64,000 nt of DNA from contig NZ_CP060717.1 in assembly GCF_014396585.1 (NCBI RefSeq), positions 310,001 through 374,000 of the forward strand. Reading direction: 5' to 3'. The number at the start of each line of letters is the position of its first letter. Position 1 is the first letter of the stretch. A program made the translations under genes and the position numbers. Source of the DNA: Sphingomonas rhizophila. GTDB taxonomy: Bacteria; Pseudomonadota; Alphaproteobacteria; Sphingomonadales; Sphingomonadaceae. Below, piece by piece: positions 1 through 64,000 of the stretch. The notes below the pieces were generated by a model, which saw only the letters and a list, made by a program, of their open reading frames with translations, ran no database searches and was not told where the DNA came from.

Positions 1-791
1 ACCAGGTCTTCATCAGCCTGCCCGACCTGGACAAGGCGCGTCTCCGCTCGATCGTCGACGGGCTCAGCCAGGTGGCGGTCGATATTTCGCTGATTCCGCC
101 GCAGGCGATTGCCTATCACCCCGATTATCGGGCCAACCTGCTGGGCACGATTCCGGTCCTGACCCTTTGGCAACGGCCGTTCCGCGACATCAACCAGTTC
201 GTGAAGCGCGGGGAAGACCTCGTCCTCGGTGGGCTCATGCTGCTCGCCGCGTTGCCAGTCATTGCGATTACGGCCCTGGCCATCCGCCTGACCACCCGCG
301 GGCCGGTTTTCTTTGTCCAGCCCCGTGTCGGCTTCAATAACGAGGTGATCAACGTCATCAAGTTCCGGTCGATGTATGCCGACCGCAGTGACTTCAAGGG
401 GCTTGCGACGACCACCGCCGACGATGACCGGATCACACCTGTTGGGAAGATCATCCGTCGACTGAGCATCGACGAACTCCCACAACTGTTCAATGTCATG
501 CGCGGGGACATGTCGATCGTCGGTCCCCGGCCCCATGCGACCCACATGAAGGTTGGCGACCAATATTATGTCGACGCAGTGCGCGGCTACGCGGCCCGGC
601 ACCGGGTCAAGCCGGGCATCACCGGGCTTGCCCAGGTGCGCGGCCTTCGCGGCGAGATCCGCACGCTGGAGCGTGCGGAAATGCGCGTGAAGCTGGACAA
701 GGAATATATCGAAAACTGGTCGGTGTGGTTCGACATCAAGATCATGTTCGCCACCGTCCGCGCGGTGTTCTTTGATTCCTATGCCTATTAG
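1..791 (+). CDS. Undecaprenyl-phosphate sugar phosphotransferase (WcaJ/GumD-type), C-terminal part, cut by left edge
   Basis: The frame is open from the first bases, so the gene begins outside the window. The visible part holds an end of the variable N-terminal region, one transmembrane segment (about LGGLMLLAALPVIAITAL) and then the bacterial sugar transferase domain. Diagnostic pieces are the basic-charged GPVFFVQPRVG, VIKFRSM, RRLSIDELPQLFNV, MSIVGPRPHA and KPGITGLAQVRG. The family moves a hexose-1-phosphate from a UDP-sugar onto undecaprenyl phosphate at the inner membrane, the first step of exopolysaccharide repeat assembly. It overlaps the next transferase gene by 11 bases, which indicates an exopolysaccharide operon. 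The exact sugar is unknown. Confidence 0.93.
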   Translation, partial: QVFISLPDLDKARLRSIVDGLSQVAVDISLIPPQAIAYHPDYRANLLGTIPVLTLWQRPFRDINQFVKRGEDLVLGGLMLLAALPVIAITALAIRLTTRGPVFFVQPRVGFNNEVINVIKFRSMYADRSDFKGLATTTADDDRITPVGKIIRRLSIDELPQLFNVMRGDMSIVGPRPHATHMKVGDQYYVDAVRGYAARHRVKPGITGLAQVRGLRGEIRTLERAEMRVKLDKEYIENWSVWFDIKIMFATVRAVFFDSYAY

Positions 792-1548
792 ACGGCGCCA
801 CCGCTTTCTCGACGTCGACTTCGACATGATGACGATGGACGAGGTGTTGGGGTGGCTCGCGACCAGGGGTGCCGATGACCCGTTCGCGTTCGTCGTGACG
901 CCCAATGTCGACCATCTTGTCCGGTTGCATTCGGGCAAACCGGAGGCGGGACCGCTCGCCAAGGCCTATCGCGAAGCGGCTCTTTGCGTCTGCGACAGCC
1001 GTGTCTTGCGGCGCTTGGCCGCCTGGCGCGGGGTCGAGTTGACGGTAGTCCCGGGCAGCGATCTCACGGCTGCATTGTTCCGCGCCGAAACGGGACTGGA
1101 AGGAAAGGTTGCCGTCGTCGGTGGGAATCGTCGGCTGCTGGAAACCTTGCGCGCGCAGTTCCCGCAACTTGATTTCGTCCAGCATATCCCGCCGATGGGC
1201 CTGGCGAAGAATGGCGCCGCGATCGAAGAGGCGGCTCGTTTCGTTGGCGAGGCGGGAAGCCGGTTGTCGTTCCTGGCGGTTGGCTCCCCGCAGCAGGAAC
1301 TGGTCGCCATGCGCGCCGCGGCCATGCCGGGCGCTTGCGGTACCGCGCTGTGCATCGGCGCGTCACTGGAATTCCTGAGCGGCGACCAGCGTCGGGCGCC
1401 TGCTTGGATGAGGCGCGCAGGGGTCGAATGGCTGTTTCGGCTCCTGTCCGAGCCGAAGCGGATGTGGCGCCGCTATCTGGTCGAGGGGCCGAAGATTTTT
1501 GCGCTGGCCTGGCACTGGCGCGGCCCGAATGGACAGGCTGAAGCATGA
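781..1548 (+). CDS. WecG/TagA/CpsF family glycosyltransferase (GT26)
   Basis: A 255-residue cytoplasmic transferase that adds a second sugar to a lipid-linked acceptor during exopolysaccharide assembly. The GT26 signatures are present: TPNVDHL near residue 38, a central VAVVGG, GSPQQE, and the C-terminal GASLEFLSGDQRRAPAW followed by GVEWLFRLLSEP. I chose the ATG inside the end of the preceding gene; an in-frame TTG nine bases upstream is possible but less likely. Gene order with the upstream phosphoglycosyl transferase supports a shared polysaccharide pathway. The sugar donor cannot be told from the sequence. Confidence 0.92.
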   Translation: MPIRRRHRFLDVDFDMMTMDEVLGWLATRGADDPFAFVVTPNVDHLVRLHSGKPEAGPLAKAYREAALCVCDSRVLRRLAAWRGVELTVVPGSDLTAALFRAETGLEGKVAVVGGNRRLLETLRAQFPQLDFVQHIPPMGLAKNGAAIEEAARFVGEAGSRLSFLAVGSPQQELVAMRAAAMPGACGTALCIGASLEFLSGDQRRAPAWMRRAGVEWLFRLLSEPKRMWRRYLVEGPKIFALAWHWRGPNGQAEA

Positions 1549-2566
1549 TGGTGAAGCGACCTAGCCGTCGTCACGTCGAGGTCGGGCTGGTGGCGCTGGC
1601 CGCCGCCGGGGCGATCGGCGGATTGGCCTATGCGGTGAGGGGCGGGTGGATTGGACGCGACCAGTCGACGACCACGGTGATGCTCGACAAGTTCGGCGGG
1701 AAGGGAGATCTGGCGCTTCCCAACATCAATCGACCGATCGCGCCGGAAGACGCGGTCAAGGTCAACGCCGAGCGGCCGTTCGAAGGCGGCGGCGACACGC
1801 CGGCTGCAAAATTCCTGACCGGCAAGGCGGGCAAGGAAGATGTCTCGCGCGCCATCGAGTGTCTTGCCCAGGCGGTCTATTACGAAGCGGGCAGCGAAAG
1901 CGCGGATGGTGCGCGTGCGGTCGCCCAGGTCGTGCTCAACCGGGTCCGGCATCCAGGCTTCCCGTCGAGCGTGTGCGGCACCGTTTACCAGGGATCGGAA
2001 CGGGTCACGGGCTGCCAGTTCACCTTCACCTGTGACGGTTCGCTGCGTCGAATCCCGAGCCGCGCGGGCTGGGATCGGGCGCGCAAGATCGCGGCCGACG
2101 CGCTGGTGAAAGGCACGGTTTTCGCGCCAGTCGGGCATGCCACCCATTATCACGCCGACTATGTCGTGCCTTACTGGGCCGCGTCGCTTCGGAAGCAGGT
2201 GCAGATCGGCGCCCACATCTTCTATCGCTTGCCGGGGTCCTCGGCGGCCCCGACGCATTCAGCCAGCGCTACGCTCGCAAAGAGCCGCTGCCGCCATCCC
2301 CGACCGCTGCCGAGGTCGCCGCAGAAGCGATCAGCGTGGCGGTCGAAACGGTCGCACCGCCGCCGTTGCCCGATCCGCTCGCGGCAGCCGGGGGCGATGC
2401 CATTTTTACGTCCAAGGCCCCGCCGCTGATCGCCGACGAGTCCCGCGGCACGCTGATCGAGGGTGGGAGTTCGCTCGGAGGCCCGGTCGGTTGCATGACC
2501 GGCGGAAACGCCGCTCCATCGACAAGTGTGGCATCGGCGGGCGCCCCGGTCACGTCCGCCTGCTAG
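1545..2566 (+). CDS. SleB-type cell wall hydrolase, C-terminus frameshifted as read
   Basis: The start overlaps the previous stop (ATGA). An N-terminal hydrophobic helix anchors or exports the protein. The Hydrolase_2 (SleB) domain covers about residues 100-225, with CLAQAVYYEAGSES, VLNRVRHPGFP, GCQFTFTCDG and a closing GAHIFYR. This family cleaves peptidoglycan during wall remodelling. As written, the frame runs to 2429 with an unnatural Arg-rich tail. Adding one G to the GGGG at 2234-2237 restores a Pro/Ala-rich tail (GVLGGPDAFSQRYARKEP and on) ending at 2566, giving 340 residues. The domain itself lies before the break. It could act on wall around the polysaccharide export site, which is inference. 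Confidence 0.85.
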
Positions 2567-2571
2567 CGGGC

Positions 2572-2607
2572 AAAGAAAAGGGCGCCGCCGGAAGACCGGC
2601 AGCGCCC
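2572..2607 (-). terminator. Intrinsic terminator of the PEP-CTERM gene
   Basis: On the minus strand a GC-rich hairpin with one internal mismatch (arms GGGCGCTGCCGG and CCGGCGGCGCCC around TCTT) is followed by TTTTCTTT. It lies about 20 bases past the stop of the minus-strand PEP-CTERM gene, between two convergent genes. Confidence 0.75.
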
Positions 2608-2627
2608 AATAGTGTCCACGTTGCCGT

Positions 2628-3290
2628 TTAGGCGATTTGCATCACAGTTCCGTTCGAACGACGACGGCGCATGCCGTACCCGATCGCACCAAAGCCGAGC
2701 AGCATCATTGCCCACGTGCCCGGCTCGGGGACCGGCGGCGCAGTGACGCCATTGTAGGTCATCTGTTTGATTTCAAAGAATGCGATCGGATTGTTGGTGA
2801 CAATCGCGAAGCCATCGAACGTTCCGCCGGACAGCAACTTGTTGAGGTTGCTGCCGTCGGCCGCGTAGCTGCCCGCCAACGAGGTGTAGTTGGCAAGGTT
2901 GTTCGCATCCAAACCCGAACCGGTAGCCAGGTAGTAGACCGTCACCGTTCCTTCGCCCGTGAGCATCACCGACCATTTGAAATCGGTGAAGTCTTGGTCG
3001 GGGTTGATGATGAGGCTGTAGAAGTCCGGCGTGTTCGGAGTCACGTCGTTGATCTGCGCGAAGCCGGCACCGATATGAACGGTCGTGTTGGCCGTGAAGG
3101 TCACGTTGGCGATACCGTTATTATTCGGTGACGAACCATAGACCGTGGTGCCGTTTGAATCGATACCATAGATCTGGTTCGCCAGCGGTGTGCCGGTAGT
3201 GTTCGTCACGGTGACGGCGGCGACCGCCGGGTTGGCTAGTGCGACCGCGGCCGCTGCCCCTGCCAGGAGCGAGAACATTGCGCTACGCAT
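2628..3290 (-). CDS. PEPxxWA-CTERM sorting-domain protein
   Basis: A 220-residue secreted protein. The N-terminus is a signal peptide (MRSAMFSLLAGAAAAVALA, cut after AVAAV). The middle is Gly/Asn/Thr-rich with likely beta structure. The C-terminus has the tripartite sorting signal VPEPGTWAMMLLGFGAIGYG followed by four Arg. Such proteins are processed by exosortase and exported along with exopolysaccharide; the WA variant is typical of Sphingomonadales. The start is the ATG preceded by GGAAG rather than a longer upstream extension without a signal. No exosortase gene is visible, but the neighbouring polysaccharide genes fit. The ligand or function of the mature domain is unknown. Confidence 0.9.
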   Translation of the reverse strand: MRSAMFSLLAGAAAAVALANPAVAAVTVTNTTGTPLANQIYGIDSNGTTVYGSSPNNNGIANVTFTANTTVHIGAGFAQINDVTPNTPDFYSLIINPDQDFTDFKWSVMLTGEGTVTVYYLATGSGLDANNLANYTSLAGSYAADGSNLNKLLSGGTFDGFAIVTNNPIAFFEIKQMTYNGVTAPPVPEPGTWAMMLLGFGAIGYGMRRRRSNGTVMQIA

Positions 3291-3568
3291 GTAACTTCCC
3301 TTCCACGAAGAATGATGCCCCGCCCCAAAGCCCACGCTGCGACTCGGCGTTAAAAAAGCATTAACGCAACATAGATCAATTTGCGAGTCATATGTTTGAC
3401 TGACTGGCGAAGTTGGCAGGCTGGAGGGTTGGCGAACGCCGCGTTGCAATAAGGCCGCGTTAACTAGCGCGGGAAAGGCCGAGCGGCCAAACAGCAGGTT
3501 AATTTGGTTAGTGGTATCTTAAGCTTGTGACCGCAGGTTCGGCCGGAAACGAGCTGAAGGGTCTACAC
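3291..3568. promoter_or_regulatory. Divergent intergenic region, AT-richer, with inverted repeat
   Basis: This 278-base gap separates two divergent secreted-protein genes and must hold both promoters. It is visibly richer in A and T than its surroundings. It contains a perfect 6-base inverted repeat, GCGTTA at 3347-3352 and TAACGC at 3362-3367, with an A-run between, and two GGTTA direct repeats around 3500. I cannot place -35/-10 boxes with confidence and see no gene here. Confidence 0.5.
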
Positions 3569-4837
3569 ATGATCGGAGAACAAGGCGCATTCAAGGTGCT
3601 CGCGCTGAGCATCAGCGCGGTCGTGCTGGTCGGTGCAATGTCGGGTAGCGACGCGAATTATTTCGCGCGGCTGGCGAAAGGCAAGGTGATCGGCAAGAAC
3701 AGGACGACGACCACGACGTCGCCGACGCCCACGCCCACGCCCACGCCAACGCCCACGCCGACGCCGACACCGACGCCGACGACAACGACGACTTCCAATC
3801 TGACGTATCCCGAGTTGAGTTCGATTTCGTCGAACTTTGATGTCAATAGTGAACTGGTGCCATCCTGGGGCACGGGGCAGATCGCGGCATCCGGCGTCCC
3901 CGACGTTGTTGGCGCATTCCGCTTCATCTGCAACGCGGGGCAGCTGCTCGCCGACGACCCTATCGTTTATCCCGGCCAGCCGGGGCGATCGCACTTGCAT
4001 CAATTCTTCGGGAACCTGGATGCGAACGCGCACTCCACCTACGCGTCGCTCCGCGCCTCGGGCAAAAGCACGTGCAATTCACCTTTGAACCGGTCCGCCT
4101 ATTGGATGCCGGCGATGTTGGACGGTGTTGGTAATGCGGTTCGCCCGGACTGGGTGTCCGTCTACTACAAGCGCCGCCCCGCAAGCGATCCCAAATGCTC
4201 CCTGAGCAGCGGCGATCCGCAGGCAGAAGGCAACTGCATCTCGATTCCCAACGGGCTTCGCTACGTATTCGGGTTCGACATGATCTCCGGACAGTCGCCC
4301 ACCGGTCAGGCCTATTTTGACTGTGACGGCCCGACCGCGAAATCGGGTCATTATGCGACGATAACCGAGGCGGCAGCGAACTGCCCGAGCGACCCCACAC
4401 CTACCGGAGTCCGCAACAGGTTGGGCGCCGTCATCATGGCGCCCCCGTGCTGGGACGGGAAGAACCTCGACAGTCCCAACCACCGGGATCACATGGCCTA
4501 TATGGTCCTGAATCATAACGTCGGCAAATGGATGTGCCCGTCAACGCACACCTATTTACTCCCGGCTTTTACGATGGGCGTTTGGTATACGGTGGACGCC
4601 AACACCAATAAGTGGCGCCTGTCATCGGATGACATGGTTCCGGGGGCGGCGCCCGGTTCCACGTTCCACGCCGATTGGTTCGGCGGGTGGGACAATACCA
4701 TCCTCTCGATGTGGATCGACAATTGCATCAACAAGCTGCTGACCTGCTCGGGCGGCGACCTTGGCAATGGCAAGCAACTCCGGCAGTACGAAAACTTCGG
4801 TTACAATGCTTCACCAAGGCTGGTGCCAGTTGCTTAG
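3569..4837 (+). CDS. Secreted DUF1996-domain protein with Pro-Thr linker
   Basis: A 422-residue exported protein. Residues 1-30 form a signal or anchor segment, followed by a linker of alternating Pro-Thr and Thr runs, then a DUF1996 domain from about residue 90 to the end. Family hallmarks include RSHLHQFFG, a CWDG...SPNHRDHMAY block, CPSTH and FHADWFGGWDN. DUF1996 is best known from fungal surface proteins and has no assigned reaction; the His/Asp/Cys clusters suggest a carbohydrate- or metal-binding domain, which is inference. I chose the ATG with AAGGG upstream over a GTG 42 bases earlier. A small lipoprotein gene starts inside its last codons. Confidence 0.88.
   Translation: MIGEQGAFKVLALSISAVVLVGAMSGSDANYFARLAKGKVIGKNRTTTTTSPTPTPTPTPTPTPTPTPTPTTTTTSNLTYPELSSISSNFDVNSELVPSWGTGQIAASGVPDVVGAFRFICNAGQLLADDPIVYPGQPGRSHLHQFFGNLDANAHSTYASLRASGKSTCNSPLNRSAYWMPAMLDGVGNAVRPDWVSVYYKRRPASDPKCSLSSGDPQAEGNCISIPNGLRYVFGFDMISGQSPTGQAYFDCDGPTAKSGHYATITEAAANCPSDPTPTGVRNRLGAVIMAPPCWDGKNLDSPNHRDHMAYMVLNHNVGKWMCPSTHTYLLPAFTMGVWYTVDANTNKWRLSSDDMVPGAAPGSTFHADWFGGWDNTILSMWIDNCINKLLTCSGGDLGNGKQLRQYENFGYNASPRLVPVA
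3720..3795 (+). repeat. Tandem ACGCCN-type hexamer repeat encoding (PT)n
   Basis: A run of near-identical six-base units (ACGCCC, ACGCCA, ACGCCG) flanked by ACG/ACA codons encodes the Pro-Thr linker of the DUF1996 protein. Such arrays can change length by slippage in steps of two residues without breaking the frame. Confidence 0.85.
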
Positions 4838-5096
4838 GTCGGCGAACATTGCAGCCGCTCTCGCATTAGCCTTGGCCGCGTGCGGCGTCCGTGAGACACC
4901 GTCCGCGGCGAGCGCGGGACCGTCCGAGGCGACGCTGGCAGCCGAAGCCGCAGAGCGCCGTGCGAACATCGAGGCGACGAATAACAACCCGTCGATCGTC
5001 GATCGGTCGAAGGCTTCGGCTGCGATCCATCCCAAGATCAATACTCGTCGCGCCGAGCATGACGCGGGCAACCATATGTCGACTCATCGGCATTAG
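4806..5096 (+). CDS. Small putative lipoprotein
   Basis: A 96-residue protein whose N-terminus carries Lys/Arg-poor but hydrophobic residues up to a lipobox-like LALAAC-G at about residues 30-36, so it is probably lipidated and anchored in the envelope. The mature part is Ala/Glu-rich and ends His-rich. It overlaps the DUF1996 gene by 32 bases and lies just ahead of the TadG-like gene, so the three are likely co-transcribed. I do not recognise a family. Confidence 0.6.
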   Translation: MLHQGWCQLLRSANIAAALALALAACGVRETPSAASAGPSEATLAAEAAERRANIEATNNNPSIVDRSKASAAIHPKINTRRAEHDAGNHMSTHRH

Positions 5097-5106
5097 GATC
5101 AGCGGC

Positions 5107-6375
5107 ATGATGAGGACGTCGCGGATTCGTTGGCCGCTGGTCAGCCGATGCCTTTGGCGCGACGACCGCGGCGCCTCGCTGCTTGTGACTGCGGTTGCCT
5201 TGCCGGTGATCGTCGCTGCGCTTGGCTTGGCCATCGATGTTTATCAGTGGACCGTCACGAAGCGTCAAATCCAGCAGAGCGCGGACGCAGCCGCCATTGC
5301 CGGTGCCTATGCCGCTGTTCAGGGGGCCGATGTTGACGAGGCCGTTTCCGACGCCGCAGCCCAATCCACCGATAGCGATCACGACGCCCTGGTATCGGCG
5401 ACGATGTCGCCGCCCGGCCACGACGGCGATCCCTTCGCGGTCGGTGTTCACATCGAAAAGCCGGGCAGCCTATTCTTCACATCGCTGTTCTTGAGCAAGC
5501 CGATCGCGATCACGGCCGATGCGGTCGCGACCGTGAAGGAAACCAACGACTTTTGCGTGTATGGTCTGGGATCCGGAGAGGAGCCGGCGATCGAACTGCG
5601 GGTGAACTCGACGGTCGAAGCCGAATGCCAGCTGGCTTCCAACGCTGAAGGTCCCAATTCCGTGACAGCGGACCCTACGGCTACCCTGAAGGCCGCACGC
5701 TTGTTGACTTTCGGCGGCATTGCCGGCGGCGAACTGAGCAGTTCCAACGCCCGCCCGTTCGCCCTGCGGCAAAAAGACCCGATGCGAGAGCTTGTGATGC
5801 CCGACATCCCGACCTCCGGGTGCCCCAATGCGACCTACAACTCGGATGTTTCCGGCGTCTCGATCAAGCCGGGATGTTACGGGAACCTGATCATCAACGG
5901 CAACGTCAACCTGGAGCCCGGAAATTACGTCCTGAACCGCGGCAACCTGTTGGTTGGGCCCAATGCTTCGGTGAATTGTGACGGATGCACCATTTTCCTG
6001 ACGACCGATATTCCGGGCGAGGACAATCGTTCCGTCGGCCGGGTCAAGGTCGAGGCCGGCGCAACGATCAATCTTACGGCGCCGCGCGACGGCGATTATT
6101 CGGGCGTGGTGATGTATCAGGATCGACGCGCGAGCAGCGACGACAAGGATCAGGAAAGCGAGATCGGCGCGTCATCGACGTCGCGTATCAACGGTATCGT
6201 CTACTTTCCCAACCGCCCTCTCAAGATTGCCGGCGATGGCTCGCGCACATTTGAATGTGCACGCTTATTGGGCCGGAGGCTCGTGTTCGAAGGCCGCGTC
6301 ATCATTGCACGGGGCTGTACGTCCGATACCGGCAAGGTGGTGCTGAATGGCGCCGAAGTTCGTCTCGTCGGTTGA
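5107..6375 (+). CDS. TadG-like pilus-assembly domain protein with beta-rich C-terminus
   Basis: A 422-residue protein. After a basic N-terminus comes the TadE/TadG-type membrane helix (RGASLLVTAVALPVIVAALG) and an alpha segment with QQSADAAAIAGA, typical of TadG/DUF2134 proteins. From about residue 200 the sequence changes to short Asn/Gly-rich strands (for example NGNVNLEPGNYVLNRGNLLVG), resembling a beta-solenoid. It contains several Cys pairs that could form disulfides outside the membrane. The start has AGGA upstream. No other Tad genes are near, so its role in pili is uncertain; it may be a surface structural protein. Its stop abuts the convergent next gene with no gap. Confidence 0.75.
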   Translation: MMRTSRIRWPLVSRCLWRDDRGASLLVTAVALPVIVAALGLAIDVYQWTVTKRQIQQSADAAAIAGAYAAVQGADVDEAVSDAAAQSTDSDHDALVSATMSPPGHDGDPFAVGVHIEKPGSLFFTSLFLSKPIAITADAVATVKETNDFCVYGLGSGEEPAIELRVNSTVEAECQLASNAEGPNSVTADPTATLKAARLLTFGGIAGGELSSSNARPFALRQKDPMRELVMPDIPTSGCPNATYNSDVSGVSIKPGCYGNLIINGNVNLEPGNYVLNRGNLLVGPNASVNCDGCTIFLTTDIPGEDNRSVGRVKVEAGATINLTAPRDGDYSGVVMYQDRRASSDDKDQESEIGASSTSRINGIVYFPNRPLKIAGDGSRTFECARLLGRRLVFEGRVIIARGCTSDTGKVVLNGAEVRLVG

Positions 6376-6645
6376 TCAGGCCGGCGGTGGACAGGCGATG
6401 CCATCGCCGTCGTGGTCAAACTCCGCCTTATAGCCAGGCCGTCCTGCCAGGAGCGGTGCCTTTCCGGCTGCGACGACCTCTCCGCAATCCTTGAAGTCAA
6501 GCACCTCGCCCGATTGGCTTACCAAAGGGGGCGGGTCGGCCGTGGGTGACCGTTCGGTTTCGGGCGTCCGGTTCAGGTACCACCAAGTACCGCCGAACGT
6601 GGTGGCGCTGGCAACCAGAACGAGGGCGATGAAGCGCAGGTCCAT
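6376..6645 (-). CDS. Excalibur calcium-binding domain protein
   Basis: An 89-residue protein with an N-terminal membrane or signal helix (about residues 4-22) and a C-terminal Excalibur motif: FKDCGEV, a central Gly-Tyr, then the DHDGDGIACPP loop that resembles an EF-hand. Excalibur domains are extracytoplasmic and thought to bind calcium through the DxDxDG loop with a Cys pair. It lies 44 bases downstream of the UDP-glucuronate decarboxylase gene on the same strand and may be co-transcribed. Its physiological role is not known. Confidence 0.85.
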   Translation of the reverse strand: MDLRFIALVLVASATTFGGTWWYLNRTPETERSPTADPPPLVSQSGEVLDFKDCGEVVAAGKAPLLAGRPGYKAEFDHDGDGIACPPPA

Positions 6646-6689
6646 AGGGGGAGCCTAACCGGCTTTGGCGACGAAGGCGACGCCGTTTC

Positions 6690-7646
6690 TTAGCCCGCCG
6701 GCTTCGCGAAGTAGGCGATCGTCGCGTCCAGTCCTTCGGACAGTTCGACCTTGGGTTCCCAGCCTAGGATGTCGCGGGCCTTGGTGATGTTGGGCTGGCG
6801 CTGGCGGGGGTCGTCGCTGGGCAGGGGCTCAAACGTTAGGGTCGACTTGTGGCCGGTCTTTTCGAGGACCTTTTCGGCCAGTTCCTTCATCGTGAATTCG
6901 TTGGGATTGCCGATGTTGATCGGGCCCGTCACCTCGTCCGGGGAACGCATCAAACGGACCAGCCCGTCGATCAGGTCGTCGACGTAGCAGAAGCTGCGGC
7001 TCTGTTCGCCGTCGCCGTAGATGGTAATCGGCTTTCCGGCGAGCGCCTGGACGATGAAGTTCGACACGACGCGGCCGTCCGCGGGGTGCATGCGCGGGCC
7101 ATAGGTGTTGAAGATCCGCGCGACCTTGATGCCCAGGCCGTGCTGGCGGTGGTAGTCGAAGAACAGCGTTTCGGCGCAACGCTTGCCCTCGTCATAGCAG
7201 CTGCGGATGCCGATCGGGTTGACGTTGCCCCAATATTCCTCGGTCTGCGGATGAACCGACGGGTCGCCATAAACCTCGCTGGTCGAGGCCTGGAGGATCG
7301 GAACGCCGAGGCGCTTGGCAAGGCCCAGCATGTTGATCGCGCCGTGCACCGACGTCTTCGTCGTCTGCACCGGGTCGTGCTGATAGTGCACCGGCGAGGC
7401 GGGGCAGGCGAGGTTGTAGATTTCGTCCACCTCGATGAACAACGGGAACGTCACGTCGTGGCGGATCAACTCGAAATGGGGGTGGTCGAGCAGGTGGGCG
7501 ATGTTGGCCTTGCTGCCGGTGAAGAAATTGTCGACGCAAATGACTTCGTGGCCGTCGGCCAGCAGGCGGTCGCACAAGTGGGAGCCGAGGAAACCAGCGC
7601 CGCCGGTGACGAGCGAACGCTTACGAATTTCATACTGCCGAACCAT
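6690..7646 (-). CDS. UDP-glucuronate decarboxylase (UDP-xylose synthase), extended SDR
   Basis: A 318-residue cytoplasmic enzyme that converts UDP-glucuronate to UDP-xylose with bound NAD. The N-terminal nucleotide site is [12 protein letters not shown] (residues 13-24). The catalytic Tyr and Lys are in CYDEGKR, preceded by the STSEVYGDP Ser site. The [19 protein letters not shown] and [13 protein letters not shown] blocks are typical of UXS enzymes. The product would supply xylose for surface polysaccharide, consistent with the glycosyltransferases at the left end. The related 4-epimerases share the fold, but the overall length and motifs favour UXS. Confidence 0.9.
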
Positions 7647-7768
7647 GAAAGCAAAACCCCTGTTGTTCCGCGACGAATGAGTAGAGCAATTCGGTTGCCG
7701 CGCAATGACGTTCGGCGGCGGCGTCTCGGCAGAGGACAGGCGCGCTTAAGATCGCTACGGTCCCGGGG

Positions 7769-8314
7769 ATGGCGATTTACGAGATTGACGGCACGCGGCC
7801 GACCCTTCCCGACGATGGTTCCGCCTGGGTCGCGCCGAGCGCCGACGTGATCGGCGATGCCCGGCTGGGGCGTGAGGTCGGGATATGGTTTGGCGCGGTC
7901 GTCCGGGCCGACAACACGCCGATCATCATCGGCGAGCGCACGAACATCCAGGAAGGGGCGATGCTGCACAGCGACCCCGACGCGCCGCTCACCATCGGCA
8001 AGGGCGTGACGGTGGGGCACCACGCGATCCTCCACGGCTGCACCGTCGGCGACGATGCGCTGATCGGCATGGGCGCGATCCTGCTCAACCGCTCGGTGAT
8101 CGGCGCTGGCTGCATCGTCGGCGCCGGCGCGCTGGTGACGGAAGGCAAGGAATTTCCGTCCGGCAGCCTGGTCGTCGGGTCACCGGCGCGAGCGGTTCGA
8201 ACGCTCGAGGGGGGCACGATTGACATGCTGCGTGCCTCTGCCGCGTTGTACGTGGACAAGCAGCAGCAGTTCGCTCGCAAGTTGGTCCGGATCGACGAGG
8301 TGACGAATGACTGA
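7769..8314 (+). CDS. Gamma carbonic anhydrase family protein
   Basis: A 181-residue left-handed beta-helix protein made of hexapeptide repeats (I-G-x-x-x-x rungs through residues 25-125). Candidate metal ligands are the His of MLHSD and the two separated His of VGHHAILHGC, spaced as in gamma-class carbonic anhydrases of the YrdA/PaaY type. The family hydrates CO2 or, in some members, acts on CoA thioesters; which applies here is not evident. It overlaps the following zinc-ribbon gene by eight bases. Confidence 0.9.
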   Translation: MAIYEIDGTRPTLPDDGSAWVAPSADVIGDARLGREVGIWFGAVVRADNTPIIIGERTNIQEGAMLHSDPDAPLTIGKGVTVGHHAILHGCTVGDDALIGMGAILLNRSVIGAGCIVGAGALVTEGKEFPSGSLVVGSPARAVRTLEGGTIDMLRASAALYVDKQQQFARKLVRIDEVTND

Positions 8315-8693
8315 ATGTCCGAAGTGCCGTGGGCGGATGACGCAGGGATACCTGTTCCTTCCCGACACCGGCGGGCGGGTGAAGTGGCTGGATGGCACGC
8401 CCGGGTTCTGGAAGACGGTCATGGGGATCGGTGCCAAGTCGGCCGAACTCACGTCAAAGCGTTGCGGCGAATGTGGCTTCGTCGAATTCTACGTTGATAC
8501 CGACGCCAAGCCGGTGAAGACGCTGCAGTCGATCGACGACGAGAATGAGCGGCTGCGTAACCTGGTGACCAAGCTGCAGGAGCGGGTGGCAAACCTGGAG
8601 ACGATTGCCACCGATCCGGGCGAGCGCACCGCGCGGGCGATCGACGAGTTGCGGTCGTTGCCGGACGCTACTCCGAAGCCGACGAAAGATTAG
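8307..8693 (+). CDS. Zinc-ribbon (PF20097-like) protein with coiled coil
   Basis: A 128-residue protein. The N-terminus holds two Cys pairs, CPKC at residues 4-7 and CGEC near residue 53, that would bind one zinc. The middle resembles the DUF6487/PF20097 family. Residues 75-100 are a heptad-rich coiled coil (ENERLRNLVTKLQERVANLE), which suggests self-association. Function is not known. It is translationally coupled to the carbonic-anhydrase-like gene, and its stop overlaps the convergent Rieske gene. Confidence 0.75.
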   Translation: MTECPKCRGRMTQGYLFLPDTGGRVKWLDGTPGFWKTVMGIGAKSAELTSKRCGECGFVEFYVDTDAKPVKTLQSIDDENERLRNLVTKLQERVANLETIATDPGERTARAIDELRSLPDATPKPTKD

Positions 8694-9067
8694 GCGGTAA
8701 CGATGCGGCCGTCGGCGATGGTCACCGGCCATCCCTGCAGCCGTGCGCCGACGCAGGGCCCGCCGACGCACCGGCCGCTGTCGATCTCGAACAGGGCGCC
8801 GTGCCAGTCGCACGCGATCAGCGAGCCGTCCTCGCTCAAATAGTCATCAAGTTTCTGGGCCAGCGGCAGGCCCATGTGCGGACAGCGGTCGACGTAGCCG
8901 AACACTGCGTCACCCTGCCGGACGATGAAGCCGTGGAAGCGGCCGGCCTTCATCTCAAGCACGAAATTGCGCGCGCTGCCGTTGGGGATGAGGTCGAGCG
9001 GACCGAGCGTGATCCCGGGCGGTGTCGCCGTCAGGCGGGTCAGGTCGGACTTCGGTTCGTCAGGCAT
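8690..9067 (-). CDS. Rieske 2Fe-2S ferredoxin-like protein
   Basis: A 125-residue protein with one Rieske cluster site: CPHMG (Cys-x-His) at about residue 62 and CDWHG (Cys-x-x-His) at about residue 86. Small free-standing Rieske proteins carry electrons to oxygenases. It overlaps the end of fahA by eight bases and is the last gene of the tyrosine-degradation operon. None of the upstream enzymes needs a Rieske partner, so its client is unknown. Confidence 0.9.
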   Translation of the reverse strand: MPDEPKSDLTRLTATPPGITLGPLDLIPNGSARNFVLEMKAGRFHGFIVRQGDAVFGYVDRCPHMGLPLAQKLDDYLSEDGSLIACDWHGALFEIDSGRCVGGPCVGARLQGWPVTIADGRIVTA

Positions 9068-10355
9068 CGACGACGGGCAGTACCCGCCCGGTAACGTGAC
9101 CGAAGCCGATTGGCACTGCGCCGGGCGCGACGCATCGCGCCGCGAGGGTCAGTTCGTCGCCGTCCTCCAGGAAACTGCGGGTTTCGCCGGTCCCGATAGC
9201 GATCGGCGTCTTCCCGCCTTGCGAAATCTCCAGCAGCGAACCAAGCCCGCTTGGGCTCGCGGTCGACAGCGTGCCGGTGCCGATGAGGTCGCCAGGCTGG
9301 AGGTTGCAGCCGTTCGACGCGTGATGGGTCACGATTTGCGCCGCCGACCAGTACATCGCCGCCGCCGCCTCGCCCTCAGACAGCACCAGCGGCGGGAAGC
9401 CTTGCTGGCGCATCCGCTCCGTCACCAGCACGGCCTCGATCTGGATGCCGAGCGCGGCAGTGCCGGCATCGGGGTCCCGGAGGTAGGGCAGGGGATCCGG
9501 ATCACCTTCGGGCCGCGGTGGCATGGCGCGCATGAAGGGGGCTAGCGCGTCGGGCGTCACGACCCACGGGCTGACACTGGTCAGGAAATTCTTGGCGAGG
9601 AAGGGGCCAAGCGGCTGGTATTCCCACGCCTGCAGGTCGCGCGCGGACCAGTCGTTGAGCAGGCAATAGCCGGCGATATGGCCGCGCGCCTCGGCGATCG
9701 GGATCGGCTGGCCGAGTTCGTTGCCGCGCCCGATCCAGATGCCGAGCTCCAGTTCGTAGTCGAGCCGGCGTGACGGGCCGTAGTCCGGCGTGTCGGCATT
9801 CGGCGGCTTGCGCTGACCTTTCGGCCGAATGACCGGTCCGCCCGACACGCGCACCGAACTGGCGCGGCCATGGTAGCCGATCGGCACATATTTGTAGTTC
9901 GGCAGCAACGGCTGGTCGGGGCGGAACTGCTTGCCGACATTGGTGGCGTGATGGATGCCGACGTAGAAATCGGTGTAGTCGCCGATCCGCGCCGGCAGGT
10001 GCATGGTGGCGTCCACGGCGTCGACCAGGTGCGATTCGACCTGGGGCCGCTGCGCCTCGCTCGACAGCAAGTCGGACAGCAGGCGGCGAAGCGCGCGGGC
10101 CTCGTCTGCCCCATGCGCGAACCAGTCGTTGAGTGTCGGCTGCGACAGGGCGCCGAGCCAGCGGTCGTCTACAAGTCCGGCCTCGGCCAGCGCGCGCAGG
10201 TCGAGGATCTTCTCCCCGATGGCGACGCCGATGCGCTGGTCCTTCGTCTCGGTCGAAAAGATGCCGAGTGGCAGGTTCTGGATGGGATAGAGCGGGTGGC
10301 CGTTGGCGCTGGCGACCCAGCTCTGGCGGGAAAGTGCGTGAGTTTCGTCGATCAT
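9060..10355 (-). CDS. fahA: Fumarylacetoacetase
   Basis: A 431-residue cytoplasmic enzyme that hydrolyses fumarylacetoacetate to fumarate and acetoacetate, the final step of tyrosine/homogentisate breakdown. Metal-site blocks are [11 protein letters not shown], the [16 protein letters not shown] region with two Glu, and [21 protein letters not shown]. The length fits the full two-domain eukaryote-type FAH rather than the short hydrolase-only proteins. The ATG used overlaps the hmgA stop by four bases; a longer in-frame extension upstream has no family support. Confidence 0.95.
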
Positions 10356-11632
10356 TTGGGAAGGCTGGCCTTGGGGAAGTCGGCCCACGCCTGGTCATAG
10401 TCGGGCTGGGCTCGGTCGAGGGCGAAGCGCGTCGGGACGTAGGGCCAGCAGCTTTCGACCATGAACGCCATGGTCCCGTCGATCTTGACCGGCTTCAGCT
10501 CCGCCTCGCTCGCGCTTTTCCAGCTGGCGACGTCGGGGCCATGGCCGCTCATGATGTTGTGCAGCGAAAGCCCGCCGGGGCGGAAGCCGTCGGCCTTGGC
10601 GTCATATTCGCCATGGATCAGCCCCATCGCCTCGCTCATCACGTTGCGGTGGAACCACGGCGGGCGGAAGGTGTCTTCGCCGACCATCCAGCGCGGCGGG
10701 AAGATGACGAAGTCGGCGTTGGCGCGGCCGGGGGTGTCGCTGGGCGAGGTCAGGACGGTGAAGATCGACGGATCGGGATGGTCGAAGCTGATGCTGCCGA
10801 TGGTATTGAACCGCGCCAATTCATACCGATAGGGCGCCAGCGTTCCGTGCCAAGCGACGACGTCGAGCGGCGAATGGTCGAGCGTCGTCGTCCACAGGCT
10901 GCCCATATATTTCTGGACGACCTCGTGGGGCGCATCGACGTCCTCGAACGCCGCGACCGGCGTTTCGAAATCGCGCGGATTGGCGAGGCCGTTGCTGCCG
11001 ATCGGGCCAAGTTCGGGCAGGCGAAACAGTGCGCCATGGTTCTCGGCGACATAGCCGGACGACGGTTCGCTGACGTCGACGCGGAAGCGGACGCCCCGCG
11101 GGATGACCGCGATCCAGCCCGGCGCGACGGTCAGCCGGCCAAGCTCGGTGAAGACCTCCAGCGTGCCCGACTGGGGGATGATCAGTAGCTCACCGTCGGC
11201 GTTGACGAAAATGCGCCGGTCCATCGACCGCGAAGCGCTATAGAGATGGACCGCAACGCCTACCAGGTCGGCAGGGTCGCCATTGGCGAGCATCGTCACC
11301 AGCCCCTCGATGAAATCAGCGTCCGTGGGCAAGTCGGCCGGCGGATCCCAGCGCAGGCGATTGGGCGCAACCGGCTCCTCGATAATTCCCGGCGCGAACA
11401 GCTTGGCACCCTCGTAGCGCGTGAACGGGCGATGGTCGGCGGTTGGGCGCAGCCGATAAAGCCAGCTGCGCCGGTTCTCGTGCCGCGGCGCGGTGAACGC
11501 GGTCCCGCTCAACTGCTCGGCGTACAGGCCGAAGGCCGGCCGTTGCGGGCTGTTGCGACCTTGCGGCAGCGCGCCGGAAACGGCCTCGGTCGCGACATGA
11601 GTACCGAAACCGGGGATGTAGCGTTCGCTCAC
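10352..11632 (-). CDS. hmgA: Homogentisate 1,2-dioxygenase
   Basis: A 426-residue cupin enzyme that opens the homogentisate ring to maleylacetoacetate with non-haem Fe(II). The expected iron ligands are visible in order: the His of WFHRNVMSE, the Glu of the same block, and the His of NIMSGHGPD. The block ends, [21 protein letters not shown], and YVPTRFA near the C-terminus are also characteristic. The start overlaps the hppD stop (ATGA) and its own stop overlaps fahA, showing translational coupling. The expected maleylacetoacetate isomerase gene is not in this operon. Confidence 0.96.
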
Positions 11633-12669
11633 GCGTCGACCTTGATGACGCCGCGGCGGATCTGGTCGAGCTCGATGCTTTCGAACAGGGCCTGGAAATT
11701 GCCGTTGCCGAAACCCTCGTTGCCCTTGCGCTGGATGATCTCGAAGAAGATCGGTCCGAACAGGTTCTCGGTGAAGATCTGCAGCAAGATGCCGTCCTTT
11801 TCGACATCGCCATCGATCAGGATCCGGTTCTTGCGAAGCCGCTCGACGTCCTCGCCATGGCCGGGGACGCGCTTGTCGATCAGTTCGAAATAGGTCTCGA
11901 TCGTGTCCTGCAGGCGGACGCCGCGCTCGCGCAGCTTCTCGACCGTTTCGTAGATGTTGCTGGTCGACAGGGCGAGGTGCTGGATGCCCTCGCCGCCATA
12001 TTCGCGAAGGTACTCCTGGATCTGGCTATTGTCGTCCTGGCTTTCGTTGAGCGGGATGCGGATTGCCTTGTCGGGCGCGATCATCGCCTGGCTGAACAGG
12101 CCGGTCGCCTGGCCCTTGATGTCGAAATACTTCTGTTCCTCGAAGTTGAACAGCGTCTTGTAGAAGTCGGACCAAACCCGCATCTGCCCGCGCTGGACGT
12201 TGTGGGTCAGGTGGTCGAGCAGCTCGAGCCCGACATTGTTCCTGGCCTCGGCCTCTTCCCATCCATCGAACGCCGCCCAGTCAGCGTAGAGATCGGCGTT
12301 CTTGTCGATGAAATAGAGGTACGACCCGCCAATCCCCTTGATGACGGTGTCGTCTTCGTCGGTCAGCTCGGCGCCGTTCGACAGCGCCCAGTCGAGCGCC
12401 TGTTTCGGATTATCGACCCGAAAGGCCATCGCGCTGGCCGATGCGCCATGGGCATTGCGGAAGGCGGCGACGCGGCCATCGGCGTCGCGGTTGAGCATCA
12501 GGTTGATGCGACCCTGCTTGTAGCGGGTGATGTTCTTGGTTGGATGGCGGTGGGTCGGGACGAAGCCCAATTGTTCGAACTGCCGCGCCATCGCCTCGGG
12601 GTCGGGCGAAGTGAACTCGCAGAATTCGAAACCGTCGAGTCCAAGGGGGTTGTCCGCACTGACGCTCAT
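11629..12669 (-). CDS. hppD: 4-Hydroxyphenylpyruvate dioxygenase
   Basis: A 346-residue Fe(II) enzyme that makes homogentisate from 4-hydroxyphenylpyruvate. The two vicinal-oxygen-chelate halves are visible. Likely ligands are the His of NAHGAS, the His of [10 protein letters not shown] and the Glu of [11 protein letters not shown], and the C-terminal helix [15 protein letters not shown] closes the site. It is the first gene of the hppD-hmgA-fahA-Rieske operon. A PrsW gene ends 54 bases upstream on the same strand and might contribute read-through. Confidence 0.96.
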
Positions 12670-12723
12670 GATCGCGTAGGCCTTTCGCGCAAGGAGGCTG
12701 GGTCGTGGCGCCCAAATGCGCGG

Positions 12724-13758
12724 CTAGGCGGGCTTTCGCAAGTCCTCGCGAAGCTCCCGTAGCTCCCACAGGTCGTTGCGGCTGTAGGGGAGCAGCGGTT
12801 CCAACGCCGCAAATCCGGCCTTGCCGATCGCGCGCTGCGCCGATTCCATTCGCTCGAACGTGTCGAGGAGGACATTATCGGGCGGCACCGGATGGCCGAG
12901 GAGCTTTTCCTCGGCGGTCACCACCAGACGCATGCTCGCGAGCAGATAGTCGCGGATGTGGTCGGCTTCGATCGGGGTGGATCGGCGCAGCAGCTGGGCG
13001 ATCTGCCGCCCACTGGCGTCGTCGGGCAGCTCACCGCGTTCCAGCGCGTCGAGCGCGGCGCGGTGGTTGGCGCTTTCCTCGATCAGCCACCCGCGCGCCT
13101 CGTTCGAGCCGACGTGGAAGATGGCCATCAGCAGCAGCGGGGTCGCCACCAGCGCGCCCATCATCGCGATCAGCGGCTGGTCGGGAAACTGGTTGAACAG
13201 GGTGTGGACCAGCCCGGCGACCAGCAGGCCGGGGATGATCCACAGCGGGTTGAAGGTATAGTGCGCGGCCGCCCTGCGGTTCTGGCATTCGGCCAGTTCG
13301 TGGGCGATCGCGGCCATGGTCGCGCCGGTGACGCCGTGCATCAGTGCCGTGCCTAGCCCCCGGACCATCCACACCGTCGGCGCCAGGTCGTCGAAGCGCA
13401 TCAGGTAGAGAATATTCTCGACCACCGAAAAACCGGCGCCGATCGAGAAACCCGAAATGACCGCATCGAGCTTGTAGCCGATGCGGTTGAGGTAGAAGAG
13501 CGTCAGGACGACCAGCGCCTTCAGTGATTCCTCGATCCATGGCGCGACGAAGCGGCTGTAGCCCGAAAAGCCGATCGGCAGGACGTCGATCAACTGGCCG
13601 CTGATCGGATAGGCGATGAGGGCGATGACGCCGCCGGCGAGCAGCAGGACCACAATCTCGGACAGGCTCATCAGCTTGAACACGTCGAGCCAGACGAACA
13701 GGGCAACCATCGCGAGCACCGGAACCAGCGCCACCGTCCAGTCGAGAAGCTCGATCAT
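12724..13758 (-). CDS. PrsW family intramembrane metalloprotease
   Basis: A 344-residue polytopic membrane protein. About seven hydrophobic helices occupy residues 5-220, followed by a cytosolic helical tail of about 120 residues. The PrsW signatures are present: EESLKAL (first Glu pair), FSVVENILY, HGVTGATMA and a second His in LVHTLFNQ. In Bacillus, PrsW starts cleavage of an anti-sigma factor; the substrate here is unknown. The ATG chosen removes an unrelated Arg/Ser-rich extension and lies 10 bases after the upstream metalloprotease gene, so the two form an operon. Confidence 0.88.
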   Translation of the reverse strand: MIELLDWTVALVPVLAMVALFVWLDVFKLMSLSEIVVLLLAGGVIALIAYPISGQLIDVLPIGFSGYSRFVAPWIEESLKALVVLTLFYLNRIGYKLDAVISGFSIGAGFSVVENILYLMRFDDLAPTVWMVRGLGTALMHGVTGATMAAIAHELAECQNRRAAAHYTFNPLWIIPGLLVAGLVHTLFNQFPDQPLIAMMGALVATPLLLMAIFHVGSNEARGWLIEESANHRAALDALERGELPDDASGRQIAQLLRRSTPIEADHIRDYLLASMRLVVTAEEKLLGHPVPPDNVLLDTFERMESAQRAIGKAGFAALEPLLPYSRNDLWELRELREDLRKPA

Positions 13759-13768
13759 CACGCCAACC

Positions 13769-16700
13769 CTACATGATCTTGAGCGAGGCAAGGAATTCGG
13801 TGCGGCCGTCGATGTCCTTGTCGCCGAACCCGCGCGCGATGCCGAAGGAAAAGACCATCGGCAGGCGCAGCGCGACCGTGAATGCCAGGTCGACCTGCAC
13901 CCCGGCATTGGCCAGTCGGTAACGGGTGCCGTCGGGCGCGCGGTTGAGCATGCCGCCAGCGAACAGGGCAGGGCGTGCGTAGGACAGGTAGAAAGCGGGT
14001 GTTCCCACTTCCTCGAAGCGGAGCGGCGGCAGGTTGATCTCGCCGGTCAGCTTGGCAAACCGACGCGCGGCGATCTGGTCGATCTCGAAACCCGGGAAGC
14101 TTTCGAACTCACGGTAGCGCTTTTCGGTCCGGTCATCGACATAGTTGTTGCGGAACGACCCGAAATAGAAGGCGCCGAGCGGGCTCGCACGATCGCCGCC
14201 GACCACGCCGGCGTGGGCGTAGATCCAAGCCGAGCTGTTGTTGATCGGCAGCGGCACGCCATAGTCGAGGCCGGCATAGACGTGCGGGAAAGTCTCGCCC
14301 TCGGCACGGTCCGCGCCGCCGACCAACCGGGCCGCGACGCCCTTTTCGTGATCGACGCCGCCGAGCGACTTGACCGTGTTGGTGTATTTCACCCCGGCTT
14401 CCGCGCTGAAGATGTTCTTGGGGCTGAGGATGTTCTGGGCGGCGGGCAACTGTTCAAGCCCGAAATAGGCGGCGGCGCTTCCGAACAGGTCGAGCTGGCG
14501 CGGCGGATCGTAGATCCTGGTCTTGTTGTAGCTGACGATGACCGCATCGCCCTTGCGGCTGCGTTTCACCGGTCCGGCAAGGTCGTAGACGTCGGCGTCG
14601 TTGTGCCAATAGCGCAGCGTCCAATCGAGCGTCTTGTACTTGATGTCGGCGTGCAGCCGGTCGTTGATTCCGCCGCCGCCGAACGGAGATACGCTGAAGG
14701 TCGCGCTCAACTGCCGGAATTGCAGCGGATCCTCGATGTTGAAGTAGTAACCGATCGTCGGCTTGCTGAGGTAGCCTTCGACGACCGGATAGGCGCCGGC
14801 CAGCTTCATCGCCCGGTTCGGCACATATTTCCCGCGAGCGGTGAGGATGGAGTCGAGGTCAACCTTGGCGGGGGAGCCGACCCCCCAGTCCTTGAGTTCG
14901 GGGTGTCGGCGGATGACCTCGCTGCCGAGGAACGCGACGTTGCCCAGGTCCTCGCGATGCTGCGGGGTGATGATCGACGGGCTAAGGCCCTGGCCGGTGT
15001 ATTCCTGGACGAACAACGATCCGTCGGGGCGCGGCATCGGCCGGAAGAAGCCGGTCGAGGCGTTAGTCAGTGCCTCATATTTGCCGCTGGCGATGTCGAA
15101 CCGGAAGACGTTGGAGACGCCGGTATAATAGCTGGTACCAACCAGCGATTTGCTGTCGGGGGCGAAGACGAAGCCTTCGGGTGTCGCCGGCGCCATGTCC
15201 AGCCGCGCGACCTCTTCGGGACCACCTCCATTCTTGAACTGGTCGAGCCGCCACACACGCACTGATTGCTTGCCGTCGACCTCACCAAACGATGCCGACA
15301 CCATCGTCCCGTCGGGCGAGATATCGAGATCGAATGGAATCTCGCCATAGTCGAAGGTGTGGATCTGGTTGAAGCCGGCGTAGGGCGCGGGCAGGCGGAC
15401 GATGGTCGCGTAGCCGTTCTGGTGGCGGATCCCCCACAGCGACTTGTCGGTGGGGTTGAGGACAAGATCGCCGATCCGCGCGTCGGTCAACAGCTTGCGC
15501 CGCTTGCCGGTGTCGACGTCGATCGCAAACAGGTCGCGGAAGGCGTGGTTGTCCTCGGTGTAATAAGCCGTCCGCGCCTCGGGATCGAATGCCAGACTGG
15601 TGACCCGGTAGAGCATCGACCCCTTGAGGTCTGCCAGATGCCGGAGCTTGCCGGTCGCGACCGAGACCGACCCGACATAGGCGATGACGCCGCTGTACTT
15701 GAATGCCCCGATCAGGCTGTCGGTTTTCGCGTCGTAATAAAGGCGCGACACGGACCCAAGGCCGCGCGGCGTGATGTGGCGCACCTCGGTCAGCGGATAT
15801 TGGGCGAGGCCCTCCAGGTTCCGGCGCTGGAAGGCATGCTCCCACGCGATCCAGTCATCCCAGACATCGTCGAGGCCCTTGCCGTACGCGCGCCTGAACT
15901 GGGTGGCGTAGAAGCCAGCGCTGTCTTCGTCGCGGCGAAGCCATTGCAGCAGCCGTTCCGGGCCGTAGGTCAGGACGAGGTAAGAAACGAAGCGGCTGCC
16001 GTAGAGATAGTCGTTGACCCCGACCTGGAAGTCGATCGACGTGCCTTCGGATTCCAGGCCCAGGGGCGAATAGAATTTGGCGTTGTCGCGGACCATCGCG
16101 CGAAACACCATCTCGTCATAGCCGCCCTGCGCGCGGCCGAGCCCGCCGGCCATCCACGTCTCGAAGAAGACCGCGGTGCCCTCAAGCTGCCAGCGTGGCG
16201 CGTTGACGCGCGGCGTGACGAGGAAGTTGTAGAGGATCGATTCCGGATGCTCCTGGATCGGGGGCACCTTGCCAGCGAACAGCCTCCGCCAGAAGGCGTC
16301 GCGGCTGTTCCACACGTCCATCTGCGCGACGTGGGCAAGCTCGTGGTTCGACAAGGTGAAGAAGCGCTCGCCCGGGCTGAACGTCTCCATGGTCTGGCTG
16401 AGCGGCGCGACGTCGAGCAGTACAGCGTTGTTGGGGGATGAGCGCGCACCCGCGTTACCGTAATCGCCGAAGTCCTTGAGCAGGACGGTCATCGGGTCCC
16501 ACGGCTTCCAATTGAACTTCTGCTCGTGCCAGCGCAGCGAATTTGTCAGCGACCGCGCGACGTAGGGCGTCAGGTAGGTCTGGACCGGGTCGAAATAGAG
16601 AAGCTTGAAGTCCCTCGTCTCGAGCGTCGACAGGTCGATGCCCGATGCGTTCGGCGGGACATGCTCGGGCAGTTCCCGTTTCGGCTCGGACGGCGTCGGC

Positions 16701-16873
16701 GGCGTGTCGTTGGCCGGCGGCGGGACAGGCCCGGGTTCGGTGACGGTGGTGGGCGGGTCGGGGGGCGGCGCGGTCGGCTGGGTCTGGGCGAGCGCGCCCG
16801 CCGACGTTCCGGCCAGCAGGATGGCAAAGGCACAGGCTGTCGCGGTTCTTCCGCGAGCAACGGGTCGAGTCAT
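13769..16873 (-). CDS. Large exported metalloprotease, beta-propeller and barrel protein
   Basis: A 1034-residue protein starting with a signal peptide (cut near ALAQ) and a Pro/Thr-rich spacer to about residue 70. A zinc-peptidase-like domain follows, with HELAH near residue 180 and a downstream ExxxVFFE-type segment (LEGTAVFFETWMAGG). Residues about 370-640 hold WD40/TolB-like propeller repeats (for example IGDLVLNPTDKSLWGIR and FDLDISPDGTMVSASFG). The C-terminal 350 residues are strand-rich and end in alternating aromatic strands like an outer-membrane barrel, finishing in IM. I infer an outer-membrane-anchored peptidase; the substrate is unknown. A strong minus-strand terminator ends 11 bases before the ATG. 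Confidence 0.75.
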   Translation of the reverse strand: MTRPVARGRTATACAFAILLAGTSAGALAQTQPTAPPPDPPTTVTEPGPVPPPANDTPPTPSEPKRELPEHVPPNASGIDLSTLETRDFKLLYFDPVQTYLTPYVARSLTNSLRWHEQKFNWKPWDPMTVLLKDFGDYGNAGARSSPNNAVLLDVAPLSQTMETFSPGERFFTLSNHELAHVAQMDVWNSRDAFWRRLFAGKVPPIQEHPESILYNFLVTPRVNAPRWQLEGTAVFFETWMAGGLGRAQGGYDEMVFRAMVRDNAKFYSPLGLESEGTSIDFQVGVNDYLYGSRFVSYLVLTYGPERLLQWLRRDEDSAGFYATQFRRAYGKGLDDVWDDWIAWEHAFQRRNLEGLAQYPLTEVRHITPRGLGSVSRLYYDAKTDSLIGAFKYSGVIAYVGSVSVATGKLRHLADLKGSMLYRVTSLAFDPEARTAYYTEDNHAFRDLFAIDVDTGKRRKLLTDARIGDLVLNPTDKSLWGIRHQNGYATIVRLPAPYAGFNQIHTFDYGEIPFDLDISPDGTMVSASFGEVDGKQSVRVWRLDQFKNGGGPEEVARLDMAPATPEGFVFAPDSKSLVGTSYYTGVSNVFRFDIASGKYEALTNASTGFFRPMPRPDGSLFVQEYTGQGLSPSIITPQHREDLGNVAFLGSEVIRRHPELKDWGVGSPAKVDLDSILTARGKYVPNRAMKLAGAYPVVEGYLSKPTIGYYFNIEDPLQFRQLSATFSVSPFGGGGINDRLHADIKYKTLDWTLRYWHNDADVYDLAGPVKRSRKGDAVIVSYNKTRIYDPPRQLDLFGSAAAYFGLEQLPAAQNILSPKNIFSAEAGVKYTNTVKSLGGVDHEKGVAARLVGGADRAEGETFPHVYAGLDYGVPLPINNSSAWIYAHAGVVGGDRASPLGAFYFGSFRNNYVDDRTEKRYREFESFPGFEIDQIAARRFAKLTGEINLPPLRFEEVGTPAFYLSYARPALFAGGMLNRAPDGTRYRLANAGVQVDLAFTVALRLPMVFSFGIARGFGDKDIDGRTEFLASLKIM

Positions 16874-16883
16874 CGAGCCCCCA

Positions 16884-16915
16884 AAAAAACGGGGCCGCCC
16901 GAAAGCGGCCCGACC
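16884..16915 (-). terminator. Intrinsic terminator after the decapeptide-repeat gene
   Basis: Read on the minus strand this is GGGCCGC, a TTTCGG loop, GCGGCCC, then CG and seven T. It is the clearest rho-independent terminator in the window. It sits directly after the reconstructed stop at 16924 of the repeat-protein gene and only 11 bases before the start codon of the metalloprotease gene. Confidence 0.85.
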
Positions 16916-16923
16916 CCAAGCTA

Positions 16924-18469
16924 CTACCGTCCGATGGCCCCGTGGCGCCCATCCGCTGAAGCGCGGCGGCGAACCCGGGATTGGCCATCATCGCCATGGC
17001 CCCGTTGACCGAGGCCAGCCGGGCTAGCGCCCGGCGTTGGTCGCCAGAGAGGCCAGCGCCGGTCCGTCCTGTGCCAGTCGGGCGAAGGCCGATGGGTTGC
17101 TGGTCATCTGCGAAAAGGCCTGCGCATTGCCCGCGACGCCCGCCAGCGCGCGCGGACTCATCTGGCCCGCGGAGGCAAGGTTGGCGGCCGCCGCGACGCT
17201 ATTGAAAGCCTGGGCTGCCTTTGCCGCCGCGGCAAGATCGAGCGACTTGGCGCCGACCTGGCGAAGCGAGGGCGTATTGGCCATGCGCGACAGTGCGGCG
17301 GTATCCATCGCCTGGCGGAACATGCCGGCGTTGGTCGCAATTGCCTGGAGCGACGCGGCGTTGGCCGCCATCGACGGCAGCGCGCCGGCATCCGCCTTGA
17401 TCGCCGCGGCCAGGCTGGCGTCCTTGGCGAGCGCGTTGAGGTCGGCCGCGCGGCCAGCCATGCCGGGCATGTTCGCTGCCTGCGCCGCGAACCCTGCCGG
17501 ATCCTTGGCCCAGCGCGCGGAATGGCCACCGGCCATGATCGCCTGCGCGGCGGCCGCATGGGTCGACAATGCTCGATAGAACGCGGCGTGCTGGGCGACC
17601 GAGGCAAGGGCCTTGGGTTCCCGCGACAAGGCGTCGAGTGTGGCCGCATTGGTCGACATCAGCGACGCGAGTTGCGCCGAGGCCGCAGCATTAAGGCCAA
17701 GCTTGCTGATGGCTTCGGCCTGCTTGATCGCCGACTGCATCAGGCCGACGTTGCCGGCGATGCCCTTGAAGGCGGCGGCATGGTCCGCGATCGCCGCGAA
17801 CAGGCCGGCGTCGGCCTTCAATCGTTGGATCGCGCCGGCGTCGGCAAGGAGCGAGGCCGCGAAGCGGTCGTCGCCCGAGCCTCGGGCGATGATGCGGGCG
17901 AGCAGGTCGGCGTCCATCGCCTTGGACAGGGCGCCAAGGTCGGCGGCGCGGCTCAGCATCTGGGACAAGGCCTGCGGGTGCCGGTCGGCCATGTAGCTGA
18001 ACGTCTGTGCGTGGCCGGCGATGGCGGCGTACATCGCCGCGTTGCGCGGGGCCATGTCCTTCATCTGCGCCTGCGCGACGGCGGCGACCTTGGCCATTTC
18101 GGCGAAGGCGCGCGGGTCTTTCGATACCGCCTGGAAGGCGCCGGGATTGGCGGCGACGGCGGCCATCGCCGGACCGTTGTTCAACAGGGCGGCAAAACCC
18201 GGATCGCTGGCCATCGCCCGGAATTCCGGATTCTTGGTCAGCACCTCGAACGCGTCGGTCTGCATGAGCTGCGGGATCGACGTATCGCCCAGCGCCACGT
18301 CACCGGCGGCAACTTGCGAGGAAACGTAGCGGTCGGCCGGGGCGATGGTGCCCGCCGACGGACCAAGCGGAGGATAGACGCGACCGACGGCGTAGGCGCC
18401 GGCGGCAATGGCCAGTACAATGGCGGCGGACGCAAGATAACGACGTTGGTTCGATGCGGTAGCTTCCAT
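16924..18469 (-). CDS. Ala-rich decapeptide-repeat membrane protein, C-terminus frameshifted as read
   Basis: About 515 residues after repair. One transmembrane helix near residues 12-30 (YLASAAIVLAIAAGAYAVG) is followed by some forty imperfect ten-residue repeats of the form F/L-x-x-L/M/V-A-x-N/D-P-x-A (for example FRAMASDPG, FQAVSKDPRA, LDALSREPKA). The repeats predict stacked short helices on the outside of the membrane. As written the frame stops at 17024. One extra G at 17030-17032 continues the repeats (ARLASVNGAMAMMANPGFAA), and a second at 16938-16941 brings a double stop just before the terminator. The start chosen has GAAGGTGGGGAA upstream. I do not recognise a family. Confidence 0.7.
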
Positions 18470-18678
18470 GTCGAGATTCCCCACCTTCATTGAGATGGTT
18501 AATCTCGTTTAAGACTCCAAGTTAGTCAACGTAAACAGGAAATTAACAACGATATCCTTGGGATAGCGAGGGGTGAAAACGCCCTGTCGATGCCTGCCGG
18601 CGCCGACTCGATCATCAATCTGTCCCGGGCGCTGCCGAACGAAACCCAGGGCGGACGGCCCGCGTTGGGGGAGTAACG

Positions 18679-19426
18679 ATGTACCGCAATTCCCTTAATT
18701 CCCGCGACCGGGCGGTGACGATCGGACTGGTCCTGGCGGTGCACGCGGGACTGGCGCTGGCGCTGCTCAACCTGTCGGGAACCGTTGATATCATCCCCCG
18801 CCAGCCCGACCTTGAGATCTTCGACATCACCGCCGATCCGCCGCCGCCGGAGCCGGTCGTCGACCTTGTCCAAAACGACGAAAAGGAAAAACCGAAGAAG
18901 GAAGAGGGCGCGGCGTCGGCGAAAAATATCGAAAGCAAGGCGACCCGGTAGCGCGGCCCAAGCCGCGCGTCGAGGTTCCGGCCAAGCCGCCGATTTCCTC
19001 GTCACCGACCCCCAACACCGGCGTTGATCCGACCCAGGGCGCGTCCGACGTAGTCGGCCCCGGCACCGGTGCGGGCGGCACGGGCACTGGCACCGGCAGC
19101 GGCGGATCGGGTAGTGGCAGCGGTGGCGGCGGCGGTGGAGGCAAGCCGACCGAAGTCAGCATCCTGCGCAAGGTCGACGGAAATGCCTACCCGCCGCCAT
19201 CCGCTCGCGCTGGCCGCGCGGCGGGCGCATCTTCACCCGCCTTCGAATCTCGCCCGAGGGGCGGGTGGTCCAGTGCGACATCATGCGGTCGTTCGGCGAC
19301 AGGAACGCCGACGACTGGACCTGCGCGCTGCTTCGTGACCGCGCGAGTTTCAAGCCGGCGACCGACGCCACCGGCAAGCCCATCGCCGCCTGGTTCGGCT
19401 ACGTCCAGTCCGACCGGGAATTCTAG
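18679..19426 (+). CDS. TonB family energy transducer, twice frameshifted as read
   Basis: The reconstructed protein has 249 residues: an N-terminal inner-membrane helix (TIGLVLAVHAGLALALL), an acidic Pro/Glu/Lys linker, a Gly/Ser/Thr-rich spacer, and a TonB C-terminal domain with GRIFTRLRISPEGRVVQCDI and WTCALLRDRASFKPATDATG. It would pass proton-motive energy to outer-membrane receptors such as those in this window. The frame breaks at the CCC at 18944-18946 and again at the GGG at 19223-19225; adding one base at each restores a continuous product. It ends overlapping the convergent amylase gene by three bases. Confidence 0.82.
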
Positions 19427-20801
19427 CGCGCGAGCAGGCGATAGCCCAAGCGGGAAGCTCGACCTTCATCCCGGCCTTGACCATCACCGGCTTGCCGCCG
19501 CGAAATTCGCGATAGGTTCCGGCCGCCTGTGCCGTGGTGAGTGTCGCCGTCACCGGCCTGGCGCTGAGGTTGAAAAGCCCGACGACCTGGTTTTTCCCCT
19601 GCGTCCGCACCCAGCTGAACAACTGCTTGGGCTGGTCATTGTCCAGCTTGACCATCCGCGCGCCCCATTGTCCGTTGCGAAGGGCGGGGTTGGCCTTGCG
19701 GAACGTGACAAGGTCGCGAAGCAACGGCCCCATCGCGCAGGCCTTGCCCTGCGACCAGTCGATTGGGTCGCGCTCGAAGAACTCCAGCCGCTTGGTGTTG
19801 CACGCCTCCATGCCGTTGTAGATCAGCGGCATTCCCTCGTTGGTGAAGGACAGCGCGGTCATCGCCGCCAGTGATGGTCCGAAATTCTCCTTCACGGACC
19901 CCTCCCACGAATTGCTGTCGTGGTTTTCGAGGTAGGTCATGCGCATCGCTTCACGCGGCCAGGCGGACTCGTTCTCGGCGTAATAGCCGTAGAGCGCGGT
20001 CGCATCGGCCTTGCCCTTGGCGATGTCCTTGACGCTGTTATGCCAGTCCCAGGCATAGACCGCATCGAACGCGTGGCGGGTCAGTTCCGGCGTTTTCCAT
20101 TCGGCGAGCATGAAGACCGGGCGGATCTTCTCCAGCCGGGCCCGGGCCTTGTCCCAGAAATCGAGCGGAACGTAGCCGGCGACGTCGGCGCGGTAGCCGT
20201 CCACGCCCGCCTCGCGCACCCAATATTCCATGGCCTCGCCGACGTGTTCGCGGACGCCGGTCTTCGACCAGTCCAGGTCGATGATATCGGACCAGTCCCA
20301 CCAGGGCGTCGGGCGGAAGTCGCCTTTCCAGTCTTTTTCGTACCAGTCGGGATGCTTGGTCGCGAGCGCATTGTCCCACGCCGTATGGTTGGCGACGAGG
20401 TCGAGGATGACGTGCATGCCCTGCGCGTGGGCGGCGTTCACGAAAGCCTTGAAGTCGGCGAGAGTCCCGAATTCCGGGTTCACCGCGTAATAGTCCTTCA
20501 CCGAATAGGGCGAACCGAGCGTGCCCTTGCGGTTTTTCACGCCGATCGGGTGGATCGGCATCAGCCAGACGATGTCGACGCCCATCGCCTTCAGTCGCGG
20601 CAGCTGCGCCTGCGCGGCGCGGAAGGTGCCTTCCTTGGTGAACTGGCGCGTGTTGAGCTGGTAAAGGATCGCATTGTGCGACCAGGGCGCATTGTTGATC
20701 TGGCTGTAGGGCGTGGGCGCCCAATAGCCGGCAGGGGCGGGCGCGGCCGTCGCGGGGACGGCGGCGAGCGCGGCGGCGGCGGTCAACAGGGTGCGGATCA
20801 T
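19423..20801 (-). CDS. Exported GH13 alpha-amylase family enzyme
   Basis: A 459-residue glycoside hydrolase with a signal peptide (cut after ATAAPA). GH13 residues are in place: DLVANHTAWD, the nucleophile Asp in GVDGYRADVAG, the acid/base Glu in FMLAEW and the third Asp in LENHDSNSW. It should cut alpha-1,4-glucans in the periplasm or outside. As read the frame runs into a wrong tail at 19350. One extra G at 19445-19447 gives the natural ending PAWGYRLLAR and a stop at 19423. Its start overlaps the upstream transporter stop (ATGA), so the two form an operon. Confidence 0.92.
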
Positions 20802-22300
20802 TGCGCCTTCTCCTCAACGCGAAGCATCGCCAGCGCGGCCAGCACCATCACGCCGGCTGCAAAGGCCATGGTGTAGATCGGCTGGTCGGGAAACAGCGCC
20901 TTCATGATCGACCCCATCACCGTCGCGACCAGCAATTGCGGCACGACCACGAACACGTTGAACAGGCCCATGAAGATGCCGAGCTTCTGCTGCGGCAGGT
21001 TCGAGGCGAGGATGGCGTAGGGCATGGCAAGGATCGACGCCCAGGCGATGCCGACGCCAATCTCGGCGATCAGCAGGTGCTGGGGGTCCTTGAACAGGAA
21101 GAAGCTGGCATATCCCGCGGCGCCGCACAGCAGGCCAGCGATGTGGGTCCGCACCTTGCCGATGCGCCGCGCGAGGAACGGCAGCAGCGTCAGCGCGGCG
21201 ATGGCGGCGACACCGTTGTAGGTGGCGAATAGCACACCGACCCAATTGGCACCGTCCTGATAGGCGGCGCTGTCGGCGTCGGCCGAGCCGAAGAAATATT
21301 GGGCGACGACCGGCGTGGTGTTGATCCACATGATGAACAGCGCGGACCAGCTGAAGAACTGCGCCAGCGCCAGTTTCTTCATCAGCGGCGGCATGCCGGA
21401 AAAGTCGCCGACGATGCTGGACAGCATGTTGGATGACCGGCCGCCTTTGGCCATGGTGATCCCGGCGATCGAGGCGATGCCGTAGGCGATCAGTAGGCCG
21501 CCAAGCAGGTAGACCTCCTTTTCGAGCGCATAGATTTCGGTCACCGCGACGACGACTGCACCGGCGGCGATCCACAGGACGCTGCTGGTCAGCGACCGCG
21601 AGGCGAGGGCGCGCAGCGTCTGCCCGCCGTCGACCTCTTCGCCGCCGTCGGCAAAGGCGCGCACCTCGTCCGGCGAATATTCCCTGGTCGTCAGGATGGT
21701 CCACATGACCGCCGCGAACAGGGCGACGCCGCCGGCCCAGAAGCTGTATCGAACCGTGTCCGGGATCTGGCCGGGCGCGGCCTCGTTGGCGACGCCCCAA
21801 TGGTCGAGCAGGTAGGGAAAGATCGACCCGACAACCGCGCCCGCGCCGATGAAGGCGGTCTGCACGGCATAGCCGGCGGTGTGCTGGTCCTTGGGCAGCA
21901 TGTCGCCGACGAAGGCGCGAAACGGCTCCATCGACACGTTGAGGCTAGCATCGAGCATCCACAGCAGCAGCGCCGCCATCAGCAGCGCCCCGGACAGCGG
22001 CATCAGGATCAGCGACAGCGCGGCAAGGATCGCACCGGCGAGGAAATAGGGGCGGCGGCGGCCAAGACGGCCGAGCCAGGTGCGGTCGCTCATATGGCCG
22101 ATGATCGGCTGGACCAGCAGGCCGGTCAGCGGCGCCGCAACCCACAGCGCGGGGAGGTCATCGAGCGACGAGCCGAGCGTCTGGAAAATGCGGCTCATGT
22201 TTGAGTTCTGGAGCGCGAAGCCGATCTGAATCCCGAAGAAGCCGAACGAGATATTCCACAAACCCGCCCATGACTGGCGGGGCTTTGCCGTACTGGCCAT
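20798..22300 (-). CDS. MFS sugar transporter, SLC45/sucrose-carrier type
   Basis: A 500-residue protein with about twelve hydrophobic helices. Early sequence FGFFGIQIGFALQNSNMSRIFQ and the loop GHMSDRTWLGRLGRRRPYFL match the SLC45-like group found in proteobacterial maltose/sucrose loci. It is expected to bring maltodextrin products across the inner membrane with protons. The start has GGGAGAG upstream. A 14-base palindrome matching the one near the TonB receptor lies 76 bases upstream, suggesting LacI control. It is followed directly by the amylase gene. Confidence 0.92.
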   Translation of the reverse strand: MASTAKPRQSWAGLWNISFGFFGIQIGFALQNSNMSRIFQTLGSSLDDLPALWVAAPLTGLLVQPIIGHMSDRTWLGRLGRRRPYFLAGAILAALSLILMPLSGALLMAALLLWMLDASLNVSMEPFRAFVGDMLPKDQHTAGYAVQTAFIGAGAVVGSIFPYLLDHWGVANEAAPGQIPDTVRYSFWAGGVALFAAVMWTILTTREYSPDEVRAFADGGEEVDGGQTLRALASRSLTSSVLWIAAGAVVVAVTEIYALEKEVYLLGGLLIAYGIASIAGITMAKGGRSSNMLSSIVGDFSGMPPLMKKLALAQFFSWSALFIMWINTTPVVAQYFFGSADADSAAYQDGANWVGVLFATYNGVAAIAALTLLPFLARRIGKVRTHIAGLLCGAAGYASFFLFKDPQHLLIAEIGVGIAWASILAMPYAILASNLPQQKLGIFMGLFNVFVVVPQLLVATVMGSIMKALFPDQPIYTMAFAAGVMVLAALAMLRVEEKAQ

Positions 22301-22375
22301 GCCGCTCTCCCTGACCGGGTCTGTCGCCCGTTGTCGCGGAAGCTGGCAGAGGGCGTCGGGATGCACAACCGCGCT

Positions 22376-22389
22376 GCATTCGTATGCAC
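22376..22389. promoter_or_regulatory. Candidate LacI-family operator (transporter side)
   Basis: TGCATTCGTATGCA is an inverted repeat with 5-base perfect arms (TGCAT/ATGCA). It matches the site at 23494-23507 at 11 of 14 positions, with the common core TGnATnCGTATGnA. It sits between the LacI gene stop and the transporter start, where it could repress the transporter-amylase operon. This is inferred from sequence only. Confidence 0.55.
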
Positions 22390-22406
22390 GCGGGGATAGC
22401 GCGCGC

Positions 22407-23426
22407 CTAGCTGCTCTGGCGGACGATCAGCTGGACCGGAAGCAGGACGTCCTGGGCCACTTGGCCGGCGATGGTGGCGATCAAGGTTTCCACCAGCGTT
22501 TCGCCGGCTAGCCGCGTGTCCTGTGCAATAGTGGTCAGCGACGGTTCGGCCATGCGCGAGGCGGCGAGGTTGTCGAAGCCGACCACGGCGACGTCGCCCG
22601 GAGTGGTCCGCCCGGCGACATGAAGCGCGCGCATGGCGCCGATGGCGGTAAGGTCGCTGGCGGCAAAGATGGCGTCGAAGGACAGGCCCTTGGTGATCAG
22701 TTCCTCGACCGCCTGCCGTCCGCTCTCCTCGGTCGGATCGGCGTCGATGCGAAGGGCCTCGTCAAAGGACATGCCGGCATCGGTGAGCGCCTGGCGAAAG
22801 CCGCGATACCGGTCGCGAAATTCCGGCGAATTGTCCGACGCCCCGCCAAGGAAGGCGATGCGGCGACGGCCGCGTTCGACGAGGTGGCGCGCGGCAAGCA
22901 CGCCGCCCTGGACGTTATCCGACCCGATGGTGTTGCCGACTTGGCCGGATCCCGGCGCGCCCCAGCGAACGAAGTGCGTTCCCTGCCGGACAAGCTGCTC
23001 GAGCCGAGGGCGGGCGACGGTATAGTCGCCATAGCCAAGCAGGATGATCCCGTCGGCCTTGCGGCTGTCTTCGTAATCGACATGCCAGTCGCCCGACAGC
23101 TGCTGGAAGCTGATCAACAAGTCGAATCCCGCGCGCGCGCATGCACGAGTCATCGGCCCCAGCATGGCGAGGTAGAACGGGTTGATGAGGCTCTCGTCGG
23201 GGGTCGGGTCCTCGAAGAAGAGCAGCGCCAGCGTCCGCGAATGCTGTCGCCGAAGGCCCGACGCGTTCTTGTCGACCGTGTAGTGGAGCTGGCGGGCAGC
23301 GGCGAGGACGCGCTTGCGGGTCTCCTCGCTGACCGACGGATTACCCGACAGGGCGCGCGACACTGTCGGCTGCGATACGCCCGCGAGCGCCGCGATATCG
23401 AACGATGTTGGTCGGCGCTGCGACAT
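22407..23426 (-). CDS. LacI family transcriptional regulator
   Basis: A 339-residue repressor. The N-terminal helix-turn-helix is TSFDIAALAGVSQPTVSRAL (residues 7-26) with the hinge-type NASGLRRQHSRT after it, followed by the periplasmic-binding-like effector domain (GDVAVVGFDNLAASRMAEPSLTTI near the end). It lies between the transporter-amylase operon and the TonB receptor gene, so it likely senses a maltodextrin or related sugar. The start is the ATG directly before the HTH; a longer frame upstream has no family support. Confidence 0.93.
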   Translation of the reverse strand: MSQRRPTSFDIAALAGVSQPTVSRALSGNPSVSEETRKRVLAAARQLHYTVDKNASGLRRQHSRTLALLFFEDPTPDESLINPFYLAMLGPMTRACARAGFDLLISFQQLSGDWHVDYEDSRKADGIILLGYGDYTVARPRLEQLVRQGTHFVRWGAPGSGQVGNTIGSDNVQGGVLAARHLVERGRRRIAFLGGASDNSPEFRDRYRGFRQALTDAGMSFDEALRIDADPTEESGRQAVEELITKGLSFDAIFAASDLTAIGAMRALHVAGRTTPGDVAVVGFDNLAASRMAEPSLTTIAQDTRLAGETLVETLIATIAGQVAQDVLLPVQLIVRQSS

Positions 23427-23493
23427 GCGTGACGCGAAAACCCTTGCGTTGCCTTTGGGCCACGCCCGGCCCGTAACCACTTCGTACTGGAGG

Positions 23494-23507
23494 TGAATAC
23501 GTATGTA
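23494..23507. promoter_or_regulatory. Candidate LacI-family operator (receptor side)
   Basis: TGAATACGTATGTA is a pseudo-palindrome centred on ATACGTAT in the divergent region between the LacI gene and the TonB receptor gene. It shares the TGnATnCGTATGnA pattern with the site at 22376-22389. Placement 112 bases before the receptor start could allow control of both the receptor and the regulator. Confidence 0.5.
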
Positions 23508-23618
23508 TAGCGGCGTCGGCTGGCTGACAGAAGCCGACAATCCCAGCATGGTGACACAAGACCGTAATAACGGCTGACGGCGCACGGGAAACGCGCCTCA
23601 CGGAGGGGAAACATCATA

Positions 23619-26589
23619 ATGACCAAGCTGTTTGAGCGCTCGCTCTTCACCACCACGGCCAGCCCGGTGGTCCTCGGCCTCGCGCTCGCCATGGCGACGC
23701 CCGCCTACGCGCAGGACACGCAGACCGCCGACGAACAGGCCGCCGCCGCTGCCGCCGCGGAAGCGTCCGCCGAAGCGCAGGCCGCCTCGGCCGAGGCGCA
23801 GGCCGCCAGCGCCGCAGCGCAGGACGCGAGCGAAGGCCAGGAAGTTATCGTTCAGGGCTTCCGCGCTTCGCTGCAGAACGCGGTGAACGCGAAGAAGCGG
23901 GAAGACCAGATCGTCGAATCGGTTAGTGCCGAAGACATCGGCAAGCTGCCGGACAACTCGATCGCGGAATCGATTGCCCGCCTGCCGGGCCTCGCCGCCC
24001 AGCGTACGCAAGGCCGCGCCAGCATCATCTCGATCCGCGGCTTCGGTCCGGACTTCTCGGTGACGACGCTAAATGGCCGCGAACAGACGACGACCAACGA
24101 CAGCCGCTCGGTCGAGTTCGACCAGTTCCCGTCGGAAGTCATGAGCCAGGTGCTCATCTACAAGAGCCGGCGGCCGATCTCGTCCCGCAGGGCATGGTCG
24201 GGACGATCGACCTTCGCACCGTTCGCCCGCTCGACCAGCGCAAGAGCGTGCTCGCCGTCGGCGGCCGCGCCACCTATGTCGGCGACAAGCTGATGCCCGA
24301 TGCGAAGAACAAGGGCTGGCGCGCGTTCGCGACCTACATCGACCAGTTTGCTGACGACACGGTCGGCATCGCCCTGTCGGCGAGCTACACGGACGAGCCA
24401 TACCAGACCAAGGATTTCCAGGCCTGGGGTTTCGGTGGCTATGACGCCGACACCAAGAAGCCGGACGGCATCAAGCAGTGGTTCGAAGCCAGCTCGCTGA
24501 AGCGGCTCGGCCTCTCGGGCACGGTCCAGGCCAAGGTGTCCGACAACGTCATGATGACGTGGGACGCCTTCTATTCGAACTTCAAGGACTATGTGAACCA
24601 GCGCGGCATCGAATGGCCGGGCAACAATCTGGTCGGCACCGCGGAAGCCAACGGCCTGCTGACCGAAGGCACGTGGAACGACATCCACCCGATCATCGAA
24701 GGCTATGCCAACGACCGCAACGCCGATCTCTACTCTCTCGGCTGGAACACCAAGTGGGACGGTCACAACGGCTGGAAGGCCATGGCCGACGTCGCGTGGT
24801 CGCGCACCGACCGCACGGATCACCGCCTGGAATCGACGATCGGCACCGGTTACGCCGGCGCAGGTCCGAGCACGGACATCAGCTACGTTTGGGGCGACGA
24901 GGGTCCGGTGTTCAACCTGGACGGTCCGGTCGACTTCGGCGATCCGTCGCAGTTGGTCCTGACCGACACGCAAGGCTGGGGCTGGACCCGCGTGCAGGCC
25001 GGCTATGATGCGGTTCGCGAGACCCAGGACGACATCAAGCAGGCTCGTGCTGAACTCGAGCGCGAACTCGACGCGGGCTTCCTGAACTCGGTCAAGGCCG
25101 GCGTCAGCTTCGCCAATCGTTCGAAGGAACTGAAGGTCGCCGAAGGCTTCCTGGTTCCGGGCGGCACCGGCACCTGCCTGACGGGCAGCGGCACGGTCGC
25201 CAACACGCCGTGCGAAATCGCCATTCCTTCGGACGCGATCGTCGGTTCGTTCGATTTCATGCGTGGTATCGGACCGATCCTGGCCTACGATCCGCGCGAC
25301 CTCGTTGCCAGCGGCACGCTGGTCTACGATCCGAACCTGTCGAACGACGTCCTGAAGCGCCCGTACAAGGTGACCGAAAAGGTCTGGACGCCGTATGTCA
25401 TGGCAACGCTCAACGGCAATGCCGGCGACAGCGACCTCACCGGTAACATCGGCATCCAGGCGGTGCACACGTCGCAGTCCTCGGAAGGTTTCGCCTTCCC
25501 GAGCGGCGTTCAGACGAAGACCAAGGTCGGCACGAAGTATTGGGAATTCCTGCCCAGCATGAACCTGGCACTTCGCCGGCCGGACGGCCTCGTGTTCCGT
25601 CTCGCCGCGTCACGCCAGATGATGCGCGCCCGCCTGCCCGACATGTCGTCGAACCTCGATTATGGAACCGACATCACCGACGGCTTCATCATCAAGGGCA
25701 GCGGCGGCAACCCGTACATCAAGCCGTACATGGCGAACGCGATCGACTTCAACGTCGAGAAGTATTTCGGCAGCAAGGGCTACATCTCGCTGCAGACCTA
25801 CTTCAAGAAGATCACCCGCTACATCGCCAAGGGCTCGATCGAATTCGACTACAGCGACCTGCCGCCGCCGTCGGGCATCCCGCCCATCAGCAACATCGGC
25901 CGGTTGACGACCTTCGCCAACACCAAGGGCGGCAAGCTGTACGGCTTCGAACTGGCCGGAACGCTTCCGTTCGAAGTGTTCACGCCCGCGCTCGATGGCT
26001 TCGGCGTGACCGGTGGCCTCAGCTATTCGAAGACCAAGGTTCGTGACTTCGACGGCAACTTCACGCCCATCCCGGGTTATTCGAAGTGGGTCGGGAACGT
26101 GACGGCCTTCTACGAAAAGTACGGCTTCAATGCCCGCGCCAGCATGCGCTACCGCGATGGCTTCCGGGGCGAGTTCCGCGACTACAAGGGCGACGATTCG
26201 CCGCAATACGTGCTCGACGAGATGATCTTCGACGCGCAGGTTGGCTACGACTTCCCGTCGTCGTCGACGCTCGGCGGACTGTCGGTCTATCTCCAGGGCC
26301 AGAACCTGACCAACGAACGGCTTGCGACGGTCGACCAGAACGGATCGACCAACGACACGGCGTTCCTGCGGTACCAGACGTTCGGGCGGCGCTTCGTGGC
26401 CGGCTTCACCTACAAGTTCGGCATGCGCGACCGTGCGGAACCGGTAACGGCCGTGGTGGCGCCTCCCCGCCGTTGCCGCAACCGGTGCAGACGCAGACCT
26501 GCGCCGACGGGACGGTGATCGAGGCATCCGGCGTGTGCCCGGTCGTCCCGCCGCCGGCACCGGCTCCGTCGGGCGAACGCGGACTGTAA
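23619..26589 (+). CDS. TonB-dependent receptor of the starch locus, twice frameshifted as read
   Basis: A reconstructed 990-residue outer-membrane receptor. It has a signal peptide (cut near AYAQD), an unusual Ala/Glu-rich spacer at about residues 35-75, a TonB box (QEVIVQG), a plug domain with LPDNSIAESIARLPG and SIRGFG, and a barrel ending FGRRFVAGFTYKFG. A further Pro-rich tail carries the Cys pair in TCADGTVIEASGVCP and ends in GERGL. It should import malto-oligosaccharides. Frame breaks at the CC at 24167-24168 and the CCCC at 26464-26467; one base at each restores the protein. It heads the plus-strand operon with the halogenase and hydrolase genes, although a terminator follows it. Confidence 0.88.
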
Positions 26590-26599
26590 TTGACGGGGA

Positions 26600-26630
26600 G
26601 GGCCGGCGCCGGTTGCGCCGGCCCTTCTTC
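26600..26630 (+). terminator. Terminator-like hairpin after the TonB receptor gene
   Basis: A perfect 10-base stem, GGGCCGGCGC and GCGCCGGCCC around CGGTT, is followed by TTCTTC. It starts 11 bases after the receptor stop and probably lowers expression of the downstream enzyme genes relative to the receptor. Confidence 0.8.
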
Positions 26631-26674
26631 GAAATCCGGCGCAATATTGCCCGGGCCCCGGTTATCAGTACGGG

Positions 26675-28180
26675 ATGAGTGTGACCAAGACGCCCTCCAT
26701 CGTCATCGCCGGCGGCGGATCCGCCGGTTGGATGGCCGCCGCCGCCCTGTCACGTTTCCTGGGAAACGCGGGCAAGATCACGCTCATCGAATCCGAAGCG
26801 ATCGGAACGGTCGGCGTCGGCGAAGCGACCATCCCGCAAATCCATCATTTCAATAACGCCCTCGGCATTCCTGAGGCCGAGTTCCTCGAACAGACCAACG
26901 CTACCTTCAAGTTGGGCATCGAGTTCGTTGGCTGGCGCGATGCGGGCCATTCCTATTTCCACGGCTTCGGCCTGCTCGGCCGGGCGGTCGGGATCCTGCC
27001 GTTCCGCGACCTGTGGTTGAAGGGCAGGTTCGACGGCAGCGCCGAGGAGCTCGGCATCTACAACTTCAACGACGTTGCCGCGCGCGCCGGCCGGATGATC
27101 GGCCTTGGCCATTCCCCAAGCTCCGTCCGCGACCTCGTCTACGCCTATCATTTCGACGCGACGCTTTATGCCGCCTTCCTCCGCCGCATGGCCGAGGGTC
27201 GCGGGGTCGTGCGGATGGACGCGATGATCGAGGCGGTCGAACGCGACGAGGAGAGTGGCGACATCACCGCGCTGCGCCTCGACGGCGACCGCCGCGTCGA
27301 AGGCGACTTCTTCATCGATTGCACCGGCTTCCGCTCGCTGCTTCTGGGCGGTGCGCTGGGCGTGCCGTTCGAGGACTGGTCCCGGTGGCTGCCATGCAAT
27401 CGCGCGCTGGCCGTGCCGTGCGAGCGGGTCGATCCGCTGCATCCGTACACCCGCTCGACGGCGCGCTCCGCCGGCTGGCAATGGCGAATCCCGCTGCAGC
27501 ATCGGACCGGCAATGGCCATGTCTATTGCGCCGACTTCATTTCGGACGACGAGGCGGCCGCGACATTGCTCGCCAACCTCGACGGCAAGGCGCAGGCCGA
27601 TCCCCGCCCGATCCGCTTCACGACCGGCCGGCGCGCGCAGGCCTGGTCGCACAATTGCCTGGCGTTGGGCCTGGCGGCGGGATTCATGGAACCGCTGGAA
27701 TCGACCAGCCTCCACCTGATCCAGACCGCAGTGTCGCGCTTCCTGAAACTGATCCCCTCGTCCAACCGCGAGCATCGCGTGCGCGACACGTTCAATCGCC
27801 AGGTGGCGACAGAATGGGAGCAGATCCGCGACTTCCTGGTGCTGCACTATACCGTCAACCAGCGCACCGGCGAGCCGTTCTGGGATTATTGCCGGAACAT
27901 GGAGTTGCCGGACACGCTCGCCGCCAAAATCGGCATGTTCGAAGAATCGGGTGCGGTGCTGAAGGACGAGGGCGAACTATTCACCGAAGAAGGCTGGACC
28001 CAGGTGATGGTCGGCCAGGGCATCGAGCCGCAATCCTACTCCGCGCTGGCGCGAGGCATCGACGAGGGCGAGCTTCGCCAGTTCCTGTCGAGTCTGGCCG
28101 AAGCCTATCGCCAGCGCGCGCAAGCACTTCCGACCCATGCGCAATGGATCGACCATGTAATGAAGGGGAAAGCCGCATGA
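26675..28180 (+). CDS. Tryptophan-halogenase-family flavoprotein 1
   Basis: A 501-residue FAD-dependent protein. The dinucleotide site is IVIAGGGSAGWMAAAAL at the N-terminus and GVGEATIP follows. The catalytic Lys is conserved in ATFKLGIEFVGW, the family WxWxIP motif is WQWRIP, and the Glu partner lies in MEPLESTSLHLIQ. These features would allow FADH2-dependent halogenation of an aromatic ring, but in carbohydrate TonB loci such homologues occur without a known substrate. It overlaps the next amylase gene by four bases, tying it to starch use. Confidence 0.9.
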   Translation: MSVTKTPSIVIAGGGSAGWMAAAALSRFLGNAGKITLIESEAIGTVGVGEATIPQIHHFNNALGIPEAEFLEQTNATFKLGIEFVGWRDAGHSYFHGFGLLGRAVGILPFRDLWLKGRFDGSAEELGIYNFNDVAARAGRMIGLGHSPSSVRDLVYAYHFDATLYAAFLRRMAEGRGVVRMDAMIEAVERDEESGDITALRLDGDRRVEGDFFIDCTGFRSLLLGGALGVPFEDWSRWLPCNRALAVPCERVDPLHPYTRSTARSAGWQWRIPLQHRTGNGHVYCADFISDDEAAATLLANLDGKAQADPRPIRFTTGRRAQAWSHNCLALGLAAGFMEPLESTSLHLIQTAVSRFLKLIPSSNREHRVRDTFNRQVATEWEQIRDFLVLHYTVNQRTGEPFWDYCRNMELPDTLAAKIGMFEESGAVLKDEGELFTEEGWTQVMVGQGIEPQSYSALARGIDEGELRQFLSSLAEAYRQRAQALPTHAQWIDHVMKGKAA

Positions 28181-30018
28181 TGGGATCAAGCACGAAGCGC
28201 ATCATCGCGGGCCTTGCCCTTGGCGCCGCCGTTGCCGGGTTCCTCGTCAACGGCGCGCGTGCCCAGGGGCCGGCGCTTGGCGACGTCCGTAACCGCTTGC
28301 CGGAAGACGAAGTGATCTACTTCGTGCTGCCTGACCGGTTCGAGAATGGCGACGCGTCGAACGACCGCGGCGGGCTTGGCGGCGACCGGCTGCTGCATGG
28401 ATATGACCCGGCCGCGAAGGGCTATTTCCACGGCGGCGACCTCAAGGGGCTGACCAAGCGGCTCGGCTATCTGCAGGGAATGGGGATCACCGCGGTCTGG
28501 CTGACCCCGATCTTCAAGAACAAGGCGATCCAGGGTCCCAAGGGACAGGAAAGCGCGGGTTATCACGGTTACTGGATCACCGATTTCACGACGGTCGATC
28601 CGCACCTTGGCACCGACGCTGACTTCAAGGCGCTGGTCGATGCCGCCCACGCGCGTGGGATGAAGGTCTACATGGACATCATCGCCAACCACACGGCGGA
28701 CGTCATCCAGTTCAAGGGCTGCCCGATCCAGGCGTGCAAATATCGCAGCCTGGCCGACTATCCCTACCAGCGGCGGGGCGGCGTCAAGGGCAAGCCGATC
28801 AACCCGGGTTTCCTCGGCGATGCCGACAAGTCGGCGGCCAATTTCGCACGGCTAACCAACCCGAATTTCGCCTATGAGGTCGAAATCCCGGCGGCCGAGA
28901 AATCGATCAAGGTCCCGGCCTGGCTCAACGATCCGATCTACTACCACAACCGCGGCAACAGCGATTTTCGTGCCGAGGACTCGACTTACGGCGACTTCTC
29001 CGGCCTCGACGATCTGGCGACGGAGCATCCGCGCGTCGTGCAGGGCATGATCGACATCTACGCGGGCTGGATCGACCGCTTCGGCATCGACGGCTTCCGC
29101 GTCGATACGCAGCGCCACGTCAATCCGGAATTCTGGGCCGTGTTCGCGCCGGCGATCATCGCTCACGCCAAGAAGCGCGGCATCCCCAACTTCACCATCT
29201 TCGGGGAGAATTTCACCGACAAGATGGACCCGGGCTTCACCGCCGTTCGCACCCGTGACGACAAAATGCCGAACGTCCTCGACTTCCCGTTCGCGCGGGC
29301 CATGCAGGACACGGCGGGCGGCAAGAACAAGCTGGACGAACTGCTCGACCTATTCGGCAAAGACCCGCTGTACGAAGGCGGAGAGCGCACGGCGCGGTCG
29401 AACCCGACCTTCCTCGGCAACCACGACATGGGCCGCTTCGCCCAGTTCGTCCGGCGCAATAATCCGGGTGCCAGCGCGGCGGAACTGCAGGCGCGGGTCG
29501 AGCTTGGCCACGCGATGCTGCTGACACTGCGCGGCGTGCCGACCATCTATTACGGCGACGAGCAGGGCTTCATTTCCGACGGCGGCGACCAGGAAGCGCG
29601 CGAGGACATGTTCGGTTCGAAGACCGCGATCTACAACGACAATGTCCTGCTCGGCACCAGCGCGACGACGGCAACGCCGCGTTTTGACGTGGCCCATCCG
29701 ACCTATCGCCTGATCGCCGAACTGGCCCGGGTCCGCGCAGCGACTCCGGCGCTTCGCCGCGGCACCCAGGTCTCGCGCTATGCCGAGTTGGACTCGCCGG
29801 GGCTGTTCGCGGCATCGCGCTTCGACCCGGCGACGGGAAGGGAAGTGCTGCTGGCGTTCAACACCTCGGACAAGCCGGTCAGCCGCAACGTCGCCGTCGA
29901 AATCCGCTCGTCCGCCTTCTCGGCGCTGGCCGGCCAATGTTCGCCCAAGGCGATCGCGCCGGGCAGCGTGTCCGTCTCCCTCCCGCCGTTCGGCTTCGCG
30001 GTGTGCGCCGCTCGATGA
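28177..30018 (+). CDS. Exported GH13 alpha-amylase family enzyme 2
   Basis: A 613-residue hydrolase with a signal peptide (cut after ARAQG). The catalytic set is complete: IIANHTADV, nucleophile Asp in GIDGFRVDTQRHV, acid/base Glu in TIFGENF, and Asp in FLGNHDMGRF. An insertion with CPIQACK near residue 187 could form a disulfide. A beta-sandwich domain C follows. It overlaps the upstream halogenase-like gene and the downstream glucosidase gene (ATGA each). It should cut starch or cyclic glucans in the periplasm. Confidence 0.93.
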   Translation: MMGSSTKRIIAGLALGAAVAGFLVNGARAQGPALGDVRNRLPEDEVIYFVLPDRFENGDASNDRGGLGGDRLLHGYDPAAKGYFHGGDLKGLTKRLGYLQGMGITAVWLTPIFKNKAIQGPKGQESAGYHGYWITDFTTVDPHLGTDADFKALVDAAHARGMKVYMDIIANHTADVIQFKGCPIQACKYRSLADYPYQRRGGVKGKPINPGFLGDADKSAANFARLTNPNFAYEVEIPAAEKSIKVPAWLNDPIYYHNRGNSDFRAEDSTYGDFSGLDDLATEHPRVVQGMIDIYAGWIDRFGIDGFRVDTQRHVNPEFWAVFAPAIIAHAKKRGIPNFTIFGENFTDKMDPGFTAVRTRDDKMPNVLDFPFARAMQDTAGGKNKLDELLDLFGKDPLYEGGERTARSNPTFLGNHDMGRFAQFVRRNNPGASAAELQARVELGHAMLLTLRGVPTIYYGDEQGFISDGGDQEAREDMFGSKTAIYNDNVLLGTSATTATPRFDVAHPTYRLIAELARVRAATPALRRGTQVSRYAELDSPGLFAASRFDPATGREVLLAFNTSDKPVSRNVAVEIRSSAFSALAGQCSPKAIAPGSVSVSLPPFGFAVCAAR

Positions 30019-31634
30019 GCACGCAGACAACCCTTCGCCCGGACAGCCCGGCCTCGACCGCGGAGCCGTGGTGGAAGGGCGCGGTCATCTACCAACTTTA
30101 TATCCGCAGCTTCGCGGATTCGAACGGCGACGGCATCGGCGACCTGGCCGGCGCGACCGCCCGGCTCGATCATATCGCCAGGCTGGGGTGCGACGGGGTG
30201 TGGGTGACGCCATTCTATACCTCGCCGATGAAAGACTTCGGTTACGACGTTGCCGACTATCAGGGTGTCGATCCGATCTTCGGCACGATCGACGATTTCG
30301 ACGCCTTCGTCACCCGCGCCCATGCGCTGGGATTGAAGGTGCTGATCGACTTGGTGTTCAGCCATTCCAGCGACCAGCACCCTTGGTTTCGCGAAAGCCG
30401 GTCGAGCCGCCACAATTCAAAGGCGGACTGGTACGTGTGGGCCGATCCCAAGGCCGATGGTTCACCGCCCAACAACTGGCAGTCGGTGTTCGGCGGGCCG
30501 TCATGGACGTGGGATGCCCGCCGCGAGCAATACTACCACCACAATTTCCTGAAGGATCAGCCGCAGCTCAACGGCCATCATCCCGCGGTGCAGAAGGCGC
30601 TGCTCGATGCCGCGCGCTTCTGGCTCGACCGCGGCGTCGACGGGTTCCGGCTCGACGCGCTCAATTTCACGATGCACGATCCGGCGCTGACCGATAATCC
30701 GCCGGTCGCGAACCCGGAAAAGCGCACGCGCCCGTTCGATTTCCAGCATCACATCCACAACCAGAGCCATTCGGACGTGGTGAAGTTCATCGAGCGGATC
30801 CAGGCGCTGCTCGACAGCTATCCCGGCCGCTTCAGCCTGGCCGAAGTCGGCGGCGAGCAGGCGTCGAGCGAGATGAAGACCTACACCGCTGGAGAGGGGC
30901 GGCTGAACAGCGCGTACGGCTTCGACTATCTCTACGCCGACCGGCTGACCCCCGACGTGGTTCGCGACACGATCCGCAACTGGCCTGGCGGCGCGGGCGA
31001 GGGGTGGCCAAGCTGGGCCTTTTCCAACCATGACGCGCCGCGCTTCGCCTCGCGCTGGTGGGAGGCCGATACCCGTCCGCAAATGGTCCGGGTCGCAATG
31101 CTTCTGCTGATGTGCCTGCGGGGCAACGCAATCCTCTACCAGGGCGAGGAACTGGGCCTGCCGCAGGCCAATATTCCGTTCGAAAAGCTGCGCGATCCGG
31201 AAGCGATCGCCAACTGGCCGCAGACGCTGGGCCGCGACGGGGCGCGCTCGCCCTTGCCATGGACCGAGGCTCCCGACGGCGGCTTCGGAAGTGCCGACCC
31301 ATGGCTGCCGGTCGACCCCGCGCACCTGGCGCTGAGTGTCGAAAGCCAGGAGGACGATCCGTCATCGATTCTCCACTGGACGCGAAGGATGATCGCGCTT
31401 CGGCACGCGGAGCCTGCATTGCGGTGCGGGACGATCCGGCTGGTCGATTGCGATCCGCGCCTGTTGGCGTTCGAACGCGCGGCCGATGGCCAAGTCGTGC
31501 TGTGCCTGTTCAACCTTGGCGACGAGGCGGTGCCCGTGCCATCAGCGTCGGGCCAGGCGCTGGTGACGGCGGGCGAGCCTATCGTCGACGGGGTCTTGCC
31601 GCCCCATTCGGCGGCTATCATTCGAAAGGGATAA
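30015..31634 (+). CDS. GH13 alpha-glucosidase (oligo-1,6-glucosidase-like)
   Basis: A 539-residue enzyme without a signal peptide, so cytoplasmic. Early sequence WWKGAVIYQLYIRSFADSNG and DIVFSH-like DLVFSHSS are typical of the oligo-1,6/alpha-glucosidase group. The catalytic Asp is in GVDGFRLDALN, the Glu in SLAEVGGE and the third Asp in FSNHDAPRF. It would release glucose from imported maltodextrins. Start and stop are tightly packed with neighbours, which supports a single operon. Confidence 0.93.
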   Translation: MSTQTTLRPDSPASTAEPWWKGAVIYQLYIRSFADSNGDGIGDLAGATARLDHIARLGCDGVWVTPFYTSPMKDFGYDVADYQGVDPIFGTIDDFDAFVTRAHALGLKVLIDLVFSHSSDQHPWFRESRSSRHNSKADWYVWADPKADGSPPNNWQSVFGGPSWTWDARREQYYHHNFLKDQPQLNGHHPAVQKALLDAARFWLDRGVDGFRLDALNFTMHDPALTDNPPVANPEKRTRPFDFQHHIHNQSHSDVVKFIERIQALLDSYPGRFSLAEVGGEQASSEMKTYTAGEGRLNSAYGFDYLYADRLTPDVVRDTIRNWPGGAGEGWPSWAFSNHDAPRFASRWWEADTRPQMVRVAMLLLMCLRGNAILYQGEELGLPQANIPFEKLRDPEAIANWPQTLGRDGARSPLPWTEAPDGGFGSADPWLPVDPAHLALSVESQEDDPSSILHWTRRMIALRHAEPALRCGTIRLVDCDPRLLAFERAADGQVVLCLFNLGDEAVPVPSASGQALVTAGEPIVDGVLPPHSAAIIRKG

Positions 31635-31636
31635 GC

Positions 31637-33727
31637 ATGCGGCGATTGATCATGTTGATGGCGTTGGCGTCGACGCCCTCGCTGGCCTTCGCGCAACAGA
31701 GCGATGTCGCCCCGCAGCCGCAGACCGACGTGGCGCAGGCGACCCAAAGCGGCGCAATCGCTTCCGCGACCAGCCCGGACGGTCAGATCAAGGTCGAGTT
31801 GTCGCTCAACGGCGAAGGGCGGGCGGGCTATGCCGTCACCCGGGCCGGCCGGCCGGTCATCACCGAAAGTCACATGGGCTTCCTGTTGACCGATGCCCCG
31901 CAGTTGCTCCGCAACTTCCGGCTCGTTTCCTCGTCGACCAGCGACCATGACGACACGTGGCAGCAGCCCTGGGGCGAGTGGAAATCCATCCGCAACCACT
32001 ATCGCCAGCTGACCGCGACGTTCGAGGAGAAGACCTCGCTGAAACGACGGATCACGGTGGAATTCCGGATCTTCAACGACGGTGTCGGCTTCCGCTACCT
32101 GTTCCCGGACCAGCCCAACCTCAAGACCGTCAACATCGCCGAGGAACTCACCCAGTTCGCGGTCGCGCAGGACGGCAAGGCGTGGTGGGCGCCCGCGTTC
32201 GAAAGCAACCGCGAAGAATATCTCAACGAGAATACCGCGATCAGCGGCATCGGCACCGGCCAGACCCCGCTGACGATGGTACTGGCAGACGGCACGCACC
32301 TGTCGATTCACGAAGCGGCGCTGGTCGACTATTCGGGGATGAACGTCGCGCGTTCGACGGGCACGCAGTTGAAGGCGGTGCTCACGCCGTCGTCGACCGG
32401 GGCGAAGGTCAGCCGCCTCGCGCCGTTCTCGACGCCCTGGCGGACCCTGCTCATCACCGGTGACGCGCCGTCGCTTTATCATGCGTCGAAGATCATCCTG
32501 AACCTCAACGAGCCCAACAAATTGGGCGACGTCAGCTGGTTCAAGCCAATGAAATATGCCGGCATCTGGTGGGGGATGCATCTCGACACGCAGAGCTGGA
32601 ACAGCGGGCCGAAGCACGGCGCGACCACCGCCTATGCCAAGAAGATGATCGACTTCGCCGCCGCCAACAACATGAGCGGACTGCTGGTCGAGGGCTGGAA
32701 TGTCGGCTGGGACGGCGACTGGTTCGCGACCGGATGGGACTTCAGCTTCACCAAGCCCTATCCGGACTTCGACATCCGCGAGGTCGCGGCCTACGGCAAG
32801 TCGAAGGGCGTGATGCTGATCGGGCATCATGAAACGTCAGCGAACATCGCCAATTACGAAGCGCAGATGGGCGCGGCCTTCGACCTCGACAAGTCGCTCG
32901 GCATCCATGCGGTAAAAACCGGCTATGTCTCGGACGCGGGTGGCGTGCAGGCGCGCGGCCCCGACGGCAAGATCCGCTTCGAATGGCACGAGGGCCAGGT
33001 CATGTCGCGCCACCACCTCAAGGTCGTGACCGAAGCGGCCAAGCGGCAGGTCGCGATCAATGCGCACGAACCGATCAAGGATACCGGCCTTCGCCGCACC
33101 TACCCGAACTGGATTTCCCGCGAAGGCCAGCGCGGGATGGAATACAACGCCTGGGGCGTGCCCAAGAACCCGCCGAAGTGGGAAAGCGAGATCTTCTTCG
33201 GCCGGATGCTCGGCGGGCCGTTCGATTTCACCCCTGGCGTGGTCAGCCTGAAGGGCCGCGGCGACACCGACATCCTGTCGACGCTGGCCAAGCAACTGGC
33301 GCTCTACCTCGTCATCTATTCCCCGGTGCAGATGGCGGCCGACCTTCCGGAAAACTACGAGAAGGAGCCGGTCGCGCTGGACTTCATTCGCCGGGTACCG
33401 GTGGATTGGGACGACACGCGCGTCCTTGGCGGCGCCGTGGGCGACAGCGTCGTCGTTGCGCGCCTGGCCAAGGGAACCCGCGACTGGTGGGTCGGCGGCG
33501 TCACCGACGAGAATGCGCGCGACCTTGCCGTCCCGCTTGCCTTCCTGCCGAAAGGTCAGCGCTTCACCGCGGAAATCTGGCGTGACGGACCGACCGCCAG
33601 CTTCGGCGCCAAGGGCCACGACATGGTCAAGGAAACCCGCACCGTGACCGCGGCCGACACGCTGACCCTGCGCGCGGCGCCGGGCGGGGGCTTCGCGCTG
33701 AAGCTGTCGCCGGCCCGCCGGAAATAG
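31637..33727 (+). CDS. GH97 family alpha-glucosidase (SusB-like)
   Basis: A 696-residue exported enzyme with a signal peptide (MRRLIMLMALASTPSLAFA). Order of parts: N-terminal beta-sandwich, central (beta/alpha)8 barrel, short C-terminal sheet. The Glu residues that define the inverting SusB type are visible in GHHETSA, NAHEPIKDTG and RGMEYNAWG, together with LVEGWNVGWDGDW. It would cut alpha-linked glucosides with calcium in the periplasm. It begins two bases after the glucosidase stop and its stop overlaps the next gene's GTG. Confidence 0.94.
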   Translation: MRRLIMLMALASTPSLAFAQQSDVAPQPQTDVAQATQSGAIASATSPDGQIKVELSLNGEGRAGYAVTRAGRPVITESHMGFLLTDAPQLLRNFRLVSSSTSDHDDTWQQPWGEWKSIRNHYRQLTATFEEKTSLKRRITVEFRIFNDGVGFRYLFPDQPNLKTVNIAEELTQFAVAQDGKAWWAPAFESNREEYLNENTAISGIGTGQTPLTMVLADGTHLSIHEAALVDYSGMNVARSTGTQLKAVLTPSSTGAKVSRLAPFSTPWRTLLITGDAPSLYHASKIILNLNEPNKLGDVSWFKPMKYAGIWWGMHLDTQSWNSGPKHGATTAYAKKMIDFAAANNMSGLLVEGWNVGWDGDWFATGWDFSFTKPYPDFDIREVAAYGKSKGVMLIGHHETSANIANYEAQMGAAFDLDKSLGIHAVKTGYVSDAGGVQARGPDGKIRFEWHEGQVMSRHHLKVVTEAAKRQVAINAHEPIKDTGLRRTYPNWISREGQRGMEYNAWGVPKNPPKWESEIFFGRMLGGPFDFTPGVVSLKGRGDTDILSTLAKQLALYLVIYSPVQMAADLPENYEKEPVALDFIRRVPVDWDDTRVLGGAVGDSVVVARLAKGTRDWWVGGVTDENARDLAVPLAFLPKGQRFTAEIWRDGPTASFGAKGHDMVKETRTVTAADTLTLRAAPGGGFALKLSPARRK

Positions 33728-35255
33728 TGGCGGAGGCGACCGACACCGGCCCGCTGCCGCGACGGATCCTGATCCTCGGAGGCGGTACGGCCGGATGGAT
33801 GGCGGCGTGCCGGTTCCAGCAGCACTGGGGCCCGCGCGGCGTTTCCGTCACGCTGGTTGAGAGCGCGGAGATCGGGATCATCGGCGTCGGGGAAGGATCG
33901 ACCCCGCAGCTCAAATTCTTCTTCGACACGCTCGGCATTGCCGAGTCCGAGTGGATGCCGCGCTGCAACGCCACCTACAAGACGGGCATCGAGTTCGTCG
34001 GCTGGTCGGATGCGCCGGGATATGAACGCTACTTCCACCCCTTCCAGACCGACCTGGACCGTTTCACCGCGGGCAAGTTCTTCCGGCAGACGCAGGCGCG
34101 CCGGGGCGGACTGGACGTTGACGCCCATCCCGACCGCTATTTCGTCCCGACCGCTCTCGCCCGCGAGCGCAAGGCGCCGCTGACGCCGCCCAACTTTCCC
34201 TTCTTCGTCAGCTACGGCTACCACTTTGATGCCTATCTGGTCGGCGCCCATCTGCGAGAGATTGCGGCGAAGCTCGGTGTCGAGCGGGTCGAGGCCACCG
34301 TGGCTTCCGTCGATGTCGATGCCGGCGGACTGGTCGACGCGCTGGTGACCAGTGACGGACGCCGGCTCGAGGCGGACCTGTTCGTCGACGCCAGCGGGTT
34401 TCGGGCCACGATCATCGAAGGCGCGCTTCGGGAACGCTACCTCTCCTTCGCCGACAACCTGTTCAACGACAGCGCGGTGGTGCTGCCGACACCCGTCCCC
34501 GCCGCCGGCCCGAGGTGGCGACCCGTGCGACCGCGCTGAGCGCAGGATGGGCGTGGCACATCCCGCTGACCAACCGCAGCGGCAACGGCTATGTCTATTC
34601 GTCGCGCTTCATCGATGCGGAGGCCGCCGAGCGCGAGCTCCGCGCCCACACCGGAGTCGGCGACGAGGTCGAGGCGCGGCACCTCAAGATGCGCGTCGGC
34701 CGGATCGAGAACTGCTGGTCGGGTAACTGCCTGGCGATCGGCCTGGCCCAGGGTTTCGTCGAACCGCTGGAGGCGACCGCACTCCACGTCGTGCTGGCCA
34801 CCGTCGAAGGGTTCATCGGCACGCTCCAGCGTGACGGCGTGACACCGGAATCGATCGCCGGTTTCAACGCCGACATCGCTGCGCGGATCGAGGGCATCCG
34901 CGATTACCTCGTCTGCCACTATCGCGCCGCCCGGCGGTCCGACAGCGACTATTGGCGTGCCGCGACCGGCCACGACCATCTGTCGGATAGCCTCAAATCA
35001 ATCTTCACCAGCTGGTTCACCGGCGGCGACCTGGCAGAGGAGGTCGAGCGGCAGGGCATCGACCGGGTCTACACGCCGTTCAGCTGGCACTGCCTGCTGG
35101 CCGGCTATGGCAACTTCCCCGATCCCGCCAAGCTGGTTCGGCCGCCCGTCGACCCGGTCGACATGGCGGAGGTAGACCGCTTCGTCGCCGGGTGCGCCAG
35201 TAACTTCCCGAGCCACGCCGACGCGCTGGCACGGTTGGCGAATACGACTTCATGA
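33727..35255 (+). CDS. Tryptophan-halogenase-family flavoprotein 2, frameshifted as read
   Basis: A reconstructed 509-residue FAD protein. It has ILILGGGTAGWMAACRF and GVGEGSTP for FAD, a conserved Lys in NATYKTGIEFVGW, the WxWxIP motif WAWHIP, and the Glu region VEPLEATALHVVLA, where the usual Ser after Glu is Ala. It begins at a GTG overlapping the GH97 stop. The frame breaks in the CCC at 34509-34511; one more C joins PAAGP to EVATRATALSAGW. It is distinct in sequence from the first homologue and not a recent copy. Its substrate is unknown. Confidence 0.85.
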
Positions 35256-35313
35256 CGCTTTTTCCGCCGCCGGTTATCGCATCCGCGGTCCGGTGGCGCT
35301 AGGAAGGCCCGCG

Positions 35314-36771
35314 ATGACCCTCACCAAAGCTTCAACCCTGCTGCTGTTCGGCGCGACCGGCGACCTGTCGCACCGGATGCTGCTGCCTTCGCTCTACGGC
35401 CTCCACGTCGACGAACTGCTGCCGGAAGGCCTCAAGATCGTCGCCACGGCGCGCAGCCAGCTCACTGACGACGAGTTCCGCGCAAGCGCGATCGAGGCGC
35501 TGGAAGAACATGTTCCGGCCGACTTCTTCGACGCCGGCAAGGCGGCCGAGTTCGCCACGCGGCTGGTCTATGTCGGCCTCGACGCCACCGACATCTCCAG
35601 CTTTGCGCGGCTGCAGGAACATATCCGGCCCGATCAGTCCCTGGCGATCTTCCTGTCGACCGCACCGTCGCTGTTCGAGCCTACCATCGCGGGACTGGAA
35701 TCGGTCGGCCTGACCGGCGAGCAGGTGCGGATGGCCCTGGAAAAGCCGCTTGGCTTCGACCTCGCGTCCAGCCGGGAGATCAACGACGCGGTCGGCGCCG
35801 CCTTCCCGGAAGACCGCATTTTCCGCATCGACCATTACCTCGGCAAGGAAACCGTCCAGAACCTGCTGGCGCTGCGCTTCGCCAATTCGATCTTCGAGCC
35901 GATCTGGAACGCGGGCCACATCGACCATGTGCAGATCAGCGTGTCGGAAACGGTGGGGCTTGAAGGCCGCACCGGCTATTACGACGGTGCCGGCGCGCTT
36001 CGCGACATGGTCCAGAACCATATGCTTCAGCTGCTCGCGCTGGTGGCGATGGAGCCCCCGACCGAATTCGACGCCAACTCCGTCCGCGACGAGAAGGTCA
36101 AGGTGCTGAGGTCGCTTCGTCCGATCCGCCCGGACGAGGTCGATCATGACATTGCGCTCGGCCAGTATGGCGCGGGCACGGAGGACGGGAAGGCGACACC
36201 ATCCTACCTCGACGAACTGGGCAAGGATTCGACGACCGAGACGTTCGTCGCGCTGGAAGTCCGGGTCGAGAACTGGCGCTGGGCCGGCGTGCCGTTCTAT
36301 CTTCGCACCGGCAAGCGCCTGCCGGAGCGCAAGACCGAGATCGTTATCCAGTTCAAATGCGTTCCGCACTCGATCTTCGCCGCCGGTGGCGCGAGATCGG
36401 TACCCAACCGGCTGGTGATCGAGATCCAGCCGCGCGAAAACATCCGGCTGGAGCTGATGGCCAAGAGGCCCGGCCTCGACCGCGATGGTATCCGCCTGCG
36501 CGAGGTGCCGCTGGACCTCAGCCTCGCCAACGCGTTCGCTGATCATCGCCGCCGCATCGCCTACGAACGGCTTCTGCTCGACCTGATCGAAGGACAGCAG
36601 ACCTTGTTCGTTCGCCGCGACGAGGTGGAGGCGCAGTGGCAGTGGATCGATGGCGTCCGCGCCTCGTTGGCCGCGGCAAGGGCCGCGCCGCAGGAATATA
36701 AGGCGGGCAGTTGGGGACCGAGGGCGGCGCAGTCGCTGATCGAACGCGATGGAAGGCAGTGGAATGATTGA
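35314..36771 (+). CDS. zwf: Glucose-6-phosphate 1-dehydrogenase
   Basis: A 485-residue cytoplasmic enzyme that oxidises glucose 6-phosphate with NAD(P). N-terminal nucleotide motif LLFGATGDLSHRMLLPSLY and active-site RIDHYLGKETVQNLLALRF are diagnostic. The ATG with AGGAAGG upstream is preferred over an in-frame start 21 bases earlier. It opens the Entner-Doudoroff operon zwf-pgl-edd, placed right after the starch locus that produces glucose. It overlaps pgl by eight bases. Confidence 0.97.
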   Translation: MTLTKASTLLLFGATGDLSHRMLLPSLYGLHVDELLPEGLKIVATARSQLTDDEFRASAIEALEEHVPADFFDAGKAAEFATRLVYVGLDATDISSFARLQEHIRPDQSLAIFLSTAPSLFEPTIAGLESVGLTGEQVRMALEKPLGFDLASSREINDAVGAAFPEDRIFRIDHYLGKETVQNLLALRFANSIFEPIWNAGHIDHVQISVSETVGLEGRTGYYDGAGALRDMVQNHMLQLLALVAMEPPTEFDANSVRDEKVKVLRSLRPIRPDEVDHDIALGQYGAGTEDGKATPSYLDELGKDSTTETFVALEVRVENWRWAGVPFYLRTGKRLPERKTEIVIQFKCVPHSIFAAGGARSVPNRLVIEIQPRENIRLELMAKRPGLDRDGIRLREVPLDLSLANAFADHRRRIAYERLLLDLIEGQQTLFVRRDEVEAQWQWIDGVRASLAAARAAPQEYKAGSWGPRAAQSLIERDGRQWND

Positions 36772-37465
36772 GGCCGAATTCTGGGATTATGACTCGGTCG
36801 ACGAGATGGCGGACGCTGTCGCCGGCGACATCGGCTTCATCGTCGAAAGCGCGATCGAGGCGCGGGGCAATGCCCTGCTCGCGCTGCCCGGGGGCAAGAC
36901 ACCGGTGCCGATCTACCAGCGGCTGGCGAAAGCCGAACTGCCGTGGAAGCGGGTGACGATCATTCCCGGCGACGAGCGGCTGGTGCCGATGGACAATGAA
37001 CTCAGCAACGTCCGCGCGCTGGCCAAGACCTTCCTTCCGGTGGGCGCGCGGGTCATCCCGGTGACCGGCGACATCGCCGATGTGAAGTTGGCCGGGAACA
37101 GCGCCGACGCGCGGTTGCAGGACCTGCCGTGGCCGCCCGACGTCGTCCTGCTCGGCATGGGCACGGACGGGCATACCGCCTCGATCTTCCCCGGCGCCGA
37201 CCTGGAGGACGCGCTCAATGCGCCCAAGGCGCGCCGGATGGTCGGCGTCACGCCCGACCCGCTGCCGCCCGAGGCGCCGGTCGGCCGGGTGACGCTGACC
37301 CGGTCCGCGATCCTGTCGGCGCGCACCCTGCTGATCGCGATCACCGGTCAGGAGAAGCGCGACCTGCTGGAACAGGCGATCGAGGACGGACATTCCTCCA
37401 AGCTCCCGATCGGGCGAGTGCTCGCCGAGGCCGAGCAACCGATCGACATCCACTGGGCGCCGTGA
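36764..37465 (+). CDS. pgl: 6-Phosphogluconolactonase
   Basis: A 233-residue NagB-like enzyme that hydrolyses 6-phosphogluconolactone. The sugar-phosphate loop [26 protein letters not shown] and [14 protein letters not shown] are the family signatures. GGAAGG precedes the ATG at the right distance. It overlaps zwf by eight bases and shares TGATG with edd, so translation is coupled in pathway order. Confidence 0.95.
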
Positions 37466-39318
37466 TGGCCGCGCTCGACCCCCGCATCGCCGCGGTCACC
37501 GACCGCATCGTCGAACGGTCGAAGGTCCGGCGCCGCCACTATCTCGACCTGATCGAGGCCGAAGCGGAACGCGGCATCGACCGCCCGCGCCTGTCGTGCG
37601 GCAACTTCGCCCACGGCTTCGCCGCGGCGGGTGAGGACAAGGCCGCGATCCGCACCATGCGCGGGCCGAACATCGGCATCGTCACCGCGTTCAACGACAT
37701 GCTGTCGGCGCACCAGCCCTATGGGCGCTACCCGGAGCAGATGAAGATCTTCGCCCGTGAGGTCGGCGCGACGGCGCAGGTCGCGGGCGGCACGCCGGCG
37801 ATGTGTGACGGCGTGACACAGGGCCAGACGGGCATGGAGCTGTCGCTGCAGAGCCGCGACGTCATCGCATTGTCGACCGCGGTCGCGCTGAGCCATGGCA
37901 TGTTCGAAGGCGTCGCGATGCTGGGCATTTGCGACAAGATCGTGCCCGGCCTGCTGATCGGCGCGCTGCGCTTCGGCCACCTGCCGGCGCTGCTGGTGCC
38001 CGCCGGCCCGATGCCGTCGGGCCTCGCCAACAAGGAGAAGCAGCGCGTCCGCCAGCTCTACGCGGAAGGCAAGGTCGGCAAGGACGAGCTGCTTGCCGCG
38101 GAAGCCGCGTCCTACCATGGCGCGGGCACCTGCACCTTCTACGGCACCGCCAACAGCAACCAGATGATGATGGAACTGATGGGGCTTCACATCCCCGGCA
38201 GCGCCTTCGTCAATCCCGGTACGCCGCTTCGCCAGGCACTGACCCGCGCCGCCGTCCATCGCGTTGCCGCGCTGGCGGCCGCCAAGCAACGGCCGTTGGG
38301 ACTGGTCGTCGACGAACGTGCCATCGTGAACGCGGCCGTCGGCCTGCTGGCGACCGGCGGGTCGACCAACCACGCAATCCACATCCCGGCGATCGCCCGT
38401 GCGGCGGGGATCGTCATCGACTGGCAGGACCTCGACGCACTGTCGGCGGCGGTGCCGCTGATCGCCCGGGTCTATCCCAACGGATCGGGCGACGTGAACG
38501 ACTTCCACCACGCCGGTGGCATGGCCTTCACCACTCGGACGCTGCTCGAAGCCGGGCTGCTCCATGGCGACATCCTCGCCGCGGGTGCCGACGACTTCGA
38601 GGACTTCGCCACCAACCCGCGGCTCGAAGGTGACGACATCGTCTGGGACGCGGTCGGCGAAAGCCGCAACCCGGATATGCTCCGCCCGGTCGGCGATCCG
38701 TTTCTTGCCGACGGCGGCATGCGGCTCGTCACCGGCAACCTTGGCCGTGCGATCTTCAAGACCAGCGCGGTCGCGCCGGAACGCTGGACGATCGAAGCGC
38801 CGTGCCGGGTCTTTTCCGACCAGGACCAGGTGCTTTTGGCGTTCAAGGCCGGCGAACTCGACCGCGACGTCATCGTCGTCGTCCGTTTCCAGGGACCGCG
38901 CGCCAACGGCATGCCGGAGCTTCACAAGCTGACGCCGCCGCTTGGCGTGCTCCAGGACAAGGGCTTCAAGGTGGCGCTGGTCACCGACGGCCGGATGTCG
39001 GGCGCCAGCGGCAAGGTGCCAGCGGCGATCCATTGCTGCCCCGAAGCGCTGGTCGGCGGACCGCTCGCCCGGGTTCGGGATGGCGATATCGTTCGCCTGT
39101 CCGCACACGACGGCCGTATCGAAGTGGTCGGCGTCGACCTCGACCAGCGCGAGCCGACACCGCCGCCGCTGCCGAGCTGGGGCACGGGCCGCGAACTGTT
39201 CGCCTTCATGCGCCACGGCGCCGACAACGCCGAGCTTGGCGGATCGGCGATGCTGGCGGCGATGGAGGCGGAACAGCCCGTCGCCGACGAGACTGTCCCG
39301 GCCCCCGTTCCCGCGTGA
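37465..39318 (+). CDS. edd: Phosphogluconate dehydratase
   Basis: A 617-residue iron-sulfur dehydratase that turns 6-phosphogluconate into 2-keto-3-deoxy-6-phosphogluconate. Cluster cysteines are expected in AMCDGVTQG and [10 protein letters not shown], and [15 protein letters not shown] is the conserved C-terminal block. Length matches Edd rather than the related IlvD. The partner aldolase eda does not follow within the window; the gene ends four bases from the convergent TonB receptor. Confidence 0.97.
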
Positions 39319-39322
39319 CGCT

Positions 39323-41427
39323 CTAGAAGCTGCCCCGCACCAGCAGTTCGAAGATCGGCCCGATCAGCTGGTCCTGTGACTGGTAATAGCTGACCGGCGA
39401 GTCGTTGCGGCGGCCGGTGTAGACCGTCCGTTCGAACCGATGGCGGGCGTTGAAGGCATTGCCGACGATGGCGCGGACATTGAGTCCGGCAACGTCCTTG
39501 TGCTCGACAAAAAAGCTTCCGAACACCGGACCTTCCCAGCCTCGCCCGACCTCGGTCAGGAAGGTGCTGTTGGTATAATGCTGGTGGTTGAAATTGGCGC
39601 CCCAGGCGATCTTGCTGTTGGGGATGTCGTGACGGAAGGAGGCGCTGACATAGCGGTCCTGCTCGCCGCTGATCTCGCGACGTTCGCCGGTCAGGGGATC
39701 GCGGACACGGTTGCGCTCCATGCCGATGGTGAGGTCGAGCCTCGCGCCTTTCCAGCCGATCGGGTCGAATTGCACGGTGCTCTTGCTTTCAAATCCGAAG
39801 CGGGTCGCGCGCGGCAGGTTGCCGACGCCTTCGGAGCCGTCCTCCAGCGGGATGATGTCGATGATGTCATCGACACGGTGGGCATAAACTTTCATCCGGG
39901 TCTTGCCCCACGCGCCGAAGTCGCGGCCAATCTCGCCCTCGACTTCCCAGCTTTGTGGCGGGACGAGGTCGGGGTTGCCGCCATTGTCGCGGTCCTGTGA
40001 CAGGCTGGGCTGGGTCAGGAAGTCATAAAAGCTGATCTGGCCGACGCGTCGGCGCAGCTTGAAACTGCCATCCCACCCTTGGCTGGGCGCCAGCCGAGGG
40101 TCAGGCTCCCCTTGGGACGGAAGAATTTGCGCGGTGCGGTATCCCCGTCGACGCGTTCCAGGGTCGATCGCTCGGCACCTGCCGCAATCTGCAGGTCGAG
40201 GGTCGGGCTGAGTGCCCGGCTGAACGTCGCGATGCCTTCGTAGCGGACTTCCTGGACGATGCCGCTGAGGCCGGGGAAGTCGACTTCCTCGAAGTCGCCG
40301 GCGGGCGTCAGCTCCTCGAACTTTCCGCGCTGGTCGAGCTTGTTGAACGCGCGTTCGAAGGTGACCTGCCAGTCGTTCTTGCCCGTCTTCCAGCCATATT
40401 CGCCCTTGAACACGGTTTCACCGATGCGGCTGTCGCGGGTGAAGCGCAGGCCGGTGTCGGGGGCGCCGCTTTCATAGACGAAGCGCTGCGTCTGGATCAT
40501 CGGTTCATGGTCGAAATGGCGCAGCCCGATCAGCTTCAGCCGCCCTGGCCCTACGGCAAATTCATAGTCGGCGTTGATGTCGATGTAATAGCCGTCGAGC
40601 TGCGTCTTGATGTCGCGCGTGCGGTTGTCGCCATCGGCGCGGACCCGGCGTTCGAAGTTCGATCCGGGCGCCCAATAAGGCGTGTAGCCAAGCAACAGGT
40701 TGGCCACCGACGACCCCGGTCCATCGATCGCGAACTTGCCCTGGAAAGTGACGAGGTCGCTTTCGTTGTGAAGCACCTGGTGGCGGGTTTCAACCAGCTC
40801 GCGATCGGCGTCATAGATGTAGATCGGGCCGCCGAACGCACCGCGTCCGGCCTGGTCCTTGACCGACAGCGTGTATCCGACCGGACCCTTGACGCCGGTG
40901 TAGCTGACGAACCCGTTGAACAGGTTGGGCTTCGAATAATGGGCGCGGAAGTCGGGGTTCCATTCGAATTGCCCGCTCGATTTCCTGGCCGCCTTCTGGA
41001 TGATGTTGGCAACCTCGCCCGACAGGCCGGCTATGCCGAGGCTGGCCGCCTCGACGATCTCGATCCGCTCGACATTGGCGACGTTGATCTTGCGCACTTC
41101 TTCCAGCGCGCCGCCCGATTTGTTGTTGATGCGCTGGCCGTTGATGAGGACGTTTTCAGACGCCTGGCCAAGCCCGCGTTCCTGGACGGCGCTGTGGATG
41201 GTGAAGCCCGGCACCTGGACCAGCATGTCATACGCAGTCTTCGGTGCGAAGCGGGCGAAGTCGGCAGGCGTGTAAACCTGCTTCGTTCCCGCCGTGGACG
41301 CCGTGGGAGGCGGCGCCACGGCGGGATCGGCCGGCGCGGTTGATGTCTGGGCGACGGCCGGGATGGCGATCAGATTGGCGATGCCGGTCAGCAGCGCGAT
41401 ACGGTACAGGCGCGAAAACTTGGTCAT
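39323..41427 (-). CDS. TonB-dependent receptor, frameshifted as read
   Basis: A reconstructed 701-residue outer-membrane receptor. After the signal peptide (cut near AVAQT) a plug domain shows DMLVQVPGFTI, GQASENVLINGQRI and VERIEIVEAAS. The barrel has alternating strands and ends in LVRGSF. It lacks a clear long TonB box region and is shorter than the starch-locus receptor, resembling the TonB receptors with an N-terminal secretin-free plug. The frame breaks in the GGG at 40085-40087 (plus strand); one more base joins TLGWRPS to QGWDGSFKLRRRVG. AAGGGGGA lies before the ATG. The substrate is unknown. Confidence 0.85.
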
Positions 41428-41507
41428 TGGGTCCCCCTTGGACGTGGCCTTCCGGCACGGCGCCTTTCGGCACCACGGATGTTCGATGAAATGAGGTGAC
41501 CGACTCG

Positions 41508-41526
41508 CCAGCCGACGAACGGCTGG
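41508..41526. other. Stem-loop between receptor and repeat-protein genes
   Basis: CCAGCCG and CGGCTGG pair perfectly around ACGAA, giving a 7-base stem just past the stop of the minus-strand repeat-protein gene. No T-run follows on either strand, so it would be at best a weak or rho-assisted terminator or an RNA-stabilising hairpin. Confidence 0.35.
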
Positions 41527-41540
41527 ACGAGCGGCGGAGG

Positions 41541-42521
41541 TTAGTCGGTGTGGCGGCCGCGGCGCATCGGCCCGAGGATCTTGCGTTCCACCAGCGCTTC
41601 GGCGGTCACCTTGCGGCCCTCGCGGCGAAGCGCCTCGAGGTCGGCGGTCGACACGTTGAAGATCTTGAGCTGGACCAGCTCGTCGGCGGTCAGGTTGGTG
41701 AAGCCGGCGCGGCGGAACTGGCCGACGAATTCCGGCGTGACTCCGACGGCCTTCATGCCGGCAATGTCGTCCGCCGACAGCTTGCCGTAGCCCGCGGCCT
41801 GCATCCCGCGCAGGTAATCCGGGGAAACGCCCAGCGCCTTGAACTGGACCATCGCGTCGGCGTCCATGTGGGCGTAGCCGGCACGGCTCATCGCATCGAT
41901 ATAGTCGGGCGAGATGTCGAGCGCCTTGAACGCGATCAGGTCGCTGGTCTCGCCCGGCTTGTAACCGCGACCGGCGAGGGCGGAGATGTAGGCGCGGTTC
42001 ACGCCGATCGCCGACAGGCCCATCAGGTCGTCGAGGTCCTCGACGGCGTAGCGCGCCTCGGCCAGCGACGCGACCAGGTCGCGGTTGGCGTTGGTGATGG
42101 CAAGGCCGTAGCTTTCGTCGACCGACGGACGCGGCAGGCCGCTGCGGACGACATAGTCGGCAAAGGCCTGGTCCGGCGTGAAGCGACAGGTTCCGGTGGC
42201 CCGGCGGTTCTCGGCCCGGCCAGTGCAATCGAGGCGTCCGGCCTCGCGCACCAGGGCGAAGCTGACCGGTCCCGACGTGCCCGATTCCAGAAGGCGGCGA
42301 TCTAAGCCGGCGAGGTCGCGGGCGGCGAAGCCGTTCGACGATTGGCCGCGGTCGCCGGAGCGGAGGCTTAGCTGGATGTCCCCAGCGTTGCGGGCCTCGG
42401 CGGTGAAGCGGATGTCCTTGGCGCTCGGTCCGACGTGCTGGTGTGGCTTGGCATAACAGGCGCTGGTAACGGCGATCGCGGCGCACATGGTGGCGGCGAG
42501 GAAGGCGAAGGTACGGGTCAT
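41541..42521 (-). CDS. Secreted 29-residue-repeat protein associated with BlaR1
   Basis: A 326-residue protein with a signal peptide (MTRTFAFLAATM, cut near ACYAK). The N-terminal half has a Cys-containing beta-rich segment (DCTGRAENRRATGTCRF). Residues about 150-315 are helical repeats of 29 residues, such as FKALGVSPDYLRGMQAAGY and MKAVGVTPEFVGQFRRAGF. Near-identical units occur at the C-terminus of the adjacent BlaR1-type protein. AAGGAGA precedes the ATG. It lies downstream in the blaI-blaR1 direction and is probably co-expressed. Function is unknown; a role as periplasmic ligand or partner of BlaR1 is inference. Confidence 0.75.
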   Translation of the reverse strand: MTRTFAFLAATMCAAIAVTSACYAKPHQHVGPSAKDIRFTAEARNAGDIQLSLRSGDRGQSSNGFAARDLAGLDRRLLESGTSGPVSFALVREAGRLDCTGRAENRRATGTCRFTPDQAFADYVVRSGLPRPSVDESYGLAITNANRDLVASLAEARYAVEDLDDLMGLSAIGVNRAYISALAGRGYKPGETSDLIAFKALDISPDYIDAMSRAGYAHMDADAMVQFKALGVSPDYLRGMQAAGYGKLSADDIAGMKAVGVTPEFVGQFRRAGFTNLTADELVQLKIFNVSTADLEALRREGRKVTAEALVERKILGPMRRGRHTD

Positions 42522-42566
42522 GATGGTCTCCTTTTTCTTGAGGTCTTCAGGCAAGCCGGACCCGTT

Positions 42567-42582
42567 CGCCCCAGGCGGGGCG
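42567..42582. other. Stem-loop between blaR1-type and repeat-protein genes
   Basis: CGCCCC and GGGGCG pair around AGGC, 45 bases before the repeat-protein ATG and after the BlaR1-type stop. There is no T-run, so it may only reduce read-through between the two genes. Confidence 0.35.
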
Positions 42583-42627
42583 TCATCGGATCGGCATTCG
42601 GTGGTGGTTGTGGGTTAGCCGGTCAGC

Positions 42628-44412
42628 TTATTCGGGGTTGTCCGGGGCTTCGGGCGGTTCGGGCGGTTCCGCGACATGGACGTTGACGCTGACCGGCGGG
42701 ATCGGAACCTTGATCTTGAACTTCCGCTCGATCAGCTCGTCGGAATCGGCGCCGGGATTGCGGCGGACGTCGTTCGGGGTGATGCCGACGGCGCGCAGCT
42801 CGACGAAATCGTCCAGGCTGCCGTTGACTCCGGCGGCGCGCATGGCGCGGATCCAGCCGCCGTTGAGGCCGATCGCCCGCGCTTCCATCAAGTCCTCCTG
42901 GTCGAGGTTGGGGAAGCCGGCGGCAGCCATGTCGCGGGCGAATTCCGGCGTGACCCCGAGCAGCTTCATCTCGACCGCGCGTTCGGCGATGCTGGAATTG
43001 CGGACCTTGTTCGCCTCGGCGCGAAGCTGGGCCGCGTCGGCACGGGAGCGCATCAGCTCCGTCATGCCGCGCACTTCGCGGGCGTCGACGAAGCTCATCG
43101 TCGAACCCTTGTGGTCGCGCATGTACATCGCGCGGCGGCCGCTGGCGTCGGGCGGGCCGAGGGTGATGATCGCACCGTTGGCGCTGGTGATGACCATCGA
43201 CCCGTCCGGGCGCTGCTGGATCGACGACGCGCCGGGGTCGCGCACCATCTGCCATGCCTTCTGCGATTGCGGCGTGGTGGGATGGACGAGCTCGGCGACT
43301 TTCACGCCGTCAATCGTCTTGGTGGTCGTCGTCGTGCTGACGGCCTTCGTCTTGCCGGCGGCGGCGATGTCGCTTTCGCTAAGCTTGTCTTCGGCCTTTG
43401 GTCCGAAGCTGAGGGCGGCGAGGGGGGCGGCCATGACCAGCATGCCGGCGGCGAACCCGGTGATCCAGCTGCGGCCGGCCGGGCCGCGCGCCAGGGTGCT
43501 GTCGAGCACCCGGCCGACACGGCGGCGAAGCGATCCCTTGCTGGGGGCGACACCGTGTGCGCCGAGCAGGAGCCCGCGGCATTCGTGGCGGGCAACCCCG
43601 ACCAGCAGCTGGGCGTAATCGGGGCCGGCGATGTTGGCGGCCAGCACCGCATCATCGGCTGCTTCCTCGCGCAGCTGGTGCGCTTCGCGGGCCAGCACCC
43701 ACGCCAGCGGGTTGAACCAGAAAATGGCGGTGGCGACGCGCGACAGGATCAGCTTGGCCCAGTCGAGGCGGGCGACGTGCGCCAGTTCATGGGCAATGAT
43801 CGCTTCGGCCTCGTGGGTCGCGACGAGCGCTTCCTCGTTCAGCAGGATTACTGGGCGCATCAGGCCCCAGCTGATCGGCGAATGAAGGTCGGTCGAGGTC
43901 AACAGCGCGGTGCCGTTCTTGAAGCCCATGCGCCGCTGGGCGTGGGCGAGCGCGCTGAGCCAGGTCGGGTCGACCAGAACCTGGGCGCGGCTGCGCAGCT
44001 CGACGAGCCGGAGCAGGGCGAACAAGGTGACGATCAGCAACGCGATGGCCGGGACGGCATAGGCAACGCGAGTCCAGTCGACTGACGCCAGCGCTTCGCT
44101 CAGCGCGGACGGTTGCGCGTCCACCGCCGGTGCGCTCGCCGCCGTGGCGGCGGTCGAAGGCGTTACATCGTCGAACGCGACCAGTGCCGCTTCGCTGACC
44201 ACCGGCGTTGCCGGCGTCAGCATGTCGGGCAGGGGCACGCGCAGCGCCGGGAGCGCCAGGCTGGCAAAGGGAATGGCGACCATTGCGACCAGCCCGAGGT
44301 GGGCGATCAGCGACCGTTCGGCGGCCGAGCGGTGCGCGGTCAGGCGCAACAGTCCGAGCGTGGCGGCCGCGACGATCAGCGATTTCAGCGCCAGGCCGAT
44401 GAGCAGTTCCAT
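42628..44412 (-). CDS. BlaR1-type M56 sensor metallopeptidase
   Basis: A 594-residue membrane protein with helices near residues 5-25, 35-55, 120-140 and 305-325. The cytosolic zinc site is IIAHELAHVARLDW, followed by the Glu of REEAADDAVLA. Unlike classic BlaR1 there is no penicillin-binding domain; the periplasmic region after residue 330 ends in 29-residue helical repeats (EMKLLGVTPEFARDMAAAGF) and a Pro/Glu tail. On activation such proteases lead to loss of BlaI repression. It starts after blaI with a 3-base gap. The signal it senses is not evident, and no beta-lactamase lies nearby. Confidence 0.88.
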   Translation of the reverse strand: MELLIGLALKSLIVAAATLGLLRLTAHRSAAERSLIAHLGLVAMVAIPFASLALPALRVPLPDMLTPATPVVSEAALVAFDDVTPSTAATAASAPAVDAQPSALSEALASVDWTRVAYAVPAIALLIVTLFALLRLVELRSRAQVLVDPTWLSALAHAQRRMGFKNGTALLTSTDLHSPISWGLMRPVILLNEEALVATHEAEAIIAHELAHVARLDWAKLILSRVATAIFWFNPLAWVLAREAHQLREEAADDAVLAANIAGPDYAQLLVGVARHECRGLLLGAHGVAPSKGSLRRRVGRVLDSTLARGPAGRSWITGFAAGMLVMAAPLAALSFGPKAEDKLSESDIAAAGKTKAVSTTTTTKTIDGVKVAELVHPTTPQSQKAWQMVRDPGASSIQQRPDGSMVITSANGAIITLGPPDASGRRAMYMRDHKGSTMSFVDAREVRGMTELMRSRADAAQLRAEANKVRNSSIAERAVEMKLLGVTPEFARDMAAAGFPNLDQEDLMEARAIGLNGGWIRAMRAAGVNGSLDDFVELRAVGITPNDVRRNPGADSDELIERKFKIKVPIPPVSVNVHVAEPPEPPEAPDNPE

Positions 44413-44415
44413 CGC

Positions 44416-44792
44416 CTATTCCCCCTTGGCCTTGCGCGCTTCGGCGATCATCGCCTCCAGCGCGTCGAGTTCGTCATTGTCGATCTTGTCGGACATGCCG
44501 AGCAGCGCGCTGGCCGCGCTGGCCGGCGATCCGTTGAAAAAAGTCTTCACGACATCGCCCAGCGCGGACTTGCGCGCCTGGGTGTCGGAAACGGTCGGCA
44601 GGTAGAGGAAGCCGCGGTCGGACGATTCGCGGCGGACGTAACCCTTGTCCTCGAGGCGTTTGAGCATCGCCCGAACCGCCGACCCGCTGAGATCGCCGGG
44701 AATGGTCTCGCACAGGTCGGTGACGGCCATCGCCCCCGCTGGTACAGCAGGTCGACAATCTGGCGTTCACGCGGCGGCAATCGATTCAACAT
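44416..44792 (-). CDS. blaI: BlaI/MecI/CopY family repressor, frameshifted as read
   Basis: A reconstructed 125-residue winged-helix repressor. It starts MLNRLPPRERQIVDLLYQRG and continues AMAVTDLCETIPGDLSGSAV and LKRLEDKGYVRRE, the DNA-binding wing. The frame breaks in the CCCCC at 44733-44737 (plus strand), and one more base makes a single protein. Two exact operator-like sites lie 16 and 32 bases before its start. With the BlaR1-type gene it forms the usual repressor-protease switch, here apparently autoregulated. Confidence 0.88.
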
Positions 44793-44807
44793 GCGTCATT
44801 CTCCACA

Positions 44808-44819
44808 CTACATTTGTAG
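44808..44819. promoter_or_regulatory. BlaI-type operator, proximal copy
   Basis: CTACATTTGTAG is an inverted repeat with CTACA/TGTAG arms and matches the TACA-n2-TGTA core of BlaI/MecI operators. It lies 16 bases before the blaI start codon. Confidence 0.8.
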
Positions 44820-44823
44820 CGTG

Positions 44824-44835
44824 CTACATTTGTAG
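44824..44835. promoter_or_regulatory. BlaI-type operator, distal copy
   Basis: A second identical CTACATTTGTAG, extended to GCTACATTTGTAGC by flanking bases, is centred 16 bases from the first, roughly one and a half helix turns. Tandem sites suit cooperative binding by repressor dimers. Confidence 0.8.
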
Positions 44836-44888
44836 CGTCGACGCAATCGCGGATTCGACAAACGGACGAACGGCGGTTCGTCGATCGG

Positions 44889-46526
44889 TCAGTCGAGGGG
44901 CTTCCCTGCTGTTTCCTTGAGGAAGAAGATTGTCGTCAGCACCGAGATCAGCGTGAAGATCACCGAGTACCAAAGGCCCGCGTAAATATCGCCGGTCAGC
45001 GCCACGATGGCGAAGCTGGTGAACGGTAGGAAGCCGCCAACCCATCCCGTGCCGAAGTGATAGGGCAAGCTCATCGCGCTGTAGCGGACCCGGGTCGGGA
45101 ACATCTCCACCAATGCCGCGGCCTGCGGGCCATAGAGCGCGGTCGCGGCGACCACGAACAGCAGCAGCACGCCGACCAGGACGGGCCAGTTCATCCGCGC
45201 CGGATCGGCCGACGCGGGATAGCCGGCGGCGGTCAGGCTTTCCTTCAACGCGTTGCCGAGGTCGGCTTTCGCCGTCTTCAGTTCCGCATCGCTCAGCGTC
45301 TGGCCATTGGTCAGCGCGATCCGCTGGTTGCCGACGGCGATGACCGCACCGGTGGGATCGCTGCTATCGACGCTGTTGTAGTTGATGCCTCGCGCGACAA
45401 GCAGGCTCTTGGCGATGTCGCACGCGCTGTCGAAGCGGCGGGTCCCGGTGGGGTCGAATTGCGCGGAACAGGTCGACGGATCGGCCACCACCGTCACCGG
45501 CGTGGCCCGCTGCGCCTCGACCAGCGCGGGATTGGCGGCGTTGGCGATCCAGTGGCTTCCGGGGAAATAGAGCACCAGCGCCAGCAGCATTCCGAACAGC
45601 ATCACCGGCTTGCGGCCCCAGCGGTCGCTGAGCTTGCCGAACACGACGTAGAGCGGCGCGCTGACGATCGTCATGATGATGAGCAGAAGGTCCTTGGTCG
45701 CGCCGGGAATGCCGAGCGACTTTTCCAGGAAGACCTGCATGTAGAAGAAGGTGAAGTACCAGACCGCGCCCTGCGCGCACATGATGGCGAAGAAGGCGAT
45801 CGCCACCCGCTTCAGATTCTCGCGGTCGGCAAAGGCTTCGCGCAGCGGCGCCTTCGACACCTGCCCTTCGTCGCGAAGCTTGGCGAAGGCCGGGCTCTCC
45901 GACAATTTGACGCGCATCCACACCGAGATGGCGAGCAGGATGACGGAGACGAGGAACGGGATCCGCCAGCCCCAGGCGTCGAAGGCTTCTGCGCCCACCG
46001 CCCGCCGCGTCGCGAAGATGACCAGCAGCGCGGCGAGCAGGCCGAACGAGGCCGACGACTGGATCCAGCCGGTCGACGCGCCGCGGTGGTGGTCCTCAGC
46101 GTGCTCCGCGACGTAAATGGCCGCACCGCCATACTCACCGCCCAGCGCGGTGCCCTGGCAGATGCGCAGGATGATCAGCAGGATCGGCGCGATGACGCCA
46201 GCCTGGGCATAGGTCGGCAGCAGGCCGATGGCGAAGGTGGCGCCGCCCATGAGGCTGACGGTGGCGAGGAAGGTCGCCTTTCGCCCGACGCGGTCGCCCA
46301 TCGCGCCGAAGATGATCGCGCCCAAGGGGCGGAACGCGAAGCCGACCGCGAACAGCGCCAGCGCAGCGACCAGCGCCGCGGTCGGGTCGAGCCCTGCGAA
46401 GAACACCTTGGAAATGATCGGCGTCAGCGAACCGAAGATGAAGAAGTCGTACCATTCGAACGCCGTCCCCGCCGACGATGCGGTCACGACGCGGGTCATC
46501 GACCAGGGCTTGGCCGTCTCGGACAT
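44889..46526 (-). CDS. MFS transporter, metabolite:H+ symporter (MHS) type
   Basis: A 545-residue protein with twelve predicted helices. MHS signatures are SSAGTAFEWYDFFIFG at the N-terminus, GDRVGRK and RICQGTALGGEYGGAA. An insertion of about 110 residues between helices 9 and 10 (roughly residues 335-445, with two Cys) lies outside the membrane. Family members carry dicarboxylates, shikimate, betaine or similar acids. The start MSETAKPW has GGGGGAG upstream. It is the last gene of the acs-adh run, so acetate or a short organic acid is a plausible cargo. Confidence 0.9.
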   Translation of the reverse strand: MSETAKPWSMTRVVTASSAGTAFEWYDFFIFGSLTPIISKVFFAGLDPTAALVAALALFAVGFAFRPLGAIIFGAMGDRVGRKATFLATVSLMGGATFAIGLLPTYAQAGVIAPILLIILRICQGTALGGEYGGAAIYVAEHAEDHHRGASTGWIQSSASFGLLAALLVIFATRRAVGAEAFDAWGWRIPFLVSVILLAISVWMRVKLSESPAFAKLRDEGQVSKAPLREAFADRENLKRVAIAFFAIMCAQGAVWYFTFFYMQVFLEKSLGIPGATKDLLLIIMTIVSAPLYVVFGKLSDRWGRKPVMLFGMLLALVLYFPGSHWIANAANPALVEAQRATPVTVVADPSTCSAQFDPTGTRRFDSACDIAKSLLVARGINYNSVDSSDPTGAVIAVGNQRIALTNGQTLSDAELKTAKADLGNALKESLTAAGYPASADPARMNWPVLVGVLLLFVVAATALYGPQAAALVEMFPTRVRYSAMSLPYHFGTGWVGGFLPFTSFAIVALTGDIYAGLWYSVIFTLISVLTTIFFLKETAGKPLD

Positions 46527-46587
46527 CTTCACTCCCCCAGATGCTTTTCTTTGAGGGGTTAGCGGCTGCGCCGGACGGCGCAAGCGT

Positions 46588-47070
46588 TCAGCGCTTTTCG
46601 ATGCGTTCCTGCAGCGTGGCGACGATCAGGCCGAGTTTCCGCACCCGCATCAGGTTGTCCATCACCCGGCCGCGTTCCTGCGGGGTCAGCGTCTGTTCGA
46701 CCTGCAGCCCGTCCTTCATCTCGTAGCGGATTTGGACGGCCTGCGTGTCGCTGGTGACCGTCACCGGGCCGACGGCGTCGCTCAGCGTGCCCGTGTAGCG
46801 GCCCGGGGCCAGCCGGCGCAGAACCCAGCGACGGCTCTTGGCTTCCTTGCCTTCCTGGCGAACGCGCTGGTCGAGGATCAGCGTGCCGTTCCGCCCGCGC
46901 TTGCCGATGCTCTCGACCGTCACGGTCGTCGTCGGTTGCAGCAGGACCTTCAGCGTCGCTTCGCCGTGGCTCCGGCCGGTAAAGAAGGCGATCGGGTCGA
47001 TCGGTCCCTTGGCCGTGGCCGCCGAGGGAAGAGTGGCAGCGAGAGCCGCTGCGACGGTCCAGACGCGCAT
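46588..47070 (-). CDS. DUF3833-like exported protein
   Basis: A 160-residue protein with a signal peptide (cut near ATAKG). The mature region FFTGRSHGEATLKVLLQ, RRWVLRRLAPGRYTGTLSDAVG resembles DUF3833 proteins, a lipocalin-like beta family of unknown role. It begins three bases after the acs stop and so is probably co-transcribed with it; a functional link is not evident. Confidence 0.7.
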   Translation of the reverse strand: MRVWTVAAALAATLPSAATAKGPIDPIAFFTGRSHGEATLKVLLQPTTTVTVESIGKRGRNGTLILDQRVRQEGKEAKSRRWVLRRLAPGRYTGTLSDAVGPVTVTSDTQAVQIRYEMKDGLQVEQTLTPQERGRVMDNLMRVRKLGLIVATLQERIEKR

Positions 47071-47073
47071 GGC

Positions 47074-49000
<1,927 letters not shown>

Positions 49001-49004
<4 letters not shown>

Positions 49005-50050
49005 AGGCCGTGGGCCATGTCGATCACGAAGCGGTAGCGGACGTCGTTTTTGAGCAGCCGCTCATAGGCGTCGTTGACCTCGTCCATGCGGATCATCTCG
49101 CAGTCCGGGTAAATGCCGTTGGCCGCGCAGAAGTCGAGCATCTCCTGGGTTTCGGGGATGCCGCCGATGGCCGATCCGCCGACCGCGCGGTTCCACCAGA
49201 TGATGTTGAAACCGGTGAACCCCGGCATCGGGGTCAGCGCGCCGACGATGACCATCCGCCCCGACCGGCCGAGCAGGTTGAGGTAGCCGTCGATCTCATG
49301 GCTGACCGGGATGGTGTTGAGGATGAAGTCGAACCGCGTCGCCGCCGCCTTCATCTGTTCCGGGTCGGTCGACACGATGACGTCGTGCGCGCCCAGCCGC
49401 CGCGCGTCCTCGCCCTTTTCCGGCGTGGTGGTGATCATGGTGACGTGCGCGCCCATCGCGGCGCCGAGCTTGACGCCCATGTGGCCGAGCCCGCCGAGGC
49501 CGACGACCGCCATCTTGGTGCCTTCGCCGACATTGTACTGGCGAAGCGGGGAATAGGTGGTGATGCCGGCGCACAGCAATGGCGCCGTCTTGCTGGCGTC
49601 CATGCCGTCGGGGACCTTGCACACGAAATGGTCGCGGACGACGATGTGGTCGGTGTAGCCGCCCTTGCTGATCGTGTGGTCGTGGCGGTCGGGGCTGTTG
49701 TAGGTCTGGACGCAACCTTCGCGGCAGAACACTTCCCAACCCTCGAGGCATTGGTCGCAGGCCATGCAGCTGTCGACCATGCAGCCGACGGCGACCGTGT
49801 CGCCGACCTTGTGATCGGTGACGTCGGCGCCGACCTCTGTAACGGTGCCGACGATCTCATGGCCGGGGATCACCGGATAGCGGGTGCCACCCCAGTCGTT
49901 GCGGGCGGTGTGAAGGTCGCTGTGGCAAATGCCGGCGTAGGTGATCTTGATCGCGACATCGTTGGGGCGAAGGTCGCGCCGCTCGAATTCCATCGGGCGC
50001 AGCGGCTGGTCGGGCGCGTCGGTGCCCCATCCCTTGGCTTGAGTCGGCAT
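49001..50050 (-). CDS. Zinc-dependent alcohol dehydrogenase (YahK/cinnamyl-ADH group)
   Basis: A 349-residue NAD(P)-dependent enzyme. Catalytic zinc ligands are the Cys of AGICHSDLH and GHEIVG, and the structural zinc is bound by the [15 protein letters not shown] cluster. The Rossmann motif is [15 protein letters not shown]. The family reduces or oxidises primary alcohols and aldehydes. It lies directly upstream of acs with a four-base overlap, so ethanol or aldehyde conversion to acetyl-CoA is a likely context. Confidence 0.93.
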
Positions 50051-50069
50051 GTCGCGATTCTCCTTCGAA

Positions 50070-50906
50070 TTAGCGGGCCCGGGCGATTACTCCCTGGGCC
50101 TGGATCAGGTGGGGGCGGTCGACCATGCGGCCGCCGACGGACAGGACGCCGGCCGACGGGTCGGCGGCGAACGCATCGACGATGGCGCGGGCGTGCGACA
50201 GTTCGGCGTCGCTGGGCGTGAAGGCGGCGTTGATCGGGTCGACCTGCGCCGGATGAATGGCGAGCTTGCCGGTGAAGCCTTCACGCGCCGCCGCCTCGGC
50301 TTCGGCGATCAGTCCGGCCTCGTCACGGAAATCGGCGAACACGCCATCGACCGGTTGCACCCCGGCGGAGACGGCGCCTGCCAAGCACAGCGATCGTGCA
50401 AGCTTGTAGGTGAAGGACAGCGACCCGTCGGCGTCGTATTTGCTCGATGCGCCCAGCGCCGCCGACAGGTCTTCCGCGCCCCAGCTCATCGCCCGCAGCG
50501 GCGACTTGGCATCGCGATAGCTGAGCAGGCCGAACAAAGAAGGCGCTGTTTCGGTGACGATGGCGTGAATCGGGATGTTGCCGGTGCGATGGGCGAGGCG
50601 GGTGACGTCGGCGCCGCTTTCCGCTTTGGGCAGGACGAAGCCTTCGACGTCGGCGACGCCGATCAGCTCCAGGTCTTCCTTGTGGAACGGACTGCCGATG
50701 GGGTTGAGGCGCACCCACCAGCGCGGACCGCCGTCGCGCTTCCCCATGTCCTTCAAGAATTCGCGCGCCGCCGCCTTGCGGTCGGGCGCGACGCTATCTT
50801 CCAGGTCGAAGATGAGGGCGTCGGCGGTGGTCTCGATCGCTTTCGCAATCTTCTTTTCGCTGTCGGCGGGGACGAACAGCCAGCTGCGCGGCGGCGCCTC
50901 GCTCAT
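50070..50906 (-). CDS. HpcH/HpaI-type CoA ester lyase (malyl-CoA or citramalyl-CoA lyase-like)
   Basis: A 278-residue TIM-barrel protein. The metal/CoA region shows [36 protein letters not shown] and [14 protein letters not shown], as in CitE-like malyl-CoA lyases. The reaction would split or form a beta-hydroxyacyl-CoA. It overlaps the MaoC gene by four bases; that pair is the usual layout for mesaconyl-CoA or methylmalyl-CoA steps. The exact substrate is not clear. Confidence 0.85.
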
Positions 50907-51355
50907 GCCGGCTTCCGCTTGAGCAGCGCGGATCGGGTGCATTCGCACACCAGTTCGCCGCGCTGGTTGAAGCTGCGATGCGCCCAGGTGACGATGCCGG
51001 CGTCCGGCCGCGACTTGCTTTCGCGGACGGCGATGCATTCGCTCTCCGACCGCAACGTGTCGCCAGTGAACACGGGCTTGGGGAACACCAGTTTGTCGTA
51101 GCCGAGGTTGGCGACCAGCGTGCCGAGCGTGGTGTCGGCAACCGACACGCCGATCATTAGGCCGAAGGTGAAGACCGAATTGACCAGCGGCTTGCCGAAT
51201 TCGCTCGCGGCGGCCGCCTCATGGTCGAGGTGCATCGGCTGCGGATTGTGGGTCAGTGTCGAAATCAGGACGTTGTCGGTTTCGGTGACGGTGCGGCGAA
51301 CCGCGTGGGCGACCTTGTCGCCGACCTGCCATTCATCGAAGTAGCGTCCTGCCAT
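50903..51355 (-). CDS. MaoC family dehydratase
   Basis: A 150-residue hot-dog-fold protein. The hydratase 2 motif includes [20 protein letters not shown] and the later Ser/Gly-rich [12 protein letters not shown]. It hydrates or dehydrates an acyl-CoA. The overlap with the CoA lyase gene suggests they act in sequence, as in mesaconyl-CoA conversion. Confidence 0.88.
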
Positions 51356-51386
51356 GCGCCGGCTCTAGGACAGTGAACGGCTGGCC

Positions 51387-51647
51387 TCAAGCGGCGCGGG
51401 ACAGTTTCGCCTTCAGGTCGCACATGCCGATCTGCTCGACCGCGTGCGGCCGGTCCTCGGACCGCACGACGTTGGCGATATGACCCAGCATCTGGCCGAC
51501 GATGTCGATCGCCTGCAGCGACAGGCCGTGGCGCGATACCACCGCGAAATCGGTCGACAGCTCATCGCCCATCATCACCAGCATGTCGCGGGCATGATCG
51601 AGTTCGGCGGCAAGGCGAAGATCGAGGTCGGTGAGGGGGCGGCCCAT
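51387..51647 (-). CDS. Small hypothetical protein
   Basis: An 86-residue, mostly helical, soluble protein with no motif I recognise. It sits between the transketolase-like gene (24 bases) and the MaoC gene (31 bases) on the same strand, so it is probably part of the same transcript. The start is a standard ATG. Confidence 0.65.
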   Translation of the reverse strand: MGRPLTDLDLRLAAELDHARDMLVMMGDELSTDFAVVSRHGLSLQAIDIVGQMLGHIANVVRSEDRPHAVEQIGMCDLKAKLSRAA

Positions 51648-51671
51648 GCCATCCTCGCTACGCCGCCATCG

Positions 51672-53986
51672 TTAAGAAGAGGTGAGGAGAATCTCCGCGA
51701 TGGCTTCCGTAATGGCCGCGCCATCAAGCCGGTAGGCGGCGTACAGGTCGGCAAGGTTGCCGGTCTGCCCGAACCTTTCGACTCCGAGCGGCGCAACCCG
51801 CTGTCCGAGGACGCCGCCCAGCCACGACAGCGACGCGGGCGCCGCGTCGCACAGGGTGACGAGGCCGGCGCCCGGCCGGAGTGCGCCAAGCAGCGTTTCG
51901 ACGTGGCTGGGTTCGCGCCTTTCTTGCCATCGGGCGGCTTGGGCCGAGGTCCAGCCGCGATGGAGAAGGTCCGGCGAGGTAACCGCCAGCAGGCCCAGGC
52001 TCGGCAGGTCGGCACGCAATTCTTCCCATGCCGCCAGGGCTTCGGGCATCAGCGCGCCCATCGCGACAATCGCCGCCTCGGCGTCCGGTCCCGGCTCTCG
52101 AAGCCAATAACCGCCCTTGAGCGCCCCGTCCTTCCAATGATCGTCGATGCGTTCAACCTGCGCGATCGAGCGGGTCGACAGGCGAAGATAGGTCGACTCG
52201 CCTGCCGGGTCGTCGATCAGGCGGAAGGCCTCCTCCATCATCGCCGCAAGCTCGTCGGCGAAGGCAGGCTCGTAATGTCGCAGACCAGGCTTGCCGAGCG
52301 CGATCAGCGGGGGGTTGATCGACTGGTGCGCGCCGCCCTCCGGCCCAAGCGTCAGGCCGCTCGGCGTCGCCACCAGCAAGAACCGTGCGTCCTGGTAACA
52401 AGCGTAGTTCAGGCTATCGAGGCCGCGGGCGATGAAGGGGTCGTAGAGTGTCCCGATCGGGACCAGCCGCTGCCCGAACAGGTCGCCCGACAGTCCGAGC
52501 GCGGCCAGCATCAAAAACAGGTTGGATTCGGCGATGCCAAGCTCGATGTGCTGGCCTTGATTTGTCGCAGACCATTTTTGCGCCGAAGGAATCTTTGCGG
52601 CGGCGAAAACGTCCTTCATGTCGCGCCGCTTGAACAGGCCGCGCTGGTTCACCCAGGCGCCAAGATTGGTCGAAACGGTGACGTCGGGCGACGTTGTGAC
52701 GATGCGGTCGGCTAACGTTCCGCCCGCGCGCGACAAATCGAGCAAAATGCGCCCGAATGCCGCCTGCGTCGATTGTTCCTCGCCGGTCGGCGCCGGTAGC
52801 GCCGGAACGCCGATCCGGCCGAAATCGCGCGGGCGCTTGTCACGCGCGACGCGCGTTCGTTCGAGCACCGCTTCAACTCCCGCGCGAGCATTGCCGCCCA
52901 GTCCTGCCAAAGGCTGCCACTCGTCACCCTCGGCGATGCCCATCGAGTCGCGCAGTGCGGCGGCCTGCGTCGGGTTCATCAGCCCGGCGTGGTTGTCCTT
53001 GTGGCCGGCGAACGGCAGGCCGAAGCCCTTGACGGTCCAGGCGACGAACAGAGTCGGGACATCGTCCTGCGCCGCGTCGAACGCCTCGACGAGGGACTCA
53101 AGGCAATGCCCGCCGAGGTTCGTCATCAGCGCACCCAGCGCGTCGTCGTCGCGATCACGCAGGAACGCGGCCGCACCCTTACCGAGGTCGCCATCCAGTC
53201 GTTCGCGCCACGCGGCTCCGCCCTGATAGGACAGGGCGGCAAAGTCGGCGTTCGGCAACGCATCGAGCCACCGCTTCACGTTCGGCGCCGATTGCAGGGC
53301 CGCAGCAAGCTGCTTGCCGTAGCGAAGTTCGACCGTCCGCCAGCCGCAGGAGGCAAAGATTTCGTCGAAGCGTTCGAACATGCGGTCGGCGCTGGTCGCG
53401 TCGAGGCTTTGGCGGTTGTAGTCGACAATCCACCAGCAATTGCGGATGTCGTGCTTGTAGCCCTCGATCAGGCACTCGTAGATGTTGCCTCGTCGAGCTC
53501 CGCGTCACCAATCAGGGCCACGAAGCGGCCGCGATCGGATTCGTCGATCATCGCGTGCGCCGTGAGGTAATCCTGCACCAGGCTGGCGAATGCGGTGATC
53601 GCGACGCCGAGCCCGACCGAGCCGGTGGAGAAATCGACCGGAATGCGATCCTTGGTTCGGCTGGGGTAGCTCTGCATCCCGCCAAAGCCGCGGAAATTCT
53701 GCAGCTGCTCCAGCGATTGCGAGCCGAGCAGATAGTGGATGGCGTGAAGCAACGGCCCGGCGTGGGGCTTCACCGCGACACGGTCGTTGGGCCCGAGCGC
53801 GTGGAAATAGAGTGCAGCCATGATCGCTGACATCGATGCGCAGCTCGCCTGGTGTCCGCCGACCTTCAGCCCATCGACGGATTCGCGCACATGGTTGGCA
53901 TTATGGATCGTCCAGCTCGACAGGAATCGAAGCTTGTCGTCGAGCGCCTTCAGCGCGGCGAAATCGGGCGTGACCGTTTTGAGCAT
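51672..53986 (-). CDS. Transketolase-like thiamine-diphosphate enzyme, frameshifted as read
   Basis: A reconstructed 771-residue protein. The N-terminal part has the ThDP/Mg domain (HQASCASMSAIMAALYFHAL, VDFSTGSVGLGVAITAFASL, ALIGDAELDEGN), the middle a pyrimidine-binding domain (HIELGIAESNLFLML) and the end a transketolase C domain. The layout is like single-chain transketolases and AceE-type E1 proteins. The frame breaks in the CC at 53488-53489 (plus strand); one base joins GDAELDEGNIYECL. The start is the ATG of MLKTVTPDF. Substrate specificity is unresolved. Confidence 0.85.
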
Positions 53987-54067
53987 GCGCCGAGCCGTAG
54001 CGATTCGCTGCGCCGGGGCAAGCGCGCCGGACTGGCGGCGGGCGGCATTCCTCGCTAGCGGGCGGCC

Positions 54068-54508
54068 ATGCGCATTCTTATCGCTTCGGCGTTGGCCGTG
54101 CTGGTCGCTGCCTGCAGCCCCGCATCGCCCAACCTTAACGTCACCGACGCCTGGGCGCGTCCGGCCGCCGCGGGGCAATCGTCCGCGGCCTATTTCACCA
54201 TCACCAACCAGGGCGGCGCGGACCGGCTGGTCAGCGTCACGGCCGACGGGGCCGAGGCCTCGCTGCACCGTTCCTCAACCGAGGACGGTGTCGCCCGGAT
54301 GCGGCCGCTGGCGGACGGCCTCGCGATCGGGGCCGGCGCGACGGCTGTCCTTCGCCCGGGCGGGGACCATGTCATGCTGATGAAGTTGCAGCGATCGCTG
54401 GTGGCGGGTGGAACGGTATCGCTTCGCCTGACCTTCGAACGGAGCGGCGAGCGAACCGTGACGGCAACCGTCACCAACAACGGAGCAGGCGCGCATGGCG
54501 GACACTGA
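54068..54508 (+). CDS. PCu(A)C copper chaperone
   Basis: A 146-residue lipoprotein or periplasmic protein with a lipobox-like VLVAACS. Copper ligands follow the family pattern: His of SLHRS, Met about eleven residues later, then HVM of GGDHVMLM. It carries Cu(I) to cytochrome oxidase assembly. It ends inside the start of the SCO gene, and the two form the standard copper delivery pair. Confidence 0.92.
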   Translation: MRILIASALAVLVAACSPASPNLNVTDAWARPAAAGQSSAAYFTITNQGGADRLVSVTADGAEASLHRSSTEDGVARMRPLADGLAIGAGATAVLRPGGDHVMLMKLQRSLVAGGTVSLRLTFERSGERTVTATVTNNGAGAHGGH

Positions 54509-55117
54509 CCGGGTGCGAACCCTTCGGCGCGTCCAGCTGGCCATTTGGGCGCTCGTGATCCTCGCGCTTGGGGGGATGGCCTATCTACTGCTTCGCCCGG
54601 CCGCCCTCCGCTTGAGGTCGAGCAGTCGACCGATGTCAGCACGCTGGGCGGGCCGTTTTCCCTGACGGGCAGCGACGGGAAGGTGTTCTCCAGCAGCCGA
54701 CTCAACGGCAAGCCCTACGCCATCTTCTTCGGCTTCACCCATTGTCCCGACGTCTGCCCGACGACGCTGGCCCGGATGGCGCGGCTTCGCCAGCAGGCGG
54801 GGATTGCGCCGGCAGCAATGCCGCTGCTGTTCGTGACAGTCGATCCGGAACGGGATGGCCCGGCCGAGGTCGGCAAGTACGCGGACCTGTTCGGCGCGCC
54901 GGTCATCGGATTGACCGGAAGTCCGGCGCAGATCGATGGGGTGAAGAAGCAGTTCGGGATTTTTTCGGCCAAGGTGGCCGGCGAGAATGGCGACTATTCC
55001 GTCGATCACACGGCGACGGTGCTGCTGTTCGGTGCTGACGGCAAATTCGTCGGGACGATCGCGCCCGAAGAAGGCGATTCAGTCGCCCTTGCCAAGCTGA
55101 GGCGACTGGTCGCCTGA
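54495..55117 (+). CDS. SCO family protein, frameshifted as read
   Basis: A reconstructed 207-residue membrane-anchored thioredoxin-fold protein. An N-terminal helix (QLAIWALVILALGGMAYLLL) precedes the copper site CPDVC in FGFTHCPDVCPTT and the ligand His in SVDHTATV. It helps insert copper into cytochrome c oxidase. The frame breaks in the CCC at 54604-54606; one C joins RPAAP to PLEVEQSTDV. The ATG overlaps the copper chaperone stop by 14 bases. Confidence 0.9.
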
Positions 55118-55124
55118 CGCCGCT

Positions 55125-55319
55125 TCAGCGCGCGAGGACGTGAATGCGCGGCATTTCAAGGCCGAGCATCCGGGTGCGCTGTCGCACCTCCTCTTCAGGC
55201 CGGCCGAGCATCCGCGCGATCTCGGCGGGCGGAATCTCGTTGGTGTAGAAGGCGCGCAGCGTCTGGGTGTCACGCTGCGTCCAGGGGGAATCGCTGAAAA
55301 ACCGGATCGTACGCGCCAT
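55125..55319 (-). CDS. Small helix-turn-helix-like protein
   Basis: A 64-residue basic protein. Residues 10-55 (WTQRDTQTLRAFY, EIPPAEIARMLGR, EEVRQRTRML) resemble a Myb/SANT or GcrA-like DNA-binding fold. GGGAGAAC precedes the ATG. It is divergent to the ligase cluster and convergent with SCO. Its role is unknown. Confidence 0.65.
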   Translation of the reverse strand: MARTIRFFSDSPWTQRDTQTLRAFYTNEIPPAEIARMLGRPEEEVRQRTRMLGLEMPRIHVLAR

Positions 55320-55492
55320 TGCTGTTCTCCCGCCCCACCTCGAATACCGGAGGTCGGTGGCAGTTTGGAGAATGCGCGAAGACACAAATGGTTGCGGTGC
55401 AGCGACACAAGGACGACGATCAACAATCGGGGTCATTGGCGTGTCTTGCGGCGCACGGCTTTATCCCTATCGTTGGCGCCAGGGGGACAACG

Positions 55493-56926
55493 GTGGATTT
55501 GATCGCACCGGGCGCAGCCGAAGACCGCGTGGCGGTCGCGGCGGGCGCCCAGCACCTGACTTATGGCGAGTTGCGCCGGCTGGTGCGCGCGGCAATCGCC
55601 TATTTCCGGCAGGCCGGTGTCGGGCCGAGTAGTCGAATCGCGATTGGCGCGGGATCCAACCGCGACGGACAAAGCCTCGACAACTGGATCGCGCATCTCG
55701 CTATCATGGCGATTGGCGCGACACATGCTTCGGTTGGATCGGGACAGGGGCTGGCCCGGCTGATCCAAGCGCGGCTCGTCAAGATCCTGATCGGTCCAGC
55801 GCGACCCGGCGAACCCGTGCCAAAGCCGCTGCGCCTGATCCCGTTCCGGGCAGCGCTGCTTGCCCCGGTCCGCGGCGACGACCCGATCACGCTCCACCCG
55901 CGAGCGGTCCGATTGAACATGTCCTCGGGCACGACCGGCACGCCCAAGCGCGTCGAGTGGGACAGCGCGATGATCGAACAGCGATTGGCGCAAGCCGGGG
56001 AGTTCGTCACCGGCGACACGAAACTGTTCGACTTCCTGTCGATGACGACCACGGCCGGTTTCCGCTATCCGCTGGCGACCTGGCGCGCGGGCGGAACGGT
56101 GCTGTTCTACCCGCAGGGCGACGAAAAAGGGCTCCGCAGGACGATCGAGCGGTCGAACCTGTTCGTGTGTTCGCCCGACGAACTGTCCCACCGCCTGAAG
56201 AAAAATGACGGACCGTGGCTGGGCCGCGAAGATCGCACGATCATGGTACTCGGGGCACGCCTGCCAACTGCGGTGCGCGATGCAGCTTTGCAGGATGTCG
56301 GTCGCGAGATCGTCATCAGCTACGGCTCTACAGAGGGCGGGAGTGTCGCATCGGGAAGTAGCGACCTTCTCGATCGTCATCCCGGCGCGGTCGGGTTCGT
56401 GCGTGAAGGGGTCACGGTCCGTGTCGCCGACGACAGGGGCGTCGAATGTCCGCCGGGGGTCGCGGGCGAGCTTGCCATCCAGGGGCCGGCGGTGTGCCGG
56501 GCCGCCTATCGCGGCTCGGGCAAGGGCGACCGCTGGTTTTATCCTGGAGACCTGGCGGTGCTCCACGAGGACGGACTGCTGGCGATAGAGGGACGCGTTT
56601 CGGAAACGCTCAACCTTGGCGGCACCAAACATAATGCGGCAGCGATGGAGACGCGCCTGCTGAAAATCGAGGGAATCGACGATGCGGCGGTCTGCGTGGT
56701 CAGCACGACGAGCAGCGACCACGGGGTCGTTGCGCTGGTCTGTGAAGCATCGGTCGATGTCGAGGCCATACGCCCTGCGATCACCGAGGCCGTGACGCTT
56801 CGGGATTTCGAGATCATCCGCATCGAGAAGCTGCCGCGCAATTCCATGGGAAAGATTGTTCGCCACGACCTGGGGCGACAGTTGAAGCCCGCGATCGAAG
56901 CGCTTGGAGCTCGCCAGGATGCATAA
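55493..56926 (+). CDS. Divergent AMP-forming acyl/aryl-CoA ligase family protein
   Basis: A 477-residue adenylating enzyme. The P-loop region is NMSSGTTGTPKRVEW, followed by YGSTEGG, the hinge LNLGGTKHNAAAMETRLL and the C-terminal catalytic Lys of RNSMGKIVR. It is shorter than usual CoA ligases and its N-terminal part is divergent, so the acid it activates cannot be told. I chose a GTG with AGGGGGA upstream; longer frames lack this. It overlaps the next gene by eight bases, forming a three-gene operon with the dehydrogenase and the fusion enzyme. Confidence 0.8.
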   Translation: MDLIAPGAAEDRVAVAAGAQHLTYGELRRLVRAAIAYFRQAGVGPSSRIAIGAGSNRDGQSLDNWIAHLAIMAIGATHASVGSGQGLARLIQARLVKILIGPARPGEPVPKPLRLIPFRAALLAPVRGDDPITLHPRAVRLNMSSGTTGTPKRVEWDSAMIEQRLAQAGEFVTGDTKLFDFLSMTTTAGFRYPLATWRAGGTVLFYPQGDEKGLRRTIERSNLFVCSPDELSHRLKKNDGPWLGREDRTIMVLGARLPTAVRDAALQDVGREIVISYGSTEGGSVASGSSDLLDRHPGAVGFVREGVTVRVADDRGVECPPGVAGELAIQGPAVCRAAYRGSGKGDRWFYPGDLAVLHEDGLLAIEGRVSETLNLGGTKHNAAAMETRLLKIEGIDDAAVCVVSTTSSDHGVVALVCEASVDVEAIRPAITEAVTLRDFEIIRIEKLPRNSMGKIVRHDLGRQLKPAIEALGARQDA

Positions 56927-58085
56927 GATGATCAGCCGACCGATGAGCGATGGGAATGCCCGGCCACGGCTGACGTCAGTGCTTCAAACGCCGTTCGCTT
57001 CGTTCGACCGTTCCCGCGATCATCACATTGGCGTGTTTGTTGGTGAAGGAATCGGCGAAGAAGTCGTGCCGGTTGCGGTCCGCCTGCTCGAACGGCTTGG
57101 CGAGCATTTCGGTCGGCGCCTTGTCCTCCATGAAGGCGGGCTGATCGGCCTGCCCGCCAAGATCGAGTCCGGAAGTAGCCTGTCGGAGGCGGTGAAGGCG
57201 CAGGCGCGCGAGGTCTTCGCGCTGGGCGGCGCCCTGTTCTGCGGCCCGGGCGGCGATCGCTTCGTCTACGAGGTGCGGCGGGAATTCGACCTCTATTGCA
57301 AGTTCACGCCGATCGAGCCGTTTCCCGAGTTGCGCGGCGCCGGATCGGTCCGCGACGCCACAGTTGCAAAGGCCGACATGATCGCCGTCCGGGAGAATAT
57401 GGGCGGCATCTACCAGGGCGAATGGAGCGACGAGCGCGGCGATGATGGCCGCGTTGCACATCATCGCTTCCACTATCGCGAGGCCGACGTCTGCCGGATC
57501 CTGGAGGTCGCGGCGCGGCTGGCGAGCACCCGCCGCGGCTCCCTGACCATCGTCCTCAAACCCGGCGGTATCCCATCGATCACCCACCTGTGGCGCGACT
57601 GTGCCGATCCGATCGCGCGCAGGTTCGATGTGCGCTTGAACGAGCTGGAGATCGACAATGCGGTCTACCAGCTGATTGCCGACCCCGGCCAGTTCGATGT
57701 GCTGGTGTCGCCCAACATGTTCGGCGACGTGCTGGCGGATTGCGGCGCGCTGCTGCTGGCCTCGCGCGGGCTGTCCTTCTCCGGCAATTTCAACGATTCC
57801 GGCAATGGCGTCTACCAGACCGGCCATGGCGCGGCGCGGGCGATTGCCGGCATGGGCGTCGCCAACCCGACCGGGCAAATCCTGTCGCTCGGCATGATGC
57901 TTCGCGAAAGTTTCGACTGGCCCGAAGCCGATGTGCTCCTGCGCGCCGCCGTCCGGCAGACCCTGGCCGATGGCATCGTCACCAGTGATGTCGCGGCGCC
58001 GGGTCAGGCGCCGGTTGGAACTGCGGAATTCGGTGCTGCCGTCGGCGATCGACTGGAACGGCTGCTCGACCAGCATCGGCCGTGA
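56919..58085 (+). CDS. Isocitrate/isopropylmalate dehydrogenase-family protein
   Basis: A 388-residue beta-decarboxylating dehydrogenase homologue. Family sites are GEGIGEEVVP, the substrate loop RENMGGIYQGE, a Lys in VLKPGGIPSITHLW, the metal Asp pair in NMFGDVLADCGALL and HGAARAIAG. The usual Glu after the second Asp is Cys, and the typical DK-N segment is altered, so it belongs to an unusual branch. The substrate is likely a 2-hydroxy acid (malate, tartrate or alkylmalate type). GTGA overlap couples it to the fusion gene. Confidence 0.8.
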   Translation: MHKMISRPMSDGNARPRLTSVLQTPFASFDRSRDHHIGVFVGEGIGEEVVPVAVRLLERLGEHFGRRLVLHEGGLIGLPAKIESGSSLSEAVKAQAREVFALGGALFCGPGGDRFVYEVRREFDLYCKFTPIEPFPELRGAGSVRDATVAKADMIAVRENMGGIYQGEWSDERGDDGRVAHHRFHYREADVCRILEVAARLASTRRGSLTIVLKPGGIPSITHLWRDCADPIARRFDVRLNELEIDNAVYQLIADPGQFDVLVSPNMFGDVLADCGALLLASRGLSFSGNFNDSGNGVYQTGHGAARAIAGMGVANPTGQILSLGMMLRESFDWPEADVLLRAAVRQTLADGIVTSDVAAPGQAPVGTAEFGAAVGDRLERLLDQHRP

Positions 58086-59968
58086 CCGGCCGCATCGCGC
58101 TCCTGTCGATCGACCTGCAGCGCGATTATCTCGCGCGGCGCGGCCTGATGCCGGAGGCGGAAACGCTGGTCGCGAACGCCGAAGCCTTGCTTGGCTATGC
58201 GCGGTCGAAGGGCTGGCTGGTGGTCCATGTGCGGACCGAAAGTGACGCCGATCAGGTCATGCCGCATCGGCGCGACGTACCCGAAGTGGTCGCGGGCTCG
58301 GCGGGTGCGGAGTCGCCGCCCGAGCTGACGGCGGTCGATGGCGAGTCGGTGGTCATCAAGCGATTCTTCGATCCGTTCGACCGGCCCGAACTGGACGAAC
58401 GGCTCCGCGAATCCGGGGTGGCGCGGGTCGTCCTGATGGGCGTGCAGTCGCACGCCTGCATTCGGGCGGCCGCCGTTTCCGCCTACGCCCGCGGTTATGA
58501 TGTCGCCATTGCGACCGAGGCCGTCGGCAGCGACTCCCCCTTGGACGGCGATTTGGCGCTGGAGTGGCTGGACCGCAGGGCCATGACCTCGGTCCGGCTC
58601 GCTTCGCTTGGCGGCGTTTCGCCGGCGCCGGTCATGTGGCGTCATGTCGATCCGACCGACCGCACTGCCATCCTGTTCGAAGTCGAAAGCGGCTCGCCGG
58701 CCAGCGTCGCGGCGGCCGCCGACACCCTTCGTTGCCGGCAGCCCGGCTTGAAGGAACTGCCGACGGCCGAGCGCGCGTCAAGGCTTCGTCGCTGGCACGA
58801 CGACTTGAACGCGCGCCGCCCGGACTGGGTCGAAGCGATCGTCCGCGATGTCGCCAAGCCGAGGCGAGATGCCGAGGGCGAGGTCGCCTACGGACTCGAC
58901 CTGCTCGCCAATGTTGCCGCGACGGTCGCGCTCGGCGACGAAGCCCCGCATGTCGCCCGCCATCCGCATGGGCTGGTCGGCCTGATCACGCCTTGGAACA
59001 ATCCGTTCGCACTCGCCGTCGGCAAGATCGCGCCCGCGCTCGGGTTCGGCAATGTCGCGCTGCTGAAGCCCGCGTTCCCGGGCGCGCGCATCGCCACCCG
59101 GCTCATCGAAAGCCTCGAGGCTGCCGGCCTGGCCGACTTCATCGCCGTCGCCCAAGGCGGGCCATCGGTCGGCCGTGCGGTCGCAAACGTCGCGGATGCG
59201 GTGTCGATCACTGGCTCGACGCTCGCCGGCCAGCAACTGGCCGGCCTCGGCGGCCATCGCCGCATCCCCGTGCAGGCGGAGATGGGCGGCAACAATGCGG
59301 CGATCGTCGACGAGAGCGCCGACCTTGACGCAGCCGCGGTCGATCTCGCGGCCGCCATGTTCAGCTTCTCTGGCCAGCGCTGCACTGCGGTCCGCCGGGT
59401 TATCCTTCTGGATTCGATCGCGGAGGCATTCACGGAGCGACTCGCGGCCGCGACGCGGGCACTCCCCATTGGCATGCCGTCGGACCCGGCGACGATCATC
59501 GGGCCGGTGATCAGCGAGGCGAAGCGCGACCAACTTCTGACGACGATCGCGTCGGTAGGAACCTCGGGCGGACGTCTGCTTTGCGGCGGGGAAGACGGCG
59601 GCTTGGAAGGCGGAAGCTGGCTCGCGCCGACGATCGTCGACCATATCGACCCCGCACACCCCCTGGTCTGCGATGAGCAGTTCGGGCCGGTGGTCGCGCT
59701 GGAAAGCGTCACGACCTTCGATGATGCCCTAGCCGCGCATGACCGCACCGGTGCTGGCCTTCTGGGTGCGCTATTTTCGACCGATGAGGCACGGATTGCC
59801 CGCTTTCGCCGCGTCGCGATGGCGGGAATTCTGTCGATCAATCGGGCGCGGCCTCCGTTCGACGCCGGTGGGCCGTTCGTCGGCTGGAAGGACAGCGGCT
59901 TTGGCGTGGCCGAGCACGGACGCTGGAACCGCGACGTCTATACGCGGGTCCAGGCCGTCTACCGCTAG
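58082..59968 (+). CDS. Cysteine hydrolase (isochorismatase-like) / aldehyde dehydrogenase fusion
   Basis: A 628-residue two-domain protein. Residues 1-190 are an isochorismatase-like hydrolase with the Asp of SIDLQRDYL, the Lys of [11 protein letters not shown] and the Cys of GVQSHACI in the right order. Residues about 205-628 are an NAD(P) aldehyde dehydrogenase: PWNNPF, a Glu in QAEMGGNNA and the catalytic Cys in [11 protein letters not shown]. The two are joined by a short linker in one frame and no start lies between them. Both active sites appear complete. The substrates are unknown; two successive steps of one pathway are likely. It ends overlapping the convergent HxlR gene by four bases. 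Confidence 0.88.
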
Positions 59969-60426
59969 GCGTCGTTGGCCTTGTCAAACCGTTCCTGTGC
60001 GGCGCGGATGCAGCCGATGTGCTCGATTGCCCAGTCGCCAAGCGCGCGGACGGGTCCGCGAAGGCTGACCCCCAGCTCGGTCAATTCATAGTCGACGCGC
60101 GGCGGGATGGTGGGCGTCACCGTTCGGGTGACGAGCCCGTCACGCTCCAGCCCGCGCAGGCTGAGCGTCAGCATCCGCTGTGAAATGCCGTCGATGGCGC
60201 GCTTCAATTCCGAAAAGCGCTTGGGTCCGTCGCTCAGGATCATGACGATCAGCATGCTCCATTTGTCGCCCACGCGGTTGAGCACCGGCGCGACGTTCTT
60301 GCAGCCGGCCTGGTGGAGTTCGGGCGGGGGCGCGACCTCGGTCAAATGCCCGCTCGAAGCTTGCCCGGGGGCGGTCACAGAAATGTGACCTGGTGACAAA
60401 ATTTTGCGTTCTTGTGCGACGTCCAT
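59965..60426 (-). CDS. HxlR family regulator
   Basis: A 153-residue winged-helix protein with an N-terminal extension of about 40 residues. The HxlR core starts at [18 protein letters not shown], with the redox-relevant Cys, and continues [31 protein letters not shown]. It is divergently placed to azoR with a 51-base gap, as with YodB-type quinone sensors. The start is the ATG of MDVAQERK; a shorter start is possible. Confidence 0.88.
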
Positions 60427-60448
60427 GCCTGGTTATTTAAAGTGTCCC

Positions 60449-60465
60449 GGTAACAAATCAATACC
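60449..60465. promoter_or_regulatory. Candidate HxlR operator before azoR
   Basis: GGTAACAAATCAATACC has GGTA/TACC arms 9 bases apart, in the 51-base divergent gap 13 bases before azoR. A similar GGTGACAAAA occurs at the start of the HxlR gene. Such placement fits repression of both genes; it is inferred only from symmetry. Confidence 0.35.
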
Positions 60466-60477
60466 AAGGACCAAATC

Positions 60478-61023
60478 ATGACCACCATCCTCAAGATCGA
60501 CAGCAGCATCACCGGCGACGCCAGCGTCAGCCGTCAGTTGACCGAGGCAACGGTCGGCCAGCTGCGCCGCTCCGCACCCGACGCGAAGCTTGTCCAGCGC
60601 GACCTAGTCGCGACCCCGCTTTCGCACCTGACCCTTGGCGGATCGGGTGACGATGACGTCCTCGACGAATTCCTTGCCGCCGACGCCGTCGTGATCGGCG
60701 CGCCGATGTATAATTTTTCGATCCCCAGCCAGTTGAAAGCGTGGATCGACCGCATCGCGGTGGCCGGCAAAACCTTCCGCTATACCGACGCCGGTCCCGA
60801 AGGCCTTGCTGGCGGCAAGCGCGTGGTGATCGCCATCTCGCGCGGTGGTTTCTACACCCCGGATAACGCATTCGAGCATGTCGAAAGCTATCTGAAGAGC
60901 CTGTTCAATTTCATCGGCATCGAGCCGGAGTTCGTTCACTCCGACGGCGTCAACTACGGCCCCGACCAGCGCGCCGCGGGCATCGCCAATGGCCTCGCCG
61001 AAGTCGAGCGCCTGGCCGCCTGA
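60478..61023 (+). CDS. azoR: FMN-dependent NADH-azoreductase / quinone reductase
   Basis: A 181-residue flavodoxin-like enzyme. The FMN phosphate site is SSITGDASVSRQL, and AAPMYNFSIPSQLKAWIDRI-type sequence (GAPMYNFSIPSQLKAWID) follows with AISRGGFY. It reduces quinones and azo dyes with NADH, protecting the cell from quinone stress. AAGGA precedes the ATG. The divergent HxlR gene probably represses it. Confidence 0.94.
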   Translation: MTTILKIDSSITGDASVSRQLTEATVGQLRRSAPDAKLVQRDLVATPLSHLTLGGSGDDDVLDEFLAADAVVIGAPMYNFSIPSQLKAWIDRIAVAGKTFRYTDAGPEGLAGGKRVVIAISRGGFYTPDNAFEHVESYLKSLFNFIGIEPEFVHSDGVNYGPDQRAAGIANGLAEVERLAA

Positions 61024-61049
61024 CCCTCACACTCTTGGAGATTGATCGA

Positions 61050-61451
61050 ATGACCAACCAACTCGACGACAAGGCGCCGCTCATGCTCGGCGTGCTCCGG
61101 ATCATGGCCGGCCTCCTGTTCCTGGCGCATGGCACGCAGAAATTCCTTGGTTTTCCCCACGGCCAGATGGCGGGCATGGGCCTCGCGCTCGACAATCCCG
61201 GCGCTTATGCCGGGATCATCGAACTGGTGGCGGGCGCGCTAATCGCGCTGGGCCTGTTTACGCGTCCGGCGGCGTTCTTGGCGTCGGGAACGATGGCCGC
61301 GGCCTATTTCATCGGCCACGCGCCGCAGAACTTCTGGCCGGTCAACAACATGGGCGACGCGGCCATTCTCTACTGCTTCGTCTTCCTCTATTTCGTGTTC
61401 GCCGGTCCAGGACGCCTGAGCGTCTCGGGCACGGCGCAGCGCGCGGCCTGA
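61050..61451 (+). CDS. DoxX family membrane protein
   Basis: A 133-residue protein with four predicted helices. The family region is LRIMAGLLFLAHGTQKFLGFP, then GIIELVAGALIALGLFTRPAA. DoxX-like proteins are linked to redox or thiol stress. It is 26 bases after azoR and likely co-transcribed. The ATG has GGAG upstream. Confidence 0.9.
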   Translation: MTNQLDDKAPLMLGVLRIMAGLLFLAHGTQKFLGFPHGQMAGMGLALDNPGAYAGIIELVAGALIALGLFTRPAAFLASGTMAAAYFIGHAPQNFWPVNNMGDAAILYCFVFLYFVFAGPGRLSVSGTAQRAA

Positions 61452-61476
61452 GTTGCCGGTCGGCAAGGCCTAGGTC

Positions 61477-62112
61477 CTAGCCAACCGCTAGGACGATGTC
61501 CCATTGCCAGCCCACGGCGCCGGGTTCCGGGGTCACGGCACCGACCGACTTCGCCAGCACGCTCGACTTGGGATTGGCAACCGCGAAGATGAAGTCCTTT
61601 TCGTTGAGCGGGTCGCCGGCAAAATACATCTGCGTCGTCAGCCGCTCTTTCCGGCCCGTGACGTCGACGTGGATGTGGGGCGGCCGCACCCGGTCGCCGG
61701 GGATCGGGTAGGCGCCGGGCTTGATCGTCCGGAACCGGTAGTTGCCGTCCGCGTCGGCGACGATGATCGCCGAACCCTGGAAATTGGGGTCGAGCGGAAC
61801 GTCGCGGGCGTCGCCGGGATGGTCGTAACGGCCGAGTGCATTGGCCTGCCAGATATCCAGCCGTGCCTGCGGTACCGGCCGGCCGGCGGCGTCGGTCACC
61901 CGGCCGAATACGTCGATGACCTGGCCGCTGGCGACGCCCTTGCCATTCTTGACGCGGGTAAGGTCGGCGTCCTGCTCCAACGGTCGGATCACCGGGTAGA
62001 AGGGTCCGAGTTCCTGGGCGGACGTGGGGACTGCACCGATGGCGCGCGCGGCGACGAGGCTGACACCGGTCCCGATCAGGGCACGGCGCGACAGGACGAT
62101 CGATTGAGACAT
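61477..62112 (-). CDS. Exported intradiol ring-cleavage dioxygenase-like protein
   Basis: A 211-residue protein. The N-terminus has a twin-arginine-like signal, SRRALIGTGVSLVAARAIGA. The dioxygenase core holds DIWQANALGRYDHPGD, with the Tyr ligand, and RPPHIHVDV with the His ligands of Fe(III). It resembles the protocatechuate 3,4-dioxygenase beta fold. The preceding GGGGGGAAG is a strong ribosome site. A periplasmic enzyme of this type could act on catechols from outside; its substrate is unknown. Confidence 0.88.
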   Translation of the reverse strand: MSQSIVLSRRALIGTGVSLVAARAIGAVPTSAQELGPFYPVIRPLEQDADLTRVKNGKGVASGQVIDVFGRVTDAAGRPVPQARLDIWQANALGRYDHPGDARDVPLDPNFQGSAIIVADADGNYRFRTIKPGAYPIPGDRVRPPHIHVDVTGRKERLTTQMYFAGDPLNEKDFIFAVANPKSSVLAKSVGAVTPEPGAVGWQWDIVLAVG

Positions 62113-62208
62113 GGCTTCCCCCCGGATGCGGTCATTGTAAACGCAGGCACAGGAGGCGCGGCGCGACCATGCGCCCAACGCCGCGGGGAATCCAGCCTTA
62201 TCGGACGG

Positions 62209-63498
62209 TCAGGCCGAAAGCAGCTGGATCGGGTTTTCGATGAAGCCCTTGAGGTGCTGCATGAAGTTTGCCGCATCCCAGCCGTCGACCACGCGGTGAT
62301 CGCAGGACAGCGATAAATTCATGCGCTTGCGCACTTCTAGGTCGCCATCGACGACGACGACCTTTTCCTCGAGCTTGTTGACCGCGATGGTCGCGACCTG
62401 CGGCGGGTTGATGACCGGGGTCGAGGCGATCCCGCCCATCGGGCCAAGCGAACTGATCGTGAAGGTCGGCCCGGTCAGTTCCTCGCGGGTCGCCTTGCCG
62501 GTGCGCGCTGCCTCGCTCAGGCGAAGGATTTCGCGCGCCAGCTGCCACACGCTCTTGCCATGCGCGTCGCGGATGACGGGGACCATCAGGCCGCCGTCGG
62601 TCTGGGTCGCGACGCCCATGTGCACCGCGCCGTGACGGGTCACCACGTTGGCGGCATCGTCGTAGGTCGCGTTGATCATCGGCCAGTCCGCCACCGCCTT
62701 GCTGAGCGCGGTGATCAGAAACGGAAGGATCGTCAGCTTCGGATTGTCGCCGCGGTCGCGGTTCATCATCGCCCGCGTGTCCTCGAGGTCGGTAACGTCG
62801 AATTCCTCGACCAGCGCGAAGTGCGGGATGCGGCGCTTCGCTTCCTGCATGTTTTCCGCGATCTTGCGGCGAAGCCCGACGACCTTGATCGTCTCGTCGG
62901 CGCGGCGCGCGCCGCCGCCGTGCGACACGCTGCCACCATTGTAGAGAAGGTAGGCGTCGAGGTCGGCATGGCGGATGCGGTCGCTCGACGTTTTCACTTC
63001 TGACAGGTCGATGCCGAGGTCGCGGGCGCGCTGGCGGACGGCCGGCGAGGCAAGCACCTTGGCGCCGTGCGCGGCCGGGGCCGGGGCGGGTTCGCGCACA
63101 GCCGGGGCAGAGGCCTGAGCAGCAGCCGGTGCCGGCGCGGTCGCGGTGACCGGAATCTCTTCCTCTTGCGCCGCCGTCGGCTCGACGATCCCGTCGGCCA
63201 GCGGCTGTTCGTCGGTGGTGGTCGGCGTCCGTTCCGGGGCGCTCGCGGCGGCGTCGCCCTCGGTCTCGATTTCGACCAGCACGCTGCCAATGGCGACCTG
63301 GTCGCCGACCTCGCCGGCAAGCCTGGTAACGGTCCCCGCGACCGGGCTTTCCATCTCGACCGTCGCCTTGTCGGTCATCATGTCGGCCAGCTGCTGGTCT
63401 TCCTCGACCCGGTCGCCGACCTTGATGTGCCAGGCGACGATTTCCGCCTCGGCGATGCCTTCGCCAATGTCGGGCAGCTTGAACTGATAGGTCGCCAT
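62209..63498 (-). CDS. bkdB: 2-Oxoacid dehydrogenase E2 (branched-chain type acyltransferase)
   Basis: A 429-residue core of a 2-oxoacid dehydrogenase complex. It has a lipoyl domain with Lys in MMTDKATVEME, a Pro/Ala/Glu-rich hinge, a peripheral-subunit-binding domain (ASPAVRQRARDLGIDL), and a catalytic domain ending with LSCDHRVVDGWDAANF. The set with the E1-beta gene fits the branched-chain 2-oxoacid dehydrogenase. Its ATG overlaps the E1-beta stop by one base (TAATG). Confidence 0.92.
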   Translation of the reverse strand: MATYQFKLPDIGEGIAEAEIVAWHIKVGDRVEEDQQLADMMTDKATVEMESPVAGTVTRLAGEVGDQVAIGSVLVEIETEGDAAASAPERTPTTTDEQPLADGIVEPTAAQEEEIPVTATAPAPAAAQASAPAVREPAPAPAAHGAKVLASPAVRQRARDLGIDLSEVKTSSDRIRHADLDAYLLYNGGSVSHGGGARRADETIKVVGLRRKIAENMQEAKRRIPHFALVEEFDVTDLEDTRAMMNRDRGDNPKLTILPFLITALSKAVADWPMINATYDDAANVVTRHGAVHMGVATQTDGGLMVPVIRDAHGKSVWQLAREILRLSEAARTGKATREELTGPTFTISSLGPMGGIASTPVINPPQVATIAVNKLEEKVVVVDGDLEVRKRMNLSLSCDHRVVDGWDAANFMQHLKGFIENPIQLLSA

Positions 63499-64000
63499 TA
63501 TGCGAGTACCTTCTTGAGTGCGTTCTTCATCCGCAGCGGGCCGGGGAAGTAAATCCATTCATAGGCGTGGGGGTAGGGCGTGTCCCACCCCGTCACCCGC
63601 TCGACCGGCGCCTCGAGGTGATAGAAACAGCGTTCCTGCACCAGCGCGGCGAGCTCGGCGCCGAACCCCGACGTCTTGGTCGCTTCCTGGACGACCAGGC
63701 AGCGGCCGGTCTTCTTGACCGATTCCTCGATGGTCTCGATGTCCAGCGGCACCAGCGTGCGCAGGTCGATGACCTCGGCGTCGATCCCGTTCTCCTCGAC
63801 CGCCGCGCGGGCGATGTGGACCATCGTGCCGTACGCCAGAACGGTCAGTTCCTCGCCGGGGCGGACGATCGCCGCCTTGCCGAGGGGAACGGTGTAGTGA
63901 CCGTCGGGAACCTCGGCCTCTTCCCGCTTCGACCAGGGCGTCACCGGCCGGTCGTGATGGCCGTCGAATGGGCCGTTGTAGATGCGCTTGGGTTCGAAAA
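63498..64000 (-). CDS. 2-Oxoacid dehydrogenase E1 beta subunit, cut by right edge
   Basis: The C-terminal part of an alpha-ketoacid dehydrogenase beta subunit. The visible sequence includes YNGPFDG, LTVLAYGTMVHIA, DAEVIDLRTLVPLD, VVQEATKTSGFGAELAAL and TGWDTPYPHAYEWIYFP. It pairs with an alpha subunit to decarboxylate branched-chain 2-oxoacids. The start is beyond the window. Confidence 0.92.
   Translation of the reverse strand, partial: FEPKRIYNGPFDGHHDRPVTPWSKREEAEVPDGHYTVPLGKAAIVRPGEELTVLAYGTMVHIARAAVEENGIDAEVIDLRTLVPLDIETIEESVKKTGRCLVVQEATKTSGFGAELAALVQERCFYHLEAPVERVTGWDTPYPHAYEWIYFPGPLRMKNALKKVLA

Follow-up and report, generated by a model that had tools for sequence, protein, structure and literature searches.

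A conserved unit of three overlapping genes, kept in scattered bacteria of two phyla, was found in the window (the whole 64,000-nucleotide stretch of Sphingomonas rhizophila DNA analysed here). The genes encode an adenylate-forming enzyme (LIG), a beta-decarboxylating dehydrogenase (IDH) and a fusion of a cysteine hydrolase domain (ISO) with an aldehyde dehydrogenase domain (ALDH), as listed in Table 1. Each enzyme is of a known family; nothing comparable to their combination, to the fusion or to the altered IDH pocket turned up in the libraries and literature searched. A sequence-only reading had suggested that the set looks like an undescribed pathway, and no description of the LIG-IDH-[ISO-ALDH] gene set was found in the open-access literature searched. 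We tentatively propose that the unit is a small self-contained cassette for specialised metabolism with the four-step chemistry given below, a reading which we place just short of an even chance.

Table 1. Features of the cassette, in window coordinates
Feature	Position	Strand	Details
LIG, adenylate-forming enzyme (acyl-CoA ligase / adenylation-domain superfamily)	55493..56926	+	477 aa, GTG start; PF00501 112.4 bits
IDH, beta-decarboxylating dehydrogenase of separate subfamily	56919..58085	+	388 aa from ATG 56919; PF00180 211.3 bits
ISO-ALDH fusion	58082..59968	+	628 aa, GTG start; one open frame, two Pfam domains
ISO domain, isochorismatase-fold cysteine hydrolase	58082..58636	+	PF00857 109.5 bits; D11-K93-C126 triad
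ALDH domain, including ALDH N-terminal region	58637..59968	+	PF00171 329.1 bits; Cys and Glu motifs

The GTG start of LIG lies just behind the sequence AGGGGGA, and its stop codon is read at 56924–56926. The ATG of IDH gives an overlap of 8 bases with LIG, and the TGA of IDH (58083–58085) and the GTG of the fusion share the four bases GTGA. The overlaps of 4–8 bases among the three genes that were noticed earlier are therefore real, and all genes are on the same strand. Consensus scans revealed neither a promoter upstream of the operon nor a terminator downstream. The only promoter-like site (0.6 expected) is located inside LIG on the opposite strand, and terminator-like sites numbered 0 vs 3.6 expected. 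According to the window open reading frames and Pfam, no carrier protein or transporter is seen beside the cassette. A gene for an HxlR-type regulator (59965–60426) adjoins the cassette; there is no known link between the two.

Fifteen loci were counted, seven from proteobacteria (window included) and eight from Verrucomicrobiota. The order LIG-IDH-[ISO-ALDH] is present in 7/7 proteobacterial loci, and Sphingomonas alba SE158 and Sphingomicrobium nitratireducens O-35 are among its carriers. At all 15 loci, the gene that comes next after IDH is (ISO-)ALDH, the ALDH of L022 being cut by the contig end. The search for the same three-gene order in other genomes, which had been suggested as a check, thus supports the claim of a gene cluster. 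The ISO domain is found at 13 of the 15 loci, and was not found at the L018 and L044 loci themselves. It is fused to ALDH in 12 of these 13. As the fusion recurs in independent genomes, it is genuine and not a sequencing artefact. The distances of IDH and ALDH are correlated (Mantel r 0.79; 0/5000 permutations; 13 of the 15 loci used). Inside the six proteobacterial loci alone the correlation is 0.51, and the overall correlation is partly due to the split between the two phyla. The cassette is rare, occurring in 5 of 71 genomes of the genus and in 1 of 385 genomes of a class sample. This rarity would fit genes that are neighbours by chance and share no function. The conservation is strongly against such a reading, as the same unit is present in two phyla with overlapping genes, a recurrent fusion and correlated divergence, and we give it practically no weight.

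For these counts, matches of equal identity or contigs of equal length were treated as duplicates and counted once: L004, L005, L006 and L007 were equated with L013, L015, L016 and L045, respectively, and the contig of L031/L054 with that of L017. Several candidates were dropped: L019, where a partial ALDH adjoins a Rieske protein; L023–L028 (ALDHs, 27–31%); L002, L003 and L008–L012, which have weak DNA matches or nothing but an ALDH; and the weak ligase matches L034 and L036–L039. In a plasmid collection searched by tblastn, the best 20 of 3394 records for ISO-ALDH and the best 20 of 707 records for IDH were all below 60% identity, and look like generic ALDH and generic LeuB genes, respectively; they were not counted as relatives. 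Among the matches listed, a cysteine-hydrolase gene adjoins an ALDH gene (28.5%) on one plasmid (H1, Paracoccus sp. Arc7-R13).

IDH is a member of the PF00180 superfamily by its score (211 bits vs the Iso_dh cut-off of 27) and by its catalytic and metal residues. R95, R133, Y140, K190, D222, N242, D246 and D250 (1A05 numbering) are kept in 15/15 IDHs. The stretches GPGGxRFVY and SPNMFGDVLAD form a signature of these IDHs. In contrast, six of the LeuB pocket residues listed in PMC2796266 are altered. L91, L92, the substrate arginine R105, N192 and E275 are kept in 3/3 LeuB proteins of the genus and changed in 15/15 IDHs. L91V, L92Y, N103K, N192G and E275Q are fixed, R105 is lost and L135 is changed in all 15; N103 is absent from the published list, and the mapping of N192 is less sure as it adjoins a one-residue insertion. 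Thus, the earlier statement that the catalytic residues of IDH are complete holds for the catalytic set, whereas the substrate-binding residues differ from those of LeuB. Isocitrate dehydrogenase has Asn at the L91 position (PMC2796266), which is N115 of the E. coli enzyme (PMC3521221, Table 2), and this position is Val in 15/15 IDHs. Judged by these residues, IDH is neither LeuB nor an isocitrate dehydrogenase.

Since the window genome has just one other PF00180 protein, a long NADP-type isocitrate dehydrogenase by eye, IDH might substitute for a missing LeuB in leucine synthesis, with its neighbours being incidental. The score of 200.3 bits against the NCBIfam model TIGR00169 (leuB; cut-off 353) and the changes at R105 and other pocket residues speak against this, and so do the neighbours conserved at 15 loci. 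LeuB is over the cut-off in only 9 of 71 genus genomes anyway. We regard this role as very unlikely. The earlier reading had suggested that the set could build or break down a 2-hydroxy-acid-derived compound. A 2-hydroxy acid as substrate is at most a possibility; the loss of R105 in 15/15 IDHs argues against the customary binding of an ordinary malate-type 2-hydroxy acid. Carboxylate binding could pass to the Lys that is invariant at N103, in which case the product may still be a 2-keto acid.

In the fusion, the Isochorismatase and Aldedh domains are both above their Pfam cut-offs (27 and 23 bits) within one reading frame. The triad of ISO is invariant in 9/9 aligned sequences. The AlphaFold2 model of ISO (pLDDT 89) matches amide hydrolases in the PDB by Foldseek, and the triuret hydrolase TrtA and the maleamate amidase NicF are among the best 50 matches. 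Score, triad and fold place ISO in PF00857. Of the 11 ALDH frames examined, 11 have the Cys motif GQRCT. The Glu motif in its strict form (AEMGGNN or AELGGNN) is found in 7/11, and the remaining four read QAE[LM]GG[SC]N; the catalytic Glu is thus aligned in 11/11. Score and catalytic Cys and Glu place this domain in PF00171. The catalytic residues of both fused domains are therefore complete, as had been supposed. Among the best 25 of 46 NCBIfam families matched, no equivalog is over its cut-off for ALDH; the best are ketoglutarate- and succinate-semialdehyde dehydrogenases (224.7 vs cut-off 770, and 224 vs 521).

LIG belongs to PF00501 by its score (AMP-binding cut-off 29.9 bits) and its lysine motif. 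The core motifs and the ligase Lys (PRNSMGK), which we take to be the A10 lysine motif of adenylate-forming enzymes, are invariant in 4/4 aligned sequences, in agreement with the earlier view that the catalytic residues of LIG are complete. No NCBIfam equivalog (named acid-CoA ligases) is over its cut-off among the best 25 of 86 families matched; the highest score, 104 bits vs a cut-off of 476, is with an acyl-CoA ligase family. For LIG, AlphaFold2 gave a poor model (pLDDT 61.9), which was left out of the analysis.

Relatives of LIG are located upstream of IDH in six other proteobacterial loci. An adenylate-forming enzyme is present at 13 of the 15 loci in differing subtypes: free-standing LIG at seven, A-PCP or A-PCP-TE at L021, L043, L044 and L071, and a PaaK-like enzyme at L018 and L020. 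One further adenylating enzyme was inferred across a contig break (L022/L052). The adenylating neighbour in Verrucomicrobiota is either A-PCP or A-PCP-TE, or it is PaaK-like and accompanied by a methyltransferase. A-PCP-TE is found in L044 and L071, and A-PCP with a C-terminal part lacking a Pfam match in L021 and L043. With 28.0 bits, the PaaK-like protein at L020 falls short of the Pfam threshold (29.9). At L044 the cassette and the A-PCP-TE gene are separated by a histidine-kinase gene, and the A-PCP gene at L043 has a convergent orientation. No adenylating enzyme was found in 20 kb around L072. As ISO was not found at the L018 and L044 loci, nor an adenylating enzyme near L072, neither is strictly obligatory. 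Residue 235 of the adenylation domains, presumably placed correctly by the GrsA residue frame, is Ala or Gly in an alignment read by eye, which suggests that the substrate would not be an alpha-amino acid.

An NRPS-like setting is thus observed at four Verrucomicrobiota loci. A carrier protein together with a TE or condensation domain is found in L044 and L071, and no such combination is found near the window cassette. L071 has condensation, PCP, TE and phosphopantetheinyl-transferase N-terminal domains. Condensation and phosphopantetheinyl-transferase domains at one locus point to specialised metabolism, and the NRPS-like setting of several Verrucomicrobiota loci favours a role in building over breakdown. 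A phytanoyl-dioxygenase-like protein, which we assign by its HxD..H motif as it has no Pfam match, is present in 6/6 Verrucomicrobiota carriers tested and also at L071; it is a 65-residue remnant in G841, partial in G902 and on a different contig in G843. It was found in 0/7 proteobacterial carriers, nowhere in 20 kb of L072 and not in G840 (the L019 genome). As it was found neither in the proteobacterial carriers nor around L072, it is outside the shared core.

Each reaction given here, the sequence of the steps and the compounds at either end are inferred. Using NAD(P), IDH would oxidize the hydroxyl group of a beta-hydroxy acid and release CO2. Without the arginine that holds the second carboxylate, IDH would probably yield an aldehyde (or ketone) and not a 2-keto acid. 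The fused ALDH domain would convert this aldehyde to an acid. The fused hydrolase domain may cut an amide or other C–N bond, either to set the substrate free or to unmask the product. LIG would adenylate a carboxylic acid for transfer to CoA, to an amine or, in some Verrucomicrobiota versions, to a carrier protein. A more specific reading is that a new pathway is common to Sphingomonadales and Verrucomicrobiota, in which a dehydrogenase lacking R105 makes an aldehyde out of a beta-hydroxy acid and a fused ALDH-amidase acts with it, so that an acid building block of a new kind is passed to free-standing ligases in one phylum and to NRPS-like enzymes in the other; this is possible, though we doubt it rather more than we believe it.

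The same four activities also form a single linear degradation, in which ISO hydrolyses the amide of a beta-hydroxy acid, IDH decarboxylates it oxidatively, ALDH oxidizes the aldehyde and LIG makes a CoA ester for central metabolism. The proteobacterial version without an adjoining carrier protein and the best NCBIfam match of LIG, an acyl-CoA ligase family, agree with this catabolic route. However, PCP, TE, condensation and phosphopantetheinyl-transferase domains are located near the Verrucomicrobiota relatives, and no transporter is seen beside the window operon. The catabolic route is a serious alternative, but a doubtful one. A model of tropic-acid/atropine degradation, with a decarboxylating dehydrogenase, an ALDH and a ligase, was rejected, as there is no sequence sign of an aryl substrate.

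Alternatively, LIG could acylate an amine, IDH and ALDH could oxidize the masked compound, and ISO could unmask it, as in the Puu pathway. PuuA and PuuD belong to families other than the AMP-binding and isochorismatase families of LIG and ISO, and free-standing ligases of the AMP-binding family usually make CoA thioesters; both points stand against such a masked route. It would account for the fusion of ALDH to an amide hydrolase as the last two steps, and its activity types equal those of PuuA-B-C-D (PMC9397018). On balance, we consider it unlikely. Returning to the specialised-metabolism cassette, the chemistry of a textbook dehydrogenase family would be widened if IDH yields aldehydes, and the cassette can be used to look for small natural-product clusters among sphingomonads and Verrucomicrobiota.

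In comparison with known systems, IDH shares the PF00180 domain, the metal aspartates, the catalytic Lys and Tyr, R95 and R133 with LeuB and the isocitrate, homoisocitrate and tartrate dehydrogenases; it differs from the LeuB family in the pocket changes described above and in a shorter stretch before R95. ISO has the triad and fold of isochorismatase-fold hydrolases (nicotinamidase, NicF, triuret/biuret hydrolases). Unlike them, it is fused to ALDH, and its top identity among the best 50 Foldseek matches is 31%, to an uncharacterised protein. The fused ALDH has the whole domain and the catalytic Cys and Glu of NAD(P)-dependent aldehyde dehydrogenases, but scores much lower than the cut-offs of its two top-scoring named families demand. 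NRPS-like clusters resemble the Verrucomicrobiota relatives, with A-PCP-TE or A-PCP nearby, whereas the window cassette has a free-standing ligase and no adjoining carrier protein. The Puu gamma-glutamylation pathway (PMC9397018) also comprises a ligase, an oxidoreductase, an ALDH and an amide hydrolase. In the cassette, by contrast, the ligase and hydrolase are of other families, there is no evidence of a glutamyl mask, and a decarboxylating dehydrogenase replaces the Puu oxidoreductase.

The cassette in the window consists of the genes for LIG, an adenylate-forming enzyme, IDH, an isopropylmalate-dehydrogenase-like protein, and ISO-ALDH, a single-frame fusion of an isochorismatase-fold cysteine hydrolase domain (ISO) and an aldehyde dehydrogenase domain (ALDH). 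As described in the sequence-only reading, the three genes overlap, LIG and IDH by 8 bases and IDH and ISO-ALDH by 4 bases, all on the + strand. The window genome is one contig of 2.56 Mb. Among the best-matching families listed, no cassette protein exceeds the cut-off of a named NCBIfam function.

Coordinates of the cassette genes and of neighbouring genes in the window and in relative loci (L-numbers)
Gene	Locus	Position	Strand	Remark
LIG	window	55493-56926	+	Pfam AMP-binding, far over cut-off
IDH	window	56919-58085	+	Pfam Iso_dh, far over cut-off
ISO-ALDH	window	58082-59968	+	Pfam Isochorismatase and Aldedh, one frame, both far over cut-off
HxlR-type regulator	window	within 59965-61451	-	overlaps cassette 3' end
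Flavodoxin-fold oxidoreductase	window	60478-61023		beyond the regulator
DoxX protein	window	61035-61451		beyond the regulator
HpcH/HpaI-citrate lyase family lyase	window	within 50070-51355	-	RipC model 146 bits, under cut-off 375
MaoC-type dehydratase	window	within 50070-51355	-	overlaps the lyase; also matches mesaconyl-CoA hydratase
N-formylglutamate amidohydrolase family	L016	11294-12124		few kb off cassette
N-formylglutamate amidohydrolase family	L045	3598-4443	-	few kb off cassette
Phytanoyl-dioxygenase-like	L018	4840-5808	-	no Pfam match
Phytanoyl-dioxygenase-like	L021	8362-9339		no Pfam match
Phytanoyl-dioxygenase-like	L043	11724-12731		no Pfam match
Phytanoyl-dioxygenase-like	L071	3950-4957		no Pfam match

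A scan of the contig collection with the ISO-ALDH protein gave 16 loci, and IDH adjoins ALDH in nine (L013-L018 and L020-L022). Genome searches added G035 (L045), G902 (L044), G909 (L043), G1453 (L071) and G1425 (L072). Including the window, 15 loci were obtained, eight of them in Verrucomicrobiota and seven in proteobacteria (L014 is placed no more finely than this). The named isolates with cassette relatives are Sphingomonas alba and Sphingomicrobium nitratireducens. The order LIG-IDH-[ISO-ALDH], whose recurrence had been in question, is identical in all seven proteobacterial loci. ALDH, with or without ISO, follows IDH in 15/15 loci, the L022 ALDH ending at the contig edge. ISO was found in 13 of the 15 loci, not in L018 and L044, and is fused to ALDH in 12 of these 13, counting L017 (frame break further on; contig with a stated coverage of 2.1) and L022 (fused as far as the contig end). 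The sole unfused case is L020, with ISO and ALDH in separate frames. Because fusion is found in 12/13, it is not a base-calling artefact, and the earlier concern about a sequence error is ruled out.

The distribution of the cassette is patchy. It is present in 5/71 genomes of the genus of the window (genome search, IDH matches included), 3/397 of the family sample (E 1e-70), 1/385 of the class sample (E 1e-80), 3/387 of the Verrucomicrobiota sample (E 1e-60), 5/209 and 1/196 in samples of two orders, and 1/210 in the class of L014. Every sample contains its centring genome, and a count of 1 is that genome alone.

PMC2796266 gives 17 residues within 6 Å of the substrate in the isopropylmalate dehydrogenase 1A05. 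These were transferred by phmmer alignment to 11 loci and then to the remaining four (L017 as two pieces). R95, R133, Y140, K190, D222, N242, D246 and D250 (1A05 numbering) are retained in 15/15 IDH sequences, and L91V, L92Y, N192G and E275Q are fixed, N192 adjoining a one-residue insertion. R105 is replaced by Thr, Ser, Asn or Val in all 15; by our reading, its counterpart in the E. coli enzyme would be R129, which binds isocitrate (PMC3521221). The L135 position is Asn, Gly or Gln, and V193 is variable. Gaps in the stretch around V73 and E88 make their mapping undependable, and the stretch preceding R95 is shorter than in LeuB. Apart from the undependably mapped positions, the standard letters are found in three LeuB proteins from the genus of the window. 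N103K, at a position off the 17-residue list, is also fixed in 15/15, and this Lys may compensate for the lost R105.

According to these residues, IDH is catalytically plausible with a substrate other than that of LeuB. A substrate lacking the second carboxylate would be consistent with the loss of the residue that contacts it. Oxidation and decarboxylation of such a substrate by IDH would give an aldehyde, and this would account for ALDH being the constant partner of IDH. In the window IDH, Ala is located in the HGxxxDIAG stretch where 10 other relatives have Asp and the three LeuB have Asp (two) or Gln (one). This stretch contacts NAD in LeuB, and the cofactor preference of the window IDH may be different.

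IDH as a replacement of LeuB is unlikely, since its pocket is changed relative to LeuB and LeuB over the cut-off is missing in 62/71 genus genomes, 18/71 lying outside the limit of 90% completeness and 5% contamination. The best listed NCBIfam match of IDH is LeuB, at 200 bits versus a cut-off of 353, and the only other PF00180 protein of the window genome is, read by eye, an NADP-type isocitrate dehydrogenase. In the tree, the IDH sequences form one clade separate from same-genus LeuB (100/100; midpoint root). The presence of LeuB over the curated cut-off in only 9/71 genomes (the window genome and 70 of the genus) suggests, judged from LeuB alone, that many members of the genus may be leucine auxotrophs.

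The ISO D-K-C triad is intact in 9/9 aligned sequences, the ALDH Cys and Glu are retained in 11/11, and the LIG core motifs are invariant in 4/4, including TTAGFRYPLA in the presumed substrate region (by eye). Together with the IDH residues, these results bear out the sequence-only reading of an unusual dehydrogenase and of complete catalytic residues. The predicted ISO model (pLDDT 89) resembles amide hydrolases including triuret hydrolase and maleamate amidase; among the 50 structure matches listed, an uncharacterised family member has the top identity, 31%.

Pairwise distances of IDH and ALDH are correlated over 13/15 loci (r 0.79; 0/5000 permutations as high), L017 and L022 being excluded for frame breaks or incompleteness. 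The split between phyla accounts for part of this value: r is 0.51 for six proteobacterial loci alone. The proteobacterial sequences group together in the IDH tree (99/99) and the ALDH tree (100/99).

An adenylate-forming enzyme is present within 13/15 loci, as a free-standing LIG in seven. L018 and L020 carry a PaaK-like ligase (in L020, Pfam 28.0 bits, cut-off 29.9; best NCBIfam family 135 bits, cut-off 300) and a methyltransferase. A protein with adenylation, carrier-protein and thioesterase domains (A-PCP-TE) is found in L044, with a histidine-kinase gene intervening, and L071; an A-PCP protein without a thioesterase match is found in L021 and L043, in the latter convergent with the cassette. 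L022 probably continues in L052, which begins inside an ALDH followed by a short ligase, over a contig break. No adenylate-forming enzyme was found in the 20 kb around L072. L071 additionally carries a condensation domain and the N-terminal part of a phosphopantetheinyl transferase. These domains indicate NRPS-like surroundings in several Verrucomicrobiota; no NRPS-like genes were seen next to the cassettes in the proteobacterial loci. A Pfam-less family, which we take from a motif to be phytanoyl-dioxygenase-like, is present in 6/6 Verrucomicrobiota carriers tested and in L071, in 0/7 proteobacterial carriers, and not near L072.

A SCO1/SenC gene is near the cassette in the window and L013, on opposite sides. 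On one side of the cassette, both L016 and L045 have a response regulator and a gene of the N-formylglutamate amidohydrolase family, the latter possibly common to them through kinship only. As the two sites differ from one another, neighbour genes are partly shared by kinship. The HxlR-type regulator, flavodoxin-fold oxidoreductase and DoxX protein look like a separate redox-response set. A lyase and a dehydratase are also encoded in the window (see table).

In an open-access literature library, no description of this gene set was found, in agreement with the earlier claim. The enzyme families are known, their combination is undescribed in that library, and the dehydrogenase pocket is altered. 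A catabolic route from amide to acid, aldehyde, acid and CoA ester would account for the proteobacterial gene set almost as well as the favoured reading of a cassette for specialised metabolism. A mask-oxidise-unmask scheme would resemble the Puu pathway, for which similar activities are described in PMC9397018, whereas the enzyme families of the cassette differ from those of that pathway.
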